Under the pieces are notes generated by a model, which was not told the DNA's origin, made no database searches, and worked only from the letters and a program-made list of their open reading frames with translations. A stretch of DNA of 64,000 nucleotides from NCBI RefSeq assembly GCF_026226615.1, contig NZ_JAJAPB010000007.1:62001-126000 (forward strand). The letters run 5' to 3'. The stretch's first letter is position 1, and the number at the start of each line of letters is the position of its first letter. This document shows positions 1 through 64,000 of this stretch, one piece after another. Origin of the DNA: Geovibrio ferrireducens (lineage in GTDB: Bacteria; Chrysiogenota; Deferribacteres; Deferribacterales; Geovibrionaceae). The position numbers and the translations under genes are program-made.

Positions 1-870
1 ATTATTATGATGAGTATAAATTTCACAATCACCGTGAGTATCTCTGCTCCAAAGAAAATAGCATACGCCTCCTTTGATTTCGACACCAGGAAAACAATCT
101 GACGCATTAACGAAATCATTCAATACTCTTATACGATCATCATGTAACATTTGTGCACGAAAAGAATCTAAACCACGTCCACCAGTAAACCAACGTGAAG
201 GCATAATCATGACCAAATGCTTAGGGGATAACTTTTGAGCCTGCTCGACAAACTTATGATAGATGGGGATAGCACTTGCTTGCGCTCCTCCATCACTCAA
301 CTGATATGGCGGGTTCCCGATAATAACATCAAACTTCATATTGAATATCTCCTCAGGATTTCTTATATGTATAAATTCATAAGCATGTGTTTCCAGCTCC
401 TTGCCACGATCATATTCACTTTGAGATGCTCCGCAAAACTTACATTTTCCGTTTTCCCAAGTATGCTCAATACGCTTGAAACGCACGTTCCCCTGTTCAT
501 CACTGAATTTTGAAACAGAATATTTTTTATTAGGATATTTTGAGCAGTATAGACTGCGGCGAGAGAGCAATGATGTGAGTTCCGTAATTGAGATACCATA
601 GAGCTGGTTGTGGTATATATGATCGAGTCTTTTTTGCAGATCAGGGAAATCCTTTTCTAAGCCATCTATCAACCTTTTCGCTATCTCTCTGAGAAACACA
701 CCTGATTTGCAAGCAGGATCAAGAAATCTTGCATTTTTATCCTGCCATATGCTTTCAGGCAGCATATCAAGCATCTTATTAACAAGCTCAGGCGGAGTGA
801 AAACCTCATCGTTCGATAAATTCGCTAAGCAGTTTAATACATCAGGATTATAACCGACTTCATTCATCAT
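1..870 (-). CDS. N-6 adenine DNA methyltransferase (Eco57I/type II-like), C-terminus beyond the window
   Basis: The frame is open from an ATG at 870 to the window edge, giving 290 codons. About residues 25-50 hold a methyltransferase motif I region ([14 protein letters not shown] binding). Around residue 181 the catalytic motif IV reads GNPPYQLSD, the NPPY form that flips and methylates adenine. Between them is a Cys-pair segment (CKFCGASQ) that could bind zinc. The start overlaps the last codons of the upstream gene (860-1519), so the two are translationally coupled. It is probably the catalytic methylase, or methylase-restriction fusion, of a restriction-modification system. Any nuclease or target-recognition part lies outside the window. 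Confidence 0.85.
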
Positions 871-1519
871 ACTGCTGTACCTTTTTATAATCAGTCAACG
901 GGTACTCTTTTATCGGCTTGGGGATGTACGCCTTTATTTCCTCGTCATACTCCCACTCGTTCAAGAAAACAGATATCTGTGTCTCATGCCCCTCAAGCAT
1001 CTGATCCAAATAAAAATCACGGCGTTGCATAAGAGAACCAGAGACAAGAGACCATTCAGAAAAGGTTATAGGTGAATCTTCTAATGTTTTCAATGTAAGA
1101 GCATCACCGCAGATGATATTATGCTTCAAGATATATTTAACAGCCTCTCTGCATTCATCACTTGCAGTTCCTTTGCAAACAGCAGAGTATTCAACATCAA
1201 AGATACTAAATAATCTCTCACGGCATTCTTCTATATTATCAGGCAGAAGATCGATACCGTATAAGCTTGTTACGGCAACAACAGCAAATTTCTCATAATC
1301 TGACGCATTCTTGCCATAACGCTGCCTGACGACAGCCAGCTTTCGCCTCAGAATCTCAGCCAAAAAATTCCCATTACCGCAGGCAGGCTCTAAAAAACGG
1401 CTGTCAATACGCTCCGTTTCCTGCTTCACCAAATCAAGCATGGCATTTACCTCACGTTCCGAAGTAAACACCTCCCCATGATCCGCCACCCGCTGCTTGG
1501 ACTTAACCTGTTTTGTCAT
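860..1519 (-). CDS. Small SAM-dependent DNA methyltransferase-like protein (motif I only)
   Basis: This 219-residue protein carries the N-terminal signature of N-6 DNA methylases: [13 protein letters not shown] followed by motif [12 protein letters not shown] near residues 42-52, then [17 protein letters not shown]. No NPPY catalytic motif follows, and the protein ends about where that domain would start. The next gene overlaps it by 11 nt and has its own motif I plus NPPY. The family is often annotated as 'restriction endonuclease subunit M'. By inference it is a non-catalytic partner or a diverged duplicate of the first half of its neighbour. Confidence 0.75.
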
Positions 1520-1649
1520 GAATAATGCACCAAATAAGTAAAATATTTACAAATAAGATAACAGTATTGTGTTTTCTTGTCTAACGGTTTCAAAACGTTC
1601 ATTTTTTATTACGAAAAAGAATATTTAGTAGTCGTTAACGTGCAACCAC

Positions 1650-4600
1650 TCATTCATAGTAATATTTTTCTTTTCTTTTATTAAATGCTGGCATCGTGCC
1701 TTCTAGTACTTGAACAATCTTTTCATTAATTTCTTTATTTTCAATACTTCCTGAGATGACAGCAAATTTATTATTATTTTCTTTTTCAATGTTCACATAA
1801 ATAACTTGCTCTGAATCAGCAACTACAGCAAGATTAGGATTGTGTGTAACCATTATAATTTGCCGTTTCTTCTTTGCTTTTTTTATAAAAGGTACTAATA
1901 CTTTTGCTACACTTTGATTATCAAGATTATCTTCTGGTTGGTCTATCATGAGAGGAATATCACTCTTATCAAGGAGTAAATAAAATACCAATAATAATGC
2001 GCCACGCTCACCAGGAGAAAGTTGCTGAAGCTGCTTGCCACCTTGTTTCAACTGGTAATTATAATCTAAAAAATCTAAGCTAAATAAGTATTTATACAAT
2101 CCTGCCCTATCGTTTACTTGATCTCCGATAAAATGTTCTACATCCTTCTTCAAATCCACGTTAAAAGCTTTTATTATATTTTCAAGAAAAAGAATAATTG
2201 AATTTTCATTGTTAAAATCAATCTCGTCGCAAAGTGTATTAAGATTTTCTATTGATCCTTCAACAGTATAAAATGTACCGGCACGTTTTTGATTAATAAA
2301 GCTAAAAAATTTACTTTGAAAAGTATTTTGGGGAACGAAAGAAGCATCAATATTAATACCATAGCTTTGCAACACATCTCGGTTTTCTTCAATAACGGTA
2401 TCCACTTTTTCTTTTATCTTCTTATATAGTTTTATAATTTCGTTTTTATTCTTAAAAATTTCTCTTGTTTTTAATATCCTCTTCTTAAACTCCTCCTTTA
2501 ATTCATTTGCAAGTTTTTCATCAAGATATGAAATTGTGTCTTTTAAATACATAATTGTATCAGGTGTCTCATTGTCGCCCATAATGAGTTTTCTATTGTC
2601 TTCCCACTCTTTTTTCTGAATTAAGTAATTTTGGTATTGTATTTGTTCTGAATTTAACGCTGCTCTTATATTTTGGAGTTCATTCTTTTGAATGATTATT
2701 TGATTCGCAATGGAGCTATCTCCTTCATTAACGGAAAGCTGTTTATCAATATTGGAAATCAGCAATTTTTTCACAGTCATTATTGTGTCCAGTTTGCTAT
2801 AATCAATATTCAGTGACACTATCTCTGAAATATTTAAATCAAATGATTCAAGAATATCCTTTTTATTTTCAAGTAACTTATCAAGCTCTTGAACTTTAAT
2901 TTCAACTTCTTTCTTAAAATTACCAAGCTGCTGAATATCAACCAAATGGTTATTTTTTTCTAAACGGATATTGGAAAGATTTTGTTCAAGCAGTTCAATA
3001 CTATGAGCTAAATCATCAATTTCTCTGAGCTTTGCACCATTGACTATTTTTTTTGCTGGGTCACTATTTGGATCGATAACTGCTACAGGAGGAATTAAAG
3101 CATCATAATCTTTTTGCTTTAATTCAAGCCTTTTCTCTATTCCAGCTCTGTATTCTTTTGTTTGCATGTTCTCTAATGAAATAACTCTGTCATTAATCTT
3201 TTTCAGCTCACCCACTAACATATCTATTTCAAGTTCAATAGTTTTTTTATGTGAATCAATATAATCTTGAAAAGTTTCAAGTTTCATTTTTTCAGAATCA
3301 TCAAAATGCGCAAACACCACTTTTTCAATTTCCTTCTGAAATGCCTCAACACTTTTTATTTCATTAGTTAAATTCTCAAACTTTTTTTGAGGAATGTATT
3401 TAACTATTTCAACTTCAGTATTTGAATTAGTCTCTTGCAAATTTTTTGTAAGTCTGTCCTCGCTTTCCCATAGTAAAGTTGCTCTAAAATTTTCAGCTAA
3501 CTTTTCTTTTTTAAATCGCTCTTTATGTAAAAACGAGAACGAATCATGATCTTTGTAATTCCCACATAATGCGATTATATCTGCCAATGCGCTTTTACCA
3601 CTGCCTTTATTTCCAATTATAGACACAAGCTCGCTATTTATAGGAATATCTATGTTTTTAAACCACTGTCCTTGCTTATCTGAATATGTTTCGACAGAAT
3701 TAATTTTAATATTTTTAATGTATTTTGTACGTTTGTGATTTATTCTTAAAAACAACTCTGGAATCTCACCAATAAAGACTCTGTCATTAAATTCGTTAAG
3801 AGCCTGTCTAAGTCCATCAAATGTGGGATCTGCCTTAATCCATGTAAAACAATTGCCAATCCTATCTTTATCACTGGAATAAGAAAAATGATGTGCATCA
3901 CTGCAATCAAGCAAGTCGGACTTAACACCATTCTCAATCAGTTTTGCTTTTGCATTTTTAAATATTTCAATAGAATCAGAAGATGTAAAAATTAAATCTG
4001 CACTATTAATAATAGTTTTTTTGGTTGAAATAGAAGAATCCGTCCATTTTAACGAATCCCACTCTGTTTTACCTATTGCAATCAAATACTTATTATTAAA
4101 GCAGTCTTTTTTTAGCGAATCGAAAATCCTTTTTTCATCAAGACTGAGATTATTAAAACCTTCTACAATGTCAGTCTTATACTTTTGTAATTCTCCTGCG
4201 GGAACAGTAGATTTTATTTCTTTGCCCAGTTCAGCAACACTTTCCCTTGTTATTGCTCTTGTCCAACTCCTGCCTGAATCCAACTTATAACTTTGCTCAA
4301 GTGTATTAAGAAAATGACTTTTTATAGTTTCTAAACTTAGCTCATCTGAAAAAATAACATGCAAATTAATTCGCTTAAGGTTTTCAAATTGTACACCTGC
4401 AAATTTTTCAATTCTAAACTCTAAAACAGGAAGTAACTTTCTTCCTTTTAATCTATTATTATTTTTTTGTTCGTTTGTTAATCTTTCATACCCATCAAGA
4501 AATAGATAATCATTAATGCCTAAAACAGCGAATTCAGAAGGAAGTTTCTCCAAATCACTAATAAATTTCTCCCAAACGTCATCAGTGTCACCACCATAAT

Positions 4601-4676
4601 GGTGGCATATTGATTTAGGCGTATGAATATGTAAATCCCACTTACGCCATTCTGAACCTCTGCTAAAATTGTTCAT
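1650..4676 (-). CDS. PHP-domain/SMC-like ATPase (TrlF-like family), probable defence protein
   Basis: A protein of about 1008 residues. The N-terminus has a PHP-type metal-binding motif (KWDLHIHTPKS) and later DCSDAHHF, as in PHP phosphoesterase or nuclease domains. Around residue 360 comes a Walker A (GNKGSGKSAL). A long Glu/Lys-rich coiled coil fills about residues 430-760. Near the C-terminus are an ABC/SMC signature (LSPGERGALLLV) and Walker B (LMIDQPEDNLDN), then MVTHNPNL. This is the architecture of the TrlF-like PHP-ATPase family. I chose the ATG at 4676 because GAGGGA lies just upstream; an in-frame ATG at 4694 has no ribosome site. By inference it is a nuclease-type defence ATPase; no activity is proven from sequence. 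Confidence 0.7.
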   Translation of the reverse strand: MNNFSRGSEWRKWDLHIHTPKSICHHYGGDTDDVWEKFISDLEKLPSEFAVLGINDYLFLDGYERLTNEQKNNNRLKGRKLLPVLEFRIEKFAGVQFENLKRINLHVIFSDELSLETIKSHFLNTLEQSYKLDSGRSWTRAITRESVAELGKEIKSTVPAGELQKYKTDIVEGFNNLSLDEKRIFDSLKKDCFNNKYLIAIGKTEWDSLKWTDSSISTKKTIINSADLIFTSSDSIEIFKNAKAKLIENGVKSDLLDCSDAHHFSYSSDKDRIGNCFTWIKADPTFDGLRQALNEFNDRVFIGEIPELFLRINHKRTKYIKNIKINSVETYSDKQGQWFKNIDIPINSELVSIIGNKGSGKSALADIIALCGNYKDHDSFSFLHKERFKKEKLAENFRATLLWESEDRLTKNLQETNSNTEVEIVKYIPQKKFENLTNEIKSVEAFQKEIEKVVFAHFDDSEKMKLETFQDYIDSHKKTIELEIDMLVGELKKINDRVISLENMQTKEYRAGIEKRLELKQKDYDALIPPVAVIDPNSDPAKKIVNGAKLREIDDLAHSIELLEQNLSNIRLEKNNHLVDIQQLGNFKKEVEIKVQELDKLLENKKDILESFDLNISEIVSLNIDYSKLDTIMTVKKLLISNIDKQLSVNEGDSSIANQIIIQKNELQNIRAALNSEQIQYQNYLIQKKEWEDNRKLIMGDNETPDTIMYLKDTISYLDEKLANELKEEFKKRILKTREIFKNKNEIIKLYKKIKEKVDTVIEENRDVLQSYGINIDASFVPQNTFQSKFFSFINQKRAGTFYTVEGSIENLNTLCDEIDFNNENSIILFLENIIKAFNVDLKKDVEHFIGDQVNDRAGLYKYLFSLDFLDYNYQLKQGGKQLQQLSPGERGALLLVFYLLLDKSDIPLMIDQPEDNLDNQSVAKVLVPFIKKAKKKRQIIMVTHNPNLAVVADSEQVIYVNIEKENNNKFAVISGSIENKEINEKIVQVLEGTMPAFNKRKEKYYYE

Positions 4677-4936
4677 AAGTCCCTCGGAAAACATTTAATC
4701 AATTTTCTATAAAAAACCCACAATTGATAAAAAACAACATATTCACACTTCTTATATTTTTAGCATATTGCCACATATGCTTCAATAATCATTTAAATGT
4801 GATATATTGCAACATGGCTACTTTCAGAAATGTTTAGCAAAAATCTATAAATTCTATCTTCGACCAATATTTCTGATTTCACTGTCAGCTGTCAATCTCA
4901 TCGGGGATCCTAAATATGAGTTAACTCTATAATTGT

Positions 4937-6010
4937 TTATACCTTCGCCACGGCTTCCCGAAGGTGCGGCTGATTCAGGTGGGCATATCGCCTTGTAACA
5001 CTCAAATCACTGTGACCGAGAAGTTCTGACACAGTATAGAGGTCAACACTGTTTAAGACAAGCCTGCTTGCGAAGGTGTGCCTTAAATCATGGAAAGTGA
5101 AATTTTCAATTCCAGATTTTTCAAGTGTAGAACTGTACGCTTCCTTGATGCTTTTCATTTCAAATAAATCCTCATCATCCTGAAGATTATATTTATTAAA
5201 AAATTCAATAAAGCAATCATACAGAGTGTCGTTTATTGGGATATGCCTCTGCTTGCTGTTTTTGGTGTTTGTCTGATTCACAAAAATGTATCTTTCGGTG
5301 AGATGAATATCTGAAGCCTTCAGAGACAGTATCTCAGAAAGCCTCATTCCTGTCCGCAGGGCAATCTGGATAATGTAATAGAGCTTTTTATTACGGTTCT
5401 CTTTTGATGCTTCCAAAAGCTTCTCAATCTGCTCTTCAGTGAGGCACTTCACCCTGATGTTATCGACAAACATCTGCCTCAGATGTTTTGCCGGATTCAC
5501 CGCAATGATATTAAGCTCCACAGCATAATTCAACATCCGCTTAACCGTTGCAATATACCTGTTAATAGTGCTTTTAGAGATTTTCCTTTCAGCAAACAGG
5601 TATTTGAAAAACTGGTCTATGTCAAACTCACTGAGATTTTTAATCGGTATGCTGCCGAGATATTCCCTGACGATCTTGAAACGCCGCTTTTCCTTCTCAA
5701 AAGACTTATTTTTCATCATGTAATGAGGGGAAAAATGATTATCTATAAACTCTGCAAAAGACATATTTTTGAGCTGTCTGTTGACTATGCCGATCTTTTT
5801 ATCAATCACATCTACACGTTTTTTAAGCTCAAGCTCTTTAGCGAGCTTGTAACTATGACCCGCCGCTTCCCAAACATGTTTACCATTAAGCACATAGACA
5901 ATATAATAGAGCTTATTTTTATCTTCTCTCAGATCATTGCCGCATTTGCATACAGAGTTTTTCACGGAGACTTTTTTATGACATGCGGAGCATTTAACCA
6001 TGAGAGCCAT
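4937..6010 (-). CDS. Tyrosine recombinase (island integrase) with N-terminal zinc ribbon
   Basis: A 357-residue site-specific recombinase. Residues about 7-26 carry four Cys in CxxC/CxC pairs, a short zinc-ribbon-like element. A SAM-like core-binding domain (about 75-165) is followed by the catalytic domain with the Arg box (ALRTGMRLSEIL), HDLRHTFASRL, LGHSDLSVTRRYAHL and the nucleophilic Tyr. All key residues are present, so it should be active. Its 5' end lies about 175 bp from the tRNA-Leu 3' fragment. It probably excises and integrates the left island at tRNA-Leu(CAA). Confidence 0.93.
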   Translation of the reverse strand: MALMVKCSACHKKVSVKNSVCKCGNDLREDKNKLYYIVYVLNGKHVWEAAGHSYKLAKELELKKRVDVIDKKIGIVNRQLKNMSFAEFIDNHFSPHYMMKNKSFEKEKRRFKIVREYLGSIPIKNLSEFDIDQFFKYLFAERKISKSTINRYIATVKRMLNYAVELNIIAVNPAKHLRQMFVDNIRVKCLTEEQIEKLLEASKENRNKKLYYIIQIALRTGMRLSEILSLKASDIHLTERYIFVNQTNTKNSKQRHIPINDTLYDCFIEFFNKYNLQDDEDLFEMKSIKEAYSSTLEKSGIENFTFHDLRHTFASRLVLNSVDLYTVSELLGHSDLSVTRRYAHLNQPHLREAVAKV

Positions 6011-6184
6011 AGACTTAACACCTGTTTTTTTCTAACGTTTTTTCTAACATTACCCCCCAAAATACACCAAAAAAGGCGAAAAAATCAAGAAAAATATTTT
6101 TGTAAAAATCAGGATAAATATTTAATAATAAAAAATAAATCAAAATATTCAAAAAAGCATATAAATAGGCAAAAAACCGTTAAA

Positions 6185-6241
6185 ACGGACTCAAAATCCG
6201 CCGGTGGCAACACCGTGGGGGTTCGAGTCCCCCTTTCGGCA
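6185..6241 (+). other. attachment site: 3' fragment of tRNA-Leu(CAA)
   Basis: The stretch reads as the 3' two thirds of a leucine tRNA: anticodon stem-loop CGGA-CTCAAAA-TCCG (anticodon CAA at 6192-6194), a long variable arm (GGTGGCAACACC), T arm GGGGG-TTCGAGT-CCCCC and acceptor strand TTTCGGC with discriminator A. The sequence upstream has no D arm and no matching 5' acceptor strand, so this is not a complete tRNA gene. It is best read as the att duplicate left when the island entered the 3' end of a tRNA-Leu gene beyond the window. Confidence 0.8.
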
Positions 6242-6295
6242 CTCTTTATTATCTTCATACAAGCTTATAAGGCGAACCTCCCCATCGGTAACACA

Positions 6296-6374
6296 ACGTA
6301 TTAAATACGTGTGACGAAAACTCTTGCACATTGTTTTCTACAATGTTAGTGTCACGAAAAATTAATAACGTGAC
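6296..6374. promoter_or_regulatory. cluster of three palindromes upstream of the cobN-like remnant
   Basis: Three inverted repeats follow one another: ACGTATT-A-AATACGT (6296-6310), CATTGT-TTTCT-ACAATG (6329-6345) and GTCACG-N12-CGTGAC (6351-6374). They end six bases before the ATG at 6380. They are likely operators or leader hairpins of the metal/cofactor-uptake locus. I see no Fur box and no B12 box. Confidence 0.4.
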
Positions 6375-6379
6375 ATGGT

Positions 6380-6535
6380 ATGGAGTTTATTAACTGTAAC
6401 ACAGCGATATTCGACAGATCAGTTAAACTATTAGTATTAGTTATTGTTTTGTTTCTCACAGAGGGAAGGGTTCAGGCTGATTCAATGAAAATCGTTGTTC
6501 TCAACAGCGACGGTTTTGAAATGATATGCGGGTGA
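6380..6535 (+). pseudogene. N-terminal remnant of an exported CobN/HmuS-like chelatase
   Basis: From the ATG at 6380 the frame gives 51 residues: a hydrophobic stretch KLLVLVIVLFLTEG followed by VQADS, which looks like a signal peptide with cleavage site, then MKIVVLNSDGFEMICG and a stop. Exported CobN-like proteins in TonB-linked uptake loci begin this way (signal peptide, then a beta strand such as KIVVLNSD). The reading then runs into the out-of-frame C-terminus of a ChlI-like ATPase. By inference the large middle of the locus has been deleted. A genuine 51-residue secreted peptide is possible but less likely. Confidence 0.45.
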
Positions 6536-6714
6536 TGCGATCTCCGTTGAGCCTGATTTCTGGGGCGGATATTATAATGCTGAAAACAGCGAAAACCTTA
6601 GCCGCATGGAACGGCAGAAAAACAGTTTCGGATGAGGATATACTTGAGGCAGCAAAATTCGTGCTTCCGCACAGAATGAGGAGACAGCCTCTCCAACAGG
6701 TGGGTAAATCATGA
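6526..6714 (+). pseudogene. C-terminal remnant of a Mg-chelatase-type AAA+ ATPase (ChlI/BchI-like)
   Basis: A 62-codon frame contains ADIIMLKTAKTLAAWNGRKTVSDEDILEAAKFVLPHRMRRQPL, the C-terminal helical lid typical of ChlI/BchI-type ATPases. The Walker motifs and everything N-terminal to them are missing, and no ribosome site precedes it. It overlaps the exbB start by 4 nt, showing the original gene order: chelatase ATPase followed directly by exbB. With the preceding fragment it marks an internal deletion of a chelatase locus. Confidence 0.65.
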
Positions 6715-7145
6715 ATCATCTCACACAGCTTATAGATTACGGCATTATCGGGATTCTTGGGCTTATGAGCGTTGCTGCGGTTGCGGTGTCCATAGAGCGC
6801 TTCCGCTTCTTTGCGGGGATCAGGCCGGAGGACTACAAAACAGTGCAGGAATATGAGGCAGTACTCACCAGACGGCTGTACATAGTGGCAACCATCGGGA
6901 GCAATGCGCCTTATGTCGGGCTTCTCGGAACGGTTCTCGGCATAATGCAGACATTTTACGCCATGGGGCTCACAGGCTCTGCCGATGTGACAGCCATAAT
7001 GACAGGCCTTGCACTGGCGCTTAAGGCCACCGCAGCGGGTCTGTTAACGGCTATTCCCGCCATTGTGCTGTACAACATGCTCCACAGAAAGGTAAACGAA
7101 CTCATACTAATGAAGGAGGCGTCCCTTGCGGGAGAAAAGCTTTGA
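6711..7145 (+). CDS. exbB: ExbB/TolQ-family proton channel subunit
   Basis: A 144-residue MotA/TolQ/ExbB-family protein. It has an N-terminal membrane helix (about residues 10-28), a cytoplasmic loop, and the hallmark helices YVGLLGTVLGIMQTFYAMG and MTGLALALKATAAGLLTAIPAIVLYNML with the conserved Thr/Pro residues of the proton path. It is short compared with TolQ but normal for small ExbB. It should power TonB at the inner membrane with the ExbD encoded next, whose start overlaps its end by 20 nt. Confidence 0.88.
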   Translation: MNHLTQLIDYGIIGILGLMSVAAVAVSIERFRFFAGIRPEDYKTVQEYEAVLTRRLYIVATIGSNAPYVGLLGTVLGIMQTFYAMGLTGSADVTAIMTGLALALKATAAGLLTAIPAIVLYNMLHRKVNELILMKEASLAGEKL

Positions 7146-7503
7146 CTCCATAAATGTTGTTCCGTTTATAGACATCATGCTGGTTCTGCTCACCATAGTT
7201 CTTGCAACGGCCACCTTCATTAAAACAGGCGTTATCCCTGTGAAGCTGCCGGAAGTGAACCACGCTGAGCCTTTCAGGGAAACTCCCGCTGTTGATGTCA
7301 CAAAAGACGGCTTTTACCTGTTCGCAGGGCAGAGAGCCACAGCGGATGAGCTTAGAGATCTGCTTGCTGCAATTGACAAAAACACGGTAATAACCGTACG
7401 CGCGGATAAGGAATCACAGATCCAGCCCTTTGCCGTGCTTATGAGCATGCTGAAAGAGCAGGGTTTTGAAAAAATAAGCCTCCAGACGGAGCTTGAGAAC
7501 TGA
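7126..7503 (+). CDS. exbD: ExbD/TolR-family biopolymer transport protein
   Basis: 125 residues starting at a TTG. The N-terminus REKSFDSINVVPFIDIMLVLLTIVLATATF is the diagnostic ExbD/TolR segment: the N-VPFIDIMLVLL helix carries the essential proton-binding Asp. A periplasmic domain follows (TADELRDLLAAIDKNTVITVRADKE). It works with ExbB to couple proton flow to TonB. The overlaps with exbB and tonB indicate one transcript. Confidence 0.9.
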   Translation: MREKSFDSINVVPFIDIMLVLLTIVLATATFIKTGVIPVKLPEVNHAEPFRETPAVDVTKDGFYLFAGQRATADELRDLLAAIDKNTVITVRADKESQIQPFAVLMSMLKEQGFEKISLQTELEN

Positions 7504-7504
7504 G

Positions 7505-8224
7505 ATGCTTCGTTCTGTTCTGGAATCTGCTGTTCTGCACGGCGTTCTTATATCTGCGATACTGTTCCTTTCACAGAGTCAGCTTTTTAAAGCGGAAACC
7601 GAAAATAAGCAGACAGAAAATATAATTATATCCACCTCAATACTGAAAACAGCGAAGCCTGAACCGCCTGCCGCTCCCACTGTTCAGCCGGAGACTCCTA
7701 AGCCTCCGGTGAGCAGGCCTCAGCCTGTTAAGAGGGAAACATCAAAGACTGAGACAATAAAACTGAAAGCCGCCCTCGCCTCACCTGAAACAGCGCCCCA
7801 CGCCGCTGAACAGTCCGCACCGGCTCTTTCCGAGGAAACTACCGGAACGGCAGATGCATCCGCCGACCCTGCACCGTCAGGCGCATCAGCGGAGAACACA
7901 GGGAAATATGCCGCAAAACACTCACATTCAGCGGAGGAACTGGCTGAAACATACAAAACCGAGCATTTCAGATACATTCTGGCTTCCATCCGCTCCAACC
8001 TGAAATACCCCGTGATTGCCCGTAAAAACGGCTGGGAAGGCCGGGTTGATGTATCTTTTATCATCAAAAAGAGCGGCCATATCGAAAACCTGACAGTCAG
8101 CAGCTCATGCGGCTTCAAAGCACTGGATGAATCTGCTCTGGCTGCCGTCCGCGCTGCTGTGCCCTACCCTCCTCCGCCTGTTGAGGCTAATATCATAGTC
8201 CCCCTTGTTTTCGGGCTGAAATAG
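7505..8224 (+). CDS. tonB: TonB-family energy transducer
   Basis: About 240 residues: an N-terminal membrane anchor (ESAVLHGVLISAILFLSQSQLF), a Pro/Glu/Lys/Ala-rich periplasmic spacer (about residues 50-140), and a TonB C-terminal domain (YPVIARKNGWEGRVDVSFIIKKSGHIENLTVSSSCGFKALDESALAAV...YPPPP). I use the ATG at 7505; a TTG at 7493 overlapping exbD is an alternative. It transmits proton-motive energy to outer-membrane receptors. No intact receptor is nearby; the only one in the window is truncated (60.7 kb). Confidence 0.88.
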   Translation: MLRSVLESAVLHGVLISAILFLSQSQLFKAETENKQTENIIISTSILKTAKPEPPAAPTVQPETPKPPVSRPQPVKRETSKTETIKLKAALASPETAPHAAEQSAPALSEETTGTADASADPAPSGASAENTGKYAAKHSHSAEELAETYKTEHFRYILASIRSNLKYPVIARKNGWEGRVDVSFIIKKSGHIENLTVSSSCGFKALDESALAAVRAAVPYPPPPVEANIIVPLVFGLK

Positions 8225-8546
8225 CAAAACCTGAGCCCTGACTTCGCTCCGGTTGCCCGGAATCGGGACTGGCAGCTAAATATTTTTATTGTTGACTTAA
8301 TCACAAACCATAATCTTTCAAAACACTGTTATTGTAAGCAAATAAACATCACAGATTTATGCCATGAAATTAAAGCAGTTTTTGACAGAAAAAATGAATG
8401 GATCGTCATTATAAATTGTCGTAATAATCACTATAGCACAAATAAAACACGATACCATCCCAGCAGGAGCCTGAAACAAATAAACATGTTGAAATTACAG
8501 GGAAAAAAGCACTAAATTTGATAGTGAATAATAACCGGGGTGACTG
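8225..8546. other. intergenic region before nfnA
   Basis: No credible gene. A TTGACA lies at 8382-8387, but the nearest TATAAA is 22 bases further on, too far for a good sigma-70 promoter. The nfnA ribosome site GGGGTGA lies just before 8547. I see no riboswitch. Confidence 0.4.
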
Positions 8547-9395
8547 ATGAGTAAAATTTTAGATAAAAAGCTGCTCTCAAGGGATGTGGTGCAGATGAAG
8601 CTTCTCGCACCGGAAATAGCCTCCGAGAGACAGGCGGGTCAGTTTATAATAGTGCAGGTCGATTCCGATTTCAGTGAGCGCATTCCCCTCACCATAGCTG
8701 ACGCTGATGCGGAAGAAGGCAGCATTACCATAATATTTCAGATTGTCGGCAAGTCCACTCTCAAGCTTGCTCAGAAGAATGTCGGAGACCATGTTGAAAA
8801 CCTGCTGGGGCCTCTGGGCAAACCGACGCACATAGAAAAGGCGGGCACGGTTGTCTGTGTCGGCGGCGGAATAGGCGTTGCGCCGCTTCACCCCATAGCT
8901 CAGGCGATGAAAAAAGCGGGGAACAGGGTGATCACCATAATCGGCGCACGGAATAAAGATCTCCTCATCCTTGAAGACGAGATGCGCGCCATAGCCGATG
9001 AGCTGATAGTCTGTACGGATGACGGATCATACGGCCGCAAGTGTCTTGTGACCGAGCCTCTCAGGGAGATATGCGAAAAAGGCGGTGTTGACCTTGCCGT
9101 GGCGATAGGCCCTGCGATCATGATGAAATTCTGCGCCGAGACCACCCGCCCCTTCGGCGTGCTCACATACGCATCCCTCAATACAATCATGGTTGACGGA
9201 ACAGGCATGTGCGGCGGGTGCAGGGTAACTGTCGGCAATGAAACCAAGTTCGTCTGTGTTGACGGACCCGAATTTGACGCCCATCTGGTGGACTTTGACA
9301 ATATGATGCTGCGTCTGCGCTCCTACAAGCCGCAGGAGCAGGATGCTAACCATGAATGCCGCCTTCAGGCTGCCATAGACGAACTCCAGAGGTGA
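8547..9395 (+). CDS. nfnA: NfnA/SudB-type FAD/NAD(P)-binding and iron-sulfur subunit
   Basis: 282 residues of the ferredoxin-NADP reductase-like family. It has an FAD-binding barrel (ERIPLTIADAD), an NAD-binding Gly-rich segment (VCVGGGIGVAPLHPIAQAMKKAGNRV) and a C-terminal Cys cluster (GTGMCGGCRVTVGNETKFVCVDGPEF) that binds a [2Fe-2S] cluster. Paired with the next gene it forms an NADH-dependent ferredoxin:NADP+ oxidoreductase or a sulfide dehydrogenase-like enzyme; sequence alone cannot separate the two. The 3-nt gap to the partner gene implies co-translation. Confidence 0.88.
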   Translation: MSKILDKKLLSRDVVQMKLLAPEIASERQAGQFIIVQVDSDFSERIPLTIADADAEEGSITIIFQIVGKSTLKLAQKNVGDHVENLLGPLGKPTHIEKAGTVVCVGGGIGVAPLHPIAQAMKKAGNRVITIIGARNKDLLILEDEMRAIADELIVCTDDGSYGRKCLVTEPLREICEKGGVDLAVAIGPAIMMKFCAETTRPFGVLTYASLNTIMVDGTGMCGGCRVTVGNETKFVCVDGPEFDAHLVDFDNMMLRLRSYKPQEQDANHECRLQAAIDELQR

Positions 9396-9398
9396 CAG

Positions 9399-10886
9399 AT
9401 GTCGTACATTCCCGCTGATGAATTAAGGAAAGAGGCCGAAAGCCTCATTAATGAGATAGATTTCACAAGCCTTAAACCGAAGGACAGGCTGAAAATCCCC
9501 ATGCAGGAGATGCCTGCTCAGGAGCCAAAAGCCCGCGCGAAGAACATTCAGGAAGTGGCGCTTGGTTATTTTGAGGAGCAGGTAAAGCTTGAGGCAGAGC
9601 GCTGTCTGCAATGCAAAAACGCCCCCTGTATAAAAGGCTGCCCCGTTGCGATAGATATTCCCGGCTTTATCAAAGCAGCAGCGGAAGGGGACTACCAGAA
9701 ATCGGTAAACATCATAAAACAGTCCAGCATGCTGCCCGCCATATGCGGAAGGGTCTGCCCGCAGGAAACACAGTGCATGGCAGAATGCACCGTGGGAAAA
9801 TCCCTGAAGGATCTTGATAAATCTGTGGCAATCGGCCGCATTGAGCGCTTCGTTGCGGACTGGGAAAGGGCAAAGGGAAAAATGTCCGTTCCTGAGATAG
9901 CCCCGCCCACAGGGAAAAAGGTAGGCATAGTCGGCTCAGGCCCCGCAGGACTGACAGCGGCGGCGGACGTTCGCAAGGCAGGGCACGAGGTGGTGCTTTT
10001 TGAGGCCTTCCACAAGCTGGGCGGCGTTATGATATACGGCATACCTGAGTTCCGTCTGCCGAAGGAAATACTTGATAAAGAGATAGATAACCTTCTCTCC
10101 ATGGGTGTTCAGATCAAAAAGAACTTCCTTGTGGGCAGAACAAGAAAGGTTAAGGATTTAATAGAGAAGGACGGTTTTGATGCCCTGTTCATAGGAACAG
10201 GCGCAGGCCTGCCCAATTTCATGAACATAGAAGGTGAAAACCTTGTGGGGGTCTCCTCAGCAAACGAGTTTCTCACAAGGGCAAACCTAATGAAGGCGTA
10301 CAACCCGGACAAGGCGGACACGCCTATTTTCACCGGAAAACGGACAGCGGTCATCGGCGGCGGCAACGTGGCTATGGACGCTGCGAGGATGGCGCTGCGT
10401 GTCGGTGCGGAAGAGGTTTATGTAATCTACAGGCGTACCGAAAAAGAGATGCCGGCCCGCCGCGAAGAGGTAGCACACGCCAAGGAAGAAGGAATAATAT
10501 TCAATTTCCTTTCCAGCCCCGTCCGTATCATCGGCGATGAAACAGGGAAGGTAAAAGCCGTTGAGTGCCTTAGATATGAACTTGGCGAGCCGGATGATTC
10601 CGGCAGAAGAAAACCTGTCGCGGTTAAGGGAAGCGAGTTCATCCTTGAGATGGATTCCGTGATAATGGCTCTCGGCAACTCATCTAACCCGCTGATAAGC
10701 CAGACTGCGCCGGAGATAGGGATAAACAGGTGGGGCAACATCACTGTGGATGAAGACGGCAAAACATCCATGGAGAGAGTTTACGCAGGCGGAGATATAG
10801 TTCTCGGTGCAGCTACGGTAATTCTTGCCATGGGTGAAGGGAGGCGCGCTGCCGCCTCGATAAACAGGCTTCTTGCAGAAGAATAG
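9399..10886 (+). CDS. nfnB: NfnB/GltD-like NADPH oxidoreductase large subunit
   Basis: 495 residues. The N-terminus carries two [4Fe-4S] Cys clusters (CLQCKNAPCIKGCP and CGRVCPQETQCMAEC). Two dinucleotide-binding motifs follow: GIVGSGPAGLTAAADVRKAGHEVVLFE for FAD and AVIGGGNVAMDAARMALRVGAEEV for NADPH. The C-terminus YAGGDIVLGAATVILAMGEGRRAAASI is typical of the GltD/NfnB family. There is no GltB-type glutamine amidotransferase nearby, which favours the NfnAB transhydrogenase reading over glutamate synthase. Confidence 0.88.
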   Translation: MSYIPADELRKEAESLINEIDFTSLKPKDRLKIPMQEMPAQEPKARAKNIQEVALGYFEEQVKLEAERCLQCKNAPCIKGCPVAIDIPGFIKAAAEGDYQKSVNIIKQSSMLPAICGRVCPQETQCMAECTVGKSLKDLDKSVAIGRIERFVADWERAKGKMSVPEIAPPTGKKVGIVGSGPAGLTAAADVRKAGHEVVLFEAFHKLGGVMIYGIPEFRLPKEILDKEIDNLLSMGVQIKKNFLVGRTRKVKDLIEKDGFDALFIGTGAGLPNFMNIEGENLVGVSSANEFLTRANLMKAYNPDKADTPIFTGKRTAVIGGGNVAMDAARMALRVGAEEVYVIYRRTEKEMPARREEVAHAKEEGIIFNFLSSPVRIIGDETGKVKAVECLRYELGEPDDSGRRKPVAVKGSEFILEMDSVIMALGNSSNPLISQTAPEIGINRWGNITVDEDGKTSMERVYAGGDIVLGAATVILAMGEGRRAAASINRLLAEE

Positions 10887-11016
10887 TCATACACCCCCTG
10901 CCGGTTTCAGCGTTGGCGGGGGGCTCCTGCTTCCCCGCTACAAATCATTACAATTTGTTTCTCCCCGGCAACCACGTTTTTTCGTTTATAATTATATTGG
11001 GTTTCAGGAGGAAGCT

Positions 11017-11103
11017 ATGAAGCCCGGTGATATTCTCTTGTTCGTTACAACGGTTATTTTCATAGCCGTTATGACCATAGCACTGATTTCAGTCTTTTTT
11101 TGA
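11017..11103 (+). CDS. 28-residue single-pass membrane peptide before a two-component system
   Basis: An ATG at 11017 follows a strong ribosome site (CAGGAGGAAGCT). The frame gives 28 residues: MKPGDI and then one continuous hydrophobic helix ending ALISVFF. It stops 12 nt before the response-regulator ATG, with that gene's GAGGTGGATG ribosome site in between, so it is probably the first gene of the operon. By inference it is a small membrane protein that could modulate the downstream sensor kinase. The good ribosome site and clean transmembrane design argue against chance. Confidence 0.55.
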   Translation: MKPGDILLFVTTVIFIAVMTIALISVFF

Positions 11104-11115
11104 GGTGGATGCAGC

Positions 11116-11820
11116 ATGCAGACAAAGATTATGATCATAGACGATGATCTGAAACTTATAAAAATGCTAAAAAAATATCTCTCAGAATACTCGTTCATCA
11201 TTGATGCCTTTGATGAACCGGAAAAGGCCCTTGAAAAATTCGCGGAAAGCACGCCGGATCTGGTAATTCTGGACATCATGATGCCCGGTATGAACGGCTT
11301 TGAGGTGTGCAAGCGCATCAGGAAATTCTCGGATGTACCCATAATAATGCTGAGCGCAAGGGGAGAAGTGGAGGACAGAATAGTCGGGCTTGAGATAGGC
11401 GCTGATGATTATCTGCCCAAGCCTTTCGAGCCCAGAGAACTGGTGGCGAGGATTCAGGCTGTCACAAAACGGAGAGAGCCCCAGACAACAGCAGAAAAAA
11501 GAGTTCAGGCATATATATTCGACAGGCTCACTGTTGAGCCGTCAAAATTTACGGCAACTCTGGACGGCACAAGGCTTGATCTCACCACCAGCGAATTCGG
11601 AGTGCTTCATCTTTTTGTCAGAAACGCATTCATCACTCTGGACAGAGACAAAATTCTCAATGAACTCAAAGGTATCGACTGTGATGCATTTAACCGCACG
11701 GTTGATGTCACAGTGAGCCGCCTGCGGTACAAGCTCAAGGACGACCCCAAAAACCCACGGTTCATCAAAACAATGTGGGGGACAGGCTATATGTTTATCG
11801 GTGAAAGAATAAATGCTTAA
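11116..11820 (+). CDS. OmpR-family DNA-binding response regulator
   Basis: 234 residues. The receiver domain (1-120) has the acidic pocket IIDDD, phosphoacceptor Asp53 in LVILDIMMPG, the switch Ser (IIMLSARGE) and the Lys in YLPKPFEPREL. The C-terminal winged helix (about 135-230) shows LTTSEFGVLHLFVRNAFITLDRDKIL and VDVTVSRLRYKLKDDPKNPRFIKTMWGTGYMF, as in OmpR/PhoB. It overlaps the histidine kinase by 8 nt and is its cognate regulator. The target genes are unknown. Confidence 0.93.
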   Translation: MQTKIMIIDDDLKLIKMLKKYLSEYSFIIDAFDEPEKALEKFAESTPDLVILDIMMPGMNGFEVCKRIRKFSDVPIIMLSARGEVEDRIVGLEIGADDYLPKPFEPRELVARIQAVTKRREPQTTAEKRVQAYIFDRLTVEPSKFTATLDGTRLDLTTSEFGVLHLFVRNAFITLDRDKILNELKGIDCDAFNRTVDVTVSRLRYKLKDDPKNPRFIKTMWGTGYMFIGERINA

Positions 11821-13156
11821 GAAACTGATCAGCTCCGTATTTACCAAGCTGCTTTTCATCATAGTCTGCTCTGCGGTTCTTTTGAATATAACCGTTTACG
11901 GCATATTCAACAACTATGTGGAAACCTCCGAAACAAGCATAGACAGACACAGGGTTTACTACATCCAGTATCTCCGTGATGAAATAGGCTACCCGCCTGA
12001 TATGGAAAAAGCGGAAGCCCTATCGGAAAGAACCGGGATAACCATAATCTATGACTCGCCGGACGAAAGCTGGACAGTGAAAAAACACGATGGCAGGTTC
12101 CCTGAGAAAAAGCTCCATTACAGAAAAATTGACGAAAACCTCACTCTGGGGGAGCTCCACGGCTACCAAATGGCAAAAATAAACGAAGGCAGCGCGAAGC
12201 TTACCTTTATGTTCTGGCCTCTGCCGGGGGAGATGGAGCGTCTCAGGATGTACGGCTGGTATATCATAGGTGCTGTTTCCCTGCTGATGGGAGCGGTTTA
12301 TATGCTGATAAGGCATATACTCAAGCCTGTCAACTCCCTCTCCGCTGCGATCAGGGAGGTTAAAAAGGAAAACTACGAATACAAAATAAACAGGTGCGGC
12401 AGTGATGAGCTGGCACACCTCTGTAATATGTTTGACTCGCTTACATCGGAAATCTCCCGCTCAATCAAATATAAAGACAAGCTGCTCACAGGGATAAGCC
12501 ACGAACTGCGCACACCCCTCACAAGCCTCCGCATTGCTGCTGAAATGGTGAAGGACGAATACCTCCGCAGTGATATGACAGAGGATATAAAGCAGATGGA
12601 CACTCTGATCAACATTCTGATGGAGGGGGCAAGGCTCAAACACGGGGCATTGAAAAAAACGCATACAGACATCAACAGCCTGACCGGAGACCTATGCACG
12701 CAGTACGGCGAAAAAACAGGAAGAGTCATATTCACCCCCCACCCTTACCCTATCGAACTGAGTGTTGATACAAAAGCCGTGGAGCATGCTGTCAGGAACC
12801 TCATAGACAACGCCCTTAAATACTCGGAAGAATCAGAAGAGCCTGTACGCGCCGACACAGGAGTGCTTAACGGGTTTGCCTTTATAAAAGTCACAGATAA
12901 AGGCATAGGCATTCCGGCAGATGAACTGCCCTATATAACCGAACCGTTTTACAGAACAGACATTTCCCGCAGCAAGAAAACCGGCGGCTACGGCATAGGG
13001 CTTGATATATGCAAACAGATAGCCGAAGCACACGGCGGAAGGCTTGAAATCAGCAGTGTGCTGCATAAGGGAACAGAGGCATGCCTCTTCCTCCCTGTTG
13101 AGCAGCAGACAGCAATACACTCTGTTACCGATTTTAAAGATTATGAAAAGCATTGA
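11813..13156 (+). CDS. Membrane sensor histidine kinase
   Basis: 447 residues. TM1 (about 8-30), a periplasmic sensor of some 105 residues, and TM2 (about 143-165) are followed by a HAMP linker, the HisKA box GISHELRTPLTSLRIAAEM, and an HATPase domain with N box VRNLIDNALKY, G1 DKGIGIPADELPYITEPFYR and G2 GGYGIGLDICKQIAEAHGG. All catalytic elements are present. The periplasmic domain is not one I recognise, so the signal is unknown. It is co-transcribed with the regulator and probably with the 28-residue peptide upstream. Confidence 0.92.
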   Translation: MLKKLISSVFTKLLFIIVCSAVLLNITVYGIFNNYVETSETSIDRHRVYYIQYLRDEIGYPPDMEKAEALSERTGITIIYDSPDESWTVKKHDGRFPEKKLHYRKIDENLTLGELHGYQMAKINEGSAKLTFMFWPLPGEMERLRMYGWYIIGAVSLLMGAVYMLIRHILKPVNSLSAAIREVKKENYEYKINRCGSDELAHLCNMFDSLTSEISRSIKYKDKLLTGISHELRTPLTSLRIAAEMVKDEYLRSDMTEDIKQMDTLINILMEGARLKHGALKKTHTDINSLTGDLCTQYGEKTGRVIFTPHPYPIELSVDTKAVEHAVRNLIDNALKYSEESEEPVRADTGVLNGFAFIKVTDKGIGIPADELPYITEPFYRTDISRSKKTGGYGIGLDICKQIAEAHGGRLEISSVLHKGTEACLFLPVEQQTAIHSVTDFKDYEKH

Positions 13157-13201
13157 ACTCTTAAAAGCGCTACTGTAAGCGAAAGAAGGAGGAAAGCAAA
13201 T

Positions 13202-13564
13202 ATGGATACTGAAAAAGTCATTGAAGCATTTAAGCTCACCTGGGCGGAATATCCCACACCTGTCATGCTCCTCAGCAGAAAGCATGATATATTGGCTCTC
13301 AATAAAGCAGGCGAGGAGTATGGACTGCCTTTGGGCGTGAAGTGTCACAGTATCGGCGATGCCGCCTCACATGCAAAATACTGCAAGGCCGCAGCGGCGC
13401 TCAAATCGGGAAAGGCTGTGCGCAGCGTTTGTTTTATGGAGGAAAGAGGGATAGTTTACGACGGCTTCTGGCTCCCCGTTGGGGAGGATTATCTGATACA
13501 CTTCGGCAATGACATAACAGAATATGCTAAAGACGAAATGTTCATAAGATCAGACAGCCACTAA
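13202..13564 (+). CDS. Small stand-alone PAS-like protein
   Basis: 120 residues preceded by GAAGGAGGAAAGC. The sequence YPTPVMLLSRKHDILALNKAGEEYGLPLGVKCHSI resembles the N-terminal strands of a PAS fold, and GFWLPVGEDYLIHFGNDITEYAKDE resembles its end. Three Cys in the middle (KYCKAAAALKSGKAVRSVC and one earlier) could bind a metal or haem, but that is speculation. No output domain is attached. It lies 45 nt after the histidine kinase and ends at a strong terminator, so it probably belongs to that operon as an accessory sensor. Confidence 0.65.
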   Translation: MDTEKVIEAFKLTWAEYPTPVMLLSRKHDILALNKAGEEYGLPLGVKCHSIGDAASHAKYCKAAAALKSGKAVRSVCFMEERGIVYDGFWLPVGEDYLIHFGNDITEYAKDEMFIRSDSH

Positions 13565-13569
13565 CTGAA

Positions 13570-13600
13570 AAAGCCGCTCAGGACAGAGCGGCTTTGTATA
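13570..13600 (+). terminator. intrinsic terminator after the PAS gene
   Basis: The perfect 10-bp stem AAAGCCGCTC / GAGCGGCTTT (13570-13579 and 13586-13595) with loop AGGACA directly follows the PAS gene stop. The T run is short (the TTT of the stem plus a following TGT). Confidence 0.8.
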
Positions 13601-13784
13601 TTCTTTAAGCGGCGGCTACCTGTGCCGTACATATCTCCTTTAAAAAGTTTTTTCTGAACGGCGCCGCCGCTTATGTTCAGGCTTATAATTAAAGTATAAG
13701 GCATGCTCCGGCGTATGCAACTCAAAGTGTCAGAGAAAAGCGAATAATTATTTATTGAAACACAAACTCGCTGATGGCAATGCA

Positions 13785-13811
13785 TAAAAAAACCCGCCTT
13801 TTTGAGGCGGG
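13785..13811 (-). terminator. intrinsic terminator of the M23 peptidase gene
   Basis: The stem CCCGCC / GGCGGG (13793-13798 and 13806-13811) is followed on the minus strand by a run of seven to eight T (13785-13792 on the plus strand as A). It lies 27 bases past the peptidase stop. Confidence 0.85.
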
Positions 13812-13837
13812 CTGAGAGACTGTTGTTTTGATTATGC

Positions 13838-14776
13838 TTACTGAGCAGCCACAGACAAGTCAGTTTCGCCGATTATAAACTTCATCGGGTTAACCTGCAC
13901 ACCGTTCACCAGCACTTCATAATGAAGGTGGGGGCCTGTGCTTCTGCCGGTGTTGCCCACTTCCGCTATCACCTGCCCTTTCTCAACATTATCCCCTTCT
14001 TTCATGAAAAGTTTGTTGCAGTGGGCGTATCTGGTGACATAGCCGAAGCCGTGGTCTATTGTGATCACGTTGCCGTAGCCTGCTTTTCTCCCGGAGAAGA
14101 TAACAACGCCCTTGGCGGCGGATCTGATGGGAGTGCCTATCTTGTTTGCTATATCAAGCCCTTCGTGGAAAACGCGTCTTCCTGTAAAGGGTGATATGCG
14201 GTAGCCGAAGCTGCTGGAAATCCAGCCCTTTGTCGGCCATATGGAGGGGGTGGAGCTCATTATCAGCCTGTGCTCCTCAAGGAAATCGGAAAGCTCCGAA
14301 AGGCTCGCCGTTCTCTTCTCAAGTTCAAGGCCAAGGGTAACGAGGTTTTCGTTAAGCTCCTCAAAGAACTCCTTTTCCTTCCTTTCACTGACTGCTGAAA
14401 GGTCCTGAATTATGTCGACCTCTTTACCGCCTATAGCAAGCTGCTTCTGTGGAACCGGTCCGTTGGCATAGGTGGCAAGATTTCGAACTTTGTACTCCAG
14501 CTCGTCAACACTGGCGATCTTTTTCTCGATCTCCTCAAGCTGCATGGCATAGCCTTCAATTTTTTCCTTAAGCTTTTCATTTTCGCGTTTGAAAACCAGC
14601 ATATCATGACGCTCGGAGTAGAGGCTGGTTAAAAAGAAAAAGCCCGTAAAGGAAACAACGGCGTAAAGTGCCACCAGCATCATGACAAATTTGATTGCGG
14701 AGAGGCTTATTTTTCTTGTTTTAACCTCGCCCAAACGCGATTCGTCAAATATCATAATGGTATAGCGTTTCTTCAT
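13838..14776 (-). CDS. Membrane-anchored M23 (LytM) murein endopeptidase
   Basis: 312 residues. One N-terminal membrane helix (about 25-50) is followed by a coiled coil (about 60-165) and a C-terminal LytM domain. The zinc ligands and catalytic residues are intact: HEGLD, RYAH and HLHYE. This is the classic layout of periplasmic peptidoglycan endopeptidases that cut peptide cross-links during growth or division. The intact zinc site argues against an EnvC/NlpD-type activator. It is monocistronic with its own terminator. Confidence 0.9.
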   Translation of the reverse strand: MKKRYTIMIFDESRLGEVKTRKISLSAIKFVMMLVALYAVVSFTGFFFLTSLYSERHDMLVFKRENEKLKEKIEGYAMQLEEIEKKIASVDELEYKVRNLATYANGPVPQKQLAIGGKEVDIIQDLSAVSERKEKEFFEELNENLVTLGLELEKRTASLSELSDFLEEHRLIMSSTPSIWPTKGWISSSFGYRISPFTGRRVFHEGLDIANKIGTPIRSAAKGVVIFSGRKAGYGNVITIDHGFGYVTRYAHCNKLFMKEGDNVEKGQVIAEVGNTGRSTGPHLHYEVLVNGVQVNPMKFIIGETDLSVAAQ

Positions 14777-14857
14777 CGTACCTCCGAACGCTTAAGAGAG
14801 AATCAATCTATGTTTGTTTTACATAATAAATTTCTCTTTAGCAAGAATTACCTTTGT

Positions 14858-16567
14858 TCAGCGCAGCTTTTCCAGTATTTCCATTACTGCCGAAATGCAG
14901 TCTTCCTTTTTGACAGCAACGGTTTCTCCGGTTCTGCGCACAGTTACCTCTACATTCCCCTCTGCAAGCGACTTTTTGCCGATTGCAACACGGACAGGAT
15001 AACCCACCAGCTCAGCATCGGTGAATTTAACACCCGCCCTTTCATCCCTGTCATCGTACATAACATCAAGACCAAGGCCTGAGAGCTCTTTATAAATAGT
15101 ATCTGAAAGATCCGCCACTGCCTGCTCATTGGGGTTGAGGGAAACGATAACAACCTCAAAGGGGGCAAGCTGAACAGGCCATATTATACCTTTTTCATCG
15201 TGGTTCTGCTCTATGGCGGCGGCAACAACCCTTGTCACCCCTATTCCGTAGCAGCCCATGATCATCGGGTTTCTTTTGCCTTCCTTATCAAGGTACACGG
15301 CGTTCATGCTTTCGGAATATTTCGTTCCGAGTTTGAAGATGTGCCCCACCTCGATTCCTCTGGTGAGAACATACTTTCCGCCGTCAACAGGGCAGATGTC
15401 CCCTTCGATGGCGTTTCTGAAATCGCCGAAGGTTCTGACCTCAAAGTCCCTGCCGAGGTTAGCGTTTATAATGTGCAGATCCTTGATGTTCGCACCCATG
15501 ACAACGTTCTTCATGGCGCGCACGGCGTAATCGGCATAAACTTCTATCTTGAGCCCTGCGGGGCCTATGAAGCCTGCGGGGGCTCCGCCTGTCTGCTCTG
15601 CTATGTCTTCATATGAGGCAAGCTCCGCCGAGGGAGCGCCGAAAAAGTTTTTGACCTTGGCAAGGTTGAGTTCGTGATCCCCTCTTACGAGGAAGCAGTA
15701 GAATTTGCCGTCAACATTGACAACCATAGCCTTGAGGATCTTCATAACCGGAACACCGAGGAAAGCGGCAAGCTCCTCCACTGTTCTGGTATTGGGGGTT
15801 TCCTTCTCCGCTGCGGGAAGGATCTCCTCTTTCCACTCCTCCCAGTTATCAGCGCATACAGCCTTTTCAAGGTTGGCTGCGTAGCCGCCCCTGTCACTGC
15901 TGATTACGCTGTCCTCACCTGTATCGGCAAGCACCATAAACTCGTGTGAATATGAACCGCCGATGGCGCCGGAATCGGCCTCGACCATAGTGTACCTCAG
16001 GCCGCAGTCATCGAATATGCGGCGGTATGCATCACGCATTTTGCCGTAGCTGACATTTGCGCCCGCATCATCCACATCAAAGGAGTATGCATCCTTCATT
16101 ATGAACTCTCTGCCGCGCATCAGGCCGAATCTGGGGCGGACTTCATCACGGAATTTTGTCTGTATCTGGTAGAGGTTTATGGGAAGCTGTTTGTATGAGG
16201 TGATGAAGCTTCTTACTATATCAGTCGTAACTTCCTCGTGGGTGGGGCCGAAGCAGAAGTTTCTGTCGTGCCTGTCCTTTATGCGGAGAAGCTCCTTGCC
16301 GTAATAGCTCCAGCGGCCTGACTCCTCCCACATTTCAGCGGGCTGGACAGCAGGCATGAGAATCTCTATGGCGCCTGAGGAGTCCATGTTTTTTCTTATT
16401 ATATTTTCAGCCTTGCGGATAGCCTTGAGTCCCAGGGGGAGGTAATCGTAAATCCCTGAAGCGAGTTTTTTGATCATCCCTGCCCTGAGCATAGCCTTAT
16501 GGCTTACTACTTCCGCCTCTGCGGGTATTTCTCTGAGCGTGGGGATAAAGTATCTGGTTAATCTCAT
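14858..16567 (-). CDS. proS: Prolyl-tRNA synthetase
   Basis: 569 residues from the ATG at 16567, which follows the ribosome site GGAGGCGGC; an upstream in-frame ATG at 16624 adds 19 residues unlike the family. Class II motifs are seen: RFGLMRGREFIMKDAYSFD (motif 2 region), the long bacterial-type insertion with the YbaK-like editing domain (about 225-390), motif 3 GCYGIGVTRVVAAAIEQ and a C-terminal anticodon-binding domain (PFEVVIVSLNPNE...). It charges tRNA-Pro and hydrolyses misacylated Ala-tRNA-Pro. Confidence 0.96.
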   Translation of the reverse strand: MRLTRYFIPTLREIPAEAEVVSHKAMLRAGMIKKLASGIYDYLPLGLKAIRKAENIIRKNMDSSGAIEILMPAVQPAEMWEESGRWSYYGKELLRIKDRHDRNFCFGPTHEEVTTDIVRSFITSYKQLPINLYQIQTKFRDEVRPRFGLMRGREFIMKDAYSFDVDDAGANVSYGKMRDAYRRIFDDCGLRYTMVEADSGAIGGSYSHEFMVLADTGEDSVISSDRGGYAANLEKAVCADNWEEWKEEILPAAEKETPNTRTVEELAAFLGVPVMKILKAMVVNVDGKFYCFLVRGDHELNLAKVKNFFGAPSAELASYEDIAEQTGGAPAGFIGPAGLKIEVYADYAVRAMKNVVMGANIKDLHIINANLGRDFEVRTFGDFRNAIEGDICPVDGGKYVLTRGIEVGHIFKLGTKYSESMNAVYLDKEGKRNPMIMGCYGIGVTRVVAAAIEQNHDEKGIIWPVQLAPFEVVIVSLNPNEQAVADLSDTIYKELSGLGLDVMYDDRDERAGVKFTDAELVGYPVRVAIGKKSLAEGNVEVTVRRTGETVAVKKEDCISAVMEILEKLR

Positions 16568-16707
16568 GCCGCCTCCGAAAATGATGGTTGAATATCCGAA
16601 AAAGGTTACAATTATTCGGTACATAAATCAACGGGTACTTTTACCATAATTTCTTTGATCTGCCCATCCCGTTGGGCTATAGTGAATAACGTGCGGCGGG
16701 GGAATTT

Positions 16708-18357
16708 ATGCAGGATAAACAGCTCGGACAGTTGCTTATAGAGATGGGCTACCTCACGGAGGAACAGCTCGGTGTCGCACTGAGTGTTCAGCGTGTCCAC
16801 TCCGGAATTCTGGGGGAGATACTCACATCCCTTGCGTTCGTCTCCTCCGCTGAAACCGCCTCCGCTGTCGCAAAACAGGCAGGCAGACCGTTCACTGATA
16901 TTTCAGGCATCAGGCCGGACAGCGCTCTCCTGCGGATGTTTGATACTGAAATGCTGAAAAGCCTCTCATTCATACCTTTTGACCGAAGCGGAGATACAGT
17001 CCGCATAGCCTCGGCAGACCCCTTTGACATACGCATAACGGACATTGTCCGCAGGAAAACAGGCTTCAGGCCGGAAATCCATGTGGCGGACAGGGAAAGC
17101 ATACTCAGGAGCATTGAGATAAGCTTCTACCTCATAGAAAAGCCGGTGCGGGACGAAATATCCCGCCTGATTGCTCAGAGTGCTGATACCCCTTCCCTTT
17201 TGGACAATATACTGAAATACGCCGTCACGGAGCGGGCAACGGACATCCACATCTCCCCCGAAGCACTGGGAGCGCACATTTTTTTCCGCACTGACGGCAT
17301 AATGAGGCACTGCTTCTCCATTCCCGCCGGTATCCACGCATCGCTCATTTCACGGATTAAGATACTCTCCCATCTTGATATAGCGGAACAGCGCCTCCCG
17401 CAGGACGGCTCCATGACTGCGGAGTTTTTCGGCGGGGAATATGACATACGAGTGTCAACCATACCCACTGCCTACGGGGAGAACGCAGTGCTGAGGCTTC
17501 TGGGCAAAAATCTCTCCATGTTCAGTCTGGAGAGCCTCGGCTTTGACGAATCAGTGAGAGGAAGGCTTGAGAAATGCTTCGCCAGACCGCACGGAATATT
17601 CCTCGTCACAGGTCCCACGGGTTCAGGAAAAACAACCACGCTTTACTCCGCATTGCGGAGGATTAACGCTCTTCAGCGGCGCATCCTCACTGTGGAAAAC
17701 CCTATAGAATACAGGTTTCCATTCATAAAGCAGACTCAGGTGAACGAAAGGGCAGGCTACACATTCCCCGCCGCCATGAAGGCATTTCTCAGGCAGGATC
17801 CGGATGTCATACTCCTTGGGGAAATGAGGGATGAGGAAACAGCGGAAATAGCCATGCGCGCCGCCATCACCGGACATCTGGTTCTCTCCACCATGCACAC
17901 AAACGATGCAGTAACCGCCGTTCCGAGGCTTCTTGATCTCGGAATAAAAAATTATCTCATCGCCTCCGGCGTTTCGGGCATTATGGCTCAGAGGCTTGTG
18001 CGCAGGGTATGCCGCTTCTGCGCTGTGAGAAAGGAAACAGATGCTGGCGACATCCTCTCATGCGGCATAGACCCTGAAACAGCTGCCAAGGGGAGCACAG
18101 ACGGGAAAATTTACCTGCCCGAACCTGCGGGATGCCCTCACTGCGGCGGCACTGGCTACACAGGCAGAACTGTGATCTCGGAATTTCTGGAAACCGATGA
18201 AGAGATTCAGGACATGATTATAAAAGGCGCAACCCCCAACGAGATACATAAGGCCTCGCTGAACAAGGGTATGCTGACAATGGCTGATGACGGCTTCCTC
18301 AAGGCTGTAAAAGGGATAACCACCCTCAGTGAAATCCGCAGAGTGGCGCTGAAATGA
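16708..18357 (+). CDS. GspE/PilB-type secretion or pilus assembly ATPase
   Basis: 549 residues. An N-terminal MshEN-like domain (about 1-150) precedes the RecA-like core with Walker A GPTGSGKTTT (about 302-311), Asp box, Walker B ILLGEMRDEETAEIAMRAA and the His box HLVLSTMHTNDA. A zinc-binding pair of Cys motifs (CRFC near 434, CPHC near 474) is present. It powers type II secretion or type IV pilus assembly at the inner membrane. It overlaps gspF by 4 nt. Other system genes are not in the window, so pilus versus T2SS is undecided. Confidence 0.9.
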   Translation: MQDKQLGQLLIEMGYLTEEQLGVALSVQRVHSGILGEILTSLAFVSSAETASAVAKQAGRPFTDISGIRPDSALLRMFDTEMLKSLSFIPFDRSGDTVRIASADPFDIRITDIVRRKTGFRPEIHVADRESILRSIEISFYLIEKPVRDEISRLIAQSADTPSLLDNILKYAVTERATDIHISPEALGAHIFFRTDGIMRHCFSIPAGIHASLISRIKILSHLDIAEQRLPQDGSMTAEFFGGEYDIRVSTIPTAYGENAVLRLLGKNLSMFSLESLGFDESVRGRLEKCFARPHGIFLVTGPTGSGKTTTLYSALRRINALQRRILTVENPIEYRFPFIKQTQVNERAGYTFPAAMKAFLRQDPDVILLGEMRDEETAEIAMRAAITGHLVLSTMHTNDAVTAVPRLLDLGIKNYLIASGVSGIMAQRLVRRVCRFCAVRKETDAGDILSCGIDPETAAKGSTDGKIYLPEPAGCPHCGGTGYTGRTVISEFLETDEEIQDMIIKGATPNEIHKASLNKGMLTMADDGFLKAVKGITTLSEIRRVALK

Positions 18358-19556
18358 CCTTCTCAGTGTATGCGTTTGACCCGGCGGGGAAAAAGCAGCG
18401 CCTCACAGTGGAAGCGTCCGATGCGCAGGAGCTCACCGCTTATCTCGCGCACTGCGGGCTGGAACCGCTGAAAATCAGGGAAGCTTCTCCCCTGACACGT
18501 TTTTTCCGCAGGAAGCACAGGATTTCTCCGGAGGAGCTCACCGAGATTCTGGAGAGCCTGCACCTCGTGATTAAATCAGGCATACCTCTTTCCACGGGGC
18601 TCAGGGAACTTACCGGAGACACAGATAATAAAGATGTAAAAAATATATTAAACCGCATATCATTCCGCACCTCATCCGGAGATTCGTTCTCCGGAGCCTG
18701 TGAGTCATGCGGCGGAGTGTTCGGCGAAACCGTGCTGAGCCTTATCCGCATAGGGGAGGAAACAGGCAGGCTGGATAAAACCCTGAAAGACGCATCAAAC
18801 CATGTGCAGAGGGTGACAAACCTTAAAGCGGGCATCCGTCAGGCACTTATGTACCCCGCATTTGCCTTCGCAGCGCTGATGTCCGCCCTTCTCTTCTGGA
18901 TTATCTATGTAATGCCGCAGATGGCAGATACCTTCCGTGTGTTCGAAACGGAGCTTCCCCCCGTTACTCTGGGAATACTCCGTGTTTCCGCATTTCTGGG
19001 CAGATACGGTCAGCTGCTCCTGATGCTTGCGGCGGCTGTCTGCCTGCTGTTTGTCTATCTGCGCAGAACAGACATCGGCTTCCGCCTGAAAACCGACAGA
19101 ATTATCCTGAGAATACCGGTTGCGGGCAATCTGATATTTTTGTTCAACATAGCCTTCTTTGCCGAATACATAAGGCTTATGACTGGCTCCGGTCTGCCGC
19201 TGTACCGTTCACTGACGGTTATGGAGGAGAGCTTCACAAACAGGGTGTTCACAGGGGCGGTCAAGGGCATTATGGATACTGTCAGCCGGGGAGAGTCGTT
19301 CTCCTCCGCAATGGCGGGGCAAAAGCTTTTCCCGCCGCTCATGGTGAGGATGGTCAGCATAGGCGAGCAGACAGGGCATCTCACCGAACAGCTTGCCTCA
19401 GCGGCTGAACATTACCTTGAAAAGGCTGAAAGAACGGCAAAAACAGTGTCAAAGGTGCTGGAACCTGCCGTGATTGGCTTTGTGGGAATATTCATGCTGA
19501 TAATCTTCATAGGGCTCCTCAGCCCGGTTTTCAGCCTCATCAGCGGAATAAAATAG
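18354..19556 (+). CDS. GspF/PilC-type inner-membrane platform protein
   Basis: 400 residues with two copies of the T2SSF domain: ILESLHLVIKSGIPLSTGLREL...LSLIRIGEETGRLDKTL and YIRLMTGSGLPLYRSLTVMEE...MVRMVSIGEQTGHLTEQL. Membrane helices lie near 165-190, 215-235 and the C-terminus (VIGFVGIFMLIIFIGLLSPVF). It is the membrane platform that the upstream ATPase drives. Its stop codon abuts that of the convergent chrA. Confidence 0.9.
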   Translation: MTFSVYAFDPAGKKQRLTVEASDAQELTAYLAHCGLEPLKIREASPLTRFFRRKHRISPEELTEILESLHLVIKSGIPLSTGLRELTGDTDNKDVKNILNRISFRTSSGDSFSGACESCGGVFGETVLSLIRIGEETGRLDKTLKDASNHVQRVTNLKAGIRQALMYPAFAFAALMSALLFWIIYVMPQMADTFRVFETELPPVTLGILRVSAFLGRYGQLLLMLAAAVCLLFVYLRRTDIGFRLKTDRIILRIPVAGNLIFLFNIAFFAEYIRLMTGSGLPLYRSLTVMEESFTNRVFTGAVKGIMDTVSRGESFSSAMAGQKLFPPLMVRMVSIGEQTGHLTEQLASAAEHYLEKAERTAKTVSKVLEPAVIGFVGIFMLIIFIGLLSPVFSLISGIK

Positions 19557-20735
19557 CTACAGCAGAATAAACCCGGCAGCGGCTGAAAGCCCCACCACAG
19601 CCCATGAAGGAGTCTTCATAAACTGAAGAAGTCCGAATGCGCAGAGAGCTATTATCACCTCGAAACGTCCTCCGATCCCCTCTGTGAAAACCGGATTGTA
19701 AAAAGCGGCAAGAAGAAGCCCCACGACAGCGGCGTTTGTCCCGGCAAGTACACTCTGGGCAGGGGGCAGGCTGCGCAGCTTCTCCCAGAAGGGCAAAACA
19801 CCCAGAACAAGCAGCATTGAAGGAAGAAATATAAAAACAAGGGCAAGCATTCCCCCTGTAAATCCGTTGGGTTCCGCATGGGACGCAGCGCCGAGATAAG
19901 CGGCAAATGTGAACAAAGGCCCCGGAACCGCCTGAACTGCTCCGTAGCCCGCCATAAACTCATCCCTTCCCAGCCAACCGCCCGCAGTAACCTCCGCCTG
20001 AATAAGCGGCAGAACAACATGGCCGCCGCCGAAAACCAGTGAGCCCGCCCTGTAAAAGCTGTCCGCAAGCCTGACAGAATGCAGATCAGAATAAGAAGCC
20101 GCAAAAGGAAGGAGAACAAGAAGAGAAAAAAACAGCGCAAGATACAGCGCCCCGCTTCTCACAGAAAAACGCTTCACCGCGGCAGCTTCCCCCTGCTGAC
20201 GCATTATAAGGAAATACCCCGCCGCGCCTCCGGCAATTATAACGCCTATCTGCATCAGACCGGAAGAGACAGCAAGCACCGCACAGGCTGATATTATTGC
20301 TATTCCGGCTCTCAGTCTGTCCGGGCAAAGCTTCACCGCCATCCCCCACACAGCGTGGGCAACCACTGCGACAGCCGCCACCTTAAGCCCCTTAAGCCAG
20401 CCCGAATCAAGGGCTCCGCTGAATGAGGCAAGCCCGTATGCGAAAGCTATCATCGCAAGGGAGGAGGGCATGGTGAAACCGACCCATGCGGCAAGACCGC
20501 CAAGCTTCCCCGCCCGTCTGAGCCCCACGGCAAAACCCACCTGACTGCTGGCTGGCCCCGGCAGGAACTGGCACAAAGCCACAAGATCAGCATACTCCTG
20601 TTCGCTCATCCATTTTCTGCGGGCTACAAACTCATCCCTGAAATAACCCAGATGCGCCACAGGCCCCCCGAAGGATGTAAGCCCCAGCCGAAGGAACACT
20701 GTGAATACTTCTAATATATTTTTCATTCCACTCAT
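19557..20735 (-). CDS. chrA: Chromate transporter, two-domain CHR family
   Basis: 392 residues, very hydrophobic, with the duplicated CHR domain. The first half has LTSFGGPVAHLGYFRDEFVARRKWMSEQEYADLVALCQFLPGPASSQVGFAVG. The second half repeats it as SLVFGGGHVVLPLIQAEV and DEFMAGYGAVQAVPGPLFTFAAYLG. The length is normal for long-chain ChrA. It is expected to export chromate or a related oxyanion across the inner membrane. The padR gene is divergent with palindromes in between, a common pairing that points to PadR control. Confidence 0.92.
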   Translation of the reverse strand: MSGMKNILEVFTVFLRLGLTSFGGPVAHLGYFRDEFVARRKWMSEQEYADLVALCQFLPGPASSQVGFAVGLRRAGKLGGLAAWVGFTMPSSLAMIAFAYGLASFSGALDSGWLKGLKVAAVAVVAHAVWGMAVKLCPDRLRAGIAIISACAVLAVSSGLMQIGVIIAGGAAGYFLIMRQQGEAAAVKRFSVRSGALYLALFFSLLVLLPFAASYSDLHSVRLADSFYRAGSLVFGGGHVVLPLIQAEVTAGGWLGRDEFMAGYGAVQAVPGPLFTFAAYLGAASHAEPNGFTGGMLALVFIFLPSMLLVLGVLPFWEKLRSLPPAQSVLAGTNAAVVGLLLAAFYNPVFTEGIGGRFEVIIALCAFGLLQFMKTPSWAVVGLSAAAGFILL

Positions 20736-20751
20736 TGAATCTTCTCCGCTG

Positions 20752-20798
20752 TTGATATATTATCAATATAACATAACAATATCGTAAGTCAATATTGT
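20752..20798. promoter_or_regulatory. palindromic operators between chrA and padR
   Basis: Two perfect inverted repeats sit in the 86-bp divergent promoter region: TTGATA-TAT-TATCAA (20752-20766) and ACAATAT-N9-ATATTGT (20776-20798). AT-rich dyads of this kind are typical PadR operators, so the padR product probably represses both genes. Confidence 0.6.
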
Positions 20799-20821
20799 AA
20801 TCCGATATTAAAGGACTATTT

Positions 20822-21121
20822 ATGCAAAGGGAAGCCGAACTGGCGTTTATAAAACTGCATATACTGCACCATGCGGCGAAAGAGGAAGTCTACGGAGCAG
20901 GGCTGATGGAGGAGCTTGCCCGCCACGGCTACAGGATCGGAGCCGGAGTAATGTACCCTGCGCTGGCGAAGATGGAGAAACAGAGCCTTATCTCCTGCCG
21001 CACGGAAAATGTGGGCGGCAAGCAGAGGAAATATTACAGAATAACGGAAAACGGCAGAGAACTGCTTGCTGAGATGAAGCTGAAAGTTGAGGAACTGCAC
21101 GAAGAGCTTAATGAGGATTAA
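20822..21121 (+). CDS. PadR-family transcriptional regulator
   Basis: 99 residues. The winged helix matches PadR: ILHHAAKEEVYGAGLMEELARHGYRIGAGVMYPALAKMEKQSLISCRTENVGGKQRKYYRITENGRELL. The C-terminal helix is short, as in the small PadR class. It is divergent from chrA and likely its local repressor; the inducer is unknown. Confidence 0.9.
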   Translation: MQREAELAFIKLHILHHAAKEEVYGAGLMEELARHGYRIGAGVMYPALAKMEKQSLISCRTENVGGKQRKYYRITENGRELLAEMKLKVEELHEELNED

Positions 21122-21159
21122 GCCGACAGACGATAAGCACAGGCTTCTTTTGCGATTTT

Positions 21160-21300
21160 GCGTCATTGCGAACCCTGAACTTTATGTATATTTAGAGACT
21201 GCCGCGTCGCTTCACTCCTCGCAGTGACACTGTAACCGACTTCGCTCCGCACGGCGCAGTCCCATCCATGGAACTGTTTTGCGTCATTGCGAACCCTGAA
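21160..21300. repeat. dispersed repeat block with a partial hairpin element
   Basis: The 18-mer GCGTCATTGCGAACCCTG occurs at 21161-21178 and 21281-21298 around a partial copy (21238-21276) of the three-hairpin element described below. That copy keeps ACTTCGCT, CACGGCGC and the third hairpin CAGTCCC-ATCCAT-GGAACTG (one mismatch). Such CATTGCGAACC blocks are common intergenic repeats. Open frames here are composed of repeat sequence and are not genes. Confidence 0.6.
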
Positions 21301-21325
21301 AGGGTGAAGCAATCTCTTGTTGATA

Positions 21326-21420
21326 ACATCAAACTGTACATCCTGTCAGTTTGATGTACACGCTCGCGCCGTGATAAACACGGCTTCGCTACGCACGGCG
21401 CAACTCCGTTCATGGAGTTG
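21326..21420 (+). repeat. three-hairpin repeat element, copy A (complete)
   Basis: Hairpin 1: 11-bp stem ACATCAAACTG / CAGTTTGATGT with a 10-nt loop containing CATCCTG. Linker ACACGCTC. Hairpin 2: GCCGTG-ATAAA-CACGGC (21368-21384). Linker TTCGCTACGCACGGCG. Hairpin 3: CAACTCC-GTTCAT-GGAGTTG (21401-21420). The linkers are conserved in the other copies (23.9 and 29.5-29.7 kb) while the stems differ with paired changes. Confidence 0.75.
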
Positions 21421-21432
21421 TGAGACTCTTCG

Positions 21433-21978
21433 CTATCGCTCAGAGGAGAAGGCTATTCTTCTCTTTAATTCATCCGCATGCTCAAGAGCCCGCCTCCTTA
21501 TATCCTCCTTATCTCCTGCGAGGTAAGGCACAAAAAGATAGCTGCCGCTCACCACGGGCTCTGCATACACCATTCCGGTGTACTCGGCAAACTCTTTAAT
21601 ATCATTCAGAAGGTTAAACGCAGGTTTGGACGATGAGTCATCAACCCTGCCACCCATAGTGGCGGAGGCTATGAGCGTTTTCCCCCTGAGCTTCTCCCCG
21701 CCTTCACCGAAGGCAAATCCGTCCGTAAAAACATCAGAGAGCCATTTCTTGAATATCCACGGCATATTAAACCACTGGAGCGGGAACTGGAAGATGATAA
21801 TATCCGCATCTAAGAGGGCGGCCTGTTCAGCTTCCACATCGAAGCATCCGCCGGCTGAAATGTCTGTGAGGCAGCGCACAGCCACCCCGTCCGTTTTACT
21901 GAGTTCCTCTGCTATTGTGCTGTTAACAACAGAGCTCTCCGGACTGGGGTGACCGGACACCAGAAGTATTTTATGCAT
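21433..21978 (-). CDS. Flavodoxin-fold NAD(P)H:quinone oxidoreductase (KefF/MdaB-like)
   Basis: 181 residues: MHKILLVSGHPSPESSVVNSTIAEEL (FMN/FAD phosphate-binding start), ADIIIFQFPLQWFNMPWIFKKWLSDVFTDGFAFGEGGEKLRGKTLIASATMGG, the signature of the NQO1-like NAD(P)H oxidoreductase family. It reduces quinones or other electrophiles by two electrons. It is paralogous to the protein at 46440-46967. It lies 9 bp downstream of upp on the same strand. Confidence 0.85.
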   Translation of the reverse strand: MHKILLVSGHPSPESSVVNSTIAEELSKTDGVAVRCLTDISAGGCFDVEAEQAALLDADIIIFQFPLQWFNMPWIFKKWLSDVFTDGFAFGEGGEKLRGKTLIASATMGGRVDDSSSKPAFNLLNDIKEFAEYTGMVYAEPVVSGSYLFVPYLAGDKEDIRRRALEHADELKRRIAFSSER

Positions 21979-21987
21979 CAGTACTCT

Positions 21988-22626
21988 TTATTTCGTTCCG
22001 AAAAGCCTGTCTCCGGCATCGCCGAGACCGGGGACAATATAGCCGAGCTCATTAAGCTTTTCATCAAGGGCAGCAGTGTACACCTTAATATCAGGGTGAG
22101 CGCTGCAGAAAGCCCGCACACCTTCGGGAGCGGCGATCAGGCTCATAAACTTGATCGATTCCGCACCCTTCTCCTTAAGCATTTGCGCCGCGGCAATAGC
22201 GGAACCGCCTGTTGCCAGCATGGGGTCTATCAGTATGAACTCCCTCTTCTCGCAGTTCTGCGGAACCTTGAAGTAATACTGCACAGGTTGGAGGGTTTCG
22301 TGATCCCTGTAAAGGCCGATATGCCCCACACGGGCGGAAGGCATGAGTTTAAGCACGCCCTCCACCATGCCGAGCCCCGCACGGAGAATCGGCACGAGCA
22401 CCACCTTCTTGCCGGAAACCTCATCGGCTTCCATCTCACAGATAGGGGTTTTTATCTTAACCTTCCTCAGGGGAAAATCTTTGGTAATTTCATATGCCAT
22501 AAGCATGGCAACCTCATCCACAAGCTCCTTGAAGTCCCGCTTTGAGGTTTTTTTGTCCCTGATGTAACGCAGCTTATGCTGAATCAGCGGGTGGCTGATC
22601 ACAGTAAGATTCTTAAACTCCTCCAT
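21988..22626 (-). CDS. upp: Uracil phosphoribosyltransferase
   Basis: 212 residues with the UPRT hallmarks: [48 protein letters not shown] and the PRPP-binding loop [20 protein letters not shown]. It converts uracil and PRPP to UMP (pyrimidine salvage). Its start overlaps the uraA stop by one base, so transporter and salvage enzyme are co-translated. Confidence 0.96.
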
Positions 22627-23855
22627 TACTTATCCTCAGGAAGAATCAGGTTGAGAACAACGCCCACTATACCCGCAAGCCCTATGCCGCCGAGGGTAAC
22701 TTTCCACATGGAAAGGTTAACGCCGCCTATTCCGCATACAAGAATAACGGAAGAGATGATCAGGTTTCTGGGTTTGGACATATCAACTTTTGCCCTGACA
22801 AGGGAGTTGATGCCTATGCCCGCTATCATTCCGAAAAGAAGGAACATTATGCCGCCCATTACAGGAACGGGGATGGTTTTAAGCACAGCGCCGAGCTTGC
22901 CGAAGAAGGCAAGGCATATGGCAAACACTGCCGCTATGCGCATATACATAGGGTCAAAAGCCTTTGTGAGCGCCACTGCGCCCGTAACTTCGGAATATGT
23001 GGTATTGGGAGGTCCGCCGAGAACGCTTGCCATACTTGTCGCAAGACCGTCACCGAGGAGTGTTCTGTGGAGTCCGGGGTCTTTGAGGTAGTCTTTCCCC
23101 GTGGTGGAGCTTATTGCGAGAACATCGCCCACGTGCTCAATAGCAGGAGCAATGGCAACAGGGAGTATGAATATAATCGCTTCTATATCAAACTGAGGAA
23201 ATGCAAAAGAACCGTTTCTGGAAGCCTCTATCCAGGGAATGGAGATCCATGCTGCCTGCATAATGGGCTCAAAGCTCACATGCCCCATGATGAGGGCTGC
23301 GATATAACCGACACAGATTGCAGTAAGTATAGGGATGAGGCTGAGAATTTTTCTGCCGTATGCAACTACTATTATGGCAGTAAGGAGGGTTATTCCGGCG
23401 ATGATTACCGCCCTTATGCTGTACTGACCGTCACCGAAGTGCTTTGTCATGCCAACAGCAACAGGGGCGAGGTTGAGGCCAATCACCATTATAACAGGGC
23501 CTGTGACAATGGGAGGAAGGTATCTTTCTATCGCCTTCACTCCGCCCTGCTTCACAAGCAGACTGAATAAAATATAGGTAAACCCTGCGCAGGTAAGACC
23601 GCCGAGAGTTTTGGCAACGCCGAAATTCTGCATACCGTACTGAATAGGTGCGATAAATGCGAAAGAACTTGCAAGAAAAACAGGCACTTTACCCTTTGTA
23701 ATAACCTGGAAAAGCAGAGTTCCGGCTCCTGCGGTAAACAGGGCGATTGACGGGTCAAGCCCCGTCAGCAGGGGAACAAGAACCAGCGCTCCGAATGCCA
23801 CGAAAAGCATCTGAAGCCCCAGAATGGTCTTCTTTACTCCCGAAATAGTCTCCAT
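22626..23855 (-). CDS. uraA: Uracil:H+ symporter (NCS2 family)
   Basis: 409 residues with about 14 membrane segments. NCS2 signatures are [26 protein letters not shown] and [22 protein letters not shown], the latter carrying the substrate-binding Glu region of UraA. It imports uracil for the adjacent upp. The ribosome site GGAGG precedes the ATG at 23855. No PyrR-type attenuator is visible upstream; repeats begin about 20 bases before the gene. Confidence 0.94.
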
Positions 23856-23876
23856 AAAACCTCCTTAATTTATAAT

Positions 23877-23940
23877 AAAAATTTTTCCATCCCTGGAAAA
23901 TTTTTATACACGCTCGCGCCGTGGTGAACACGGCTTCGCT
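23877..23940 (+). repeat. three-hairpin repeat element, copy B (third hairpin lost)
   Basis: An A/T-rich hairpin 1 (AAAAATTTTTCC...GGAAAATTTTT) with loop ATCCCT, linker ACACGCTC, and hairpin 2 GCCGTG-GTGAA-CACGGC (23918-23934), then TTCGCT. After that it breaks into the 109-bp tandem repeat, so the third hairpin is missing. Confidence 0.65.
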
Positions 23941-23950
23941 GCGCCCATCC

Positions 23951-24255
23951 GGTTATTGAGACTCTTCGCACAAGCTCAGAGTGACGCTGTTCAGTGTGTC
24001 ATTCTGAGGCGCAGCCGAAGAATCTCCATCCCCCTTTACAGGCGTAACTCCGCAAATCTGGTTATTGAGACTCTTCGCACAAGCTCAGAGTAACGCTGTT
24101 CAGTGTGTCATTCTGAGGCACAGCCGAAGAATCTCCATCCCCCTTTACAGGCGTAACTCCGCCCATCCGGTTATTGAGACTCTTCGCACAAGCTCAGAGT
24201 GACGCTGTTCAATGTGTCATTCTGAGGCACAGCCGAAGAATCTACATCCCCCTTT
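23951..24255. repeat. 109-bp tandem repeat, 2.8 copies
   Basis: Units begin at 23951, 24060 and 24169 with GGTTATTGAGACTCTTCGCA and are nearly identical over 109 bp; the third diverges near 24253. Each contains TGTCATTCTGAGGC..CAGCCGAAGAATCT, a widespread intergenic repeat motif. No coding capacity is evident. There are no short palindromic repeats with spacers, so this is not a CRISPR array. Confidence 0.85.
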
Positions 24256-24276
24256 GCAAAGGGGGAAAGAGGGGGA
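24248..24276. repeat. CCCCCTTTGCAAAGGGGG palindrome repeat
   Basis: A perfect 18-bp palindrome (24248-24265) followed by AAAGAGGGGGATTT. A near copy is at 29786-29801, also followed by a GGGGGATTTT tail. It is a dispersed short repeat. Confidence 0.6.
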
Positions 24277-24500
24277 TTTCAGTTAATGCTTCCCGCTCAT
24301 CGGCAGACCTGTACCCGTTCTGATTCGGATGCTTTCAGTCCGCCTTCCCAAACATTTACTCCGATACAAAAAACAATAATTATAAAAGATTTAACCGATC
24401 ATTAAACATACGCAGACCGCACCCGGCGGCAACGCACAACAAAACATTTGATATTAAATTAATATTCTTTTCAGATCAAGCGGTGAATAAAATGCGCATT

Positions 24501-24531
24501 AAAAAAGCCGCTCCTTTCAAAAAAGAGCGGC
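24501..24531 (-). terminator. intrinsic terminator of the chemoreceptor gene
   Basis: The stem GCCGCTC / GAGCGGC (24507-24513 and 24525-24531) is followed on the minus strand by six T, 16 bases past the receptor stop codon. Confidence 0.85.
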
Positions 24532-24546
24532 CTGAGTATTCCGTGT

Positions 24547-26499
24547 CTATTCTGTTCTGAATCTTCTGACCAGAGAGTCAAGCTCTTCTGCCAGCCTCTG
24601 GAGATCCGTAACCGTCCGGCTGACCTCTGTCATACCGGATGAGCTTTCCTCCACACCTGCGGAGATAACCTGAACATTATCGTTTGTTCCGGCTATCGCC
24701 CTGCCCTGCTCATCCACGGCTGTTCTTATCACGGCCATAGCGGAACGGATGTCGTTAACAGCGTCCACTATATTGTTAAAATATCCGTCAACTTCCTTAA
24801 TTGCCCCGACACCTTCATCCACTGTCTTCTCTGCGCTGTCCATATGGGCGGAGGCGCTTTTTGTCTCAGTCTGGAGACTGGTTATCAGCCCGCCAACCTC
24901 TTTGGTGGCGTTCTGGGTTCTTTCCGCCAGCTTGCGCACCTCATCAGCAACAACGGCAAAACCTCTGCCCGCTTCCCCTGCCCTTGCAGCCTCTATAGCC
25001 GCATTCAGAGCCAGAAGGTTGGTCTGATCAGCAATATCGTTTATAACACTGATAATATCGCCTATTCTGGATGACGCTTCGCCGAGCCTGTCTATTGAGC
25101 CGGCCAATCTGCCCGTTTCGGCGCGGATGCCTTCGATCCTTTCCACTGCCTCAGTAAGCTGTCTGCGGCCGTTTTCAACCGTTTCCGAAGCTGTTTCCGA
25201 AAAGCTTATGCCGTCTGTCAGGCTTGCGTTTATTTCTCCTGCCGAGGCGCTCATCTCCTCCAGAGCGGCGGCAACTCCGGAAACCTGCGCCGCCTGTTCC
25301 TGAAACGTGCTGCTGAACTGTTCCGTGGTGGAAGCCAGTTCCGAGTTGCCTGATGCCACACCTGCGGCATTAAGCTTCACTTCGGAAATTATTCCGTTTA
25401 TCTTTGATATAAACCTGTCAAAATGATCGCAGAGTACGCCGAGTTCATCATGCACACTGCTGTTGATTCTCCTGGTAAGGTCTCCTTCACCTCTGGAGAT
25501 CTCCTCAAATATTCCTGCCAGAATTTTTACCCTTCTGAATACAAGCACATTAAGCACAGTAAACATTACCGCAAGAATAGTAATTACCAAAGCAGCAGCG
25601 CCGAACATGAATATTTTCACAATCCTGTTTGCTTCGTTTATCTCGGCCATAACTATTTCGGATTTTTCTGCCAGAAGGAAATAGCCTATCTCCATACCGT
25701 TCAGACCGGTTGCAGGAACTGCGGTGATAAAATATCCGCCAACCTCGGCATATCCGTCCTTCACAAGAAGAGCGGCATCTATATCCTTAACAGCGTCAAC
25801 AAGCTCGCTGTTAAAGCTTTTCTGCGCGACCACATATCTGCCCATCTTCGGATTTTCCCGTGCTTCCTCAGCTATATCGAGATATTTCTGATCCATAAGC
25901 ATGAGAACGTCAGTTTCTCTTTCCTTGAGTTCTTCAACTATGTCGTTTACTCCCTGAATAAACTCCATAGAGCCAACATACTCACCTTGATGGAAGATTG
26001 GCACAATAGCCCTGTGGGAAAGCCCTGCAAAGCCTATTTCAAAAACTACCATGGGCTTTCTTACTCTTTTCATTTCAATAAGCGAGTGACGGAATGAACT
26101 GAGGTCGTCCCCGTATTTTTTAGGACTCCATGCGCGCAGGAAAGACTTTATATCCGCGGTATGAATATGAATCTGAACATTTTTCAGTTTGGTATTTTCC
26201 TTAAAGCTCTCAGAAAGTTTCTGAATCGGCTCTAAGGCAAGCTCCCTGTTACCTGTGACCAGAGCATCAACAACAGCCTGATTGCTTACAACGGCAAGCG
26301 CATTTGTAAGCCCGACATCGTCTTTTGCGGCAAGTTTTTCATTAAGCGAATAGACAAGGTTGTCTGCTGTCTTTGCAAATACCGACTTAGATATGTCTCT
26401 GGTGAGACTGAGCATATACAGAAAAAGACCGGCAAAAACAACCAAGGACGCACCGAGAACAAAAACAGCAAGTTTCTTTTTAATCGAAATATTAAACAT
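24547..26499 (-). CDS. Methyl-accepting chemotaxis protein with periplasmic double-Cache sensor
   Basis: 650 residues. TM1 (about 8-30) and TM2 (about 295-320) flank a 260-residue periplasmic domain with [26 protein letters not shown], typical of double-Cache sensors. A HAMP segment and a long cytoplasmic coiled coil follow, with the receptor tip [50 protein letters not shown] around residues 480-530. It senses an extracellular ligand and controls CheA. The ligand is unknown. It is monocistronic with its own terminator. Confidence 0.93.
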
Positions 26500-26632
26500 A
26501 AATAAACCTCAGAACCCTTTTTGTGTGGCAGATAAAGTTTCTAAAGAGTAATAATAGCTTTGTTCATATTTATTTCAATAAAAATTTAACACTGATTTAG
26601 TCTCATACAATCATAGTAATCTGCTATAAAAT

Positions 26633-26662
26633 AAAAAAGCCCGCGGTTTTTCCTCCGCGGGC
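26633..26662 (-). terminator. intrinsic terminator of the nitronate monooxygenase gene
   Basis: The 8-bp GC-rich stem GCCCGCGG / CCGCGGGC (26639-26646 and 26655-26662) has six T following on the minus strand. It lies 29 bases past the stop. Confidence 0.87.
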
Positions 26663-26690
26663 CTGCATCAGGCATTTAGTCAGATAATTA

Positions 26691-28121
26691 TTATTCCTGT
26701 TCGGCAGGTTTAAGATCTCCCAGCACATAGTCAATAACATCCTTTGCGCTGAAAGAGTGGTTGCCGTTTGTGATAAATTCCTTAACCGCGGCAAAGCAAG
26801 AACCCGCTGTAACCAAAGGCTTTTCGAAATAACCGTTCATATACTGCGTGGCGTGGCCTATGTTGGCGAGAAGGCCGTTGCAGAGGCATTTACGCCCTAC
26901 CGTATCCTCCTCTTTACCGCCTTTGTCCACATATGATTTCACAGGCTCAGCGGGGCATCTGTAGCCCACTGTGCCGTCTTCCTTTCTGAAAAGTGTACGA
27001 AGATAGCCGAGATTGCAGATTCTGGGTCTCGCGGCATATTCCGAAGCCTCGGAAAGTGTACCGAGAACCTTAAGCACCTTAAAGGGAAACCCTGTGGGGG
27101 AGGCGAATATATCTGTCTTCACTTCGAACTTGCCGAAAGAGAGGATAGCCTTTCTGAGTTTTTCATCAAGCCCTGATTCTCTGCAAAATGCGAAAGCTGT
27201 TCCAAGCTGCACACCAGCAGCGCCTTTTTTGATTGCTTCCTTAAGCTTATTAGCCTCGGCGAATGCTCCGGCAAGCCAGAAGGGAACATCGAGTGACCTG
27301 AGTTTTTCAAGATCAATCAAGTCCTTATCCCCGTAGACAGGCTCACCCAAATCATCAACAACCATACCGCCTCTTGGAGGTGCGTTGTGACCGCCCGCGA
27401 TGGGGTATTCCACAACCAGACCGTCAACCTTGCCTGTGGATTTCTTAACCATTGTTGTGGCCAGTATATTGGAGGAGATGATGGCAAGGAAGTCCGGCCT
27501 TTTAAGGGACGGAAGCCCGCTGCCGAAAAGCTCCTTCGGATCGAGGGAAATATGAAAGCTCTCATCCTTGAGCGCTCCCTCAACATTAAGCCTCATATCG
27601 CCTCTGAGGTTCTCGGAAAAGCGGTCGAGTATGCCCGGAATCTCTCTGGGAATCCCCGCGCCCATTATTACATAGTCAACCCCGGCGAGCATTGCCCCGT
27701 AAAGGGAAGCGAGGTTGGGAAGCTGTATTTTTTCAAGCAGATTAATGCCCACTTTGCCGCTGTGCCCTTCTTTGGCGAGGTAGACCTCCGCAAAGTTGGC
27801 GGCCACAGTGAGTTCAACAAGCTCTTTGGGTGAATTAATGCTGTGCATCGGCACATTCATATACCTGCCGCTTTCGGCGAGGCCCTCTTCCCTGAAATAT
27901 TTTTTCAGAATTTTAGCAGCGGCATCCTGAAAGGGAAATGCGGCAAGAGCGCGTCTCATGTGTCCGCCTTTGTCACCTTCCTGAAGCCTTCTGGCGAAAA
28001 TCACGTCCATGGCTACGCCTGAAACCACGCCGAGCTGCCCCTGTCTGGAGACCTCTCTGGCGAGTGTCCAGTTGGAAACCGCAGCGCCCATTCCGCCTTG
28101 TATGATAAGTGGATGACTCAT
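26691..28121 (-). CDS. Nitronate monooxygenase-family FMN protein
   Basis: 476 residues: IIQGGMGAAVSNWTLAREVSRQGQLGVVSG (N-terminal FMN barrel start), DYVIMGAGIPREIPGIL, PIAGGHNAPPRGG and AAGVQLGTAFAFCRESG, all characteristic of the 2-nitropropane dioxygenase/NMO barrel. It is about 100 residues longer than simple NMOs, with a Cys-containing C-terminal region (YRCPAEP, KCLCNGLLANIGHA). The true substrate is uncertain; some relatives act as enoyl-reductase-like enzymes. Confidence 0.8.
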   Translation of the reverse strand: MSHPLIIQGGMGAAVSNWTLAREVSRQGQLGVVSGVAMDVIFARRLQEGDKGGHMRRALAAFPFQDAAAKILKKYFREEGLAESGRYMNVPMHSINSPKELVELTVAANFAEVYLAKEGHSGKVGINLLEKIQLPNLASLYGAMLAGVDYVIMGAGIPREIPGILDRFSENLRGDMRLNVEGALKDESFHISLDPKELFGSGLPSLKRPDFLAIISSNILATTMVKKSTGKVDGLVVEYPIAGGHNAPPRGGMVVDDLGEPVYGDKDLIDLEKLRSLDVPFWLAGAFAEANKLKEAIKKGAAGVQLGTAFAFCRESGLDEKLRKAILSFGKFEVKTDIFASPTGFPFKVLKVLGTLSEASEYAARPRICNLGYLRTLFRKEDGTVGYRCPAEPVKSYVDKGGKEEDTVGRKCLCNGLLANIGHATQYMNGYFEKPLVTAGSCFAAVKEFITNGNHSFSAKDVIDYVLGDLKPAEQE

Positions 28122-28241
28122 TTTTTACTCCGAAAATGCAAATTAAATGTCGTTCGCACAAAATAAATTATTGTACCGGATTTTACAAGAGTTATATATC
28201 CCTTGCGTTAGCAGGATAAAAATATAACTTATGTATTATAG

Positions 28242-28271
28242 TTGACATGCAGAAACATACTGTAATAATAC
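28242..28271 (+). promoter_or_regulatory. sigma-70 promoter upstream of the PilZ gene
   Basis: A consensus -35 TTGACA (28242-28247) is separated by 17 or 18 nt from ATAATA/TAATAC (28265-28271). It lies about 64 nt before the PilZ ATG. Confidence 0.55.
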
Positions 28272-28334
28272 TATGCATAATCAGACAGGAAATACAAATT
28301 AAACCAAATATACAATAAGTTAACAGGTATTATT

Positions 28335-28790
28335 ATGACATCGCTTCAGGAAACGAGTGAATCGGTTGCAATCAACCGGAGAAATTTTGTAAGAGCTAAA
28401 ATCGCAATAAAAATGTGCGGCTTTTTCTTTGAGCAGGGGGACGACGGCTCAAAGGCTTACACTGGCGGCTGCTTCATGTGCAAATCACTGGACATGAGTG
28501 AGGGCGGCATGCAGATAATCCACAACGGCAGTCTTAAACCGGGTGACATAGTTGAACTGAGGACAAAAAACGCAATAACATTCCCCAAATGCCTTAAATG
28601 CGACCAATATTATAATATGAGATCTAAAATAGAGCTCCAGCCTCTGACCGTGCGCGTTGTGTGGACTCAGGGCGGCAGATGCGGGCTTGAATATGTAAAT
28701 CTGTCAAACTTCAACAGAAATGTCATTTCTAAAATTGTCTGGCAGAAGCATATAGAAGAGACCAGAAAAGAGAAGCAAACTAAACAGTAA
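28335..28790 (+). CDS. PilZ-domain protein (probable c-di-GMP receptor)
   Basis: 151 residues. The PilZ signatures are RRNFVRAKI (RxxxR-type arginines) near residue 16 and DMSEGGMQI (D-S-xxG) near residue 55, the two c-di-GMP-binding elements. Two Cys pairs (GGCFMCKS and PKCLKCDQY) are extra features that could bind metal. No membrane segment. It probably changes motility or adhesion in response to c-di-GMP; a predicted EAL enzyme is encoded at 42.5-45.3 kb. Confidence 0.85.
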   Translation: MTSLQETSESVAINRRNFVRAKIAIKMCGFFFEQGDDGSKAYTGGCFMCKSLDMSEGGMQIIHNGSLKPGDIVELRTKNAITFPKCLKCDQYYNMRSKIELQPLTVRVVWTQGGRCGLEYVNLSNFNRNVISKIVWQKHIEETRKEKQTKQ

Positions 28791-28821
28791 AATTTATCAT
28801 CTAATAATTGATATTATTTTA

Positions 28822-28850
28822 TTGACAACCCGACAGGTATGGAATATGCT
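28822..28850 (+). promoter_or_regulatory. sigma-70 promoter of the peroxiredoxin gene
   Basis: TTGACA (28822-28827), 17-nt spacer, TATGCT (28845-28850), about 34 nt before the peroxiredoxin start codon. A close match to consensus. Confidence 0.7.
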
Positions 28851-28883
28851 TAGACATACATTACATTACCTAGGAGGATGCCA

Positions 28884-29480
28884 ATGAGCCTTGTAACCAG
28901 ACAAGCACCGCTTTTTAAAGAAATATCCGTCGTGGGAAAAGAATTTAAAGACGTAAGCCTCGAAAGCTACAGAGGAAAATGGGTTGTTCTTTTCTTCTAC
29001 CCCCTCGACTTCACATTTGTTTGCCCCACTGAAATCACAGCGCTTTCAGACGCAACACCCGAATTTGCAAAAAGAAACGCACAGATAGTCGGCGTTTCCA
29101 CTGACAGCAAATTCTCACACCTTGCATGGATTAACACTCCCCGTTCCGAAGGCGGCCTCGGCGAAATAGCCTACCCCCTTGTTGCGGATTTCACTAAAAA
29201 AATCTCCGAGGACTACGGTGTACTTCTCCCCGGCGGAATGGCTCTCAGAGCAACTTTCATCATCGATCCCGAAGGCGTTGTACAGTTTGAGCTTGTTCAC
29301 GACCTCGGCATAGGCAGAAACGTTGACGAAATAATGAGAAGCCTTGACGCTCTCCAGTTCGTAAGACAGCACGGTGAGGTTTGCCCCGCAGGCTGGACAC
29401 CCGGAAAAGACACGATGATCCCTGATCCTGAAAAGAAAAAAGCATTCTTTAAGAAGAACCCTGCGGGACATCAGTCTTAA
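28884..29480 (+). CDS. Typical 2-Cys peroxiredoxin (AhpC/Prx)
   Basis: 198 residues from the ATG at 28884. The ribosome site AGGAGG (28872-28877) is 6 nt before this ATG but touches the ATG at 28878, so the second start is preferred. The peroxidatic Cys is in FYPLDFTFVCPTE and the resolving Cys in HGEVCPAGW, with the Thr/Arg environment (ALRATFIIDPEGVV). It reduces hydrogen peroxide and organic peroxides. No AhpF is adjacent, so thioredoxin or another donor is expected. Confidence 0.95.
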   Translation: MSLVTRQAPLFKEISVVGKEFKDVSLESYRGKWVVLFFYPLDFTFVCPTEITALSDATPEFAKRNAQIVGVSTDSKFSHLAWINTPRSEGGLGEIAYPLVADFTKKISEDYGVLLPGGMALRATFIIDPEGVVQFELVHDLGIGRNVDEIMRSLDALQFVRQHGEVCPAGWTPGKDTMIPDPEKKKAFFKKNPAGHQS

Positions 29481-29482
29481 CA

Positions 29483-29578
29483 ATAAAAATCCGCGCATCC
29501 TGCCGGATTTTTATACACGCTCGCGCCCTGCTTAGCAGGGCTTCGCTACACACGGTGCGCTCCTGTCCGTCTTGCCTG
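29483..29578 (+). repeat. three-hairpin repeat element, copy C (third hairpin degraded)
   Basis: Hairpin 1: ATAAAAATCCG / CGGATTTTTAT with loop CGCATCCTGC; followed by its T run it could also terminate the peroxiredoxin transcript. Linker ACACGCTC, hairpin 2 GCCCTG-CTTAG-CAGGGC (29525-29541), linker TTCGCTACACACGGTGCG. The third hairpin position (CTCCTGTCCGTC) no longer pairs. Confidence 0.7.
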
Positions 29579-29673
29579 TAAAAAATTTTCCATCCTTGGA
29601 AATTTTTTATACACGCTCACGGGCGGGTCAACCGCCCTTCACTGCACACGGTGCGCTCCCTTCCATGGGAGCG
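29579..29673 (+). repeat. three-hairpin repeat element, copy D (complete)
   Basis: It directly follows copy C. A/T hairpin 1 (TTTTCC-A-TCCT-TGGAAA core), linker ACACGCTCAC, hairpin 2 GGGCGG-GTCAA-CCGCCC (29621-29637), linker TTCACTGCACACGGTG, hairpin 3 CGCTCCC-TTCCAT-GGGAGCG (29654-29673). Hairpin 2 shares almost no stem bases with the other copies yet pairs perfectly. Confidence 0.75.
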
Positions 29674-30055
29674 TTTTCGTTTGCTGGCAAAGTCCTATTC
29701 AAATTTAAAAAGTATATATTTTCATAAATCATCCCCAGCCATCCTTCACAAATAAATGGAGTTTACCCTTATCAGCAACAGCTTCCCCCTTTGCAAAGGG
29801 GAACCGGAGGGGGATTTTACATATATAACAAGCCAGTAACTGTGCTTGCTGCCTGCTCCTGCGCTCCGTTCCCGGAGAATATAAGCTTACAAAGTTCTAT
29901 AAACGGAACTGCGCGAGATATTGACACAGAACATTAAAAAGTAATAGAATAAGAGATAAATATAATCTTTTATCACTTATTCTTTTTTGCTTACGGTCTC
30001 CGAGGCCGCCTGTTGGCGGTTTGTACGATTATCTGAATCAAACCAAGGAGGAGAC
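29674..30055. promoter_or_regulatory. leader region and sigma-70 promoter of the ATP-grasp operon
   Basis: No gene is seen. A CCCCTTTGCAAAGGGG palindrome lies at 29786-29801. A good promoter follows: TTGACA (29921-29926), 18-nt spacer, TAGAAT (29945-29950). The leader holds a small hairpin CCGCC-TGTT-GGCGG (30006-30019) followed by TTTGT, which could attenuate transcription weakly. The ribosome site AAGGAGGAG precedes the ATG at 30056. Confidence 0.6.
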
Positions 30056-31504
30056 ATGCCTATCGGCTGGAATGATTATGACCCGTCACAGTTCTTTGAC
30101 GAGGTAATGGAAAAGAAAGGAACGCCCCGGAAGGCTTCCAGAGAACTTTTCGAGCATCTGAAAAAGCTTTCATCAAGAGACATATACACCCGCAAGAAAA
30201 CAGCCGAGGCAGCAATAGTTGAACTGGGCATAACCTTCACCGTTTACGGGGAAGGGACAAATATAGACCGTGCCATGCCGTTTGACATCATCCCGCGCGT
30301 GATGTGCGGCGATGAGTGGAAAAAAATATCCGACGGACTCTCCCAGAGGCTGAAAGTTCTGAATATGTTCATCAACGACCTGTACAACAAGCAGGAAGTG
30401 ATAAAGGCAGGGATAATACCTGAGGATGTTATATCCACCTCCCGCAACTTCCGCCGCGAGTGCATAGGCATGACACCTGCCCACGGCGCATGGGCAAACA
30501 TATGCGGAAGCGATCTTGTGCGTGACCAGAGCGGAACCATGTATGTTCTGGAGGATAATCTCCGTGTTCCCTCCGGTGTTTCCTATATGCTTGAAAACCG
30601 CAAGATAACCAAAAGAGTTTTTCCCGAATTATTCAAAGATATAAATATCATACCTGTGGACGACTATCCGTCCAAACTGTTCGACATGCTCACCTCCATG
30701 GCGCCGGACGGAGCGTCAAACCCTGAGATTGTGGTACTCACGCCGGGAATATTCAACTCAGCCTATTTCGAACACGCCTTCCTTGCTCAGCAGATGGGCG
30801 CTGAGCTTGTGGAAGGAACAGATCTGCACGTCAGTGACGATAACAGGGTATACATGAAAACCATAGAGGGGCTTGCCCCTGTGGATGTGATATACCGCAG
30901 GATAGATGACGACTTCCTCGATCCGGAAGTGTTCAGGAGCGACTCTGCCCTCGGTGTGCCGGGGCTCATGCGTGCATGGAAGGCGGGTAATGTGGCAATA
31001 GCCAACGCTCCGGGAACCGGCGTGGCGGATGATAAGGTCGTGTATGCCTATGTGCCGGATATGATACGCTTTTATCTCGGTGAGGAGCCGCTTATCCCCA
31101 ATGTTGAAACATATCTCTGCCGCAGGGAAGACCATATGAAGTATGTGCTTGAACACCTTGCGGAACTCGTGGTCAAGCCCGCAAACGAATCCGGCGGCTA
31201 CGGCATGCTTGTGGGCCCCCACTCCACAAAGGAGCAGGTTGAAACCTTCCGGGAGCTTATCCAGCAGAACCCAAGAAACTACATCGCCCAGCCTACGCTG
31301 AACCTCTCGGTCACCCCTACCCTCACGGAAGACGGTATAGACGGCCGCCACATTGACCTCCGCCCGTTCATATTACAGGGTTCCGGAACATATGTCACCG
31401 CAGGCGGACTTACCCGTGTGGCTCTCAAAAAGGGCTCTCTGGTTGTCAACTCCTCGCAGGGGGGCGGCAGCAAGGACACCTGGGTTATAGAGGAGGAGGT
31501 GTAG
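30056..31504 (+). CDS. Circularly permuted type-2 ATP-grasp protein
   Basis: 482 residues; start at 30056 chosen because AAGGAGGAG lies just upstream. FTVYGEGTNIDRAMPFDIIPRVMCGDEWKKISDGLSQRLKVLNMFINDLY is the family signature, with VIYRRIDDDFLDPEVF and the ATP-binding Gly-rich VVKPANESGGYGMLVGP. Family members are predicted to form amide or ester bonds in peptide tailoring; the exact product is unknown. It is the first gene of a conserved trio with alpha-E and a zinc peptidase (spacings +1 and -4 nt). Confidence 0.93.
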   Translation: MPIGWNDYDPSQFFDEVMEKKGTPRKASRELFEHLKKLSSRDIYTRKKTAEAAIVELGITFTVYGEGTNIDRAMPFDIIPRVMCGDEWKKISDGLSQRLKVLNMFINDLYNKQEVIKAGIIPEDVISTSRNFRRECIGMTPAHGAWANICGSDLVRDQSGTMYVLEDNLRVPSGVSYMLENRKITKRVFPELFKDINIIPVDDYPSKLFDMLTSMAPDGASNPEIVVLTPGIFNSAYFEHAFLAQQMGAELVEGTDLHVSDDNRVYMKTIEGLAPVDVIYRRIDDDFLDPEVFRSDSALGVPGLMRAWKAGNVAIANAPGTGVADDKVVYAYVPDMIRFYLGEEPLIPNVETYLCRREDHMKYVLEHLAELVVKPANESGGYGMLVGPHSTKEQVETFRELIQQNPRNYIAQPTLNLSVTPTLTEDGIDGRHIDLRPFILQGSGTYVTAGGLTRVALKKGSLVVNSSQGGGSKDTWVIEEEV

Positions 31505-31505
31505 C

Positions 31506-32444
31506 ATGCTTTCAAAGGTTGCAAACAGAGTCTACTGGCTCGGAAGATACATGGAACGCACGGAAAACACGGCAAAGCTTGTAAATGTCTACACCAGCCT
31601 TCTGCTTGATATGCCGAAGGGAACTGATGTCGGCTGGCACAGCCTGCTGAAAATAACGGGCTCTGAGGAAACTTTCGGCAGCATGTACGATGAAATGAAT
31701 GAGCAGAATGTTACCTCCTTTCTGCTGACCGAACAGAGACACATGGGTTCCATGCTCTGTTCCCTCTCCATGGCCAGAGAAAATGCCCGCACCAGCCGGG
31801 ACATTCTTCCGAGGGAGGCATGGGAGGTTGTTAATGAAATATATATCCTTGCGAAAACAGATAAAGATACGATATTATCCCGCAGCGGGCGCTACCAACT
31901 CCTCACCCGCATAGTTCACAGCGGGCAGAGGCTTGAGGGGATACTCGCCGGAGGACTCAGCAGAAACCACACCCACACGTTCCTTCACCTTGGGCGGCTT
32001 ATAGAAAGGGCAGATACCACAACAAGAATAGTTGATGCCGGAGCCCTGCTGCTGTCTGAAAACAGCCTGAAAAAGATGCGCAGTCTGGAAGGAATAGTAT
32101 GGATGAACCTGCTGAAAACCCTCAGTGCATACCAGATGTACAGACAGGAAGTGAAAAGGCAGATTGTCGGTACGGAGGTTATCCGCTTCCTGCTTAAAGA
32201 TGCCAGATTCCCGCGTTCGGTAAAATTCTGCGCAGACTCGCTGGAACTTCTGGCAACCAGACTGCCCAACTGCTACGCTGTGCGCGGAAAAATAAATATG
32301 CTGCTCCAGAAGCTGAAGGATTTCTCACCGGACGGAGCAGGCGAAATGGAAATACACAGATTCATGGATGACATACAGATTGAGCTTTACGATATAGACA
32401 GCGCAATATCAGCCACATGGTTTAACTCGGAACTTGCCGGATGA
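31506..32444 (+). CDS. Alpha-E domain protein (DUF403)
   Basis: 312 residues, mostly helical, starting MLSKVANRVYWLGRYMERTENTAKLVNVY, the fingerprint of alpha-E proteins that accompany circularly permuted ATP-grasp enzymes. Other conserved pieces are HLGRLIERADTTTRIVDAG and FPRSVKFC. It starts one base after its partner's stop. Its biochemical role is not established; it probably forms a complex with the ATP-grasp protein. Confidence 0.92.
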   Translation: MLSKVANRVYWLGRYMERTENTAKLVNVYTSLLLDMPKGTDVGWHSLLKITGSEETFGSMYDEMNEQNVTSFLLTEQRHMGSMLCSLSMARENARTSRDILPREAWEVVNEIYILAKTDKDTILSRSGRYQLLTRIVHSGQRLEGILAGGLSRNHTHTFLHLGRLIERADTTTRIVDAGALLLSENSLKKMRSLEGIVWMNLLKTLSAYQMYRQEVKRQIVGTEVIRFLLKDARFPRSVKFCADSLELLATRLPNCYAVRGKINMLLQKLKDFSPDGAGEMEIHRFMDDIQIELYDIDSAISATWFNSELAG

Positions 32445-33523
32445 AAAGATTCCATTGCTCCTGTGGGGCGGAGATTTTTTTTGACAACACAAGATGCCTG
32501 AACTGCGAACAGGATCTGGGCTTTGACCCGGCAACTCTACGCATGTTCACCATTCAGGACGCCAAGGGCGGCTTTGTTACGGAGGTGGGAGAATCAGGCC
32601 CGCGTTTCCGCCTCTGTGAGCACAGGCCGGAGAATGTTCTCTCCTGCAACTGGCTGATAGCAGAGGACGACAGTCATGATGAGTGCGTAAGCTGCCGCCT
32701 TACAAGGATTATCCCTCACCTGAGCATTCCGAAAAATGTCAAACGCTGGCGCATTCTTGAAGATGCAAAAAGGCGGATGATCTACAACCTTCTCAACAAC
32801 AGGCTCACCTTTGAAACAAGGGAGGAGAACCCCGAACAGGGGCTTGTGTTCGATTTCCTTGAGGACAGACGCTCCAACCCGCTTGTTTCGGAAGAACATA
32901 TCTACACAGGCCACAACAGCGGCGTTATAACCATAAACGCAGCAGAAGCCGATCCCGAATACAGGGTTGCGGTGCGGGAGGAAATGAACGAACGCTACCG
33001 CACAAATCTTGGGCATTTCCGCCACGAAATAGGGCATTACTACTGGATGCGCCTTATTCAGAACACGCACTGGGAGGCTGAGTTCACCTCTCTTTTCGGC
33101 GATCCTTACTGGGATTACGACATCTCCCTGAAAAATTACTATGAAAACGGCCCCAGAGCCGACTGGCAGGAGTACCACATAAGCGCATACGCCAGCATGC
33201 ACCCCCTTGAGGACTGGGCGGAGACATGGGCGCATTATCTCCACATGAACGATGCCCTTGAAACCGCAGTGTCATTCAACGTGCTTAAGCTTGAGTTCCG
33301 CAGGGACAACTTCCGCCAGATTTTCGCCAAATGGATGGAACTGGCAGTGGCAATGAACGCCCTGAACAGAAGCGTGGGCAAGTTTGATGCCTACCCTTTT
33401 GTTATCAAACACATGGTCTACAGAAAGCTGGAATTTATCCGCAGAGTGGTTACGGAAGCGAGGGAAAGTGCAGCTCCGGCGGTGTTTTCCGCCTGCGGAA
33501 GCAGCGGAGCACCGATTAATTAA
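32441..33523 (+). CDS. Putative zinc-binding metallopeptidase of the ATP-grasp/alpha-E operon
   Basis: 360 residues. The N-terminus is a zinc ribbon (FHCSCGAEIFFDNTRCLNCEQDLGF). The centre has a zincin-like HEIGHYYW motif in LGHFRHEIGHYYWMR, and EDWAETWAHYLHM may supply the third ligand. It corresponds to the COG4307-like peptidase often encoded with ATP-grasp/alpha-E genes. It overlaps the alpha-E gene by 4 nt. The transglutaminase gene usual in such operons is absent here. Confidence 0.85.
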   Translation: MKRFHCSCGAEIFFDNTRCLNCEQDLGFDPATLRMFTIQDAKGGFVTEVGESGPRFRLCEHRPENVLSCNWLIAEDDSHDECVSCRLTRIIPHLSIPKNVKRWRILEDAKRRMIYNLLNNRLTFETREENPEQGLVFDFLEDRRSNPLVSEEHIYTGHNSGVITINAAEADPEYRVAVREEMNERYRTNLGHFRHEIGHYYWMRLIQNTHWEAEFTSLFGDPYWDYDISLKNYYENGPRADWQEYHISAYASMHPLEDWAETWAHYLHMNDALETAVSFNVLKLEFRRDNFRQIFAKWMELAVAMNALNRSVGKFDAYPFVIKHMVYRKLEFIRRVVTEARESAAPAVFSACGSSGAPIN

Positions 33524-33690
33524 TCCACAATGTATGCCTTATTTTTAATCAGTTTCATTAAGCTTAATTAATAATTATTCTTAAGTATTGTCAGGTAATG
33601 AAATTTTCACGCTATTCGATTTATTTATAAAGGCATATTTCTTGCTTATCCCCATGGAGTTAAATCTGTTCCAAAACGGGGAAAATCAGT

Positions 33691-36291
33691 ATGTCAGTCC
33701 AAAATACAGTTACCTATAAAGATGTTCTCATTCCGAAGGAGCTTATGGGGCTCATAAGCTACATGGCAGGGGTCGAGGAGTACAGGGAAGAACTGCGCAC
33801 TCTCGGCGGTCAGTGGGATCTCTTAAGCATTCTGGGCAAGATAAGCGGCACAGGAACGGACATGACCGGAACCCGCGAGGGCTTCCGCCACCTCACCTGC
33901 GAACTCCTCAGCCAGCTTGGGCTTGAGCTTCTGGATAAAACAGTGCGGGAGATAGGCGCAAAGGCGCAGGTTGCAGTGGACATTCTCATAAGAAACCTGT
34001 TTGAGCGCACGGCGGATATAGGTTTTCTCGCCACTGACGATGATGTCAGGGAGTACATACTAAAAGCCGAAGAACTGAGAAAGATGCCCGCCGGGGATGA
34101 GGAGCAGATAAACCGCACAAGAATCAGGGAGGATATGACTGCCCGCATTCAGGAGCGGTTCGCTGAATATGTTTCCAAATACTCGGTTTATTTCAATATA
34201 GTCCTTCTGGACACTGAGGGGAATCTCATTGTTCAGCTTGATAAAAACAACAAAGTAACAAAATCCGCTGATCCGCTGATAAAAGAAGCGCTCACCACTA
34301 AGGATGAATTTGTGGAGGTTTTCAGATACTCCGATATTCTGCCCGCACATGAAAAATCGCTTATATATGCATACAGGGTGACAGACGGGGCAAACCTCCG
34401 TTATCTGGGTGTTTTATGCCTCTGTTTCAAGTTTCAGGACGAAATGAAGGAGATTTTCCGCAAGCTGAAAACCGGGGACGAGTGGTCGGTAATATCCATA
34501 CTGGACAGCGAAGGGAAGGTAATAGCCAGTTCTGATCCTTATCAGCTTCCCATAGGCGCTCCGGTTGAAATGGTGAGCGGGGAATCCTACGGCATAGTCA
34601 AATTCGCAGGCAGAAAATACATAGCCAAAACATGCCCCACAAAGGGGTATCAGGGTTTCTTCGGCCTTGGCTGGTACGGGCATGTAATGATGCCCATTGA
34701 GCATGCGTTTTCATCCTCAAACGGCAGACGCGAAAGCATAGACCGCAGAATAATGGAAGCGGTAATGAGCGATCCCCGCCTCTTCTCCGAGGAGCTCCGC
34801 AGCATCCCCATTCAGGCGGACAAGATTCAGGGAGAGCTTGAACGCACGGTATGGAACGGCAATGTAAAAGGGAATGACCCTCGTTCCAAGATACTCCTCT
34901 GGAGCGTGTCAGACGCAGGAGCACGCACAAAAAGCGTATTTGAAAAGTCCATAGGCAACCTTCACGAAACAGTAGTGGACTCAATTCTGGGCAATGTGTG
35001 GTTCTGGGCGGCTCTGGCGGCGGACATAATGGACAGGAACCTTTATGAGCGCGCCAATGACTGCCGCTGGTGGGCGCTGACCTCAGCATTCCGCCGCATC
35101 CTCTCTGCCACGCCCTCCCCTAATTCAGAGGATCGTGCAAAGATAGCCTCCATACTTTCATACATCAACGGCCTTTACACTGTTTACTCAAACCTCTTCG
35201 TATATGACGGAACAGGAAAAATAACCGCTGTCTCAAATCAGGCGGATGAATACCTCGTGGGCACAGTGCTCACAAAGGAATGGGCAAGGCAGACTCTGGC
35301 ACTGAAAGACAGCCAGAAGTACACAGTCTCCCCGTTTTCAGTAACCGAGCTCTATTCTAACAGACATACCTACATCTACGGAGCGGCGATACTCGCACCG
35401 GAAAACGGCAGGAAGACAGTTGGCGGAATAGGCATAGTCTTTGACAGCGAGCCTCAGTTCAGGGGAATGCTGAACGATTCCCTGCCTAGAGATGAAAAGG
35501 GGCGTATACCGGATGGCTGTTTCGGCGTATTCGCTGACAGGCAGAGGATGGTTATAAGCTCCACAGACCCGGAACTCAAACCCGGCGACATAATATACAC
35601 CGATAAGGAGCTTTTCAGCCTTCCCGCCGGTGAGGGGACATCAAAAATTGTTGAGTACAACGGTTATTACTACGCAGTCGGTGCGCACACCTCATCAGGC
35701 TACAGGGAGTACAAAACGGAAGACGGCTACGTGAATGACGTTATAGGCCTTGTGTTCATGCCCCTTGCCAAAATATCTGACACAGCAGGTGTTAAGGTGC
35801 GCAGGCGCGATATGAACATACAGGTTTCCAGCGACAAAACAGGCATGGACTGCCTTGAGGCGGCAACCTTTTTCATAGGCACAAAATGGCTGGGGATCGA
35901 TGTTAAGCATGTGGTGGAAGCAATTGACCCGGACGGACTGACCCATGTTCCCGGCAACAGGCGCTTTGTCAAGGGGCGCATAATCTATCAGGATGTTCCG
36001 CTCCTTGTAGTGGACATACGATCACTTCTTGAAATGCCTGAAAAGGAAATGGATTCTGAAACTCAGATAGTAATACTCACCACAGGAAAGGATAGGTTCG
36101 GCCTTGTGGTTGACGCTCTGGGAGAGATACCCGAAGTCCCCAACTCAAGGGTGGACAGGAGCGAGCACATACTTGAAAATTCAAAATATACCGACTGTAT
36201 AGTGAAGCCTGACCCGAAATCAGGCCAGAAGGAGATGCTGCTTGTGCTTAAACCGGACGGCATAATAGCCGCACTGCGTGATATGCTCTAG
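33691..36291 (+). CDS. Large Cache-type sensor with C-terminal CheW domain
   Basis: 866 residues with no obvious membrane helix or signal peptide. Two Cache/PAS-like sensor regions can be picked out: about 160-330 (YFNIVLLDTEGNLIVQLDKNN...VISILDSEGKVIASSDPYQLPIG) and about 500-690 (NLFVYDGTGKITAVSNQADEYLVG...FGVFADRQRMVISSTDPE). The last about 145 residues form a CheW domain (ATFFIGTKWLGIDVKHVVEAIDPDGLTHVPGNRRFVKGRIIYQDVPLLVVDIRSLL). By inference it docks to CheA/receptor arrays and feeds in a cytoplasmic signal. It ends 4 nt into the convergent histidine kinase gene. Confidence 0.75.
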   Translation: MSVQNTVTYKDVLIPKELMGLISYMAGVEEYREELRTLGGQWDLLSILGKISGTGTDMTGTREGFRHLTCELLSQLGLELLDKTVREIGAKAQVAVDILIRNLFERTADIGFLATDDDVREYILKAEELRKMPAGDEEQINRTRIREDMTARIQERFAEYVSKYSVYFNIVLLDTEGNLIVQLDKNNKVTKSADPLIKEALTTKDEFVEVFRYSDILPAHEKSLIYAYRVTDGANLRYLGVLCLCFKFQDEMKEIFRKLKTGDEWSVISILDSEGKVIASSDPYQLPIGAPVEMVSGESYGIVKFAGRKYIAKTCPTKGYQGFFGLGWYGHVMMPIEHAFSSSNGRRESIDRRIMEAVMSDPRLFSEELRSIPIQADKIQGELERTVWNGNVKGNDPRSKILLWSVSDAGARTKSVFEKSIGNLHETVVDSILGNVWFWAALAADIMDRNLYERANDCRWWALTSAFRRILSATPSPNSEDRAKIASILSYINGLYTVYSNLFVYDGTGKITAVSNQADEYLVGTVLTKEWARQTLALKDSQKYTVSPFSVTELYSNRHTYIYGAAILAPENGRKTVGGIGIVFDSEPQFRGMLNDSLPRDEKGRIPDGCFGVFADRQRMVISSTDPELKPGDIIYTDKELFSLPAGEGTSKIVEYNGYYYAVGAHTSSGYREYKTEDGYVNDVIGLVFMPLAKISDTAGVKVRRRDMNIQVSSDKTGMDCLEAATFFIGTKWLGIDVKHVVEAIDPDGLTHVPGNRRFVKGRIIYQDVPLLVVDIRSLLEMPEKEMDSETQIVILTTGKDRFGLVVDALGEIPEVPNSRVDRSEHILENSKYTDCIVKPDPKSGQKEMLLVLKPDGIIAALRDML

Positions 36292-37262
36292 CCGCTTTTT
36301 TCGCTGTCAGGGTTCATGCGCGAGGGGATGTAGACAATAAAGTCCGTCCCCTTCCCTTTCACGGAGTTCACCTCTATACGCCCGTGGTGCTTATCTATGG
36401 CTTCTCTTGCTATTATGAGCCCAAGACCTGTGCCCTTGTTCTTCGTGGTGAAAAACGGGGTGAACAGCCTCTCCAGCACCTGCTCCTCCATTCCGGGGCC
36501 GGAGTCGGAGATAACTATGCGGAGCATGGAACAGGCCTTATCCATCTCCTTGTCCATATACTTTATGGTGGGGTCGATGGAGATCTCCACCTCAATATCC
36601 CCTTCCGCCTGCGCCTCGCAGGCGTTTTTGAGTATATTGGACAATGCCATGAACAGCTTTTCCCTGTCTGCCTTAATTGTTCTCAGGTTGCGCAGAACAC
36701 GGAAGCGGAGTTCTATGCGGGAGTAAACAATTTTTATTCCGTCCCTCAGTTCGCTTATGAAGCTTTCAACATCTATTTCATCAAACTTCACAGTCATTTC
36801 ACTGAGCATGTGTATGTTGCCGAGGATAGATTTTATCCTGCCGCTCTCTTTCTGTATGATCCCTGCGCATTTCTCGATGTACTCATTCTTAGCCTTGGCG
36901 GCTATGATCTGCGCTGTGCCGTCTATGACTGTCAGGGGGTTTTTTATCTCATGCTGAAGTGAGGATATATCCATAATATCCCCAAGGGGCTGGTTGAACT
37001 CGTCAAGTGCTATCACAAAAAATTCGTAATCCTTGCGGGAGGAGATCACCTTTATCCCGTAAGTCCCTCTTGGAGTTTTGAAAACAAGGTTATCCCCGTT
37101 TATTTTGCCCAGAAGGAACTCACCGAACCTTCGTATGCCGAAGGCGGACATCTCATCCATGAGCAGTTCCGCCTGAAAATTCGCTGACTTCACCTTCCCC
37201 TCCCTTGAAACAGAAAAGAAAGCGAAAGGCACATCCTCGAATTTTTTGTGGGGAGTCATCAC
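36288..37262 (-). CDS. Soluble histidine kinase, third gene of the uvrB-PBP1A operon
   Basis: 324 residues. A PAS-like N-terminus (PFAFFSVSREGKVKSANFQAELLMDEM) precedes the H box SLQHEIKNPLTVIDGTAQIIAAKA, N box ALSNILKNACEAQ, and G boxes DSGPGMEEQVLERLFTPFFTTKNKGTGLGLIIAREAIDKHHG, typical of NtrB-like kinases. No membrane segment. It overlaps the PBP1A gene end by 4 nt. No response regulator lies next to it, so its partner is elsewhere. Confidence 0.88.
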   Translation of the reverse strand: MMTPHKKFEDVPFAFFSVSREGKVKSANFQAELLMDEMSAFGIRRFGEFLLGKINGDNLVFKTPRGTYGIKVISSRKDYEFFVIALDEFNQPLGDIMDISSLQHEIKNPLTVIDGTAQIIAAKAKNEYIEKCAGIIQKESGRIKSILGNIHMLSEMTVKFDEIDVESFISELRDGIKIVYSRIELRFRVLRNLRTIKADREKLFMALSNILKNACEAQAEGDIEVEISIDPTIKYMDKEMDKACSMLRIVISDSGPGMEEQVLERLFTPFFTTKNKGTGLGLIIAREAIDKHHGRIEVNSVKGKGTDFIVYIPSRMNPDSEKSG

Positions 37263-39550
37263 TCTGTCACATCGTATGGCTCGAAGCTGAAATCCGTGGC
37301 GTAGCTGTCCGTGATTTTATGGGTTCCTGTATCGACTTTGTAATACATAACGTTATCTGCAACAGGGAAAACGGCATAAGGAAACTGACGCAGTGATCTG
37401 TTCATGTAGTCCACCCACGCAGGCAAAGCTGCGCTGGCTCCTGCCATTGAGTGGCCTATGGCTTTGAAATCGTCAAACCCGATCCATACACCGCTCACAA
37501 CATTGGGAAGATAGCCCACAAACCACGCATCCTTAAAATCGTTGGTAGTGCCTGTTTTGCCGCCTGTGGGTCTGTGGAGGATGCGTGCTCTTTTGCCTGT
37601 ACCCTGCTCCACGACATTTTCCATAATCTCTGTCATTATCTGCGCTGTTTCGGGCTTGATAACGTCTGTTTTGCCTGAGGGTTTATATTCCCTGATCAGC
37701 TTTCCCCTGCCGTCCTCTATTTTTGTCACATAGTAAGGCTGAACCCTGTATCCAAGGTTGGGAAAAACGCTGAATGCGTAAACCATTTCAATGAGCGGAG
37801 CGGAACCGGAGCCTATGCTGATGGAAAGATCCCTCGCGAGGTGTTCCGTCATTCCGAATTTTTTAGCGTATGAAAGTATTGTGCCTATGCCTATTTTCTC
37901 GGCTATTTTGATTGTCACAACGTTTCTGGACTGTGTGAGCGCTTCCTTAAGTGTGGTCAGTCCGTAAAATCTGCCGGAGTAGTTTTCGGGCTTCCAGTAC
38001 TCACCCTCTTCCTCCATGGGCTTTACCACAGGGGCATCATAGGTTTCCGTCATTACGTTATAGCCGTTCTCAAGTGCGGCGGAATAGACTATGGGCTTGA
38101 AGAGACTGCCCACCTGACGTTTCGCCTGAACAGCCCTGTTGAACATGGATTTTGAATATTCAAACCCGCCTGTGACAGCGAGGATCGCCCCTGTGTCCGG
38201 TTCGATCGAGATCAGCGCACTCTCCAGATCAGGGTCGGTCTCTATTTCGTAATAGCCGTTCTCCCTGTTCAGCACTGAAACAAAGATAACGGAGTTTTTC
38301 TTTATGATAGTGGCGAAATCCGTAAGGCGCGAATAACTTCCGCCTCTGGGTCTTGCCCACTTATTGTCATTGAGGCGGAGAATGCCTTTTGAACGGTCAG
38401 CCAGAAGTATTTCCGCCTGATTTTTCTCGACCTTGGTCACAAGCGCACGCTGAAAGCCCATGGAAAGGATATACGGCCTCTCCTCTTTAAGGATTTCATC
38501 AAGCCTTGCCTTGCGTTCCTCTGTGCTTTCACCGCTCTTTTCTTCAAACAGGGCTATGTCGCCGGAGTAGCCAAGCTCCTTATTAAGACGGAGAATATTG
38601 CTTTTGATGGCTGTTTCGGCATTTTTCTGCAAATCAAGATCCAGAGTTGTGTAAACCCTGTAGCCGCCGTTTTCCGGCTCCTCGTCATCAAGCTCGTCCT
38701 TGATGAATTTCACAACCATGTCAGTAAAATAACCGGCGTATGAGTTTTTCGGCTTTATCCTGTCTATGATCCTGACCTTTTCGTCTGCGGCTTTTCTGTA
38801 AACATCCTCTGTCACGTAGCCCGTTTCAAAAAGCCTGTAGAGAACATGGTTTCTGCGGCTCACTGCCTTTTCCATGCTGATATGCGGAGCGTAAATTCCC
38901 GGTGCTTTGGGGATTCCGGCTATCATAGCCGCCTCGGCCAGAGTGAGCTCGGAAGCTTTTTTGCCGAAGTAGTTCGCGGCTGCGGCCTCAACGCCGTATG
39001 CACCCCTGCCGAAATACACCTGATTGAGATACATTTCCAGTATCTCCTCCTTTTCAAGAAAGTTATCAAGGCGGTAGGCGAGGATTGCCTCTTTTATTTT
39101 ACGCTTAAGCTTTTTCTCAGGAGTGAGATAGATTATCTTCACAAGCTGCTGGGTGAGCGTACTGCCCCCTTCAACAACCCTTCCTGCCTTCACGTTGGAT
39201 ACAAAGGCACGCATAATGCCCATCATATCCACGCCGCCGTGTTCAAAGAATCTGGCATCCTCAACTGCAACAACCGCCTGCCACATGTAGTCCGGCATTT
39301 CCTTTATGGATATGGGATAACGTCTTTCCGTACCCAGTTCTGCGATGGGGTCGCCGTTGCGGTCATATATTATTGTGGGTCTGTCGTACTGAAAATCCTT
39401 AAGCTGTTCAACGGACGGAAGCTGACGGCTGAGTATGTATATATAACCCAGAACGCTGCCGAAGGTGAAAAGCATAATAAAAAGCGCCGCGCCTATGATA
39501 AGGTACAAAGGCTTGGTGTTTCTTATAAACTGTCTTATTGTCTCTATCAT
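37259..39550 (-). CDS. Penicillin-binding protein 1A (bifunctional peptidoglycan synthase)
   Basis: 763 residues: a membrane anchor (about 15-38), a GT51 glycosyltransferase ([21 protein letters not shown] and [18 protein letters not shown]), an OB-like linker (about 320-430), and a transpeptidase with SxxK in [12 protein letters not shown], and KTG in [17 protein letters not shown]. All active-site residues are present. It polymerises and cross-links peptidoglycan on the periplasmic face. Start and stop overlap uvrB and the kinase by 4 nt each. Confidence 0.95.
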
Positions 39551-41520
39551 TTTTTCACACTGTACTCAAAGAGCATGTCACGGAGCTTAGCCGCTTTTTC
39601 AAACTCCAATGCCTCTGCGTATTCCTGCATTTTTTTCTTAAGTTCGGCTATGTCTTTCTCTTTATTGCCCGTCAATCTTATACCATCCTCATCAGGCAGA
39701 TCAACAGTTACATAGTCTTTTTCGTAGATGCTTTCCATTATATCGGAGATTTCGTTCCGTATGGTTTCGGGGGTTATGCCGTGCTCCTCGTTATAGGCAA
39801 GCTGCTTCTGCCTTCTGCGTTCGGTCTCCTCCATGGCGGACTGCATGCTGGGGGTTATCCTGTCCGCATAGAAGATAGCTCTGCCGTTCACGTTTCTTGC
39901 GGCACGGCCTATGGTCTGTATCAGGGAGCGCTCGGAACGCAGGAAGCCTTCCCTGTCCGCATCGAGTACAGCCACAAGGCTTACCTCCGGTATGTCAAGC
40001 CCTTCTCTAAGAAGGTTTATACCCACCAGAACATCAAACTTGCCCAGACGCAGGTTGCGGATAATCTTGATCCTCTCCAGCGTGTCTATCTCGGAGTGCA
40101 GGTATTCCACACGTACACCCACTTCCTGATAATATTTCGTGAGCTCTTCGGCCATGCGCTTCGTCAGGGTGGTGACAAGCACACGCTCGCCGTTTGCAGT
40201 TATCTTCTGAATCTCCGCCAGAAGGTCGTCCACCTGTGTTTTGGCGGAGCGAAGCTCAATCACAGGGTCTATGAGCCCCGTGGGGCGGATTATCTGCTCC
40301 GCAACTATCCCTTTTGAATCATTAAGCTCATAGTCCGCCGGAGTGGCGCTCACGTACATGACACGGTTTACCGCGCTGCGGAACTCCTCAAACTTAAGCG
40401 GACGGTTATCCAGAGCAGCAGGAAGGCGGAAACCGAACTCCACCAGGGTGGTCTTGCGAGATCTGTCGCCGTTGTACATGCCGCGGACCTGCGGAACGGT
40501 TATGTGCGATTCGTCTATGATGACAAGAGCATCCTTCGGCAGATAGCTCAGCAGAGTTGGCGGAGCCTCGCCGGTTGTGCGACCTTCAAAAAAGCGTGAG
40601 TAGTTTTCTATGCCGTTGCAGTAGCCCGTCTCCATTATCATTTCTATGTCATACATAGTGCGCTGGGTGAGCCTCTGCGCTTCAAGGAGACGGTTGTTCT
40701 CTTCAAGAAAGCGGCAGCGCTCCAGAAGTTCGTTTCTTATGTTCTTTACCGCATCTTCCCTTGTTATTTTATGGGTCACATAGTGCGTGGCGGGATAAAC
40801 GGCAAGCTTCGGGCGCTCCCTTATGGTTTTGCCGGTAACAGGGTCAAACTCCGAAAGCCTGTCCACCTCATCCCCGAAAAACTCTATGCGGTAAGCCACC
40901 GAGTCCTCATGGGCGGGGAAAACCTCTAGGGTGTCCCCCTTAAGGCGGTATGTTCCCCTGTGGAAGTCATAGTCATTGCGCTCGTACTGGATCTCCACAA
41001 GCTTCTCCAGCACCTCCTCCATGTCGGCGGGTTCGCCTGTTTCAAGAACAACAAGCATCCCGCTGTAGGCCTCCGGCGAACCGAGACCGTATATGCAGGA
41101 AACACTGGCGACGATTATTACATCGCGCCTCTCAAGCAGGCTTCTTGTGGCGGAGTGGCGGAGCTTGTCTATCTCCTCATTGATGGAGGAATCCTTCTCG
41201 ATGTAGGTATCGCTGGAGGGGACATAGGCTTCCGGCTGGTAATAGTCGTAATAACTGACAAAATACTCAACGGCGTTTTCAGGGAAAAATTTCTTAAACT
41301 CGCCGTAAAGCTGCGCCGCCAGAGTCTTATTGTGCGCTATTATCAGCGCTGGAACATTAAGACGCTGGATAACATTGGCCATTGTGTACGTCTTGCCGGA
41401 ACCGGTAACACCCAGAAGAACCTGAGCATCCGCACCGTCGCGGAAATTCTCCGTAAGCTGGTCTATGGCGGCGGGCTGATCCCCCGCCGGAAGATAATCG
41501 GAATTAAGTTTAAAACTCAT
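39547..41520 (-). CDS. uvrB: UvrABC excinuclease subunit B
   Basis: 657 residues, normal UvrB length. Walker [18 protein letters not shown] near residue 40, the beta-hairpin region [34 protein letters not shown], helicase motifs ([53 protein letters not shown]-like; QTIGRAARN) and the C-terminal UVR motif [22 protein letters not shown] that binds UvrC. It is first in the operon with PBP1A and the kinase. Confidence 0.97.
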
Positions 41521-41682
41521 GAAAGTTATTCTATATTTTTTTAGCGTCTGTACAATGGATAATTAGTATCTCCGGAGATAAAAGCTTGATTTTTTCATCA
41601 TACGGTAATATTCATTTTGTTTCGGAAGAATAAAAAGCAGGGCGCTGAAAGGTGTCCTGAAACTTTTATGAAGGTGACAGAA

Positions 41683-41934
41683 ATGCCTATTTACGAGTAC
41701 AGATGCAGGTCATGCGGAAAAGTTACAGAAATGATGGAAAGCATCACAAGCGTTGAGAAAGTAAAGGAATGTCCCGCCTGTAAGGGTGAGGCGGAAAGGA
41801 TCATGTCCGTGAGCGGCTTTCAGCTTAAGGGCGGCGGATGGCATGATCAGGGGTATTCAAAAAGCCCGTCATGCGCATCAGCAGATTCGGCTTCGCCTAA
41901 GTGCGCCTCCTGCCCTGCCGCAGCGGGTAAATAG
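41683..41934 (+). CDS. FmdB-family zinc-ribbon protein
   Basis: 83 residues from the ATG at 41683, preceded by AAGGTGA; longer in-frame starts upstream lack family similarity. MPIYEYRCRSCGKVTEMMESITSV..KECPACKGEAERIMS is the FmdB regulatory zinc ribbon with two CxxC pairs. The C-terminus is Ser/Ala/Cys-rich (CASADSASPKCASCPAAAGK), a common tail in this family. The function is not known; proposed roles are regulatory. Confidence 0.85.
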   Translation: MPIYEYRCRSCGKVTEMMESITSVEKVKECPACKGEAERIMSVSGFQLKGGGWHDQGYSKSPSCASADSASPKCASCPAAAGK

Positions 41935-41947
41935 AACAACCGGAGCA

Positions 41948-41971
41948 GCGCCCGCGTAATCAGGTGGGCGC
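41948..41971. terminator. possible bidirectional terminator hairpin
   Basis: GCGCCC (41948-41953) and GGGCGC (41966-41971) pair between the convergent fmdB and hemerythrin genes. No strong T run follows on either strand, so termination is uncertain. Confidence 0.35.
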
Positions 41972-41983
41972 ACTGTTATTATA

Positions 41984-42409
41984 TCAGCCTGCGGTTCCGC
42001 CGCCGGCTTTGTGAACAGAGTTGATATAATCCCCAAGGATGCTGTCAGTCTTGCTTATGTGGTGCGCAAGCCAGTCCTGCATTTTTCTCTGAAGAGTCAG
42101 AGGAAGGGAGACAGAGTAGCCTTTTGAGAAGTAGATGTCTTTTATCTCCTCAAAATCAGCCTTGAATTTTTTGTGCTGAATGATGTGGAACTCCATGTCG
42201 TGATAGTTGTTTTCACGCATGAATTCCTCTTCCCTCGGAAGATATTTGAGTATATGAAGCTCAACAAAACGCATGGTTTTACGGATTTCTTCCTTACCCT
42301 CGCCGTTTTTCATAGCTTCGAGCAGACGGTTCATGGCGGCGACAAAAAAGCTGTGCTGCTGATCCATGAACTCTATTCCCGTGATAAAACCGTTCCCCTT
42401 TTTAATCAT
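41984..42409 (-). CDS. Bacteriohemerythrin
   Basis: 141 residues of the four-helix hemerythrin fold with the di-iron ligand pattern: GIEFMDQQHSFFVAAMNRLLEAM, RFVELHILKYLPREEEF (H-xxx-E-like), EFHIIQHKKF (HxxxH) and LAHHISKTDSILGDYI (HxxxxD). It binds oxygen, for storage, delivery or sensing. It stands alone just downstream of the sensor/EAL gene on the same strand. Confidence 0.9.
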   Translation of the reverse strand: MIKKGNGFITGIEFMDQQHSFFVAAMNRLLEAMKNGEGKEEIRKTMRFVELHILKYLPREEEFMRENNYHDMEFHIIQHKKFKADFEEIKDIYFSKGYSVSLPLTLQRKMQDWLAHHISKTDSILGDYINSVHKAGGGTAG

Positions 42410-42515
42410 GGATATTCCCTGTCTAGTATTGAATTTGATAATAATCAGTTTTACAACAAGACGAAAACGAACACAATCTTTATTCGGAGAAAATTTTTAA
42501 TATTTTTCAGACCCG

Positions 42516-45260
42516 TTATGCAACAGGCGGTTGCGAGATAAAGACAGGTTTTTCCTCCGGCTTGCCGTAAAAATATCCCTGACCGTAATCCACGCCGAGA
42601 AGCGTTATCTCACGGGCTATGGTCTCGTTGAAAATAAACTCCGCCACAGTCTTCATACCTGAATGTCTGGCGAGGGAAACTATGGAGGCTATGATCTCTC
42701 TGGAAGATTCATCCTCCTCCACCCTTTTAACGATAGATGCGTCTATCTTGAGGTAGTCCGCCCGGATGTTCATGAGGTAGTCAAAGTTTGAAAAACCCGC
42801 TCCGAAGTCATCTATGGAGATCTTCGCCCCGCCTGATTTGAATTTTTCAAATATTCTGTTTGTTTCATCTATACTTACAAGCTCCTGAGACTCAACAATC
42901 TCAATAACAAGCCTGCCCAGCACGCCGTTGTTTTTTGCCACGGTGAAGAGATAGTCCATAGTATCACGGTCGAAAATATCCTCAACGGACAGATTTATGG
43001 AAAACTGGTACGGCAGGTTCTTGAACACCGCAACGGACTTTTCTATCACGCGGGCTGTAAGCCTTGGGTACATATTGGTTTTCTTGGATATGTCAAGAAA
43101 CTTAGCAGGGCTTATCACATCCCCGTTCTCGTCAATTATCCTCATAAGGCATTCATACTTTTCGCTGTCCCCGCTCTTAAGGTCTATTATCGGCTGATAA
43201 TAGGCTGTTACGCGGTCATTTTTCAGCGCATCGGAAACCTTGCGGATTATCTCAAGGTTTTCCTCAAAATCGGCAATGATCCTGTTATCTGCCTGAGAAT
43301 AAACAAGAATATCCTGTTTGAGCTTTTTGGCTCCGTTCAGTGCCATGTCAGCATAAGCCAGAAGATTATCCTTATCCGCGGCTATCCCCGCAGTGAAGTA
43401 AATCATCTTATCCTCACCGTGGCGTTCCTGAAGAATGGAACCCACCCTGCGCATGGCGGAGGCTATCTTCTCCTTAAACACGAGTATATCCGCATTGTCG
43501 GCCAGTATTCCGAACTTGTCCGAGTGAAGTCTGTAAACCGAGTAGCCGGAAAGCGCCGGGCAAGCCACAAACTCTCTGGCGGTTTCTATCAGAATACGGT
43601 CGGCAAAATGATTGCCGAAAAACTCGTTTATCTGCTTGAAACCCCTTATATCCAGAATGGCAAGCACAGGGTATTCGATCGGTTCGGCATCGTTTATAAG
43701 CTTGACCCTGCTTCCCAGCCCCGTAAGGCTGTCGCTGTTGAAAAGCTCCTCAATCCTGTTGCGGTTTTCCACAAGCTCGGTAATGTCATTGGCGCAGGCG
43801 ATATATTCGATAACCTCGCCTGATTCGTTAAGGATGGGCGCTATTGTCGCACTTATGTAAAAGCTTTCCCCGTCTTTTCTCCTGTTTCTCAGAACACCTT
43901 TCCACACTCTGCCCTTGGTTATTGTTCCCCAGAGATCCTTGAAGTTTTCTATGGGTGTTGTGGGGTGCTTGATTATGTTATGCCTGTTGCCGATCAGCTC
44001 ATCCCTGCTGTAGCCGCTTATTTCGCAGAATTTATCATTAACATATGTCATAACGCCGAACTCATCGGTTATTGTTACCACCGAGCTCTTATCAAGGATC
44101 GATTTGTACTGCTCAAGGAGGTTTCTGTGCCCCTCCTGCTTTCTTTCAAGCCTGCGGATCATCCTGTAAATCAATATGCCTGAGATTATCACCGCAATGA
44201 AGAGATATGAAATCACCCTTTTAACCTCTTCCAGATCAGCCTTAACAAGCTTTTCTATAAGCTGGCGCTCCTCTTCGAGCTGTTTTTCAAGGTCGCTGAA
44301 ATAAAAGCCTGTGCCGATAACCCAGCCCCACGGCTTGTACTCTGTGACATAGGTCATCTTCCGTTCAGGGATCACTGTGTCCGGCCTGGGCCAGAAGTAT
44401 TCCACAAATCCACCGCCGCTCTTCACTATTTTATCTATTTCCTGAAAAATGTACTGCCCGTCCCTTGAGCGCATATTTTTCAGATTTTTCCCTTCAAGCT
44501 CAGGAGTGACAGGATGCACAACCGCCTGAAAATCCATGGTATTTACCCAGAAATAACCAACGCCGTCTCTGCCGTAGCGTTCACGGCGGATGGAGTTCTT
44601 AACCCTCTCCTTAGCCTCCTCCTCCGCACTCTCCACAGTAAAAGAGCTTCCTATAAACAGAGGGGAATCCTTCAGCTTCTGCACATAGCCAATCTTTCTG
44701 CCGCCGCTGCTGGATAAGTTATCCTGAATCATGTATGAGCCGAATCCGCCACCGCTGTCCCTTAATTCAGAGAGAATAGCCTTCATCTCCGATCCGCCTT
44801 TGAGAATCTCCATTATGTTCCTGCCGATGAAGCTTTTATCCTCTTCGTGGTAAATTACTTTTCCGTCTTCTGCCACTATGAAGAAACGGTCTGAATCATC
44901 CGCGCCTTTGAAAGCGGAGATCATCCTGCCGAAGTCCGCACTTCTGTATGAACCGCCGCGGGAGAGGCTCAGACTGACATATTCCGCCGCTGAGGAAACC
45001 TTAAGCGCGACAGAGGACTTTTTCCTCTCCATGTTGTTTTCCCTTATGGCATCCATTCGCTTTATCATCCGCTCAACTTCGTTCTTCACTTCTTCCTGAC
45101 TGTTTTCCACAAACCTTTTTTCCAGCAGAGCGGCGCGTTCCATGTAATCGTTCTTGGAGTTGGCATTCACAAAATACATGACAACCGCAGAAAAAATCAT
45201 CGCGGTGGAGAGGGAGGCAAATAAACTGAGCAGCGAAGCGCTGTATTTAAAAGCGGACAT
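42516..45260 (-). CDS. Cache-PAS-GGDEF(degenerate)-EAL cyclic-di-GMP signalling protein
   Basis: 914 residues. TM1 (about 12-32), a periplasmic single-Cache domain (YFWVNTMDFQAVVHPVTPELEGKNLK...GWVIGTGFYFSDLE), TM2 (about 350-370), PAS (VVTITDEFGVMTYVNDKFCEISGYSRDELIGN) with PAC, a GGDEF-fold domain whose signature is replaced by HSDKF near 578, and an EAL domain. The EAL motif reads YECLMR (ECL), but IEIVESQE, IDDFGAGFSN and LKIDASIV are kept. By inference it is a c-di-GMP phosphodiesterase without cyclase activity. Confidence 0.9.
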   Translation of the reverse strand: MSAFKYSASLLSLFASLSTAMIFSAVVMYFVNANSKNDYMERAALLEKRFVENSQEEVKNEVERMIKRMDAIRENNMERKKSSVALKVSSAAEYVSLSLSRGGSYRSADFGRMISAFKGADDSDRFFIVAEDGKVIYHEEDKSFIGRNIMEILKGGSEMKAILSELRDSGGGFGSYMIQDNLSSSGGRKIGYVQKLKDSPLFIGSSFTVESAEEEAKERVKNSIRRERYGRDGVGYFWVNTMDFQAVVHPVTPELEGKNLKNMRSRDGQYIFQEIDKIVKSGGGFVEYFWPRPDTVIPERKMTYVTEYKPWGWVIGTGFYFSDLEKQLEEERQLIEKLVKADLEEVKRVISYLFIAVIISGILIYRMIRRLERKQEGHRNLLEQYKSILDKSSVVTITDEFGVMTYVNDKFCEISGYSRDELIGNRHNIIKHPTTPIENFKDLWGTITKGRVWKGVLRNRRKDGESFYISATIAPILNESGEVIEYIACANDITELVENRNRIEELFNSDSLTGLGSRVKLINDAEPIEYPVLAILDIRGFKQINEFFGNHFADRILIETAREFVACPALSGYSVYRLHSDKFGILADNADILVFKEKIASAMRRVGSILQERHGEDKMIYFTAGIAADKDNLLAYADMALNGAKKLKQDILVYSQADNRIIADFEENLEIIRKVSDALKNDRVTAYYQPIIDLKSGDSEKYECLMRIIDENGDVISPAKFLDISKKTNMYPRLTARVIEKSVAVFKNLPYQFSINLSVEDIFDRDTMDYLFTVAKNNGVLGRLVIEIVESQELVSIDETNRIFEKFKSGGAKISIDDFGAGFSNFDYLMNIRADYLKIDASIVKRVEEDESSREIIASIVSLARHSGMKTVAEFIFNETIAREITLLGVDYGQGYFYGKPEEKPVFISQPPVA

Positions 45261-45392
45261 TTATGCACCTTCAAATAATAGTTCAAAAAAAATAATTCCT
45301 ATATTGTAACTATTATTTTAACAAATAACAATCTTTCCTCTTGTATTTTTGTTCGCCGGATAATAATTTATTGACCTGCGGAGAAAACTGGA

Positions 45393-45839
45393 ATGGCAAA
45401 TTTAGCTACAAACAAAAAAGCATTTTTTGACTACGAGATAATTGAGAAGTTTGAGGCGGGTCTCGTTCTTCAGGGAACTGAGGTCAAATCCGCAAAGGGC
45501 GGAAATGTAAACCTCAAGGACTCTTTTGTAAAAATCATCGGTGAAGAAATGCACCTGATCAACTGCCATATCTCCGAGTATAAACAGGGGAACATCGCTA
45601 ACCATGAGCCTACACGCTCACGCAAGCTGCTGCTTCATAAGAAAGAAATTACACGTCTCATCGGCAAGATGAACGAAAAGGGGCTCTCTGTGGTTCCCTT
45701 AAGCATCTATCTCAACTCCCGCAACCTTATCAAGGCAGAAATAGCGCTCGTTAAAGGCAAAAAAAGCCACGATAAGCGGCAGGTTATCAAAGAACGCGAC
45801 CTGCAAAGGGAAATTAGCAGAGAATTTAAGATCAGATAA
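45393..45839 (+). CDS. smpB: SsrA-binding protein SmpB
   Basis: 148 residues matching SmpB throughout: KAFFDYEIIEKFEAGLVLQGTEVKSAKGGNVNLKDSFVKI, HEPTRSRKLLLHKKEITRLIGK and the basic tail ALVKGKKSHDKRQVIKERDLQREI. It binds tmRNA and brings it to stalled ribosomes. The tmRNA gene ssrA is only 1.2 kb downstream on the same strand. Confidence 0.97.
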   Translation: MANLATNKKAFFDYEIIEKFEAGLVLQGTEVKSAKGGNVNLKDSFVKIIGEEMHLINCHISEYKQGNIANHEPTRSRKLLLHKKEITRLIGKMNEKGLSVVPLSIYLNSRNLIKAEIALVKGKKSHDKRQVIKERDLQREISREFKIR

Positions 45840-45978
45840 CCCCACCTTCTCAGTCCATAATACCTTTTATTCAAGATACTTAGGTATCGTCATAATTTAA
45901 TACATAATTTATCTCATTTTTCCCATTGACGAACTTTCCATACGGATTATGTTTGTATGTACAAGCAAGGAGAACGCA

Positions 45979-46398
45979 ATGGAAGGTCATACGCCTACAA
46001 AATGTCTTTATGCAGCGAGTATGGGATTTGCAAGGCAAATATCAAAGCTCGCCGAGGAGTGTTTCTCAAAGACAGGAATGCACCCTTCGCAGGCTTTTCT
46101 CCTTATGCTGACTGCAGACGAACCGGGCATAAGCCCCACCAGGGCTGCTGAACTGCTGGCACTCGCCCCATCCACCATAACCCGTTTCGCGGATGGTCTG
46201 GAGAGAAAAGGCTATATAACAAGAGACAGATGCGGCAAAAACGCCGAAATGTACGCCACTGACAAAGGGCGGGAAATGACAAAGAAAATAACCGAAGCAT
46301 CGCTGAAACTGTATGAGCTGTTTTCTGAGAAATTAGGAAAAGATGAGGCTGACAGTCTGGCTCAGCTCATAGGCGAAGCTGCGGAGAAAATGAGATAA
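45979..46398 (+). CDS. MarR-family transcriptional regulator
   Basis: 139 residues from the ATG at 45979, which follows AAGGAGAACGCA; an earlier ATG at 45949 lacks a ribosome site. The MarR winged helix shows PSQAFLLMLTADEPGISPTRAAELLALAPSTITRFADGLERKGYITRDRCGKNAEMYATDKGREM. Two Cys near the N-terminus (KCLYAA, EECF) could sense oxidants or quinones, which would fit the downstream quinone reductase 41 nt away. That link is inference. Confidence 0.88.
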   Translation: MEGHTPTKCLYAASMGFARQISKLAEECFSKTGMHPSQAFLLMLTADEPGISPTRAAELLALAPSTITRFADGLERKGYITRDRCGKNAEMYATDKGREMTKKITEASLKLYELFSEKLGKDEADSLAQLIGEAAEKMR

Positions 46399-46439
46399 AT
46401 CTCTATCAAATAATAAGAACAAGGTTTAAGGAGGATACC

Positions 46440-46967
46440 ATGAAAACACTTGTGCTTTACGGCCATTCATCACCTGAGCAGTCATTCTCAAATGCAGCCA
46501 TAGTTGCGGAGCTGGCTAAACTGCCTGATGTAAAAGTGAGAACTCTCGCGGAACACAGAATAAACGGCCATTTTGATGTGGCAGCGGAGCAGAAGGAGCT
46601 TGTTGAGGCCGACAGAATAGTTTTTCAGTTTCCGTTTAACTGGTACAGCCTGCCGTGGCTCCTCAAACAGTGGGTAGACGAAGTACTCACATACGGCTTC
46701 GCATACGGCGAAGGAGGCGACAAGCTGAAAGGCAAGCCCGTTATACTCTCCTTTACCACAGGAGTTCCCGCAGAAGGGTATGTTAACCCCACTACGGATG
46801 CGCTTCTGCTGCCTGTTAAGCAGACTCTGGCTCTCACTCAGATTAAGCTGGAGGAGAGCGAATCATCCAACGGAATGATGTATATCCCCGGTTTTGCCGG
46901 AGATAAGGATGAGGTACAGGGCAAAGCGCTTGCACATGCGCAAAGGCTTGCCGCAAGGCTTAAATAA
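46440..46967 (+). CDS. Flavodoxin-fold NAD(P)H:quinone oxidoreductase
   Basis: 175 residues: MKTLVLYGHSSPEQSFSNAAIVAELAKLPDVKVRTL, then ADRIVFQFPFNWYSLPWLLKQWVDEVLTYGFAYGEGGDKLKGKPVILSFTTG, the NQO1-like family signature. A paralogue with the same motifs is at 21433-21978. A strong ribosome site (AAGGAGG) precedes it. It is probably regulated by the MarR protein encoded immediately upstream and detoxifies quinones. Confidence 0.87.
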   Translation: MKTLVLYGHSSPEQSFSNAAIVAELAKLPDVKVRTLAEHRINGHFDVAAEQKELVEADRIVFQFPFNWYSLPWLLKQWVDEVLTYGFAYGEGGDKLKGKPVILSFTTGVPAEGYVNPTTDALLLPVKQTLALTQIKLEESESSNGMMYIPGFAGDKDEVQGKALAHAQRLAARLK

Positions 46968-46981
46968 ATATCAGAAAACGT

Positions 46982-47017
46982 GCCCTCCCGACACGGAGGG
47001 CGCGCCTTTTTGTTTTG
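46982..47017 (+). terminator. intrinsic terminator after the quinone reductase gene
   Basis: GCCCTCC (46982-46988) pairs with GGAGGGC (46995-47001), loop CGACAC, followed by GCGCC and TTTTTGTTTT. Confidence 0.85.
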
Positions 47018-47033
47018 TAAGCTTACAAATGTC

Positions 47034-47061
47034 TTGCACTTAAATGCCGAACATATATACT
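47034..47061 (+). promoter_or_regulatory. ssrA promoter
   Basis: -35 TTGCAC (47034-47039), 16-nt spacer, -10 TATACT (47056-47061), ending 12 nt before the mature tmRNA 5' end. Confidence 0.7.
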
Positions 47062-47073
47062 AACTGTCCTCAT

Positions 47074-47418
47074 GGGGGCGATTGGTTTCGACGGGGAATC
47101 GTAGGTCCTGGGAGCATGCCGAGGTCGGCACCTCGTTAATTAGCCGGCAAATAGTAACTGCAAACGAAGAATTTGCACTCGCTGCTTAATTGACGGCGAC
47201 GCACAGAGCGAGGCCTGCTCACGGCTGACCCGAGTGCGCCAAACAATAGTGAGCCAAGACCTTTGAACCGCCTTGCGCAAAGGGACTGAAACCTAAAGGC
47301 TTACTTTAAATCATAGCTGTCTGTGGCTGAGATTTAAGGGACACCTGATCACAGAACAAGCATGTAGCGCCTTCGACTGTAAGTTTTTCGGACGCGGGTT
47401 CGATTCCCGCCGCCTCCA
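47074..47418 (+). ncRNA. ssrA: Transfer-messenger RNA (tmRNA)
   Basis: The 5' end GGGGGCGATTGGTTTCGACG and the 3' end GCGGGTTCGATTCCCGCCGCCTCCA form the tRNA-Ala-like acceptor and T arm. The tag frame starts at GCA (47160) and reads ANEEFALAA followed by TAA (47187-47189); with the Ala from the charged tmRNA the tag is AANEEFALAA. The terminal CCA is not encoded. smpB is encoded nearby. The last 16 bases double as the left attachment site of the following island, which restores a complete ssrA. Confidence 0.97.
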
Positions 47419-47419
47419 T
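47403..47419 (+). other. attL of the tmRNA island (17-bp direct repeat)
   Basis: ATTCCCGCCGCCTCCAT at the 3' end of ssrA recurs exactly at 60584-60600. The repeat spans the 3' strand of the T stem and the acceptor strand, the classic crossover for tmRNA-targeting integrases. Confidence 0.92.
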
Positions 47420-47493
47420 TTTTTCTAATATTATCAGCAGTTTACAGCAATGTATAATTTCTTGTACACAAACGTGTACACAGGAGCATTGCT

Positions 47494-49167
47494 ATAAAGT
47501 CCAAATACCTTCAATTTAATACTTCATGCTTCTACTTTAGAAAGCGCATACCGCTTGATATGATTAATACGCTCGGACGCAGGGAAATAAAATTTTCTCT
47601 TGATTCAAGCGACTTATTGTATTCAAATACTCTTGCGAATGTATATAATTATTCCATTGAAAAATTCTTTAAGCAGGTAAGAATGTTCGGACTATTAAAA
47701 CCAGAGCTAAAAGAGCTTGTCTGCAGGTATTTTTGGGATAATGTACCACGATTAGGCTCTATTGGACTTTCTATAAATAATCAAAATCAAAAAGAAGGTA
47801 ATTTAGAACGTTTTCTCGTGAACTTCCAAGATATAATTAATGTTAAGATTGACCGAGAACACTGCCCTTTTATTGTTGGTGGAGATAAAGGTGAGGGTGT
47901 TACGGAATATTTAGAAAAGAACGGGATAATAGTAAACAATAAAGACTATCAACACCGAATGCTCTACAAATATTGTAGTGATGTCAATAAAGATCTTGCA
48001 CAGCTTTTCCTCAACTACTCTAATGGAAATTATGACAACACTCAATTTGAGAAAAAATATGGAACACCACACGAGATAGTTTTAGATAAAAATAACGAAA
48101 CAGAGATTAAGCATTCAAGATTTGAGCAACAAAAACCTTATATGCTTTCTGAAGCAATTAAAGCCTATATTAATGAAAGCAAAGCATCGGGCATAACCGA
48201 TAAAAGCATCAGTGAATATAGCTCTGCTTTGGAGCTGTTTATTCGTATACAGGGTGATTCGGACGTGACAGCTATAACCAGAGAACAGCTTGTAAAAACA
48301 AAAACAATCCTTGCCAAGCTTCCGCCTAACCTGAACAAGAAAACTGCCTATAAAAATAAATCTATAGAACAAATTATACGCCTGAAACATAAGCCTGTTT
48401 CCCAGACAACCTTAAATAACTACATGATAAGGATTTCGCAGCTTTTCACATGGATGGAAAAATACGGCAAAATCCAGACTAACATAGCCAAAGACCTGAC
48501 TACTAAAATCAAAACCTCAAACAGGGATTTCAGAGAAGTTTTCAGTGATGACATGATAACCGCTTTTTTCACCTCATCAGAATATCTCACCACAGATAAA
48601 CCCGAAAACCACTGGATACCTCTCATTGCCTTATTCTCAGGTATGAGACAAAACGAAATATGCCAGCTTTACGTTGACGATATTAAAAACAAAGAAGGCG
48701 TGTATTACTTTGATATAAACAGCAAGCAGGATAAGCAGCTAAAAAACAAATCTGCCGAACGCATGATTCCCATTCATCAGACTCTCATTGACCTCGGCTT
48801 TATAACCTATCTTGAAGCATGTAAGGCTAAAAAACATACCCGCCTGTGGAAGAACCTTCTAAAAGGCAGAGACGGGTACGGAACAGCTTTCAGCCAGAGA
48901 GTCAACCGCCTTATAGATAATGTGGTTACAACCAACAGCAAAGTTAATTTCCACTCATTCAGGCATACTTTCGCAAACCAGATGAAACAGACAAGCGGTA
49001 TTGACCTTAATATAATCGAAGAACTGCTCGGACACTCCAGAGGTTCAGAAACTGCTGACAGGTACGGCAAAGCATACGAGCCAAAGGTTTCCTTGCCCGA
49101 AGTAAACAAGTTACGTTACAGCTTCGATTTTAGCCTCTTAAAAGGTAAGCTTTTATTGAAGCTGTAA
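47494..49167 (+). CDS. Tyrosine recombinase (tmRNA-island integrase), probable non-ATG start
   Basis: The first in-frame ATG (47560) would cut off part of a conserved N-terminal segment. The frame is open upstream and encodes KSKYLQFNTSCFYFRKRIPLDM, typical of integrases whose N-terminus reads YLxxx..YYFRxRIP. The ribosome site AGGAG (47482-47486) is 7 nt before an ATA codon at 47494, which I take as the likely start (557 residues). Catalytic residues are intact: ALFSGMRQNEICQLY, HSFRHTFANQM, LLGHSRGSETADRYGKAY. If the ATA start is inefficient, the integrase is poorly expressed or starts at 47560 in a shortened form. Confidence 0.88.
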   Translation: MKSKYLQFNTSCFYFRKRIPLDMINTLGRREIKFSLDSSDLLYSNTLANVYNYSIEKFFKQVRMFGLLKPELKELVCRYFWDNVPRLGSIGLSINNQNQKEGNLERFLVNFQDIINVKIDREHCPFIVGGDKGEGVTEYLEKNGIIVNNKDYQHRMLYKYCSDVNKDLAQLFLNYSNGNYDNTQFEKKYGTPHEIVLDKNNETEIKHSRFEQQKPYMLSEAIKAYINESKASGITDKSISEYSSALELFIRIQGDSDVTAITREQLVKTKTILAKLPPNLNKKTAYKNKSIEQIIRLKHKPVSQTTLNNYMIRISQLFTWMEKYGKIQTNIAKDLTTKIKTSNRDFREVFSDDMITAFFTSSEYLTTDKPENHWIPLIALFSGMRQNEICQLYVDDIKNKEGVYYFDINSKQDKQLKNKSAERMIPIHQTLIDLGFITYLEACKAKKHTRLWKNLLKGRDGYGTAFSQRVNRLIDNVVTTNSKVNFHSFRHTFANQMKQTSGIDLNIIEELLGHSRGSETADRYGKAYEPKVSLPEVNKLRYSFDFSLLKGKLLLKL

Positions 49168-49168
49168 A

Positions 49169-49756
49169 TCAGTTAGGTAAACGAATACAGCCATCTTCTA
49201 ATAAGCCAATAACCCCTTCAGGATGTACAAAGAACAAATTATGTAAGGTTCTCAACTCAGTCTTTTTAATAATATACTCTTCGGCTCCCTCAGGTTCCAA
49301 TATTAGTTGAGCATCGAAACCTTTGTCAAAATTAAAAAGACCATCAAATTTTTTCGATTTCAACTTAAGCTTCTCTATTAATCTATTTAACCCGTCCCCA
49401 TACTCTTCACGACGCTCAAGCAATAAATGAAAATGCATATTACCATTTACTTGTTTTTCGACAGAACCAATACCATTCATACCTTTTCCTGTTTTTCTTA
49501 TTGATGATGAAAATAATAATTCATTTGTATATCGAATTAATTTCCCTAAGTTATTAATAAGAATTCTACTGCTAATATTTCTAGTAATAGTAATTGTTAT
49601 GAATGCACCATTAAAATATTCAGGTCTTTGCTCTATTAGATATTCTTTAATTTTCATTTGTGGTTCAATAATCTCTGAGTTGTACTTATTCAAATAATCG
49701 TAACCTGTAAAATAATATCTCCTTCTTGTATCTTCTGTTGTTTGTTCTCCTCTCAT
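49169..49756 (-). CDS. HUH-endonuclease-like Rep protein
   Basis: 195 residues. The pattern of rolling-circle initiators is visible: motif 1 AFITITITRN (about 51-60), motif 2 HFH in NGNMHFHLLLE (His108, His110) and motif 3 YIIK (Tyr161, Lys164). Such single-Tyr HUH proteins nick single-stranded DNA for replication or mobilisation. The ribosome site AAAGGGAGATA precedes the ATG. The 5' half and upstream region are tandemly duplicated (49812-50217). I do not recognise the specific family; the assignment rests on the three motifs. Confidence 0.5.
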   Translation of the reverse strand: MRGEQTTEDTRRRYYFTGYDYLNKYNSEIIEPQMKIKEYLIEQRPEYFNGAFITITITRNISSRILINNLGKLIRYTNELLFSSSIRKTGKGMNGIGSVEKQVNGNMHFHLLLERREEYGDGLNRLIEKLKLKSKKFDGLFNFDKGFDAQLILEPEGAEEYIIKKTELRTLHNLFFVHPEGVIGLLEDGCIRLPN

Positions 49757-50217
49757 TATCTCCCTTTCTTAATATAATTACGAGAATCTGTGCGAGGACA
49801 GATCTCTCCCATTCACGACGCTCAAGCAATAAATGAAAATGCATATTACCATTTACTTGTTTTTCGACAGAACCAATACCATTCATACCTTTTCCTGTTT
49901 TTCTTATTGATGATGAAAATAATAATTCATTTGTATATCGAATTAATTTCCCTAAGTTATTAATAAGAATTCTACTGCTAATATTTCTAGTAATAGTAAT
50001 TGTTATGAATGCACCATTAAAATATTCAGGTCTTTGCTCTATTAGATATTCTTTAATTTTCATTTGTGGTTCAATAATCTCTGAGTTGTACTTATTCAAA
50101 TAATCGTAACCTGTAAAATAATATCTCCTTCTTGTATCTTCTGTTGTTTGTTCTCCTCTCATTATCTCCCTTTCTTAATATAATTACGAGAATCTGTGCG
50201 AGGACAGATCTCTCCCA
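49406..50217. repeat. 406-bp exact tandem duplication
   Basis: Unit 1 (49406-49811) and unit 2 (49812-50217) appear identical base for base, with a 2-bp TT microhomology at the junction. Each covers the N-terminal about 117 codons of the HUH-like gene plus its ribosome site and upstream region. The lack of divergence points to a recent event (or an assembly artefact). Confidence 0.92.
49686..50162 (-). pseudogene. Truncated duplicate of the HUH-like Rep gene
   Basis: From the ATG at 50162, about 117 residues repeat the N-terminal part of the neighbouring protein, including motif 1 and the HFH motif. The frame then crosses the duplication junction and runs 41 unrelated codons (starting WERSVLAQ) into the copied upstream region before stopping. 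Tyr161 and Lys164 equivalents are missing, so it cannot be a working HUH nuclease. It could still bind DNA and act as a dominant-negative form. Confidence 0.8.
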
Positions 50218-50450
50218 TTAAAAATTGCGAATCTTTTTTTGGGGAGTGTCTTTATTTATTATCTCTAAAAGACACCGAATATAACCCATCTTTTGCCATA
50301 AATACTTATTGCCTCCGTTCTGGAACGGCTGTATTTAAAAACAAAAGCCCACTGTTCTTGCTGAGCTCTTTCTCTCAGGGCAAATGTTGAACAGCTACTT
50401 TAGAAAACCCCTTACGCTTACTTATATTTATTGCAGCGGTTTGGGACATC
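50218..50450. other. intergenic region upstream of the HUH-like gene
   Basis: No gene is seen. A perfect inverted repeat CCGTTC-TG-GAACGG (50315-50328) is the most regular structure and could be an initiator binding or nick site, but nothing else supports this. Confidence 0.3.
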
Positions 50451-50465
50451 GTGCTAATATATCAT

Positions 50466-51035
50466 ATGAAAAATAGAAACGGATTCGTATGCAAAAAAAT
50501 AGACTACTCAAAAAATTTGGAGGAGCAAAGAAAGCAAGAATTTAAGAATCTCAAGAACTTTGCACCTAAAGGACAAATTCAGTTTATAAGAAGAAAAGAG
50601 AATAAAAAATGTATATCGACGGCTTTAAAATCACTTAAAAGAATACCTACCTGTAATCTTTACGATGACTATCTAATAGTTGCTGTGCTGATTGAACCTG
50701 ATAATGATTTCTTGTCAGAACTCAAATTAAAAGGGTTTTCATACTGCTGTGGTTTCAAAAAGGGCATAACAAAATATAAAAAGGCGGGTAACCCTCAAAT
50801 TGACCTTCACAGAAACACAGACACTTCAGAAGCAAGAAAGAAAAATATTGATAAAACAAATGAATATAAAAGCAAAATAATTCAAGTCATACAGGAAATA
50901 TGTGTCAAACATAAGATTGCGACAAACGAATATACAGCAATTGCCAATAAACTTAATTACTGCAATTACAAAACAAGATTAGGGAATTACTGGACTTACA
51001 AAGCTGTCAAAAGGTTAATGGATAAGAAAGAATGA
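50466..51035 (+). CDS. Hypothetical basic protein with recombinase-like C-terminal helix-turn-helix
   Basis: About 190 residues, Lys-rich; an ATG at 50451 is an alternative start five codons upstream. The N-terminal half has no family I recognise. The C-terminus YTAIANKLNYCNYKTRLGNYWTYKAVKRLM resembles the IAxxLNxxGxxTxxGxxWxxxxVxRLL helix-turn-helix that follows the catalytic domain in large serine recombinases, but no serine catalytic domain is present. It is probably a small DNA-binding protein of the island. Confidence 0.5.
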   Translation: MKNRNGFVCKKIDYSKNLEEQRKQEFKNLKNFAPKGQIQFIRRKENKKCISTALKSLKRIPTCNLYDDYLIVAVLIEPDNDFLSELKLKGFSYCCGFKKGITKYKKAGNPQIDLHRNTDTSEARKKNIDKTNEYKSKIIQVIQEICVKHKIATNEYTAIANKLNYCNYKTRLGNYWTYKAVKRLMDKKE

Positions 51036-51112
51036 ATGAAGTAAGAATACCCCCACACATGGCAGAGGTATTCATTCAGATATACCATAGAGAGATATAT
51101 CTTGATAGGGTA

Positions 51113-51529
51113 CTACTTTAAAATATTTGAAATCTCAGTTGAAAAAGTTTCAACGTACTTATCAACACATCTAAGACCAAGTACCTCATACTGAGCTGTC
51201 TTAAAACGCTGCTCAAGCTCACTTTCTGATTTGGCACTTTTCATTATCGTGGCTTGCTCACTCGAATAGTTTTGGGAGATTTCAGAATCAATACATTTAA
51301 GGAATTTTGCATAATATTCCTGTGCTTTACTGTCCATCATCTTTTTCTGGTTTTCGCTTAAATAATCCTCAAAAGGCTTTACGGTATCGGTGAATGCACC
51401 CTCTACTTTTTCCCAATATGTTCCGTTATATTTTTCAATAATGGAGTTCGAACCACCAGACTTCATCACAGAGTTAATTACAGCAAGAACAAGAAGGACA
51501 CCTATAACCCAAATGAGTTTCTTCTTCAT
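51113..51529 (-). CDS. Small exported or membrane-anchored protein
   Basis: 138 residues. MKKKLIWVIGVLLVLAVINSVM is a signal anchor (Lys-rich n-region and hydrophobic core, no lipobox). The remainder is predicted helical and hydrophilic, with two Cys (FLKCIDSE and LGLRCVDKY) that may form a disulfide. Family not recognised. It follows the TM2-type gene by 15 nt on the same strand, so the two are likely co-transcribed. Confidence 0.6.
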   Translation of the reverse strand: MKKKLIWVIGVLLVLAVINSVMKSGGSNSIIEKYNGTYWEKVEGAFTDTVKPFEDYLSENQKKMMDSKAQEYYAKFLKCIDSEISQNYSSEQATIMKSAKSESELEQRFKTAQYEVLGLRCVDKYVETFSTEISNILK

Positions 51530-51544
51530 AAGTCCAAACTCCTC

Positions 51545-51853
51545 TTAAACAACAGACATGAGCCGGTAGACAATTTGATCGTTTTCCTGAACAGTGAGAC
51601 CTGATACTCTGAAAAGATCAATTAACCACCATATCAAGAAACCACCACCAGTAATTCCGTACAAAACAAATAACCCCCATTTTTGCAGATAAGCGTAATG
51701 AAGACCTACAACAGATAAACCTATAGCTAATCCTTTGTTTTTCTTCTGGCTGAGAAAAAGATTAATAAGCTTTTCCTGCTTTTCCTTATCAAGCTTTGAA
51801 ACCTCATTAAGCACCTGCGGTGAAACATATTCAGTTAAAAGAGCTACAGACAT
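51545..51853 (-). CDS. TM2-domain-like small membrane protein
   Basis: 102 residues from the ATG at 51853, preceded by TTGGAGGTTTT; longer frames upstream lack a ribosome site. NKGLAIGLSVVGLHYAYLQKWGLFVLYGITGGGFLIWWLIDLFRV is a TM2-type pair of helices with the central Gly-rich turn and W-x-IDLF end. The N-terminus is a charged helix (SKLDKEKQEKLINLFLSQKK). Function unknown. It is transcribed away from the XRE gene, with a 445-bp gap. Confidence 0.65.
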   Translation of the reverse strand: MSVALLTEYVSPQVLNEVSKLDKEKQEKLINLFLSQKKNKGLAIGLSVVGLHYAYLQKWGLFVLYGITGGGFLIWWLIDLFRVSGLTVQENDQIVYRLMSVV

Positions 51854-52121
51854 AAAACCTCCAATATGAATTATCGATGTGTTTTTAATTAATTTATACA
51901 ATATATAATTCCTAATAACATATAAATACATACTTGTAAATGTAGTTTTGGGCGACAAATAAGATTTATAATTCTCAATTAAAAGCATTTTACATTTGCA
52001 GACTTCAAATTTTAGGTTTGCATAAATAGGGACATATCCAACCCATAAGCAATACTTTACGCATAAGAAAATACCTATCAGTATCAAATATGACTTACCA
52101 AGAACAATCTGTAGGTTTTAT

Positions 52122-52166
52122 AGCGCAATATACAACTGTTCAGTCAGTTTATTATTGCGCAATATA
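52122..52166. promoter_or_regulatory. two GCGCAATATA sites upstream of the XRE gene
   Basis: GCGCAATATA occurs at 52123-52132 and 52157-52166; the second is part of the palindrome ATTGCGCAAT (52154-52163). They are 34 bp apart in the gap between the TM2-type gene and the XRE regulator gene. A related site lies upstream of the eight-gene operon (60325-60341). Predicted operators. The rest of the 51854-52298 gap shows nothing else. Confidence 0.4.
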
Positions 52167-52298
52167 AAAAACTCACAGTCGTAAGTGAATAACCTGAAGC
52201 AACTTATCCCACCTATAACTCTTTGTATTTAAATAAAAACAGATATATAGACGGTGTTCAAGAGCCTAAAAATACCTATTCTTCAATGAGGTGGGTAT

Positions 52299-52610
52299 AT
52301 GACTGATTTTTCGATAGCTCTTGGTAACAGAATTAAAGAATTGAGGAAAAAGAAAGGCTTTTCGCAGGAACGCCTGTCGGAAAAAGCCGACATAAGCTCA
52401 AAATACCTAGGAGAAATCGAAAGAGGCAAGGTTAATATATCTACTTTGGTTCTGTACAACCTAGCCACCGCACTCGAAGTTTCAGTCTCAGACCTCGTTC
52501 AAAGCGAACAAGAAAAAATCAACTTTGAAAAAGAAGTCGAAACCTTCATCAAAAAAGCCACTCCCGAACAAATCCAAAAAATGTATGTGTTTATAAAGAG
52601 TATATTGTAG
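52299..52610 (+). CDS. XRE-family helix-turn-helix regulator
   Basis: 103 residues. The N-terminal 65 form a classic Cro/C1 helix-turn-helix: LGNRIKELRKKKGFSQERLSEKADISSKYLGEIERGKVNISTLVLYNLATALEVSVSDLV. A short helical tail (about 70-103) may dimerise. The ribosome site GAGGTGG precedes the start. It is 11 nt before a membrane protein gene on the same strand. It probably controls itself and possibly the large operon on the opposite strand. Confidence 0.9.
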   Translation: MTDFSIALGNRIKELRKKKGFSQERLSEKADISSKYLGEIERGKVNISTLVLYNLATALEVSVSDLVQSEQEKINFEKEVETFIKKATPEQIQKMYVFIKSIL

Positions 52611-52621
52611 AAGCGTTATTC

Positions 52622-53338
52622 ATGAAATTCACCATATGCGAATTATTTTTAACCTACATATTGGAAAAAACACCAACAAAGAAACTTAAAGCCCACGTTA
52701 TAGCTAACTGGTCAAAAGTAATACTCTTACTCTGTATTTTTGTTATTTTGATCAGGTATGGGAACGCTTATAACGCTATTATTCAAGCTATAAACCAAGC
52801 ATTTGATATAGACAATGATGAAAATACTAAAAAAATCTGTAGGAACTTTCTTAATTCTTCTGGGGTGTTACTTACATTATTTAGTGTATATAACTTTTCT
52901 TTATTAATTTTTATCAGAAACAAAGAACTACTGATTAAATACTTATTTATCTTCTTTTCTGCAATAACGCTCGTATATTCATCAGGAATTGTTTACATGG
53001 ATATGCAACATATGAAAACAATCTTAGAACAAAATCGAGAATATACCCAATTGGAATCTATTGATAATATTCCTACTAAAATAAAATATGCAGGCATGGA
53101 TATGTGTGATGAGGCACCAGCAACACCAGATAATATCACATTATCTAAAGAGCAAATGAGGTATTATCTTGCATTGCTTGCGGAAGCAAAACTCTATGCT
53201 CAATACAAAATAACAGCCTCTTTAGTCATTATACTTTTATCGTATGCTTTTTTAATTATTATCAATTTAATACTGGGAATGAGTAATATCCGTGCTGTTA
53301 TACTGCTAATTTTGTTCGTGTTACTATCCTATCCTTGA
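52622..53338 (+). CDS. Multi-pass membrane protein of unknown function
   Basis: 238 residues with about five hydrophobic helices (near 30-50, 80-100, 105-125, 195-215 and 220-237) and a soluble loop of about 65 residues between helices three and four (DMQHMKTILEQNREYTQLES...). No family recognised. Being directly behind the XRE gene and tail-to-tail with the eight-gene operon, it could be a membrane component of the island's system, but nothing in the sequence proves this. Confidence 0.6.
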   Translation: MKFTICELFLTYILEKTPTKKLKAHVIANWSKVILLLCIFVILIRYGNAYNAIIQAINQAFDIDNDENTKKICRNFLNSSGVLLTLFSVYNFSLLIFIRNKELLIKYLFIFFSAITLVYSSGIVYMDMQHMKTILEQNREYTQLESIDNIPTKIKYAGMDMCDEAPATPDNITLSKEQMRYYLALLAEAKLYAQYKITASLVIILLSYAFLIIINLILGMSNIRAVILLILFVLLSYP

Positions 53339-53353
53339 AGTGCATTGGCATAA

Positions 53354-53965
53354 TTATTGTCCGTTGTATCTTTCAAAACCTTTCTTGAACCCTTCAGGAG
53401 CATCGTAAAAACCACTTGTATATTGAGATAGACACTCTTTATGAAATTGCAGAAAAGCTTCAGGATTAACATTTTTATGCCCCCTATTCCTGCATATAAT
53501 CTCACTTTGCATATGTTCAGGAACAGCAATACCTTTTTCACCGAAATAAAAAAAATTATCTGAAATTAATACACGATCCGTACTGGTATCTTTTTCAAGA
53601 TTTTTATTATTCACAGTCCCATCTTCATTACTATGATGGGAGTCTGCTTGGTACCATATTCCAGAATTATGGAAGTAAATATTATCTCCATACATTTTCT
53701 TGAGACTTGTATTCATATCAGGCTTTTTATCACTGTAAACAGGATTTGACCAGTACTCATTAAAAGTAATTTCGTTGGTAATTCTCATGCAATAAATAAG
53801 TTTGTTAGCACATTCAGAATTTACAGAGCCATTACCAAGTATCCAATCACCAATACATGCTAACCGCCTTATCTCTGGTTTGCATGTTGCCAATGTACAA
53901 TAACCGAAGAAAGGATTAGGAGCAAAGCCGTAGTCACGTTTAACTATATAAGCAAAAACTTTCAT
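53354..53965 (-). CDS. Nmad2-like nucleotide-modification-associated protein
   Basis: 203 residues from the ATG at 53965, chosen because AGAGGA is 8 nt upstream; an ATG at 53971 is too close to it. The N-terminus VFAYIVKRDYGFAPNPFFGYCTLATCKPEIRRLACIGDWILGNGS is the hallmark of the Nmad2 family, predicted by comparative genomics to work in base-modification and conflict systems. Conserved His/Asp/Asn-rich patches follow (YFHNSGIWYQADSHHS). Biochemistry unknown. Last gene of the operon; it overlaps the TIR-like gene stop by 1 nt. Confidence 0.75.
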   Translation of the reverse strand: MKVFAYIVKRDYGFAPNPFFGYCTLATCKPEIRRLACIGDWILGNGSVNSECANKLIYCMRITNEITFNEYWSNPVYSDKKPDMNTSLKKMYGDNIYFHNSGIWYQADSHHSNEDGTVNNKNLEKDTSTDRVLISDNFFYFGEKGIAVPEHMQSEIICRNRGHKNVNPEAFLQFHKECLSQYTSGFYDAPEGFKKGFERYNGQ

Positions 53966-54441
53966 CAACATATTCCTCTAACAGGTTTATGAGGATTCTG
54001 ATAACAAGAACTATCAGGGTTAGACCATGAATTATCTTTACCCTCTATTGCATCAATTATCTTATCTGAGTTCCATCCGATTAAAGCATCCCCGTAGTAT
54101 TTAAAACTTTCAGGAAGCTCCGCATCAGTACAACCTCTGATATAAATTCCGACAACACGTTTTCCTTCTTTTTGGGCATACTTAATTTCCCAGTCAACAT
54201 AGTCTCTTGTGTGGGTTTTGTCTCCAATGAGAACAATCACCGTTCCTGCCCAGTCAACCCCAGGTTTTAATATTTCATTTTTTATGTATTGTTCGTTAGA
54301 AGCATTGTTGGGCTTGGTGCTATCAATAGAACTGTTTCTTAGCTCATAACCCTTGCTAGCAAGTAAATTTTTTAAATCAGAAACTGAACTATCGTCTTTT
54401 CCATGATGGCTAATAAAGACATTTTTTTTTCGAGAAGGCAT
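53965..54441 (-). CDS. TIR-like (MTH538/ThsB-type) protein 1
   Basis: 158 residues. KNVFISHHGKDDSSVSDLKNLLASKGYELRNSSID (strand 1 and helix A of a TIR-like fold), TVIVLIGDKTHTRDYVDWEIKYAQKEGKRVVGIYI with the conserved W-E pair, and ALIGWNSDKIIDAI. This is the DUF1863/MTH538 class that includes ThsB of Thoeris, which makes NAD-derived signals. No ThsA partner exists in the window. It is encoded between the thymidylate-synthase homologue (16 nt upstream) and Nmad2. Confidence 0.82.
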   Translation of the reverse strand: MPSRKKNVFISHHGKDDSSVSDLKNLLASKGYELRNSSIDSTKPNNASNEQYIKNEILKPGVDWAGTVIVLIGDKTHTRDYVDWEIKYAQKEGKRVVGIYIRGCTDAELPESFKYYGDALIGWNSDKIIDAIEGKDNSWSNPDSSCYQNPHKPVRGIC

Positions 54442-54457
54442 GTTGTCCTCCTAAAGT

Positions 54458-55468
54458 TCATTTTTGAATATTCCGTATGTACCAATTATTCCACATTTTT
54501 TTTAAGAGATTATTTGAACAAGAAAGTACAGCATCATCCATTTCGGCCAACCAACCATGTCTTCTTGCGCAATCAGCAGCAACAATGCAAAGTAGATTTT
54601 TATATCCATATGGTAGAGATTGCGAATTGTATACTTTTTTCAATTGGTTTCTCTTAAACTCAGGATTGATCATTAAATTTAGATTGTCAATTACATTCTT
54701 AAGGACACTATCCCATGAGTTTTTTGAGATAGAAAGGCTATCTGTATTTTCGACATATTCTGATAATTCATTTTGTGAAAAAACTATTTCCTGTAAATCC
54801 TTTTTGTAGATATGGAGCGAATCGCAAACAAGACAATATTTACCAGGCTCCAAATCTAACCAACCAGCAAGAATTTCTTGTATAGAAGTAAATTGTACAA
54901 TGTTATATGGAGTTCCTCGATAAAAATCGTTACTACGCATAATCTGTAGCCAATCAAGCTTTCCATCACGAACTTTAAGCATAGAACAAATATTACAAGG
55001 TATATCCTCTGAGCGTGGTTGACCATCAGATAAAGGCATATCTGTTCTTGGATCCCATATTTGTAAAACTACCTGTCGTGAATCAGGGTTATTTAGCAAT
55101 ACATGGTAAGCTCTCTCAATTTGATCAAACCCAAATTGTTTTCTAAGTCTAAAACCATAAGCTCCATAATACTCGTCTGAATTACCAGAATACTTAGGTA
55201 GTGCAGGGTTCCAATAATTCAAGACCTTGGCTTCATTTGAACCAGACATTATGACAAAGAGTTCGACAATTGCAAAAGCAGGATTAACAGCGGGCTGCCT
55301 AGCGTAGATCCACCGCTGCCGCGGGTTATTAATATTAAATGATACATGCTGGAGCTCAATAGTGTCTCCAATCCGAGAGCCTTGTGGTTTGCCACAACCA
55401 TGAAAAAATAAACTTGCTGCTTCTTGCCACACACGATTTGCATCATTATCGGAAAAGCTATTTTGCAT
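54458..55468 (-). CDS. Thymidylate synthase-family enzyme (dUMP methylase or hydroxymethylase)
   Basis: 336 residues. The ThyA core is clear: catalytic Cys158 in EDIPCNICSML, RSND at 178-181, and Asn189 in GTPYNIVQFT. The spacing Cys158-Asn189 (31) matches E. coli ThyA Cys146-Asn177. Keeping Asn rather than the Asp of dCMP hydroxymethylases points to dUMP as substrate; CDSLHIYKKD supplies the His/Tyr pair. The flanking sequence and C-terminal 90 residues diverge from housekeeping ThyA. In this context it more likely makes a modified thymine precursor. It begins immediately after the upstream gene's stop. Confidence 0.85.
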   Translation of the reverse strand: MQNSFSDNDANRVWQEAASLFFHGCGKPQGSRIGDTIELQHVSFNINNPRQRWIYARQPAVNPAFAIVELFVIMSGSNEAKVLNYWNPALPKYSGNSDEYYGAYGFRLRKQFGFDQIERAYHVLLNNPDSRQVVLQIWDPRTDMPLSDGQPRSEDIPCNICSMLKVRDGKLDWLQIMRSNDFYRGTPYNIVQFTSIQEILAGWLDLEPGKYCLVCDSLHIYKKDLQEIVFSQNELSEYVENTDSLSISKNSWDSVLKNVIDNLNLMINPEFKRNQLKKVYNSQSLPYGYKNLLCIVAADCARRHGWLAEMDDAVLSCSNNLLKKMWNNWYIRNIQK

Positions 55469-56443
55469 TTAAAACTCTCTTTTCATTTTGGTATTAATCC
55501 CCCATCTTGGAGGGTAGAAGTAGTCAATTGGTTCAAGATTCCTTTTATATTGCTGTTTAATTCTAGTTCTGCCTGTTATAGCAGAATATTCAGGAAAAGC
55601 TGCTCTTGTGTATTTATCGACCTCGCAAAATATATTCTGGCAATCAATCAACTTTAAGTCTCTTCCCCATAGTGTTTTGAACGCCAGTCCATATTTTTGA
55701 AATTCTCTATCTTGATTATCAACCATATATTTAATAACATCTTCAAAAGAATATCTTCCAATATCAGCAAAACATTTTCTGATACCATTAATTGCTCCTG
55801 GCCCAGCAACAACAAAATCATTCTCATCAAAGTTTATAATATTGCTATAATTTAAATCAATTGTGTACTGAAATGCTAAAAACTTGCCCAATCCAGGGTA
55901 CGCTAATAAGTGGTTGAATACATCTCTCAAACTTTTTGCATTTGCAATTTTTTGGGGTAAATCATCATTAATCATCTTCTTCAATAAATTTAAGTGTGAA
56001 ATATGCTTTTCCTTGTATCTCTTATCACCAGCATATGAAGGCATAATATAAGCTGCAGAATATACAGTATTACCAATAACTCTGTAATTAGAAAGGGCGG
56101 TCGAGAATTTCTCAACATCAAAACAAGATAAACAAATAGTTGGAAAAATAGAATTTAAATATTCCCAAGTTTCTATTTTGTTAAAAAGTTTGAATAGTAT
56201 GATTCTAAAAAAGAGCTCATTTATTTCTTGTGACCCTTTATAAATTATTTCTTTTATAAGGTATTGGCTTACTCTATCAGAAGCCCTGTAAGTATTAGTA
56301 AATTTATATTTTTTTAGAATAGAGTCATTTATAAGTATTTCATCAAACCCATTGTATCTTGAAAAAAAAATCTCCTGTCTTTTTTGCGCAAAAATCCAAT
56401 AATATTTGTATATATCAGATTGTGTTAGAGTTGATATTGTCAC
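55469..56443 (-). CDS. Alpha-glutamyl/putrescinyl-thymine pyrophosphorylase-like (HMUDK helical-domain) protein
   Basis: 324 residues, all-helical, with YKFTNTYRASDRVSQYLIKEIIY..ELFFRIILFKLFNKIETWE, then a HhH-glycosylase-like segment YPGLGKFLAFQYTIDLNYS and GPGAINGIRKCF. This matches the helical, DNA-glycosylase-related domain of 5-hydroxymethyl-dU DNA kinases and thymine pyrophosphorylases described for thymine hypermodification. No P-loop kinase domain is fused. By inference it acts on 5-hydroxymethyl- or pyrophosphorylated thymine in DNA or nucleotides. It overlaps the dCTP-deaminase-like gene by 4 nt. Confidence 0.7.
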   Translation of the reverse strand: MTISTLTQSDIYKYYWIFAQKRQEIFFSRYNGFDEILINDSILKKYKFTNTYRASDRVSQYLIKEIIYKGSQEINELFFRIILFKLFNKIETWEYLNSIFPTICLSCFDVEKFSTALSNYRVIGNTVYSAAYIMPSYAGDKRYKEKHISHLNLLKKMINDDLPQKIANAKSLRDVFNHLLAYPGLGKFLAFQYTIDLNYSNIINFDENDFVVAGPGAINGIRKCFADIGRYSFEDVIKYMVDNQDREFQKYGLAFKTLWGRDLKLIDCQNIFCEVDKYTRAAFPEYSAITGRTRIKQQYKRNLEPIDYFYPPRWGINTKMKREF

Positions 56444-57168
56444 TGATTATTTCCCGCTATATTTTGTTTTAATTCTAATATTTGATTGTCTTTTCGACCC
56501 TGAGATAACTCAATTGTTTGTTCAGGAGAATCCTTGCGACTCATAGAACTTACGATGAAAGTTGCAATCACTGTCGCAATAACTGTAGTGAAAATTAATA
56601 TGATATATTTAAAAGTCTTTTCAATAGATGTTAGTCTTTTATCAAGTGCCGCAGGAGATGCCATTTTGCTATTGTTTTTTTTTACATCAAGATCAGATAT
56701 GCCGTTTTGATGGGCATGCTCTCCGTTATACATGCACCTGGTCTGTCTATCTAAATCTGCAAACCAGATCATAAACAATGGTTTCCCTTGAGTAATTGGT
56801 ATAGGTTCACTACCTGCATTGTATACAGCAAATTTCAACTGTCCCTCAAATCCAGGATCAACATGAAAACCAGATACATTTACTAACCCAGAAAACTTAA
56901 CACCTGCTTTTATCGAAATAAGTCCAATGGCATCACAAGGAATTTTTACGACTTCGGACGATATTAATAAAGCAAATTGGCCAGCAGGAATTGAAAACTG
57001 CTCATTTTCATCTAATACACGCTTAACATCTCCATTTGAAGTAATAAAAATTTCATGGCCAACATTAAGCTCATATGACGCATATTTTATGTTTCCAGGT
57101 TCAAAAGGGGTAACGATATTCTCATTTTCGATTCTTGACAATATTTTCTCAGAACTCCAGAAAGACAT
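56440..57168 (-). CDS. Membrane-anchored dCTP-deaminase/dUTPase-fold protein
   Basis: 242 residues. Residues 1-150 show the trimeric dCTP deaminase/dUTPase fold: YELNVGHEIFI, GLISIKAGVKFSGLVNVSGFHVDPGFEGQLKFAVYNAGSEPIPITQGKPLFMIWFADL. When aligned on DPGxxG and YN, the catalytic Glu of dCTP deaminases (VLEFYN) falls on Ala114, while the Asp of DPGF is kept. Residues about 185-208 form a membrane helix (FKYIILIFTTVIATVIATFIVSSM), unusual for this family. It may bind or hydrolyse a nucleotide at the membrane rather than deaminate dCTP. Confidence 0.75.
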   Translation of the reverse strand: MSFWSSEKILSRIENENIVTPFEPGNIKYASYELNVGHEIFITSNGDVKRVLDENEQFSIPAGQFALLISSEVVKIPCDAIGLISIKAGVKFSGLVNVSGFHVDPGFEGQLKFAVYNAGSEPIPITQGKPLFMIWFADLDRQTRCMYNGEHAHQNGISDLDVKKNNSKMASPAALDKRLTSIEKTFKYIILIFTTVIATVIATFIVSSMSRKDSPEQTIELSQGRKDNQILELKQNIAGNNQ

Positions 57169-57198
57169 GCAACCTCCAGTTTTTAAAACTTTATGAAA

Positions 57199-58569
57199 TC
57201 ACCCTGCAAATATATTATCTAAACGTAACTCAACATCTGTCCTGTTTTGATATTTACATACGTTGATAGCTTGGGAATATATGGAAACCATTTCTCTTTG
57301 GTTGAAATCTAATGTTCGTACCTCACCATAAAGTGTTAACGCATTTTCAACCTCACCTAAATATAAATAAGCTTCTGCTTCTGTTGCTTTTCTCCATCGG
57401 TCATTATAATTTTGCCCATGAATATTTTTTAAAATTTCTTCAGCTATTTCTTTGGCCTTTGCAGTATCATCTTTAAAAACCATTTCTAAAAAAGCGATAT
57501 TAATTCCTGAATAGTTTATTTGTGAATAATCATTTTTCTTTTGCGCAATATCGTACGCTTTTTTATAATGTTCTAATGCTTTAATTGCAGTATTTATGCT
57601 TTGAGTACTTAACCACTCCCGTTTATATCTACCGGCTAATGTACCAATCAAATCAGTATCAAATGTTGTACCGAATCGACCTTCAAGAATACTTCTTGAT
57701 TTGATAAAATCACCCATGGCATCAAAAGCCAGAGCCAAATTAACTAACTCGCCATCAGTTAAATAATCAATTATAGGGTAATAATCTTCAATAAGGCGTT
57801 TGTAATAAATATACTCGGAAATAGCTAACCCAGGATTCGTGCTTATATCCACTTGGTTGTCACCGACAATCAGATCTAAAACAATATCAAGACTTTGCCT
57901 TGAAGACGGAATTGGTCTAATCATTTTTGTATGATTGCCTACTGTATACCTGTGGTAACTATCTTTATAACAATTTAAAGATGACTCTCTCGGAACAAAA
58001 GTATCATCAAGTCCTGCAACAGTGACGAATTTGAATGGAGTATTCTCTTTGTAAAGCTCATTCCACGATTCTCGCAGATCTTTGATAAAGGAACTGCCAG
58101 AATACATTTCTTGAATTTGCTTTTTTATTAAATATCCAATAATTGCTTTTTTTAAACCGTTACTTGGAGTACCAAACATACATATAGTCTTAGTTTTTTC
58201 AAGCACATCGTTGCAAATAGGGGTATCTGTCGTAATTAATTTTTGTAAAATTAATCCCCCCATACTATGGGCAACAAAATGCAATTCAGTATATTTATTT
58301 AATCTAGTACAAATCTCCTTTTCGATGTAGCTGCAGATCGTATTAATACTCGGTTCTGATGACCAAAGAGGTATATCAATTTTGTAAGAAGATGGGTACC
58401 CAATGCCAAATATATCGTAAGAGTCAACTGAAGGGATTAATTTCAAGAATTCAACAAAGTCACGCCATGTACTATTGACATCACCCGTAAAACCATGAAT
58501 AAACACAATTGCTTTTCGATTGTTCTTATTCCTAAATTCATATATAAAATCCAAAAGAACCCCCTCCAA
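57199..58569 (-). CDS. Alpha/beta hydrolase fused to TPR repeats
   Basis: 456 residues. The N-terminal 250 form an alpha/beta hydrolase: oxyanion region IVFIHGFTGD, nucleophile Ser102 in VAHSMGGL, acid Asp188/189 in AGLDDTFVP and His213 in VGNHTKM. The set resembles lipase/PGAP1-like or palmitoyl-thioesterase-like enzymes. Residues about 255-456 are helical TPR-like repeats (LVNLALAFDAMGDFIKSRSIL; YLYLGEVENALTLYGEV). The active site is intact. By inference the hydrolase is the effector (lipid or thioester) and the TPR part the docking or sensing region. Confidence 0.8.
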   Translation of the reverse strand: MEGVLLDFIYEFRNKNNRKAIVFIHGFTGDVNSTWRDFVEFLKLIPSVDSYDIFGIGYPSSYKIDIPLWSSEPSINTICSYIEKEICTRLNKYTELHFVAHSMGGLILQKLITTDTPICNDVLEKTKTICMFGTPSNGLKKAIIGYLIKKQIQEMYSGSSFIKDLRESWNELYKENTPFKFVTVAGLDDTFVPRESSLNCYKDSYHRYTVGNHTKMIRPIPSSRQSLDIVLDLIVGDNQVDISTNPGLAISEYIYYKRLIEDYYPIIDYLTDGELVNLALAFDAMGDFIKSRSILEGRFGTTFDTDLIGTLAGRYKREWLSTQSINTAIKALEHYKKAYDIAQKKNDYSQINYSGINIAFLEMVFKDDTAKAKEIAEEILKNIHGQNYNDRWRKATEAEAYLYLGEVENALTLYGEVRTLDFNQREMVSIYSQAINVCKYQNRTDVELRLDNIFAG

Positions 58570-58624
58570 GCTATATCATACTGTATATTCTCATTAATGT
58601 TAAAAAATAATCTTACTATTCTAA

Positions 58625-59029
58625 TTAGATAGCATGTTTTCTTATCGCTGCAACGATACTCTCCGTATTCCAATAAACATTTTCTTTCGAGCGACTTGAA
58701 ACAACCAAAGAAATCTTTTCTTGACCACGAGGGATTACCCCAACTATAGGTATGTTATGATTCACTGCGGTCTGAAGTTCCCAATCCATCCAAGTGCTAT
58801 GTGAAGCATACATTCCAGCAATACCTAAAATAATATTGGACTCAGCAATTTTTAAACGAAGAACTCTTTTAATATATTCCGTATTTACTGAATTAATTGG
58901 CTCATTAGGTGAAGCCTCTTGAAAAAAAGTCTTAAAATACCCTCTCTGCTCTAACAAATTTCTAAGGTTGTTTAGGTCGTTGACATAGTCCCATGAGTGG
59001 CTGATAAATACTTTATAAAGATTTGCCAT
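58625..59029 (-). CDS. TIR-like (MTH538/ThsB-type) protein 2
   Basis: 134 residues. YKVFISHSWDYVNDLNNLRNLLEQRGYFKTFF, SNIILGIAGMYASHSTWMDWELQTAVNHNIPIVGVIPRG and YWNTESIVAAIRKH follow the same plan as the other TIR-like protein of this operon, including the W-E pair in MDWEL. The two share only motif-level similarity. It overlaps the end of the upstream TPR gene by 17 nt. It could be an NAD-consuming signal producer or an adaptor. Confidence 0.82.
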   Translation of the reverse strand: MANLYKVFISHSWDYVNDLNNLRNLLEQRGYFKTFFQEASPNEPINSVNTEYIKRVLRLKIAESNIILGIAGMYASHSTWMDWELQTAVNHNIPIVGVIPRGQEKISLVVSSRSKENVYWNTESIVAAIRKHAI

Positions 59030-60251
59030 GAGTACCCTCTCTGATGTTGTCTAAAAGAGTTTTTGTTTGAATATAAGTATTCTTTTCCCAATCTGTATTT
59101 GATAAAGCAAAAAATTTATTTTCATACTCTTTGTACTCAAGATCCAATGAGTATAAAGAGTATGAATAGGTTGCATATATCCATTTCAAATCACTGCGCT
59201 GTTCGTAATCATCCTGTTGTAAGATTGAGGTAATGAGGTTAATAAGTTCTTCTCTTATTTTACGTGACTCAAATCTACAATAAATTTTTTCATTTTCATC
59301 AATTACTTGCATAGATTTAAGCTCCAAACATGTAGCGTAATTTTCACCAGTATAATAATCTTTATTGACCACATATCCTCTCCGATAAAAAGAAATTGCT
59401 TTATCTAAATAAGCAATATCCTTATGAAGAAGATACAGTCGTTTATATATAGCTCCAGTGATGCCAAGTGTTTCAGTATCATTTGTTAAATCAGGTTTAA
59501 GTTTACTTATAATAATGAGGGCATCTTGTAATGCTCCCGCTTTTGAAGGGAATTCACTTTTATATCGAGCAAGAGCATGCTGCTGAATGAAATAAGCCTC
59601 ATCTTCTGCTTTCTCACTCGCTTTACTCCATAGTTTGTATGCAGCTACAAAATTATTTTGATTCATTTCAATCTTTGCCTTTTCAACTATGGCAAAAAGA
59701 TGTTTTTCTCTTTCCGCTAACTCACTCAAAATTTTCCCAAACTCTTCATCGGGTAAAACATAGTGGCAGAGTGAAGGTATAAATTGAAAAAATGGACTAT
59801 CTGTTTCGCAACGTGTTAAAATACTAGTAATCAAAGCGACAAGTTCTTCTTGGCATCGTTTTGCCTCTGATGCGCCAATATCATCACCCAAGTGTTTGTA
59901 TGAAAAAATTTTATTATGACTTAAATCAAATGCTAAACAACCTTGATCTTCTTTCAAAATAATTGTCGAATATGGTCTTGAAGCATGGCGTACACCAAGT
60001 TCATATATAGCATTTGGATTGTAAGTTGAAATATCTGCAATAACCAAATCAGCTCTTATTAAAAGAGCATACATATTCCTATCGATTAGCCCAGACTCTT
60101 GTATTTCATCCCCTCTAACACATATCAAACCTGCTTTTTCAACTGCTGGTTTAATAATGTTTGTGTATGTCATATCAAGATCAAAAACTTTTCCGGTATA
60201 GGTATCAGTTTTCTTACCATAACCCATTATCACAAAACAAAACTTATCCAT
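59013..60251 (-). CDS. Deoxyribosyltransferase/TIR-like domain with TPR (TRAFs-binding-type) region
   Basis: 412 residues; first gene of the operon. The N-terminal about 160 residues contain FCFVIMGYGKK, ICVRGDEIQESGLI and RADLVIADISTYNPNAIYELGVRHA, the pattern of nucleoside-2-deoxyribosyltransferase/TIR-like Rossmann domains that precede TRAFs-binding (DUF4071) repeats. The remainder is helical TPR-like sequence (NNFVAAYKLWSKASEKAEDEAYFIQQHALARYKS...ITGAIYKRLYLLHKDIAYLDKAISFYRRGY). It probably binds a nucleotide and acts as the sensor or scaffold of the system. Confidence 0.78.
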   Translation of the reverse strand: MDKFCFVIMGYGKKTDTYTGKVFDLDMTYTNIIKPAVEKAGLICVRGDEIQESGLIDRNMYALLIRADLVIADISTYNPNAIYELGVRHASRPYSTIILKEDQGCLAFDLSHNKIFSYKHLGDDIGASEAKRCQEELVALITSILTRCETDSPFFQFIPSLCHYVLPDEEFGKILSELAEREKHLFAIVEKAKIEMNQNNFVAAYKLWSKASEKAEDEAYFIQQHALARYKSEFPSKAGALQDALIIISKLKPDLTNDTETLGITGAIYKRLYLLHKDIAYLDKAISFYRRGYVVNKDYYTGENYATCLELKSMQVIDENEKIYCRFESRKIREELINLITSILQQDDYEQRSDLKWIYATYSYSLYSLDLEYKEYENKFFALSNTDWEKNTYIQTKTLLDNIREGTHGKSL

Positions 60252-60583
60252 TGTATTTCTCCAAAGATAAATTTTTGTACATCGAGTCTAAAGTAATATC
60301 ATTTTGATAATATCTCATACAAACAACATTAGCGCAATGTTTACTCGGTACAACAATTAGCAAAACTATACTTAATGTTTATGAAAATAGTAATGCGGTA
60401 TTACAGGCAGTTAACTTCTTTGAATACCAACTATACTATAGAGTAGATTTACCAAATATAAATCAAAAGTTTGTACACAACCGTACACCCTCTTGTACAC
60501 AAATCTCTATTATCGAATCCTTTACAAACGGGTAAATCTCTTGTATATATAACAAATACATTGCTAAATAAATGGTGTTGGCA
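60252..60583. promoter_or_regulatory. promoter region of the eight-gene operon with GCGCAAT palindrome
   Basis: The palindrome AACATT-AGCGC-AATGTT lies at 60325-60341. On the minus strand it overlaps a possible -35 (TTGCGC) placed 19 nt before TATTAT. TAGCGCAAT is shared with the first site upstream of the XRE gene (52121-52129). A ribosome site (TTTGGAG) precedes the ATG at 60251. No gene is seen between here and attR. Confidence 0.45.
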
Positions 60584-60600
60584 ATTCCCGCCGCCTCCAT
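60584..60600 (+). other. attR of the tmRNA island
   Basis: An exact second copy of ATTCCCGCCGCCTCCAT (see 47403-47419), followed by a similar T-rich stretch. The preceding sequence GTGTTGGCA does not continue the tmRNA T arm, so only the last 16 bases of ssrA are duplicated. Confidence 0.92.
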
Positions 60601-60654
60601 ATTTTTCTTCTTTATCATCGGCTAGTTACACGAGCAATTTTTAGCTTTTCTTAG

Positions 60655-61269
60655 TCAGCGGATAATAGATAACGAGCTACTACTTATGACAACAACAGGA
60701 GTGCTTACGGACATATGAGCACCGTAAGAGGAGTAGTTCCCTACATATATGTTTATTCTTCCTTCAAAATGATCCGCAGGCTTCTTTGAAATGATGTTAA
60801 TGACTCCGCCCACGCTCCCCTTGCCGTAAAGCGTTCCTTGAGAGCCCCTGAGTACCTCGACTCTTTCGATATCTTCAAGACCGGGATCGGCGTTCTGATA
60901 GTAATCCATAGGAATGCCATCAACGTAAATAATAACCGGACTGTTTTCGATAAAACCGTTTGTTCCCTTTCCCCTTATTGTAGTGTAGCTTATACTCCCT
61001 ACAAGAGAAGACGTATAAGTGTTTGGAATAATATTCAGAAGCTCCTGTATATTTGTTATACCTGCTTTTTCAAGCTCGCTTCCGGTCATCACAGTCACAG
61101 CAGTTGGAGCTTCTTGAGCATAGCTTTCACGTTTATCAGCGGAAACAATCACGGAATCCAGAACTATAATATCATCATCCGCAGTGGTTTTAGAATCCGC
61201 ATAAGCATCAGCGCAAAACACAAGCACTGAAAAAAATAATGTTAAGAGTGCTTTCCCCCTTAATAGCAT
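60655..61269 (-). pseudogene. Truncated TonB-dependent outer-membrane receptor (signal peptide and plug only)
   Basis: 204 residues. A signal peptide (LLTLFFSVLVFCADAYA) is followed by a TonB-box-like region and a complete plug domain: APTAVTVMTGSELEKAGITNIQELLNIIPNT..TIRGKGTNGFIENSPVIIYVDGIPMDYYQNADPGLEDIERVEVLRGSQGTLYGKGSVGGVINIISKKP. The 22-strand barrel (some 450 residues more) is missing; the frame ends SSSSLSIIR about 55 bp before attR. No continuation is visible in other frames. It was probably a siderophore receptor, given the ABC genes upstream. Confidence 0.85.
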
Positions 61270-61397
61270 AATATTCCCCTTTAAAATTTCTAATCTTGTT
61301 GCTGTCAGCGGAATAAGCTATACACAAATACTGTTCAGTGTGCTACTTCTGAAGGTAGTTTAAATAGTCTGAAAAGTTAAACACATCTTAATTTATT

Positions 61398-63140
61398 TCA
61401 GAACATCCAGTTCTTGATTTTCTGCTGTTCATCCCAGAGGTGTTTATACAAGCCGCTTTTTTCAAGAAGGGAAGAATGCGTCCCCTCTTCAACGATTCTC
61501 CCTTTATCCATCACAATTATTTTGTCTGCATTTACAACCGTATTCAGCCTGTGGGCTATAATAAGCACAGTTTTGTTCTTCACAAGTTCGTTTACCGCCT
61601 TCTGAATATGCTTTTCATTTTCAGGGTCAAGCGAAGCTGTCGCCTCATCCAGAAGGATAACAGGCGCATCTTTCAGAATCGCTCTTGCAATGGAAATTCT
61701 CTGTTTCTCACCGCCGGAAAGTCTTGATCCTCCCTCCCCTACAAGGCTGTCATATTTATGAGGCAGTTTTTCAATAAACTCTGCGCAGCCCGCTTTTTCT
61801 GCAGCGGCTTTAACAGCATCCTCTGCTGCATTCCTGTTCCCGATTGCGATGTTGTTATAAACAGTGTCATTAAATAGATAAACATCCTGAAAAACCATGG
61901 AAATACGGGAAAGCAGATCCTCCGGTTTATACTCCCTTACATCACGTCCGCCGAGAAATACCTCACCTGCGCATGTATCCCAAAAGCGGGCAATCAGTCT
62001 AGTAAGAGTGGTTTTGCCGGAGCCGGAAGTACCTACAACAGCAGTAAAGCTCTGTTCAGGCAGCTTCAGGCTTATATCCTCAAGCACACAGGTTTCATTA
62101 TAGCTGAATGACACATTTCTGAACTCAATATCAAACTGCTCAGGCCTCGGCGCACCGCCGCCAGTCTGAATCGGTTCGTCCAGAAGTTTGGCGACCCTTT
62201 TCACGCTTAAATTGTAATAGTGCATTTCATTAACATATATGAATGCCTGAATCAGCGGTTCAAAAGCTCTGGAACCGAGGATCAGGAATGTTATGTATAC
62301 CGGAATATCAATCCTGTCAGTCAGAAGAAAACCCAGCCCCGCAACAATGATAACTGTCAGGCCGGCATGGAGGATAATTGTGCTGATAACGGCCGTCGGA
62401 CCTCCGGATGCCTCTATCTTTATACTGAGCCTTTTCAGTTCCCGAAAAGCCTTTTCCAGACGCTCAAAACGCACACCTGTGAGCCTGAAGGACTTTATAA
62501 ACCTGATGCCCGCCAAATATTCAAGCATACGTGATGACGCCGCTGTTTTTGCTTCGTGGTGTTTTGCACCCACAGATAAAACTATTTTTTTTGTAATAAT
62601 ATACGCAGGAAAAGCCAGAGGAATAACCGCTGCGCCAGCGAGAGCAAGCTGCCAGTTCTGAAATGCAAGGAAAACAAGCAGCACAACAGGCATTACCACC
62701 GCACCTGCTATCTGCGTGAGCAAATGGCTGATCATGAACTCCACATTAGCGTAGTCAGAGATCAGGTAAGATCCTATGCTTCCCGGATCACGGCTGTTGA
62801 AAAAACCCATCGGCAGCCTGCGGAGCCTTTCTGCTATGGCGATGCGCCCCTCAGCCCCCATGCCGTAACTGCCGAGGTTCACAGAGAAATACGCTTTTCT
62901 GCTGATGAAATACTGCACCGCAACAGACGCTGCGAGAGTGATCCAGATTATGCCGAGCTGACGGGTGTCAAGCGTTAACGTTGGGTTGGCAAGAGGCTTA
63001 TAAAATTCAAGCACAGCCGCCAGAAGGATTCCGTAAGGTACGCCTCTGAAGGCATACTCTGCAAGTGTCCACAAAAAAACCGGAGCGAATTTTTGGGGCT
63101 TTCCCGCTCCTGCCACACTGAGCATGGATATAAAGTTCAT
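61398..63140 (-). CDS. ABC transporter half-molecule (membrane domain plus ATPase), Irp/YbtQ-like
   Basis: 580 residues from the ATG at 63140 (AAGGGGGCAGAAG upstream); it overlaps the previous gene stop as ATGA. An exporter-type six-helix membrane domain (about 15-320) is followed by an ATPase with Walker A VGTSGSGKTTLTRL, signature LSGGEKQRISIARAIL, Walker B VILLDEATASLD and the H loop IIAHRLNT. With the next half-transporter it forms a heterodimer. Pairs like this beside TonB receptors import iron-siderophores (YbtPQ type), so that role is inferred. Confidence 0.88.
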   Translation of the reverse strand: MNFISMLSVAGAGKPQKFAPVFLWTLAEYAFRGVPYGILLAAVLEFYKPLANPTLTLDTRQLGIIWITLAASVAVQYFISRKAYFSVNLGSYGMGAEGRIAIAERLRRLPMGFFNSRDPGSIGSYLISDYANVEFMISHLLTQIAGAVVMPVVLLVFLAFQNWQLALAGAAVIPLAFPAYIITKKIVLSVGAKHHEAKTAASSRMLEYLAGIRFIKSFRLTGVRFERLEKAFRELKRLSIKIEASGGPTAVISTIILHAGLTVIIVAGLGFLLTDRIDIPVYITFLILGSRAFEPLIQAFIYVNEMHYYNLSVKRVAKLLDEPIQTGGGAPRPEQFDIEFRNVSFSYNETCVLEDISLKLPEQSFTAVVGTSGSGKTTLTRLIARFWDTCAGEVFLGGRDVREYKPEDLLSRISMVFQDVYLFNDTVYNNIAIGNRNAAEDAVKAAAEKAGCAEFIEKLPHKYDSLVGEGGSRLSGGEKQRISIARAILKDAPVILLDEATASLDPENEKHIQKAVNELVKNKTVLIIAHRLNTVVNADKIIVMDKGRIVEEGTHSSLLEKSGLYKHLWDEQQKIKNWMF

Positions 63141-64000
63141 CTTCTGCCCCCTTCTTTCACGTCTATCTTCCATTCACGCATATATGAATATGTCTCCCAC
63201 ATTTTCGCATATAATCCGCCTGCGGATACCAGCTTTTCGTGTATTCCTTTTTCAACTATTCTTCCTCTGTCCATGACCATGATCTGTCCTGCATTGCGGA
63301 TGGTCGAGAGCCTGTGCGCTATGACAAGCACGGTTTTATCCTTTATAAGTTTTGAAAATGCCTCAAGAATCCTCCCTTCGTTGTCAGGATCGGCATATGC
63401 AGTTGCCTCATCAAGAATCAGCACTGGAGAGTTTTTCAGAATAGCTCTGGCTATCGCCACTCTCTGCTGTTCACCGCCGGAGAGATATGTTCCTCCCTCA
63501 CCGGCAAGAGTTGAGTAACCATTGGGAAGCTTCTCAATAAACTCATGGCAGCAAGCGGCTTTCGCAGCATTTATAACGTCATCCATTGCAGCGGAAGTAT
63601 TCCCCATACGGATATTTTCCTCAATGGAATCAAAGAAAAGAAAATTTTCCTGAAACACAAATGACACGTGACCCATCAAAATCTCCGTACTCATATCCTT
63701 AATGTTCACTCCGCCTATTTTTATCTCTCCGTCATGTATGTCCCAGAATCTTGCAGCGAGCATCCCGACTGTTGATTTCCCTGCGCCGGATGGACCCACT
63801 ATGGCTGTGACACTTCCCGCCTCCACACGGAAGGAAACATCTTTCAGTACCGGTTCATTTCCATACGAGAAAGTGACATCCGAAAACTCAAGCGATGAAC
63901 CATTGGGGACGGCGGGCGCAGAAGGCTCACGCATTTCCTCCATGTTAAGTACGCTGTCCACACGCTCAAGCCCAACTGTGATCTGACGCAGGTTATTCAC
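63137..64000 (-). CDS. ABC transporter half-molecule, N-terminus beyond the window
   Basis: 287 codons seen; the frame continues past the window end, so the GTG at the edge is not the start. It shows the end of a membrane domain and a full ATPase: VGPSGAGKSTVGMLAARFWD, LSGGEQQRVAIARAIL, VLILDEATAYADPDN (Ala where most have Ser after EAT) and VIAHRLST. Partner of the following gene with 4-nt overlap. Probable siderophore or iron transport subunit. Confidence 0.87.
   Translation of the reverse strand: MNNLRQITVGLERVDSVLNMEEMREPSAPAVPNGSSLEFSDVTFSYGNEPVLKDVSFRVEAGSVTAIVGPSGAGKSTVGMLAARFWDIHDGEIKIGGVNIKDMSTEILMGHVSFVFQENFLFFDSIEENIRMGNTSAAMDDVINAAKAACCHEFIEKLPNGYSTLAGEGGTYLSGGEQQRVAIARAILKNSPVLILDEATAYADPDNEGRILEAFSKLIKDKTVLVIAHRLSTIRNAGQIMVMDRGRIVEKGIHEKLVSAGGLYAKMWETYSYMREWKIDVKEGGRR

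What the first reader, a model, noticed from the sequence alone, without database searches (positions are those of the whole stretch)
53354..57168. Non-phage thymine-modification submodule with an embedded TIR-like gene
The ThyA homologue retains Cys158, RSND and Asn189 at ThyA spacing, so it should act on dUMP and not dCMP. It is translationally linked to a HhH pyrophosphorylase-like protein and, through a TIR-like gene, to Nmad2. In known hypermodified phages ThyA homologues make 5-hydroxymethyl-dUMP and helical-domain enzymes elaborate it. Here no DNA kinase, polymerase or other phage gene is present, so the product may be a nucleotide signal or tag on host or invading DNA.
Basis: partly seen in the sequence, partly recalled or inferred. 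Interest (0 to 1): 0.78.

Follow-up and report, generated by a model that had tools for sequence, protein, structure and literature searches.

The report
Thymidine-modifying anti-phage operon with TIR
A bacterial mobile island carries a small operon that probably makes a chemically altered building block of DNA and reads it with an alarm protein to fight viruses; a matching five-gene operon exists in E. coli, where an operon of this gene content was recently shown to block phages by an unknown mechanism.

Summary
In detail: an operon at 57168-53354 (minus strand) encodes a DCD-like membrane protein, an HMUDK_hel enzyme, a ThyA homologue, a ThsB-type TIR and Nmad2. It lies in a 13-kb, low-GC island inserted at ssrA. 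The host uses ThyX for dTMP, so this ThyA is accessory. It carries the hydroxymethylase Asp three residues before the catalytic Cys, plus the uracil-selecting Asn, as hmdU-making phages do and ordinary TS do not. HMUDK_hel models best on the phage 5-phosphomethyl-dU glycinyltransferase PUGT. Nmad2 models as a PUA-like (ASCH/YTH/EVE) modified-base reader. Comparable loci occur in many phyla; all 34 Nmad2 genes in the main locus set sit directly behind a TIR gene (distant stand-alone Nmad2 clades do not). E. coli has TS-dNMPk-HMUDK_hel-TIR-Nmad2, and DefensePredictor (PMC13092281) validated an E. coli operon listing TS, dNMPk, 5hmdUk and NMAD as anti-phage, mechanism unstudied. New here: Nmad2-paired TIRs end in a cysteine (32/33, against 0/55 unpaired TIRs), and the DCD-like proteins lack the deaminase glutamate and are mostly membrane-anchored. 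Most likely a modified deoxyuridine is sensed by Nmad2 to control the TIR; that step is inferred.

The parts
47403..47419 (.). left attachment repeat (3' end of ssrA/tmRNA), ATTCCCGCCGCCTCCAT
   Evidence: 17-bp exact direct repeat, only two copies in the window; tmRNA 47074-47418
47560..49167 (+). tyrosine integrase of the island
   Evidence: PF00589 4e-16
53354..53971 (-). Nmad2: predicted PUA-like (ASCH/YTH/EVE-type) reader of a modified base or nucleotide
   Evidence: PF18753 6e-70; AF2 model pLDDT 93.6; Foldseek best ASCH E 2e-3 prob 0.98, VIA YTH Z 8.2
53965..54441 (-). ThsB-type TIR protein with invariant Glu85 and C-terminal Cys158
   Evidence: PF08937 2e-23; PADLOC ThsB 3e-58; Glu85 34/34, C-terminal Cys signature
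54458..55468 (-). ThyA-family enzyme with dUMP-hydroxymethylase signature (Asp155, Cys158, Asn189)
   Evidence: PF00303 7e-23; residue table; best solved relative MilA CMP hydroxymethylase
55469..56443 (-). HMUDK_hel / aGPT-PPlase-type helical enzyme (PUGT-like fold)
   Evidence: PF18723 5e-101; AF2 pLDDT 92.1; VIA best 8z2m PUGT Z 10.3 over 220 residues
56440..57168 (-). DCD-like protein lacking the deaminase catalytic Glu, with a C-terminal membrane segment (about 189-207)
   Evidence: PF22769 1e-15; residue at E. coli Dcd 138 is Ala; hydropathy maximum 2.58 at residue 189
57199..58569 (-). alpha/beta-hydrolase with TPR-S sensor domain; same strand, possibly same transcript
   Evidence: PF20308 4e-11; 30-nt gap to the next gene
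58625..59029 (-). second ThsB-type TIR, without the Cys tail
   Evidence: PF08937 3e-13; ends RKHAI
59013..60251 (-). TPR-S protein with a TIR-like N-terminal domain
   Evidence: PF20308 4e-22; PADLOC TIR effector 2e-9
60584..60600 (.). right attachment repeat of the island
   Evidence: 17-bp exact direct repeat

Best explanation
It is an anti-phage defence operon carried by a mobile island. The ThyA homologue converts dUMP to 5-hydroxymethyl-dUMP. The HMUDK_hel enzyme, with the fold of the phage 5-phosphomethyl-dU glycinyltransferase, displaces the activated 5-hydroxymethyl group to give a hypermodified deoxyuridine derivative; the host Tmk or another kinase would supply the phosphate, because no kinase gene lies in the operon. 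Nmad2, a PUA-like domain, binds this derivative, free or in DNA, and so holds or releases its dedicated TIR partner, whose NADase-type Glu is invariant; phage replication disturbs the derivative and switches the TIR on. The DCD-like membrane protein may be a second reader of a deoxyuridine nucleotide. Shown here: gene set, conservation, active-site residues, predicted folds, pairing. Inferred: the chemistry in vivo, the ligand of Nmad2, the trigger and the TIR output.
For: Host dTMP comes from ThyX and this is the only ThyA in the genome. Hydroxymethylase signature Asp155 and uracil-selecting Asn189, shared by 25 bacterial proteins tabulated and by SPO1-, ViI- and M6-type phages, absent in E. 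coli ThyA and T4-type td (rule from PMC6400193). PUGT-like fold. PUA-like Nmad2 fold. TIR directly upstream of 34/34 Nmad2 genes in the main set. E. coli ICE-borne TS-dNMPk-HMUDK_hel-TIR-Nmad2 operon, complete in 16 of 16 carrier genomes. DefensePredictor tested 94 E. coli units and validated 42, among them units with a thymidylate synthase and a 5-hmdU kinase; its figure legend lists TS, dNMPk, 5hmdUk and NMAD. Neighbours are also immune-type: TPR-S, second TIR. Mobile island with att repeats and 33.6% GC against 48% and 45.5% in the flanks. Nmad2 has no match in 50,697 phage records.
Against: No enzyme activity, base or ligand has been measured. The Nmad2 fold match is weak to moderate (Foldseek E 2e-3, Z about 8), a level that chance arrangements can reach. 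Nmad2-TIR pairs also occur without ThyA and HMUDK_hel, beside MazG and a uracil-DNA-glycosylase-like protein, so the ligand need not be the ThyA product. E. coli ThyA and HMUDK_hel are only 27-28% identical to these. That the validated E. coli system is exactly this operon, TIR included, could not be read from the held text. The TIR is not shown to be an NADase.
Confidence: 0.55

Rival explanations
1. DNA-level system: 5-hmdUTP is incorporated into replicating DNA and elaborated there by HMUDK_hel, as in hypermodified phages. Nmad2 then reads the modified base in DNA, as EVE/McrB-N domains do, either to spare marked host DNA or to detect marked invader DNA, and recruits the TIR.
For: The phage relatives of HMUDK_hel act on bases in DNA (PUGT). 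PUA-like relatives of Nmad2 in the PDB include DNA-base readers such as McrB-N and THYN1. A UDG-like gene accompanies Nmad2-TIR elsewhere. In some plasmids HMUDK_hel sits beside DnaE/DnaQ-type genes.
Against: Partner genes are mostly free-nucleotide enzymes or folds: dNMP/TMP kinase-like, MazG, DCD. No nuclease or DNA-binding effector is in the operon, and the host must keep making DNA with ordinary thymine.
Confidence: 0.25
2. Thoeris-like signalling: the TIR is a sensor-cyclase that makes a cyclic ADP-ribose signal, and ThyA/HMUDK_hel/Nmad2 are accessory or counter-measures. The TPR-S proteins would be the effectors.
For: P0002 matches PADLOC ThsB at 3e-58; catalytic-type Glu invariant; a second ThsB-type TIR and two TPR-S proteins lie upstream.
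Against: No ThsA (STALD) was found in the genome, although this search had no positive control. Nmad2 is the recurrent partner of this TIR family, and no ThsA gene was recognised in the annotated relatives.
Confidence: 0.12
3. Ordinary metabolism: the ThyA homologue simply makes dTMP on a mobile element and the rest is coincidental.
For: It is the only ThyA-family protein in the genome, and mobile elements do carry thymidylate synthases.
Against: Trp80, Trp83, Val93, Leu143 and His147 of true TS are all replaced or missing, and Asp155 is the hydroxymethylase signature. ThyX is present. The gene set is conserved across phyla.
Confidence: 0.04

Closest known systems
DefensePredictor-validated E. 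coli unit with TS, dNMPk, 5hmdUk and NMAD (PMC13092281), most likely the ICE operon TS-dNMPk-HMUDK_hel-TIR-Nmad2 (L111, L112)
   Same: ThyA-family protein with the Asp signature, HMUDK_hel, ThsB-type TIR and Nmad2 in one operon; TIR 45% and Nmad2 43% identical; same TIR-Nmad2 7-nt overlap; same Cys-ending TIR
   Different: No dNMP kinase here, a DCD-like membrane protein instead; ThyA and HMUDK_hel only 27-28% identical; gene order differs; different phylum; TPR-S/TIR genes upstream
Phage thymidine hypermodification pathways (SPO1 hmdU; ViI and M6 5-substituted dU; PaMx11 PUGT)
   Same: ThyA-family enzyme with identical diagnostic residues; HMUDK_hel/PUGT-type enzyme
   Different: No DNA kinase, phage polymerase or phage structural genes recognised; coupled to TIR, Nmad2 and a DCD-like membrane protein
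Thoeris (ThsB TIR)
   Same: ThsB-type TIR domain with conserved Glu
   Different: No ThsA found; partner is Nmad2; C-terminal Cys tail
MilA CMP hydroxymethylase / T4 dCMP hydroxymethylase
   Same: ThyA fold, Asp three residues before the catalytic Cys
   Different: Uracil-type Asn instead of cytosine-type Asp at the base-reading position; the dCMP-type Ser is Gly here
PUA-like modified-base readers (ASCH, YTH, EVE, McrB N-terminal domain)
   Same: Predicted overall fold of Nmad2
   Different: About 8-10% sequence identity; ligand unknown; dedicated TIR partner

Membership tests
E. coli TS-dNMPk-5hmdUk-NMAD defence unit | ThyA-family enzyme, HMUDK_hel and Nmad together in one operon | tested here: met
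E. coli TS-dNMPk-5hmdUk-NMAD defence unit | dNMP kinase gene in the operon | tested here: not met
   DCD-like gene instead; only one Tmk in the genome, elsewhere
E. coli TS-dNMPk-5hmdUk-NMAD defence unit | protection against phage | not testable with these tools
   reported for an E. coli unit in PMC13092281; this operon untested
pyrimidine (dUMP) hydroxymethylase of the ThyA superfamily | Asp or Glu three residues before the catalytic Cys (Leu in TS) | tested here: met
   Asp155, Cys158 (rule from PMC6400193)
pyrimidine (dUMP) hydroxymethylase of the ThyA superfamily | Asn at E. coli 177 (uracil substrate) rather than Asp | tested here: met
   Asn189
pyrimidine (dUMP) hydroxymethylase of the ThyA superfamily | Ser two residues before the active-site Tyr (T4 dCMP-enzyme signature) | tested here: not met
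   Gly102; also Gly or Ala in ViI-, M6- and SPO1-type phage enzymes, so it seems specific to dCMP enzymes
pyrimidine (dUMP) hydroxymethylase of the ThyA superfamily | 5-hydroxymethyl-dUMP formation | not testable with these tools
   needs an enzyme assay
HMUDK_hel / aGPT-PPlase / PUGT family | match to PF18723 above the curated cut-off | tested here: met
   338 bits against a cut-off of 25
HMUDK_hel / aGPT-PPlase / PUGT family | fold of a solved PUGT | tested here: met
   8z2m best of 467 chains aligned, Z 10.3, rmsd 3.8, 220 residues; only a second look at Foldseek candidates, and helical folds can reach such Z
Thoeris | ThsB TIR | tested here: met
Thoeris | ThsA effector encoded with it | tested here: inconclusive
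   no STALD match in the genome, but the search rang in no control; macro-type ThsA was not searched
dCTP deaminase (including the dCTP-deaminase defence family) | catalytic Glu138 (E. coli Dcd) | tested here: not met
   Ala in P0005; Glu in 0 of 24 relatives
PUA-like (ASCH/EVE/YTH) superfold | structural match of Nmad2 | tested here: inconclusive
   consistent ranking of ASCH, YTH, EVE and McrB-N, but Foldseek E not below 1e-3 and Z about 8
phage-encoded base hypermodification system | located in a phage genome with phage genes | tested here: not met
   integrated island with a tyrosine integrase; no phage structural or replication gene recognised; Nmad2 absent from phage records

The most novel reading that the evidence does not exclude
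HMUDK_hel transfers the activated 5-methylene-deoxyuridine nucleotide onto a protein thiol: the C-terminal cysteine of the Nmad2-paired TIR in this type of locus, and the phosphopantetheine thiol of the acyl-carrier-like protein in the alternative ACP-HTH-ImmA-HMUDK_hel loci. That would be a nucleotide-protein conjugate, read by Nmad2, that arms or silences the TIR, a mode of immune signalling not described before as far as I know.
Probability: 0.08. Interest if true: 0.93.

Novelty: new variant of a known kind. Interest (0 to 1): 0.62.

Why it matters
An E. coli operon with this gene content was recently shown to stop phages, but its mechanism was not studied. The anatomy here gives concrete, testable assignments: a dUMP hydroxymethylase, a PUGT-like transferase, a predicted modified-base reader, a dedicated TIR with a near-invariant cysteine tail, and a catalytically dead membrane-anchored DCD. 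If right, enzymes best known from phage DNA hypermodification have been turned by bacteria into an alarm system based on a modified deoxyuridine.

Tried and rejected
Housekeeping ThyA: rejected, because ThyX is present and the TS residues are lost. Active dCTP deaminase: rejected, because the catalytic Glu is absent. 'TIR always accompanies Nmad2': true in the main set (34/34), but an independent sample of three classes of genomes showed distant Nmad2 clades without TIR (13 of 23 Nmad2 over 170 aa had TIR), so the claim is limited to the close clade. Cys tail as a by-product of gene overlap: rejected, 12 of 13 non-overlapping pairs keep it. Thoeris membership: not established. No PDB sequence relative of HMUDK_hel was found. 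Library searches for Nmad2 and TPR-S gave no useful paper; the Iyer 2013 and Burroughs 2015 papers, which discuss related domains, are not held, so their predictions could not be compared. Promoter and terminator scans were at chance level.
Full report
Observation. The window is part of a 2.97-Mb genome in a phylum for which 51 genomes are held, and only this one has an HMUDK_hel gene. The genes described are real and intact. They lie in an island between two exact 17-bp copies of the ssrA 3' end (47403-47419 and 60584-60600), next to a tyrosine integrase. Its GC is 33.6%, against 48.1% and 45.5% in the flanks. The five genes in the given span, in transcription order on the minus strand, are DCD-like, HMUDK_hel, ThyA-like, ThsB-type TIR and Nmad2. 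Three further genes (TPR-S protein, second TIR, alpha/beta-hydrolase with TPR-S) precede them on the same strand with short gaps and may share the transcript.

ThyA homologue. Host dTMP synthesis is covered by ThyX, and this is the only ThyA-family protein in the genome. The nearest solved relative is MilA, a CMP hydroxymethylase. In the T4 dCMP hydroxymethylase study (PMC6400193) the aspartate three residues before the catalytic cysteine activates water for hydroxymethylation, is Leu in thymidylate synthases, and is proposed as the signature of hydroxymethylases. P0003 has Asp155 before Cys158. The same Asp is present in all 25 bacterial proteins tabulated and in four phage enzymes (SPO1-like, ViI-like and M6-like phages plus LuckyBarnes), but not in E. 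coli ThyA or a T4-type td. The segment with Trp80 is missing, and Trp83, Val93, Leu143 and His147 are replaced in the same way as in those phages, while Asn177 (P0003 Asn189), which selects uracil over cytosine, is kept. The best prediction is therefore dUMP to 5-hydroxymethyl-dUMP. The additional Ser of the T4 signature is Gly, as it is in the ViI-like and M6-like phage enzymes (Ala in the SPO1-like one).

HMUDK_hel. The model (pLDDT 92.1) has the fold of HhH DNA glycosylases and of a queuosine salvage enzyme. Its best structural match among the re-aligned candidates is 8z2m, the 5-phosphomethyl-2'-deoxyuridine glycinyltransferase PUGT of phage PaMx11 (Z 10.3, 220 residues). An enzyme that displaces an activated 5-hydroxymethyl group with a nucleophile is the natural reading. 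The nucleophile is unknown.

Nmad2 and TIR. Nmad2 models with pLDDT 93.6. Its structural matches are consistently PUA-like folds: ASCH, YTH, EVE-type proteins and the McrB N-terminal domain. Several of these read modified bases, but the scores are moderate. In 33 loci all 34 Nmad2 genes follow a TIR gene directly on the same strand. Most of these loci were chosen by HMUDK_hel, not by Nmad2. In an independent sample of about 1,150 genomes taken from three classes, 13 of 23 Nmad2 genes over 170 aa had the TIR; the others belong mostly to more distant clades with unrelated neighbours. The paired TIRs keep Glu85 in 34 of 34. They also share a signature that I have not seen described: the last residue is Cys in 24 of 33, and Cys lies within the last five residues in 32 of 33 and in 13 of 13 of the independent sample, against 0 of 55 unpaired TIRs in the same loci.

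Context elsewhere. The HMUDK_hel search gave loci from many phyla. Clustering shows a common core (HMUDK_hel followed by ThyA, MazG or a radical-SAM protein, often with a thymidylate-kinase-like protein or domain) joined to one of two modules: TIR-Nmad2, or ACP-like protein, HTH, ImmA/IrrE peptidase and a short ThyA-like protein, often with AcpS. The two modules tend to exclude each other (Nmad2 with ImmA in 5 loci, without in 23; Fisher p 8e-6). The carrier serine of the ACP-like protein is invariant (41/41). TIR-Nmad2 also occurs with MazG and a UDG-superfamily protein without HMUDK_hel. DCD-like proteins of these loci lack the deaminase glutamate (0 of 24 have it) and 19 of 24 have a membrane-segment-like stretch; P0005 has both traits, so it is more likely a nucleotide-binding membrane protein than a deaminase.

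Prior work. DefensePredictor (PMC13092281) cloned 94 predicted E. coli units and found 42 protective. Newly validated domains include a thymidylate synthase and a 5-hydroxymethyluracil kinase, and the figure legend lists TS, dNMPk, 5hmdUk and NMAD. The mechanism was not studied there, and the held text does not name a TIR for it. In E. coli I found an ICE-borne operon TS, DNMK-type kinase, HMUDK_hel, ThsB-TIR, Nmad2, complete in all 16 carrier genomes of 5,426. It is very probably that system, and the window operon is a divergent relative: TIR 45%, Nmad2 43%, ThyA and HMUDK_hel 27-28% identical.

Mechanism. The most economical account is a modified deoxyuridine made by ThyA and HMUDK_hel, sensed by Nmad2, with the TIR as output and the DCD-like membrane protein as a possible second reader. 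The free-nucleotide version is favoured because partner genes are free-nucleotide enzymes or folds. The DNA version stays open because phage relatives of HMUDK_hel and several PUA-like proteins act on DNA. The Cys tail and, in the alternative loci, the carrier-protein serine suggest a protein thiol as a partner of the chemistry; this is speculation, weakened by the Cys tail being kept where HMUDK_hel is absent.

Verdict. The operon is a new variant of a recently validated but unexplained defence type, with new anatomical features that make its mechanism directly testable.

Noticed in passing
49406-49705 and 49812-50111: A perfect 300-nt direct repeat (spacing 406) gives two overlapping minus-strand ORFs with identical N-termini and no Pfam match: a recent tandem duplication inside the island.
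   Followed up: partly
57199-60251: TPR-S protein with a TIR-like N-terminus, second ThsB-type TIR and an alpha/beta-hydrolase with TPR-S lie directly upstream on the same strand; possibly a separate immune module or part of the same transcript.
   Followed up: partly
L019-L098, e.g. L030, L055, L063: Widespread operon of ACP-like protein, HTH, ImmA/IrrE peptidase, short ThyA-like protein, HMUDK_hel, MazG and a convergent AcpS, also on plasmids, apparently of unknown function.
   Followed up: partly
L113, L115, L116, L117: TIR-Nmad2 pairs beside MazG and a UDG-superfamily protein, without ThyA or HMUDK_hel: a second nucleotide-metabolism partner for the same TIR-Nmad2 pair.
   Followed up: partly
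L111:15515-19418: E. coli ICE carries a second cassette of TIR proteins (toll/interleukin-1 receptor, two TIR genes, hypothetical) just after the TS-Nmad2 operon; similar cassettes occur near Nmad2 in several other loci.
   Followed up: no
60655-61269: A TonB-dependent receptor plug domain of only 204 aa, apparently truncated, lies just outside the right attachment repeat.
   Followed up: no
L016, L017: Sphingomonad plasmids pair HMUDK_hel with DnaQ-like exonuclease and DnaE genes, suggesting a plasmid replication link.
   Followed up: no
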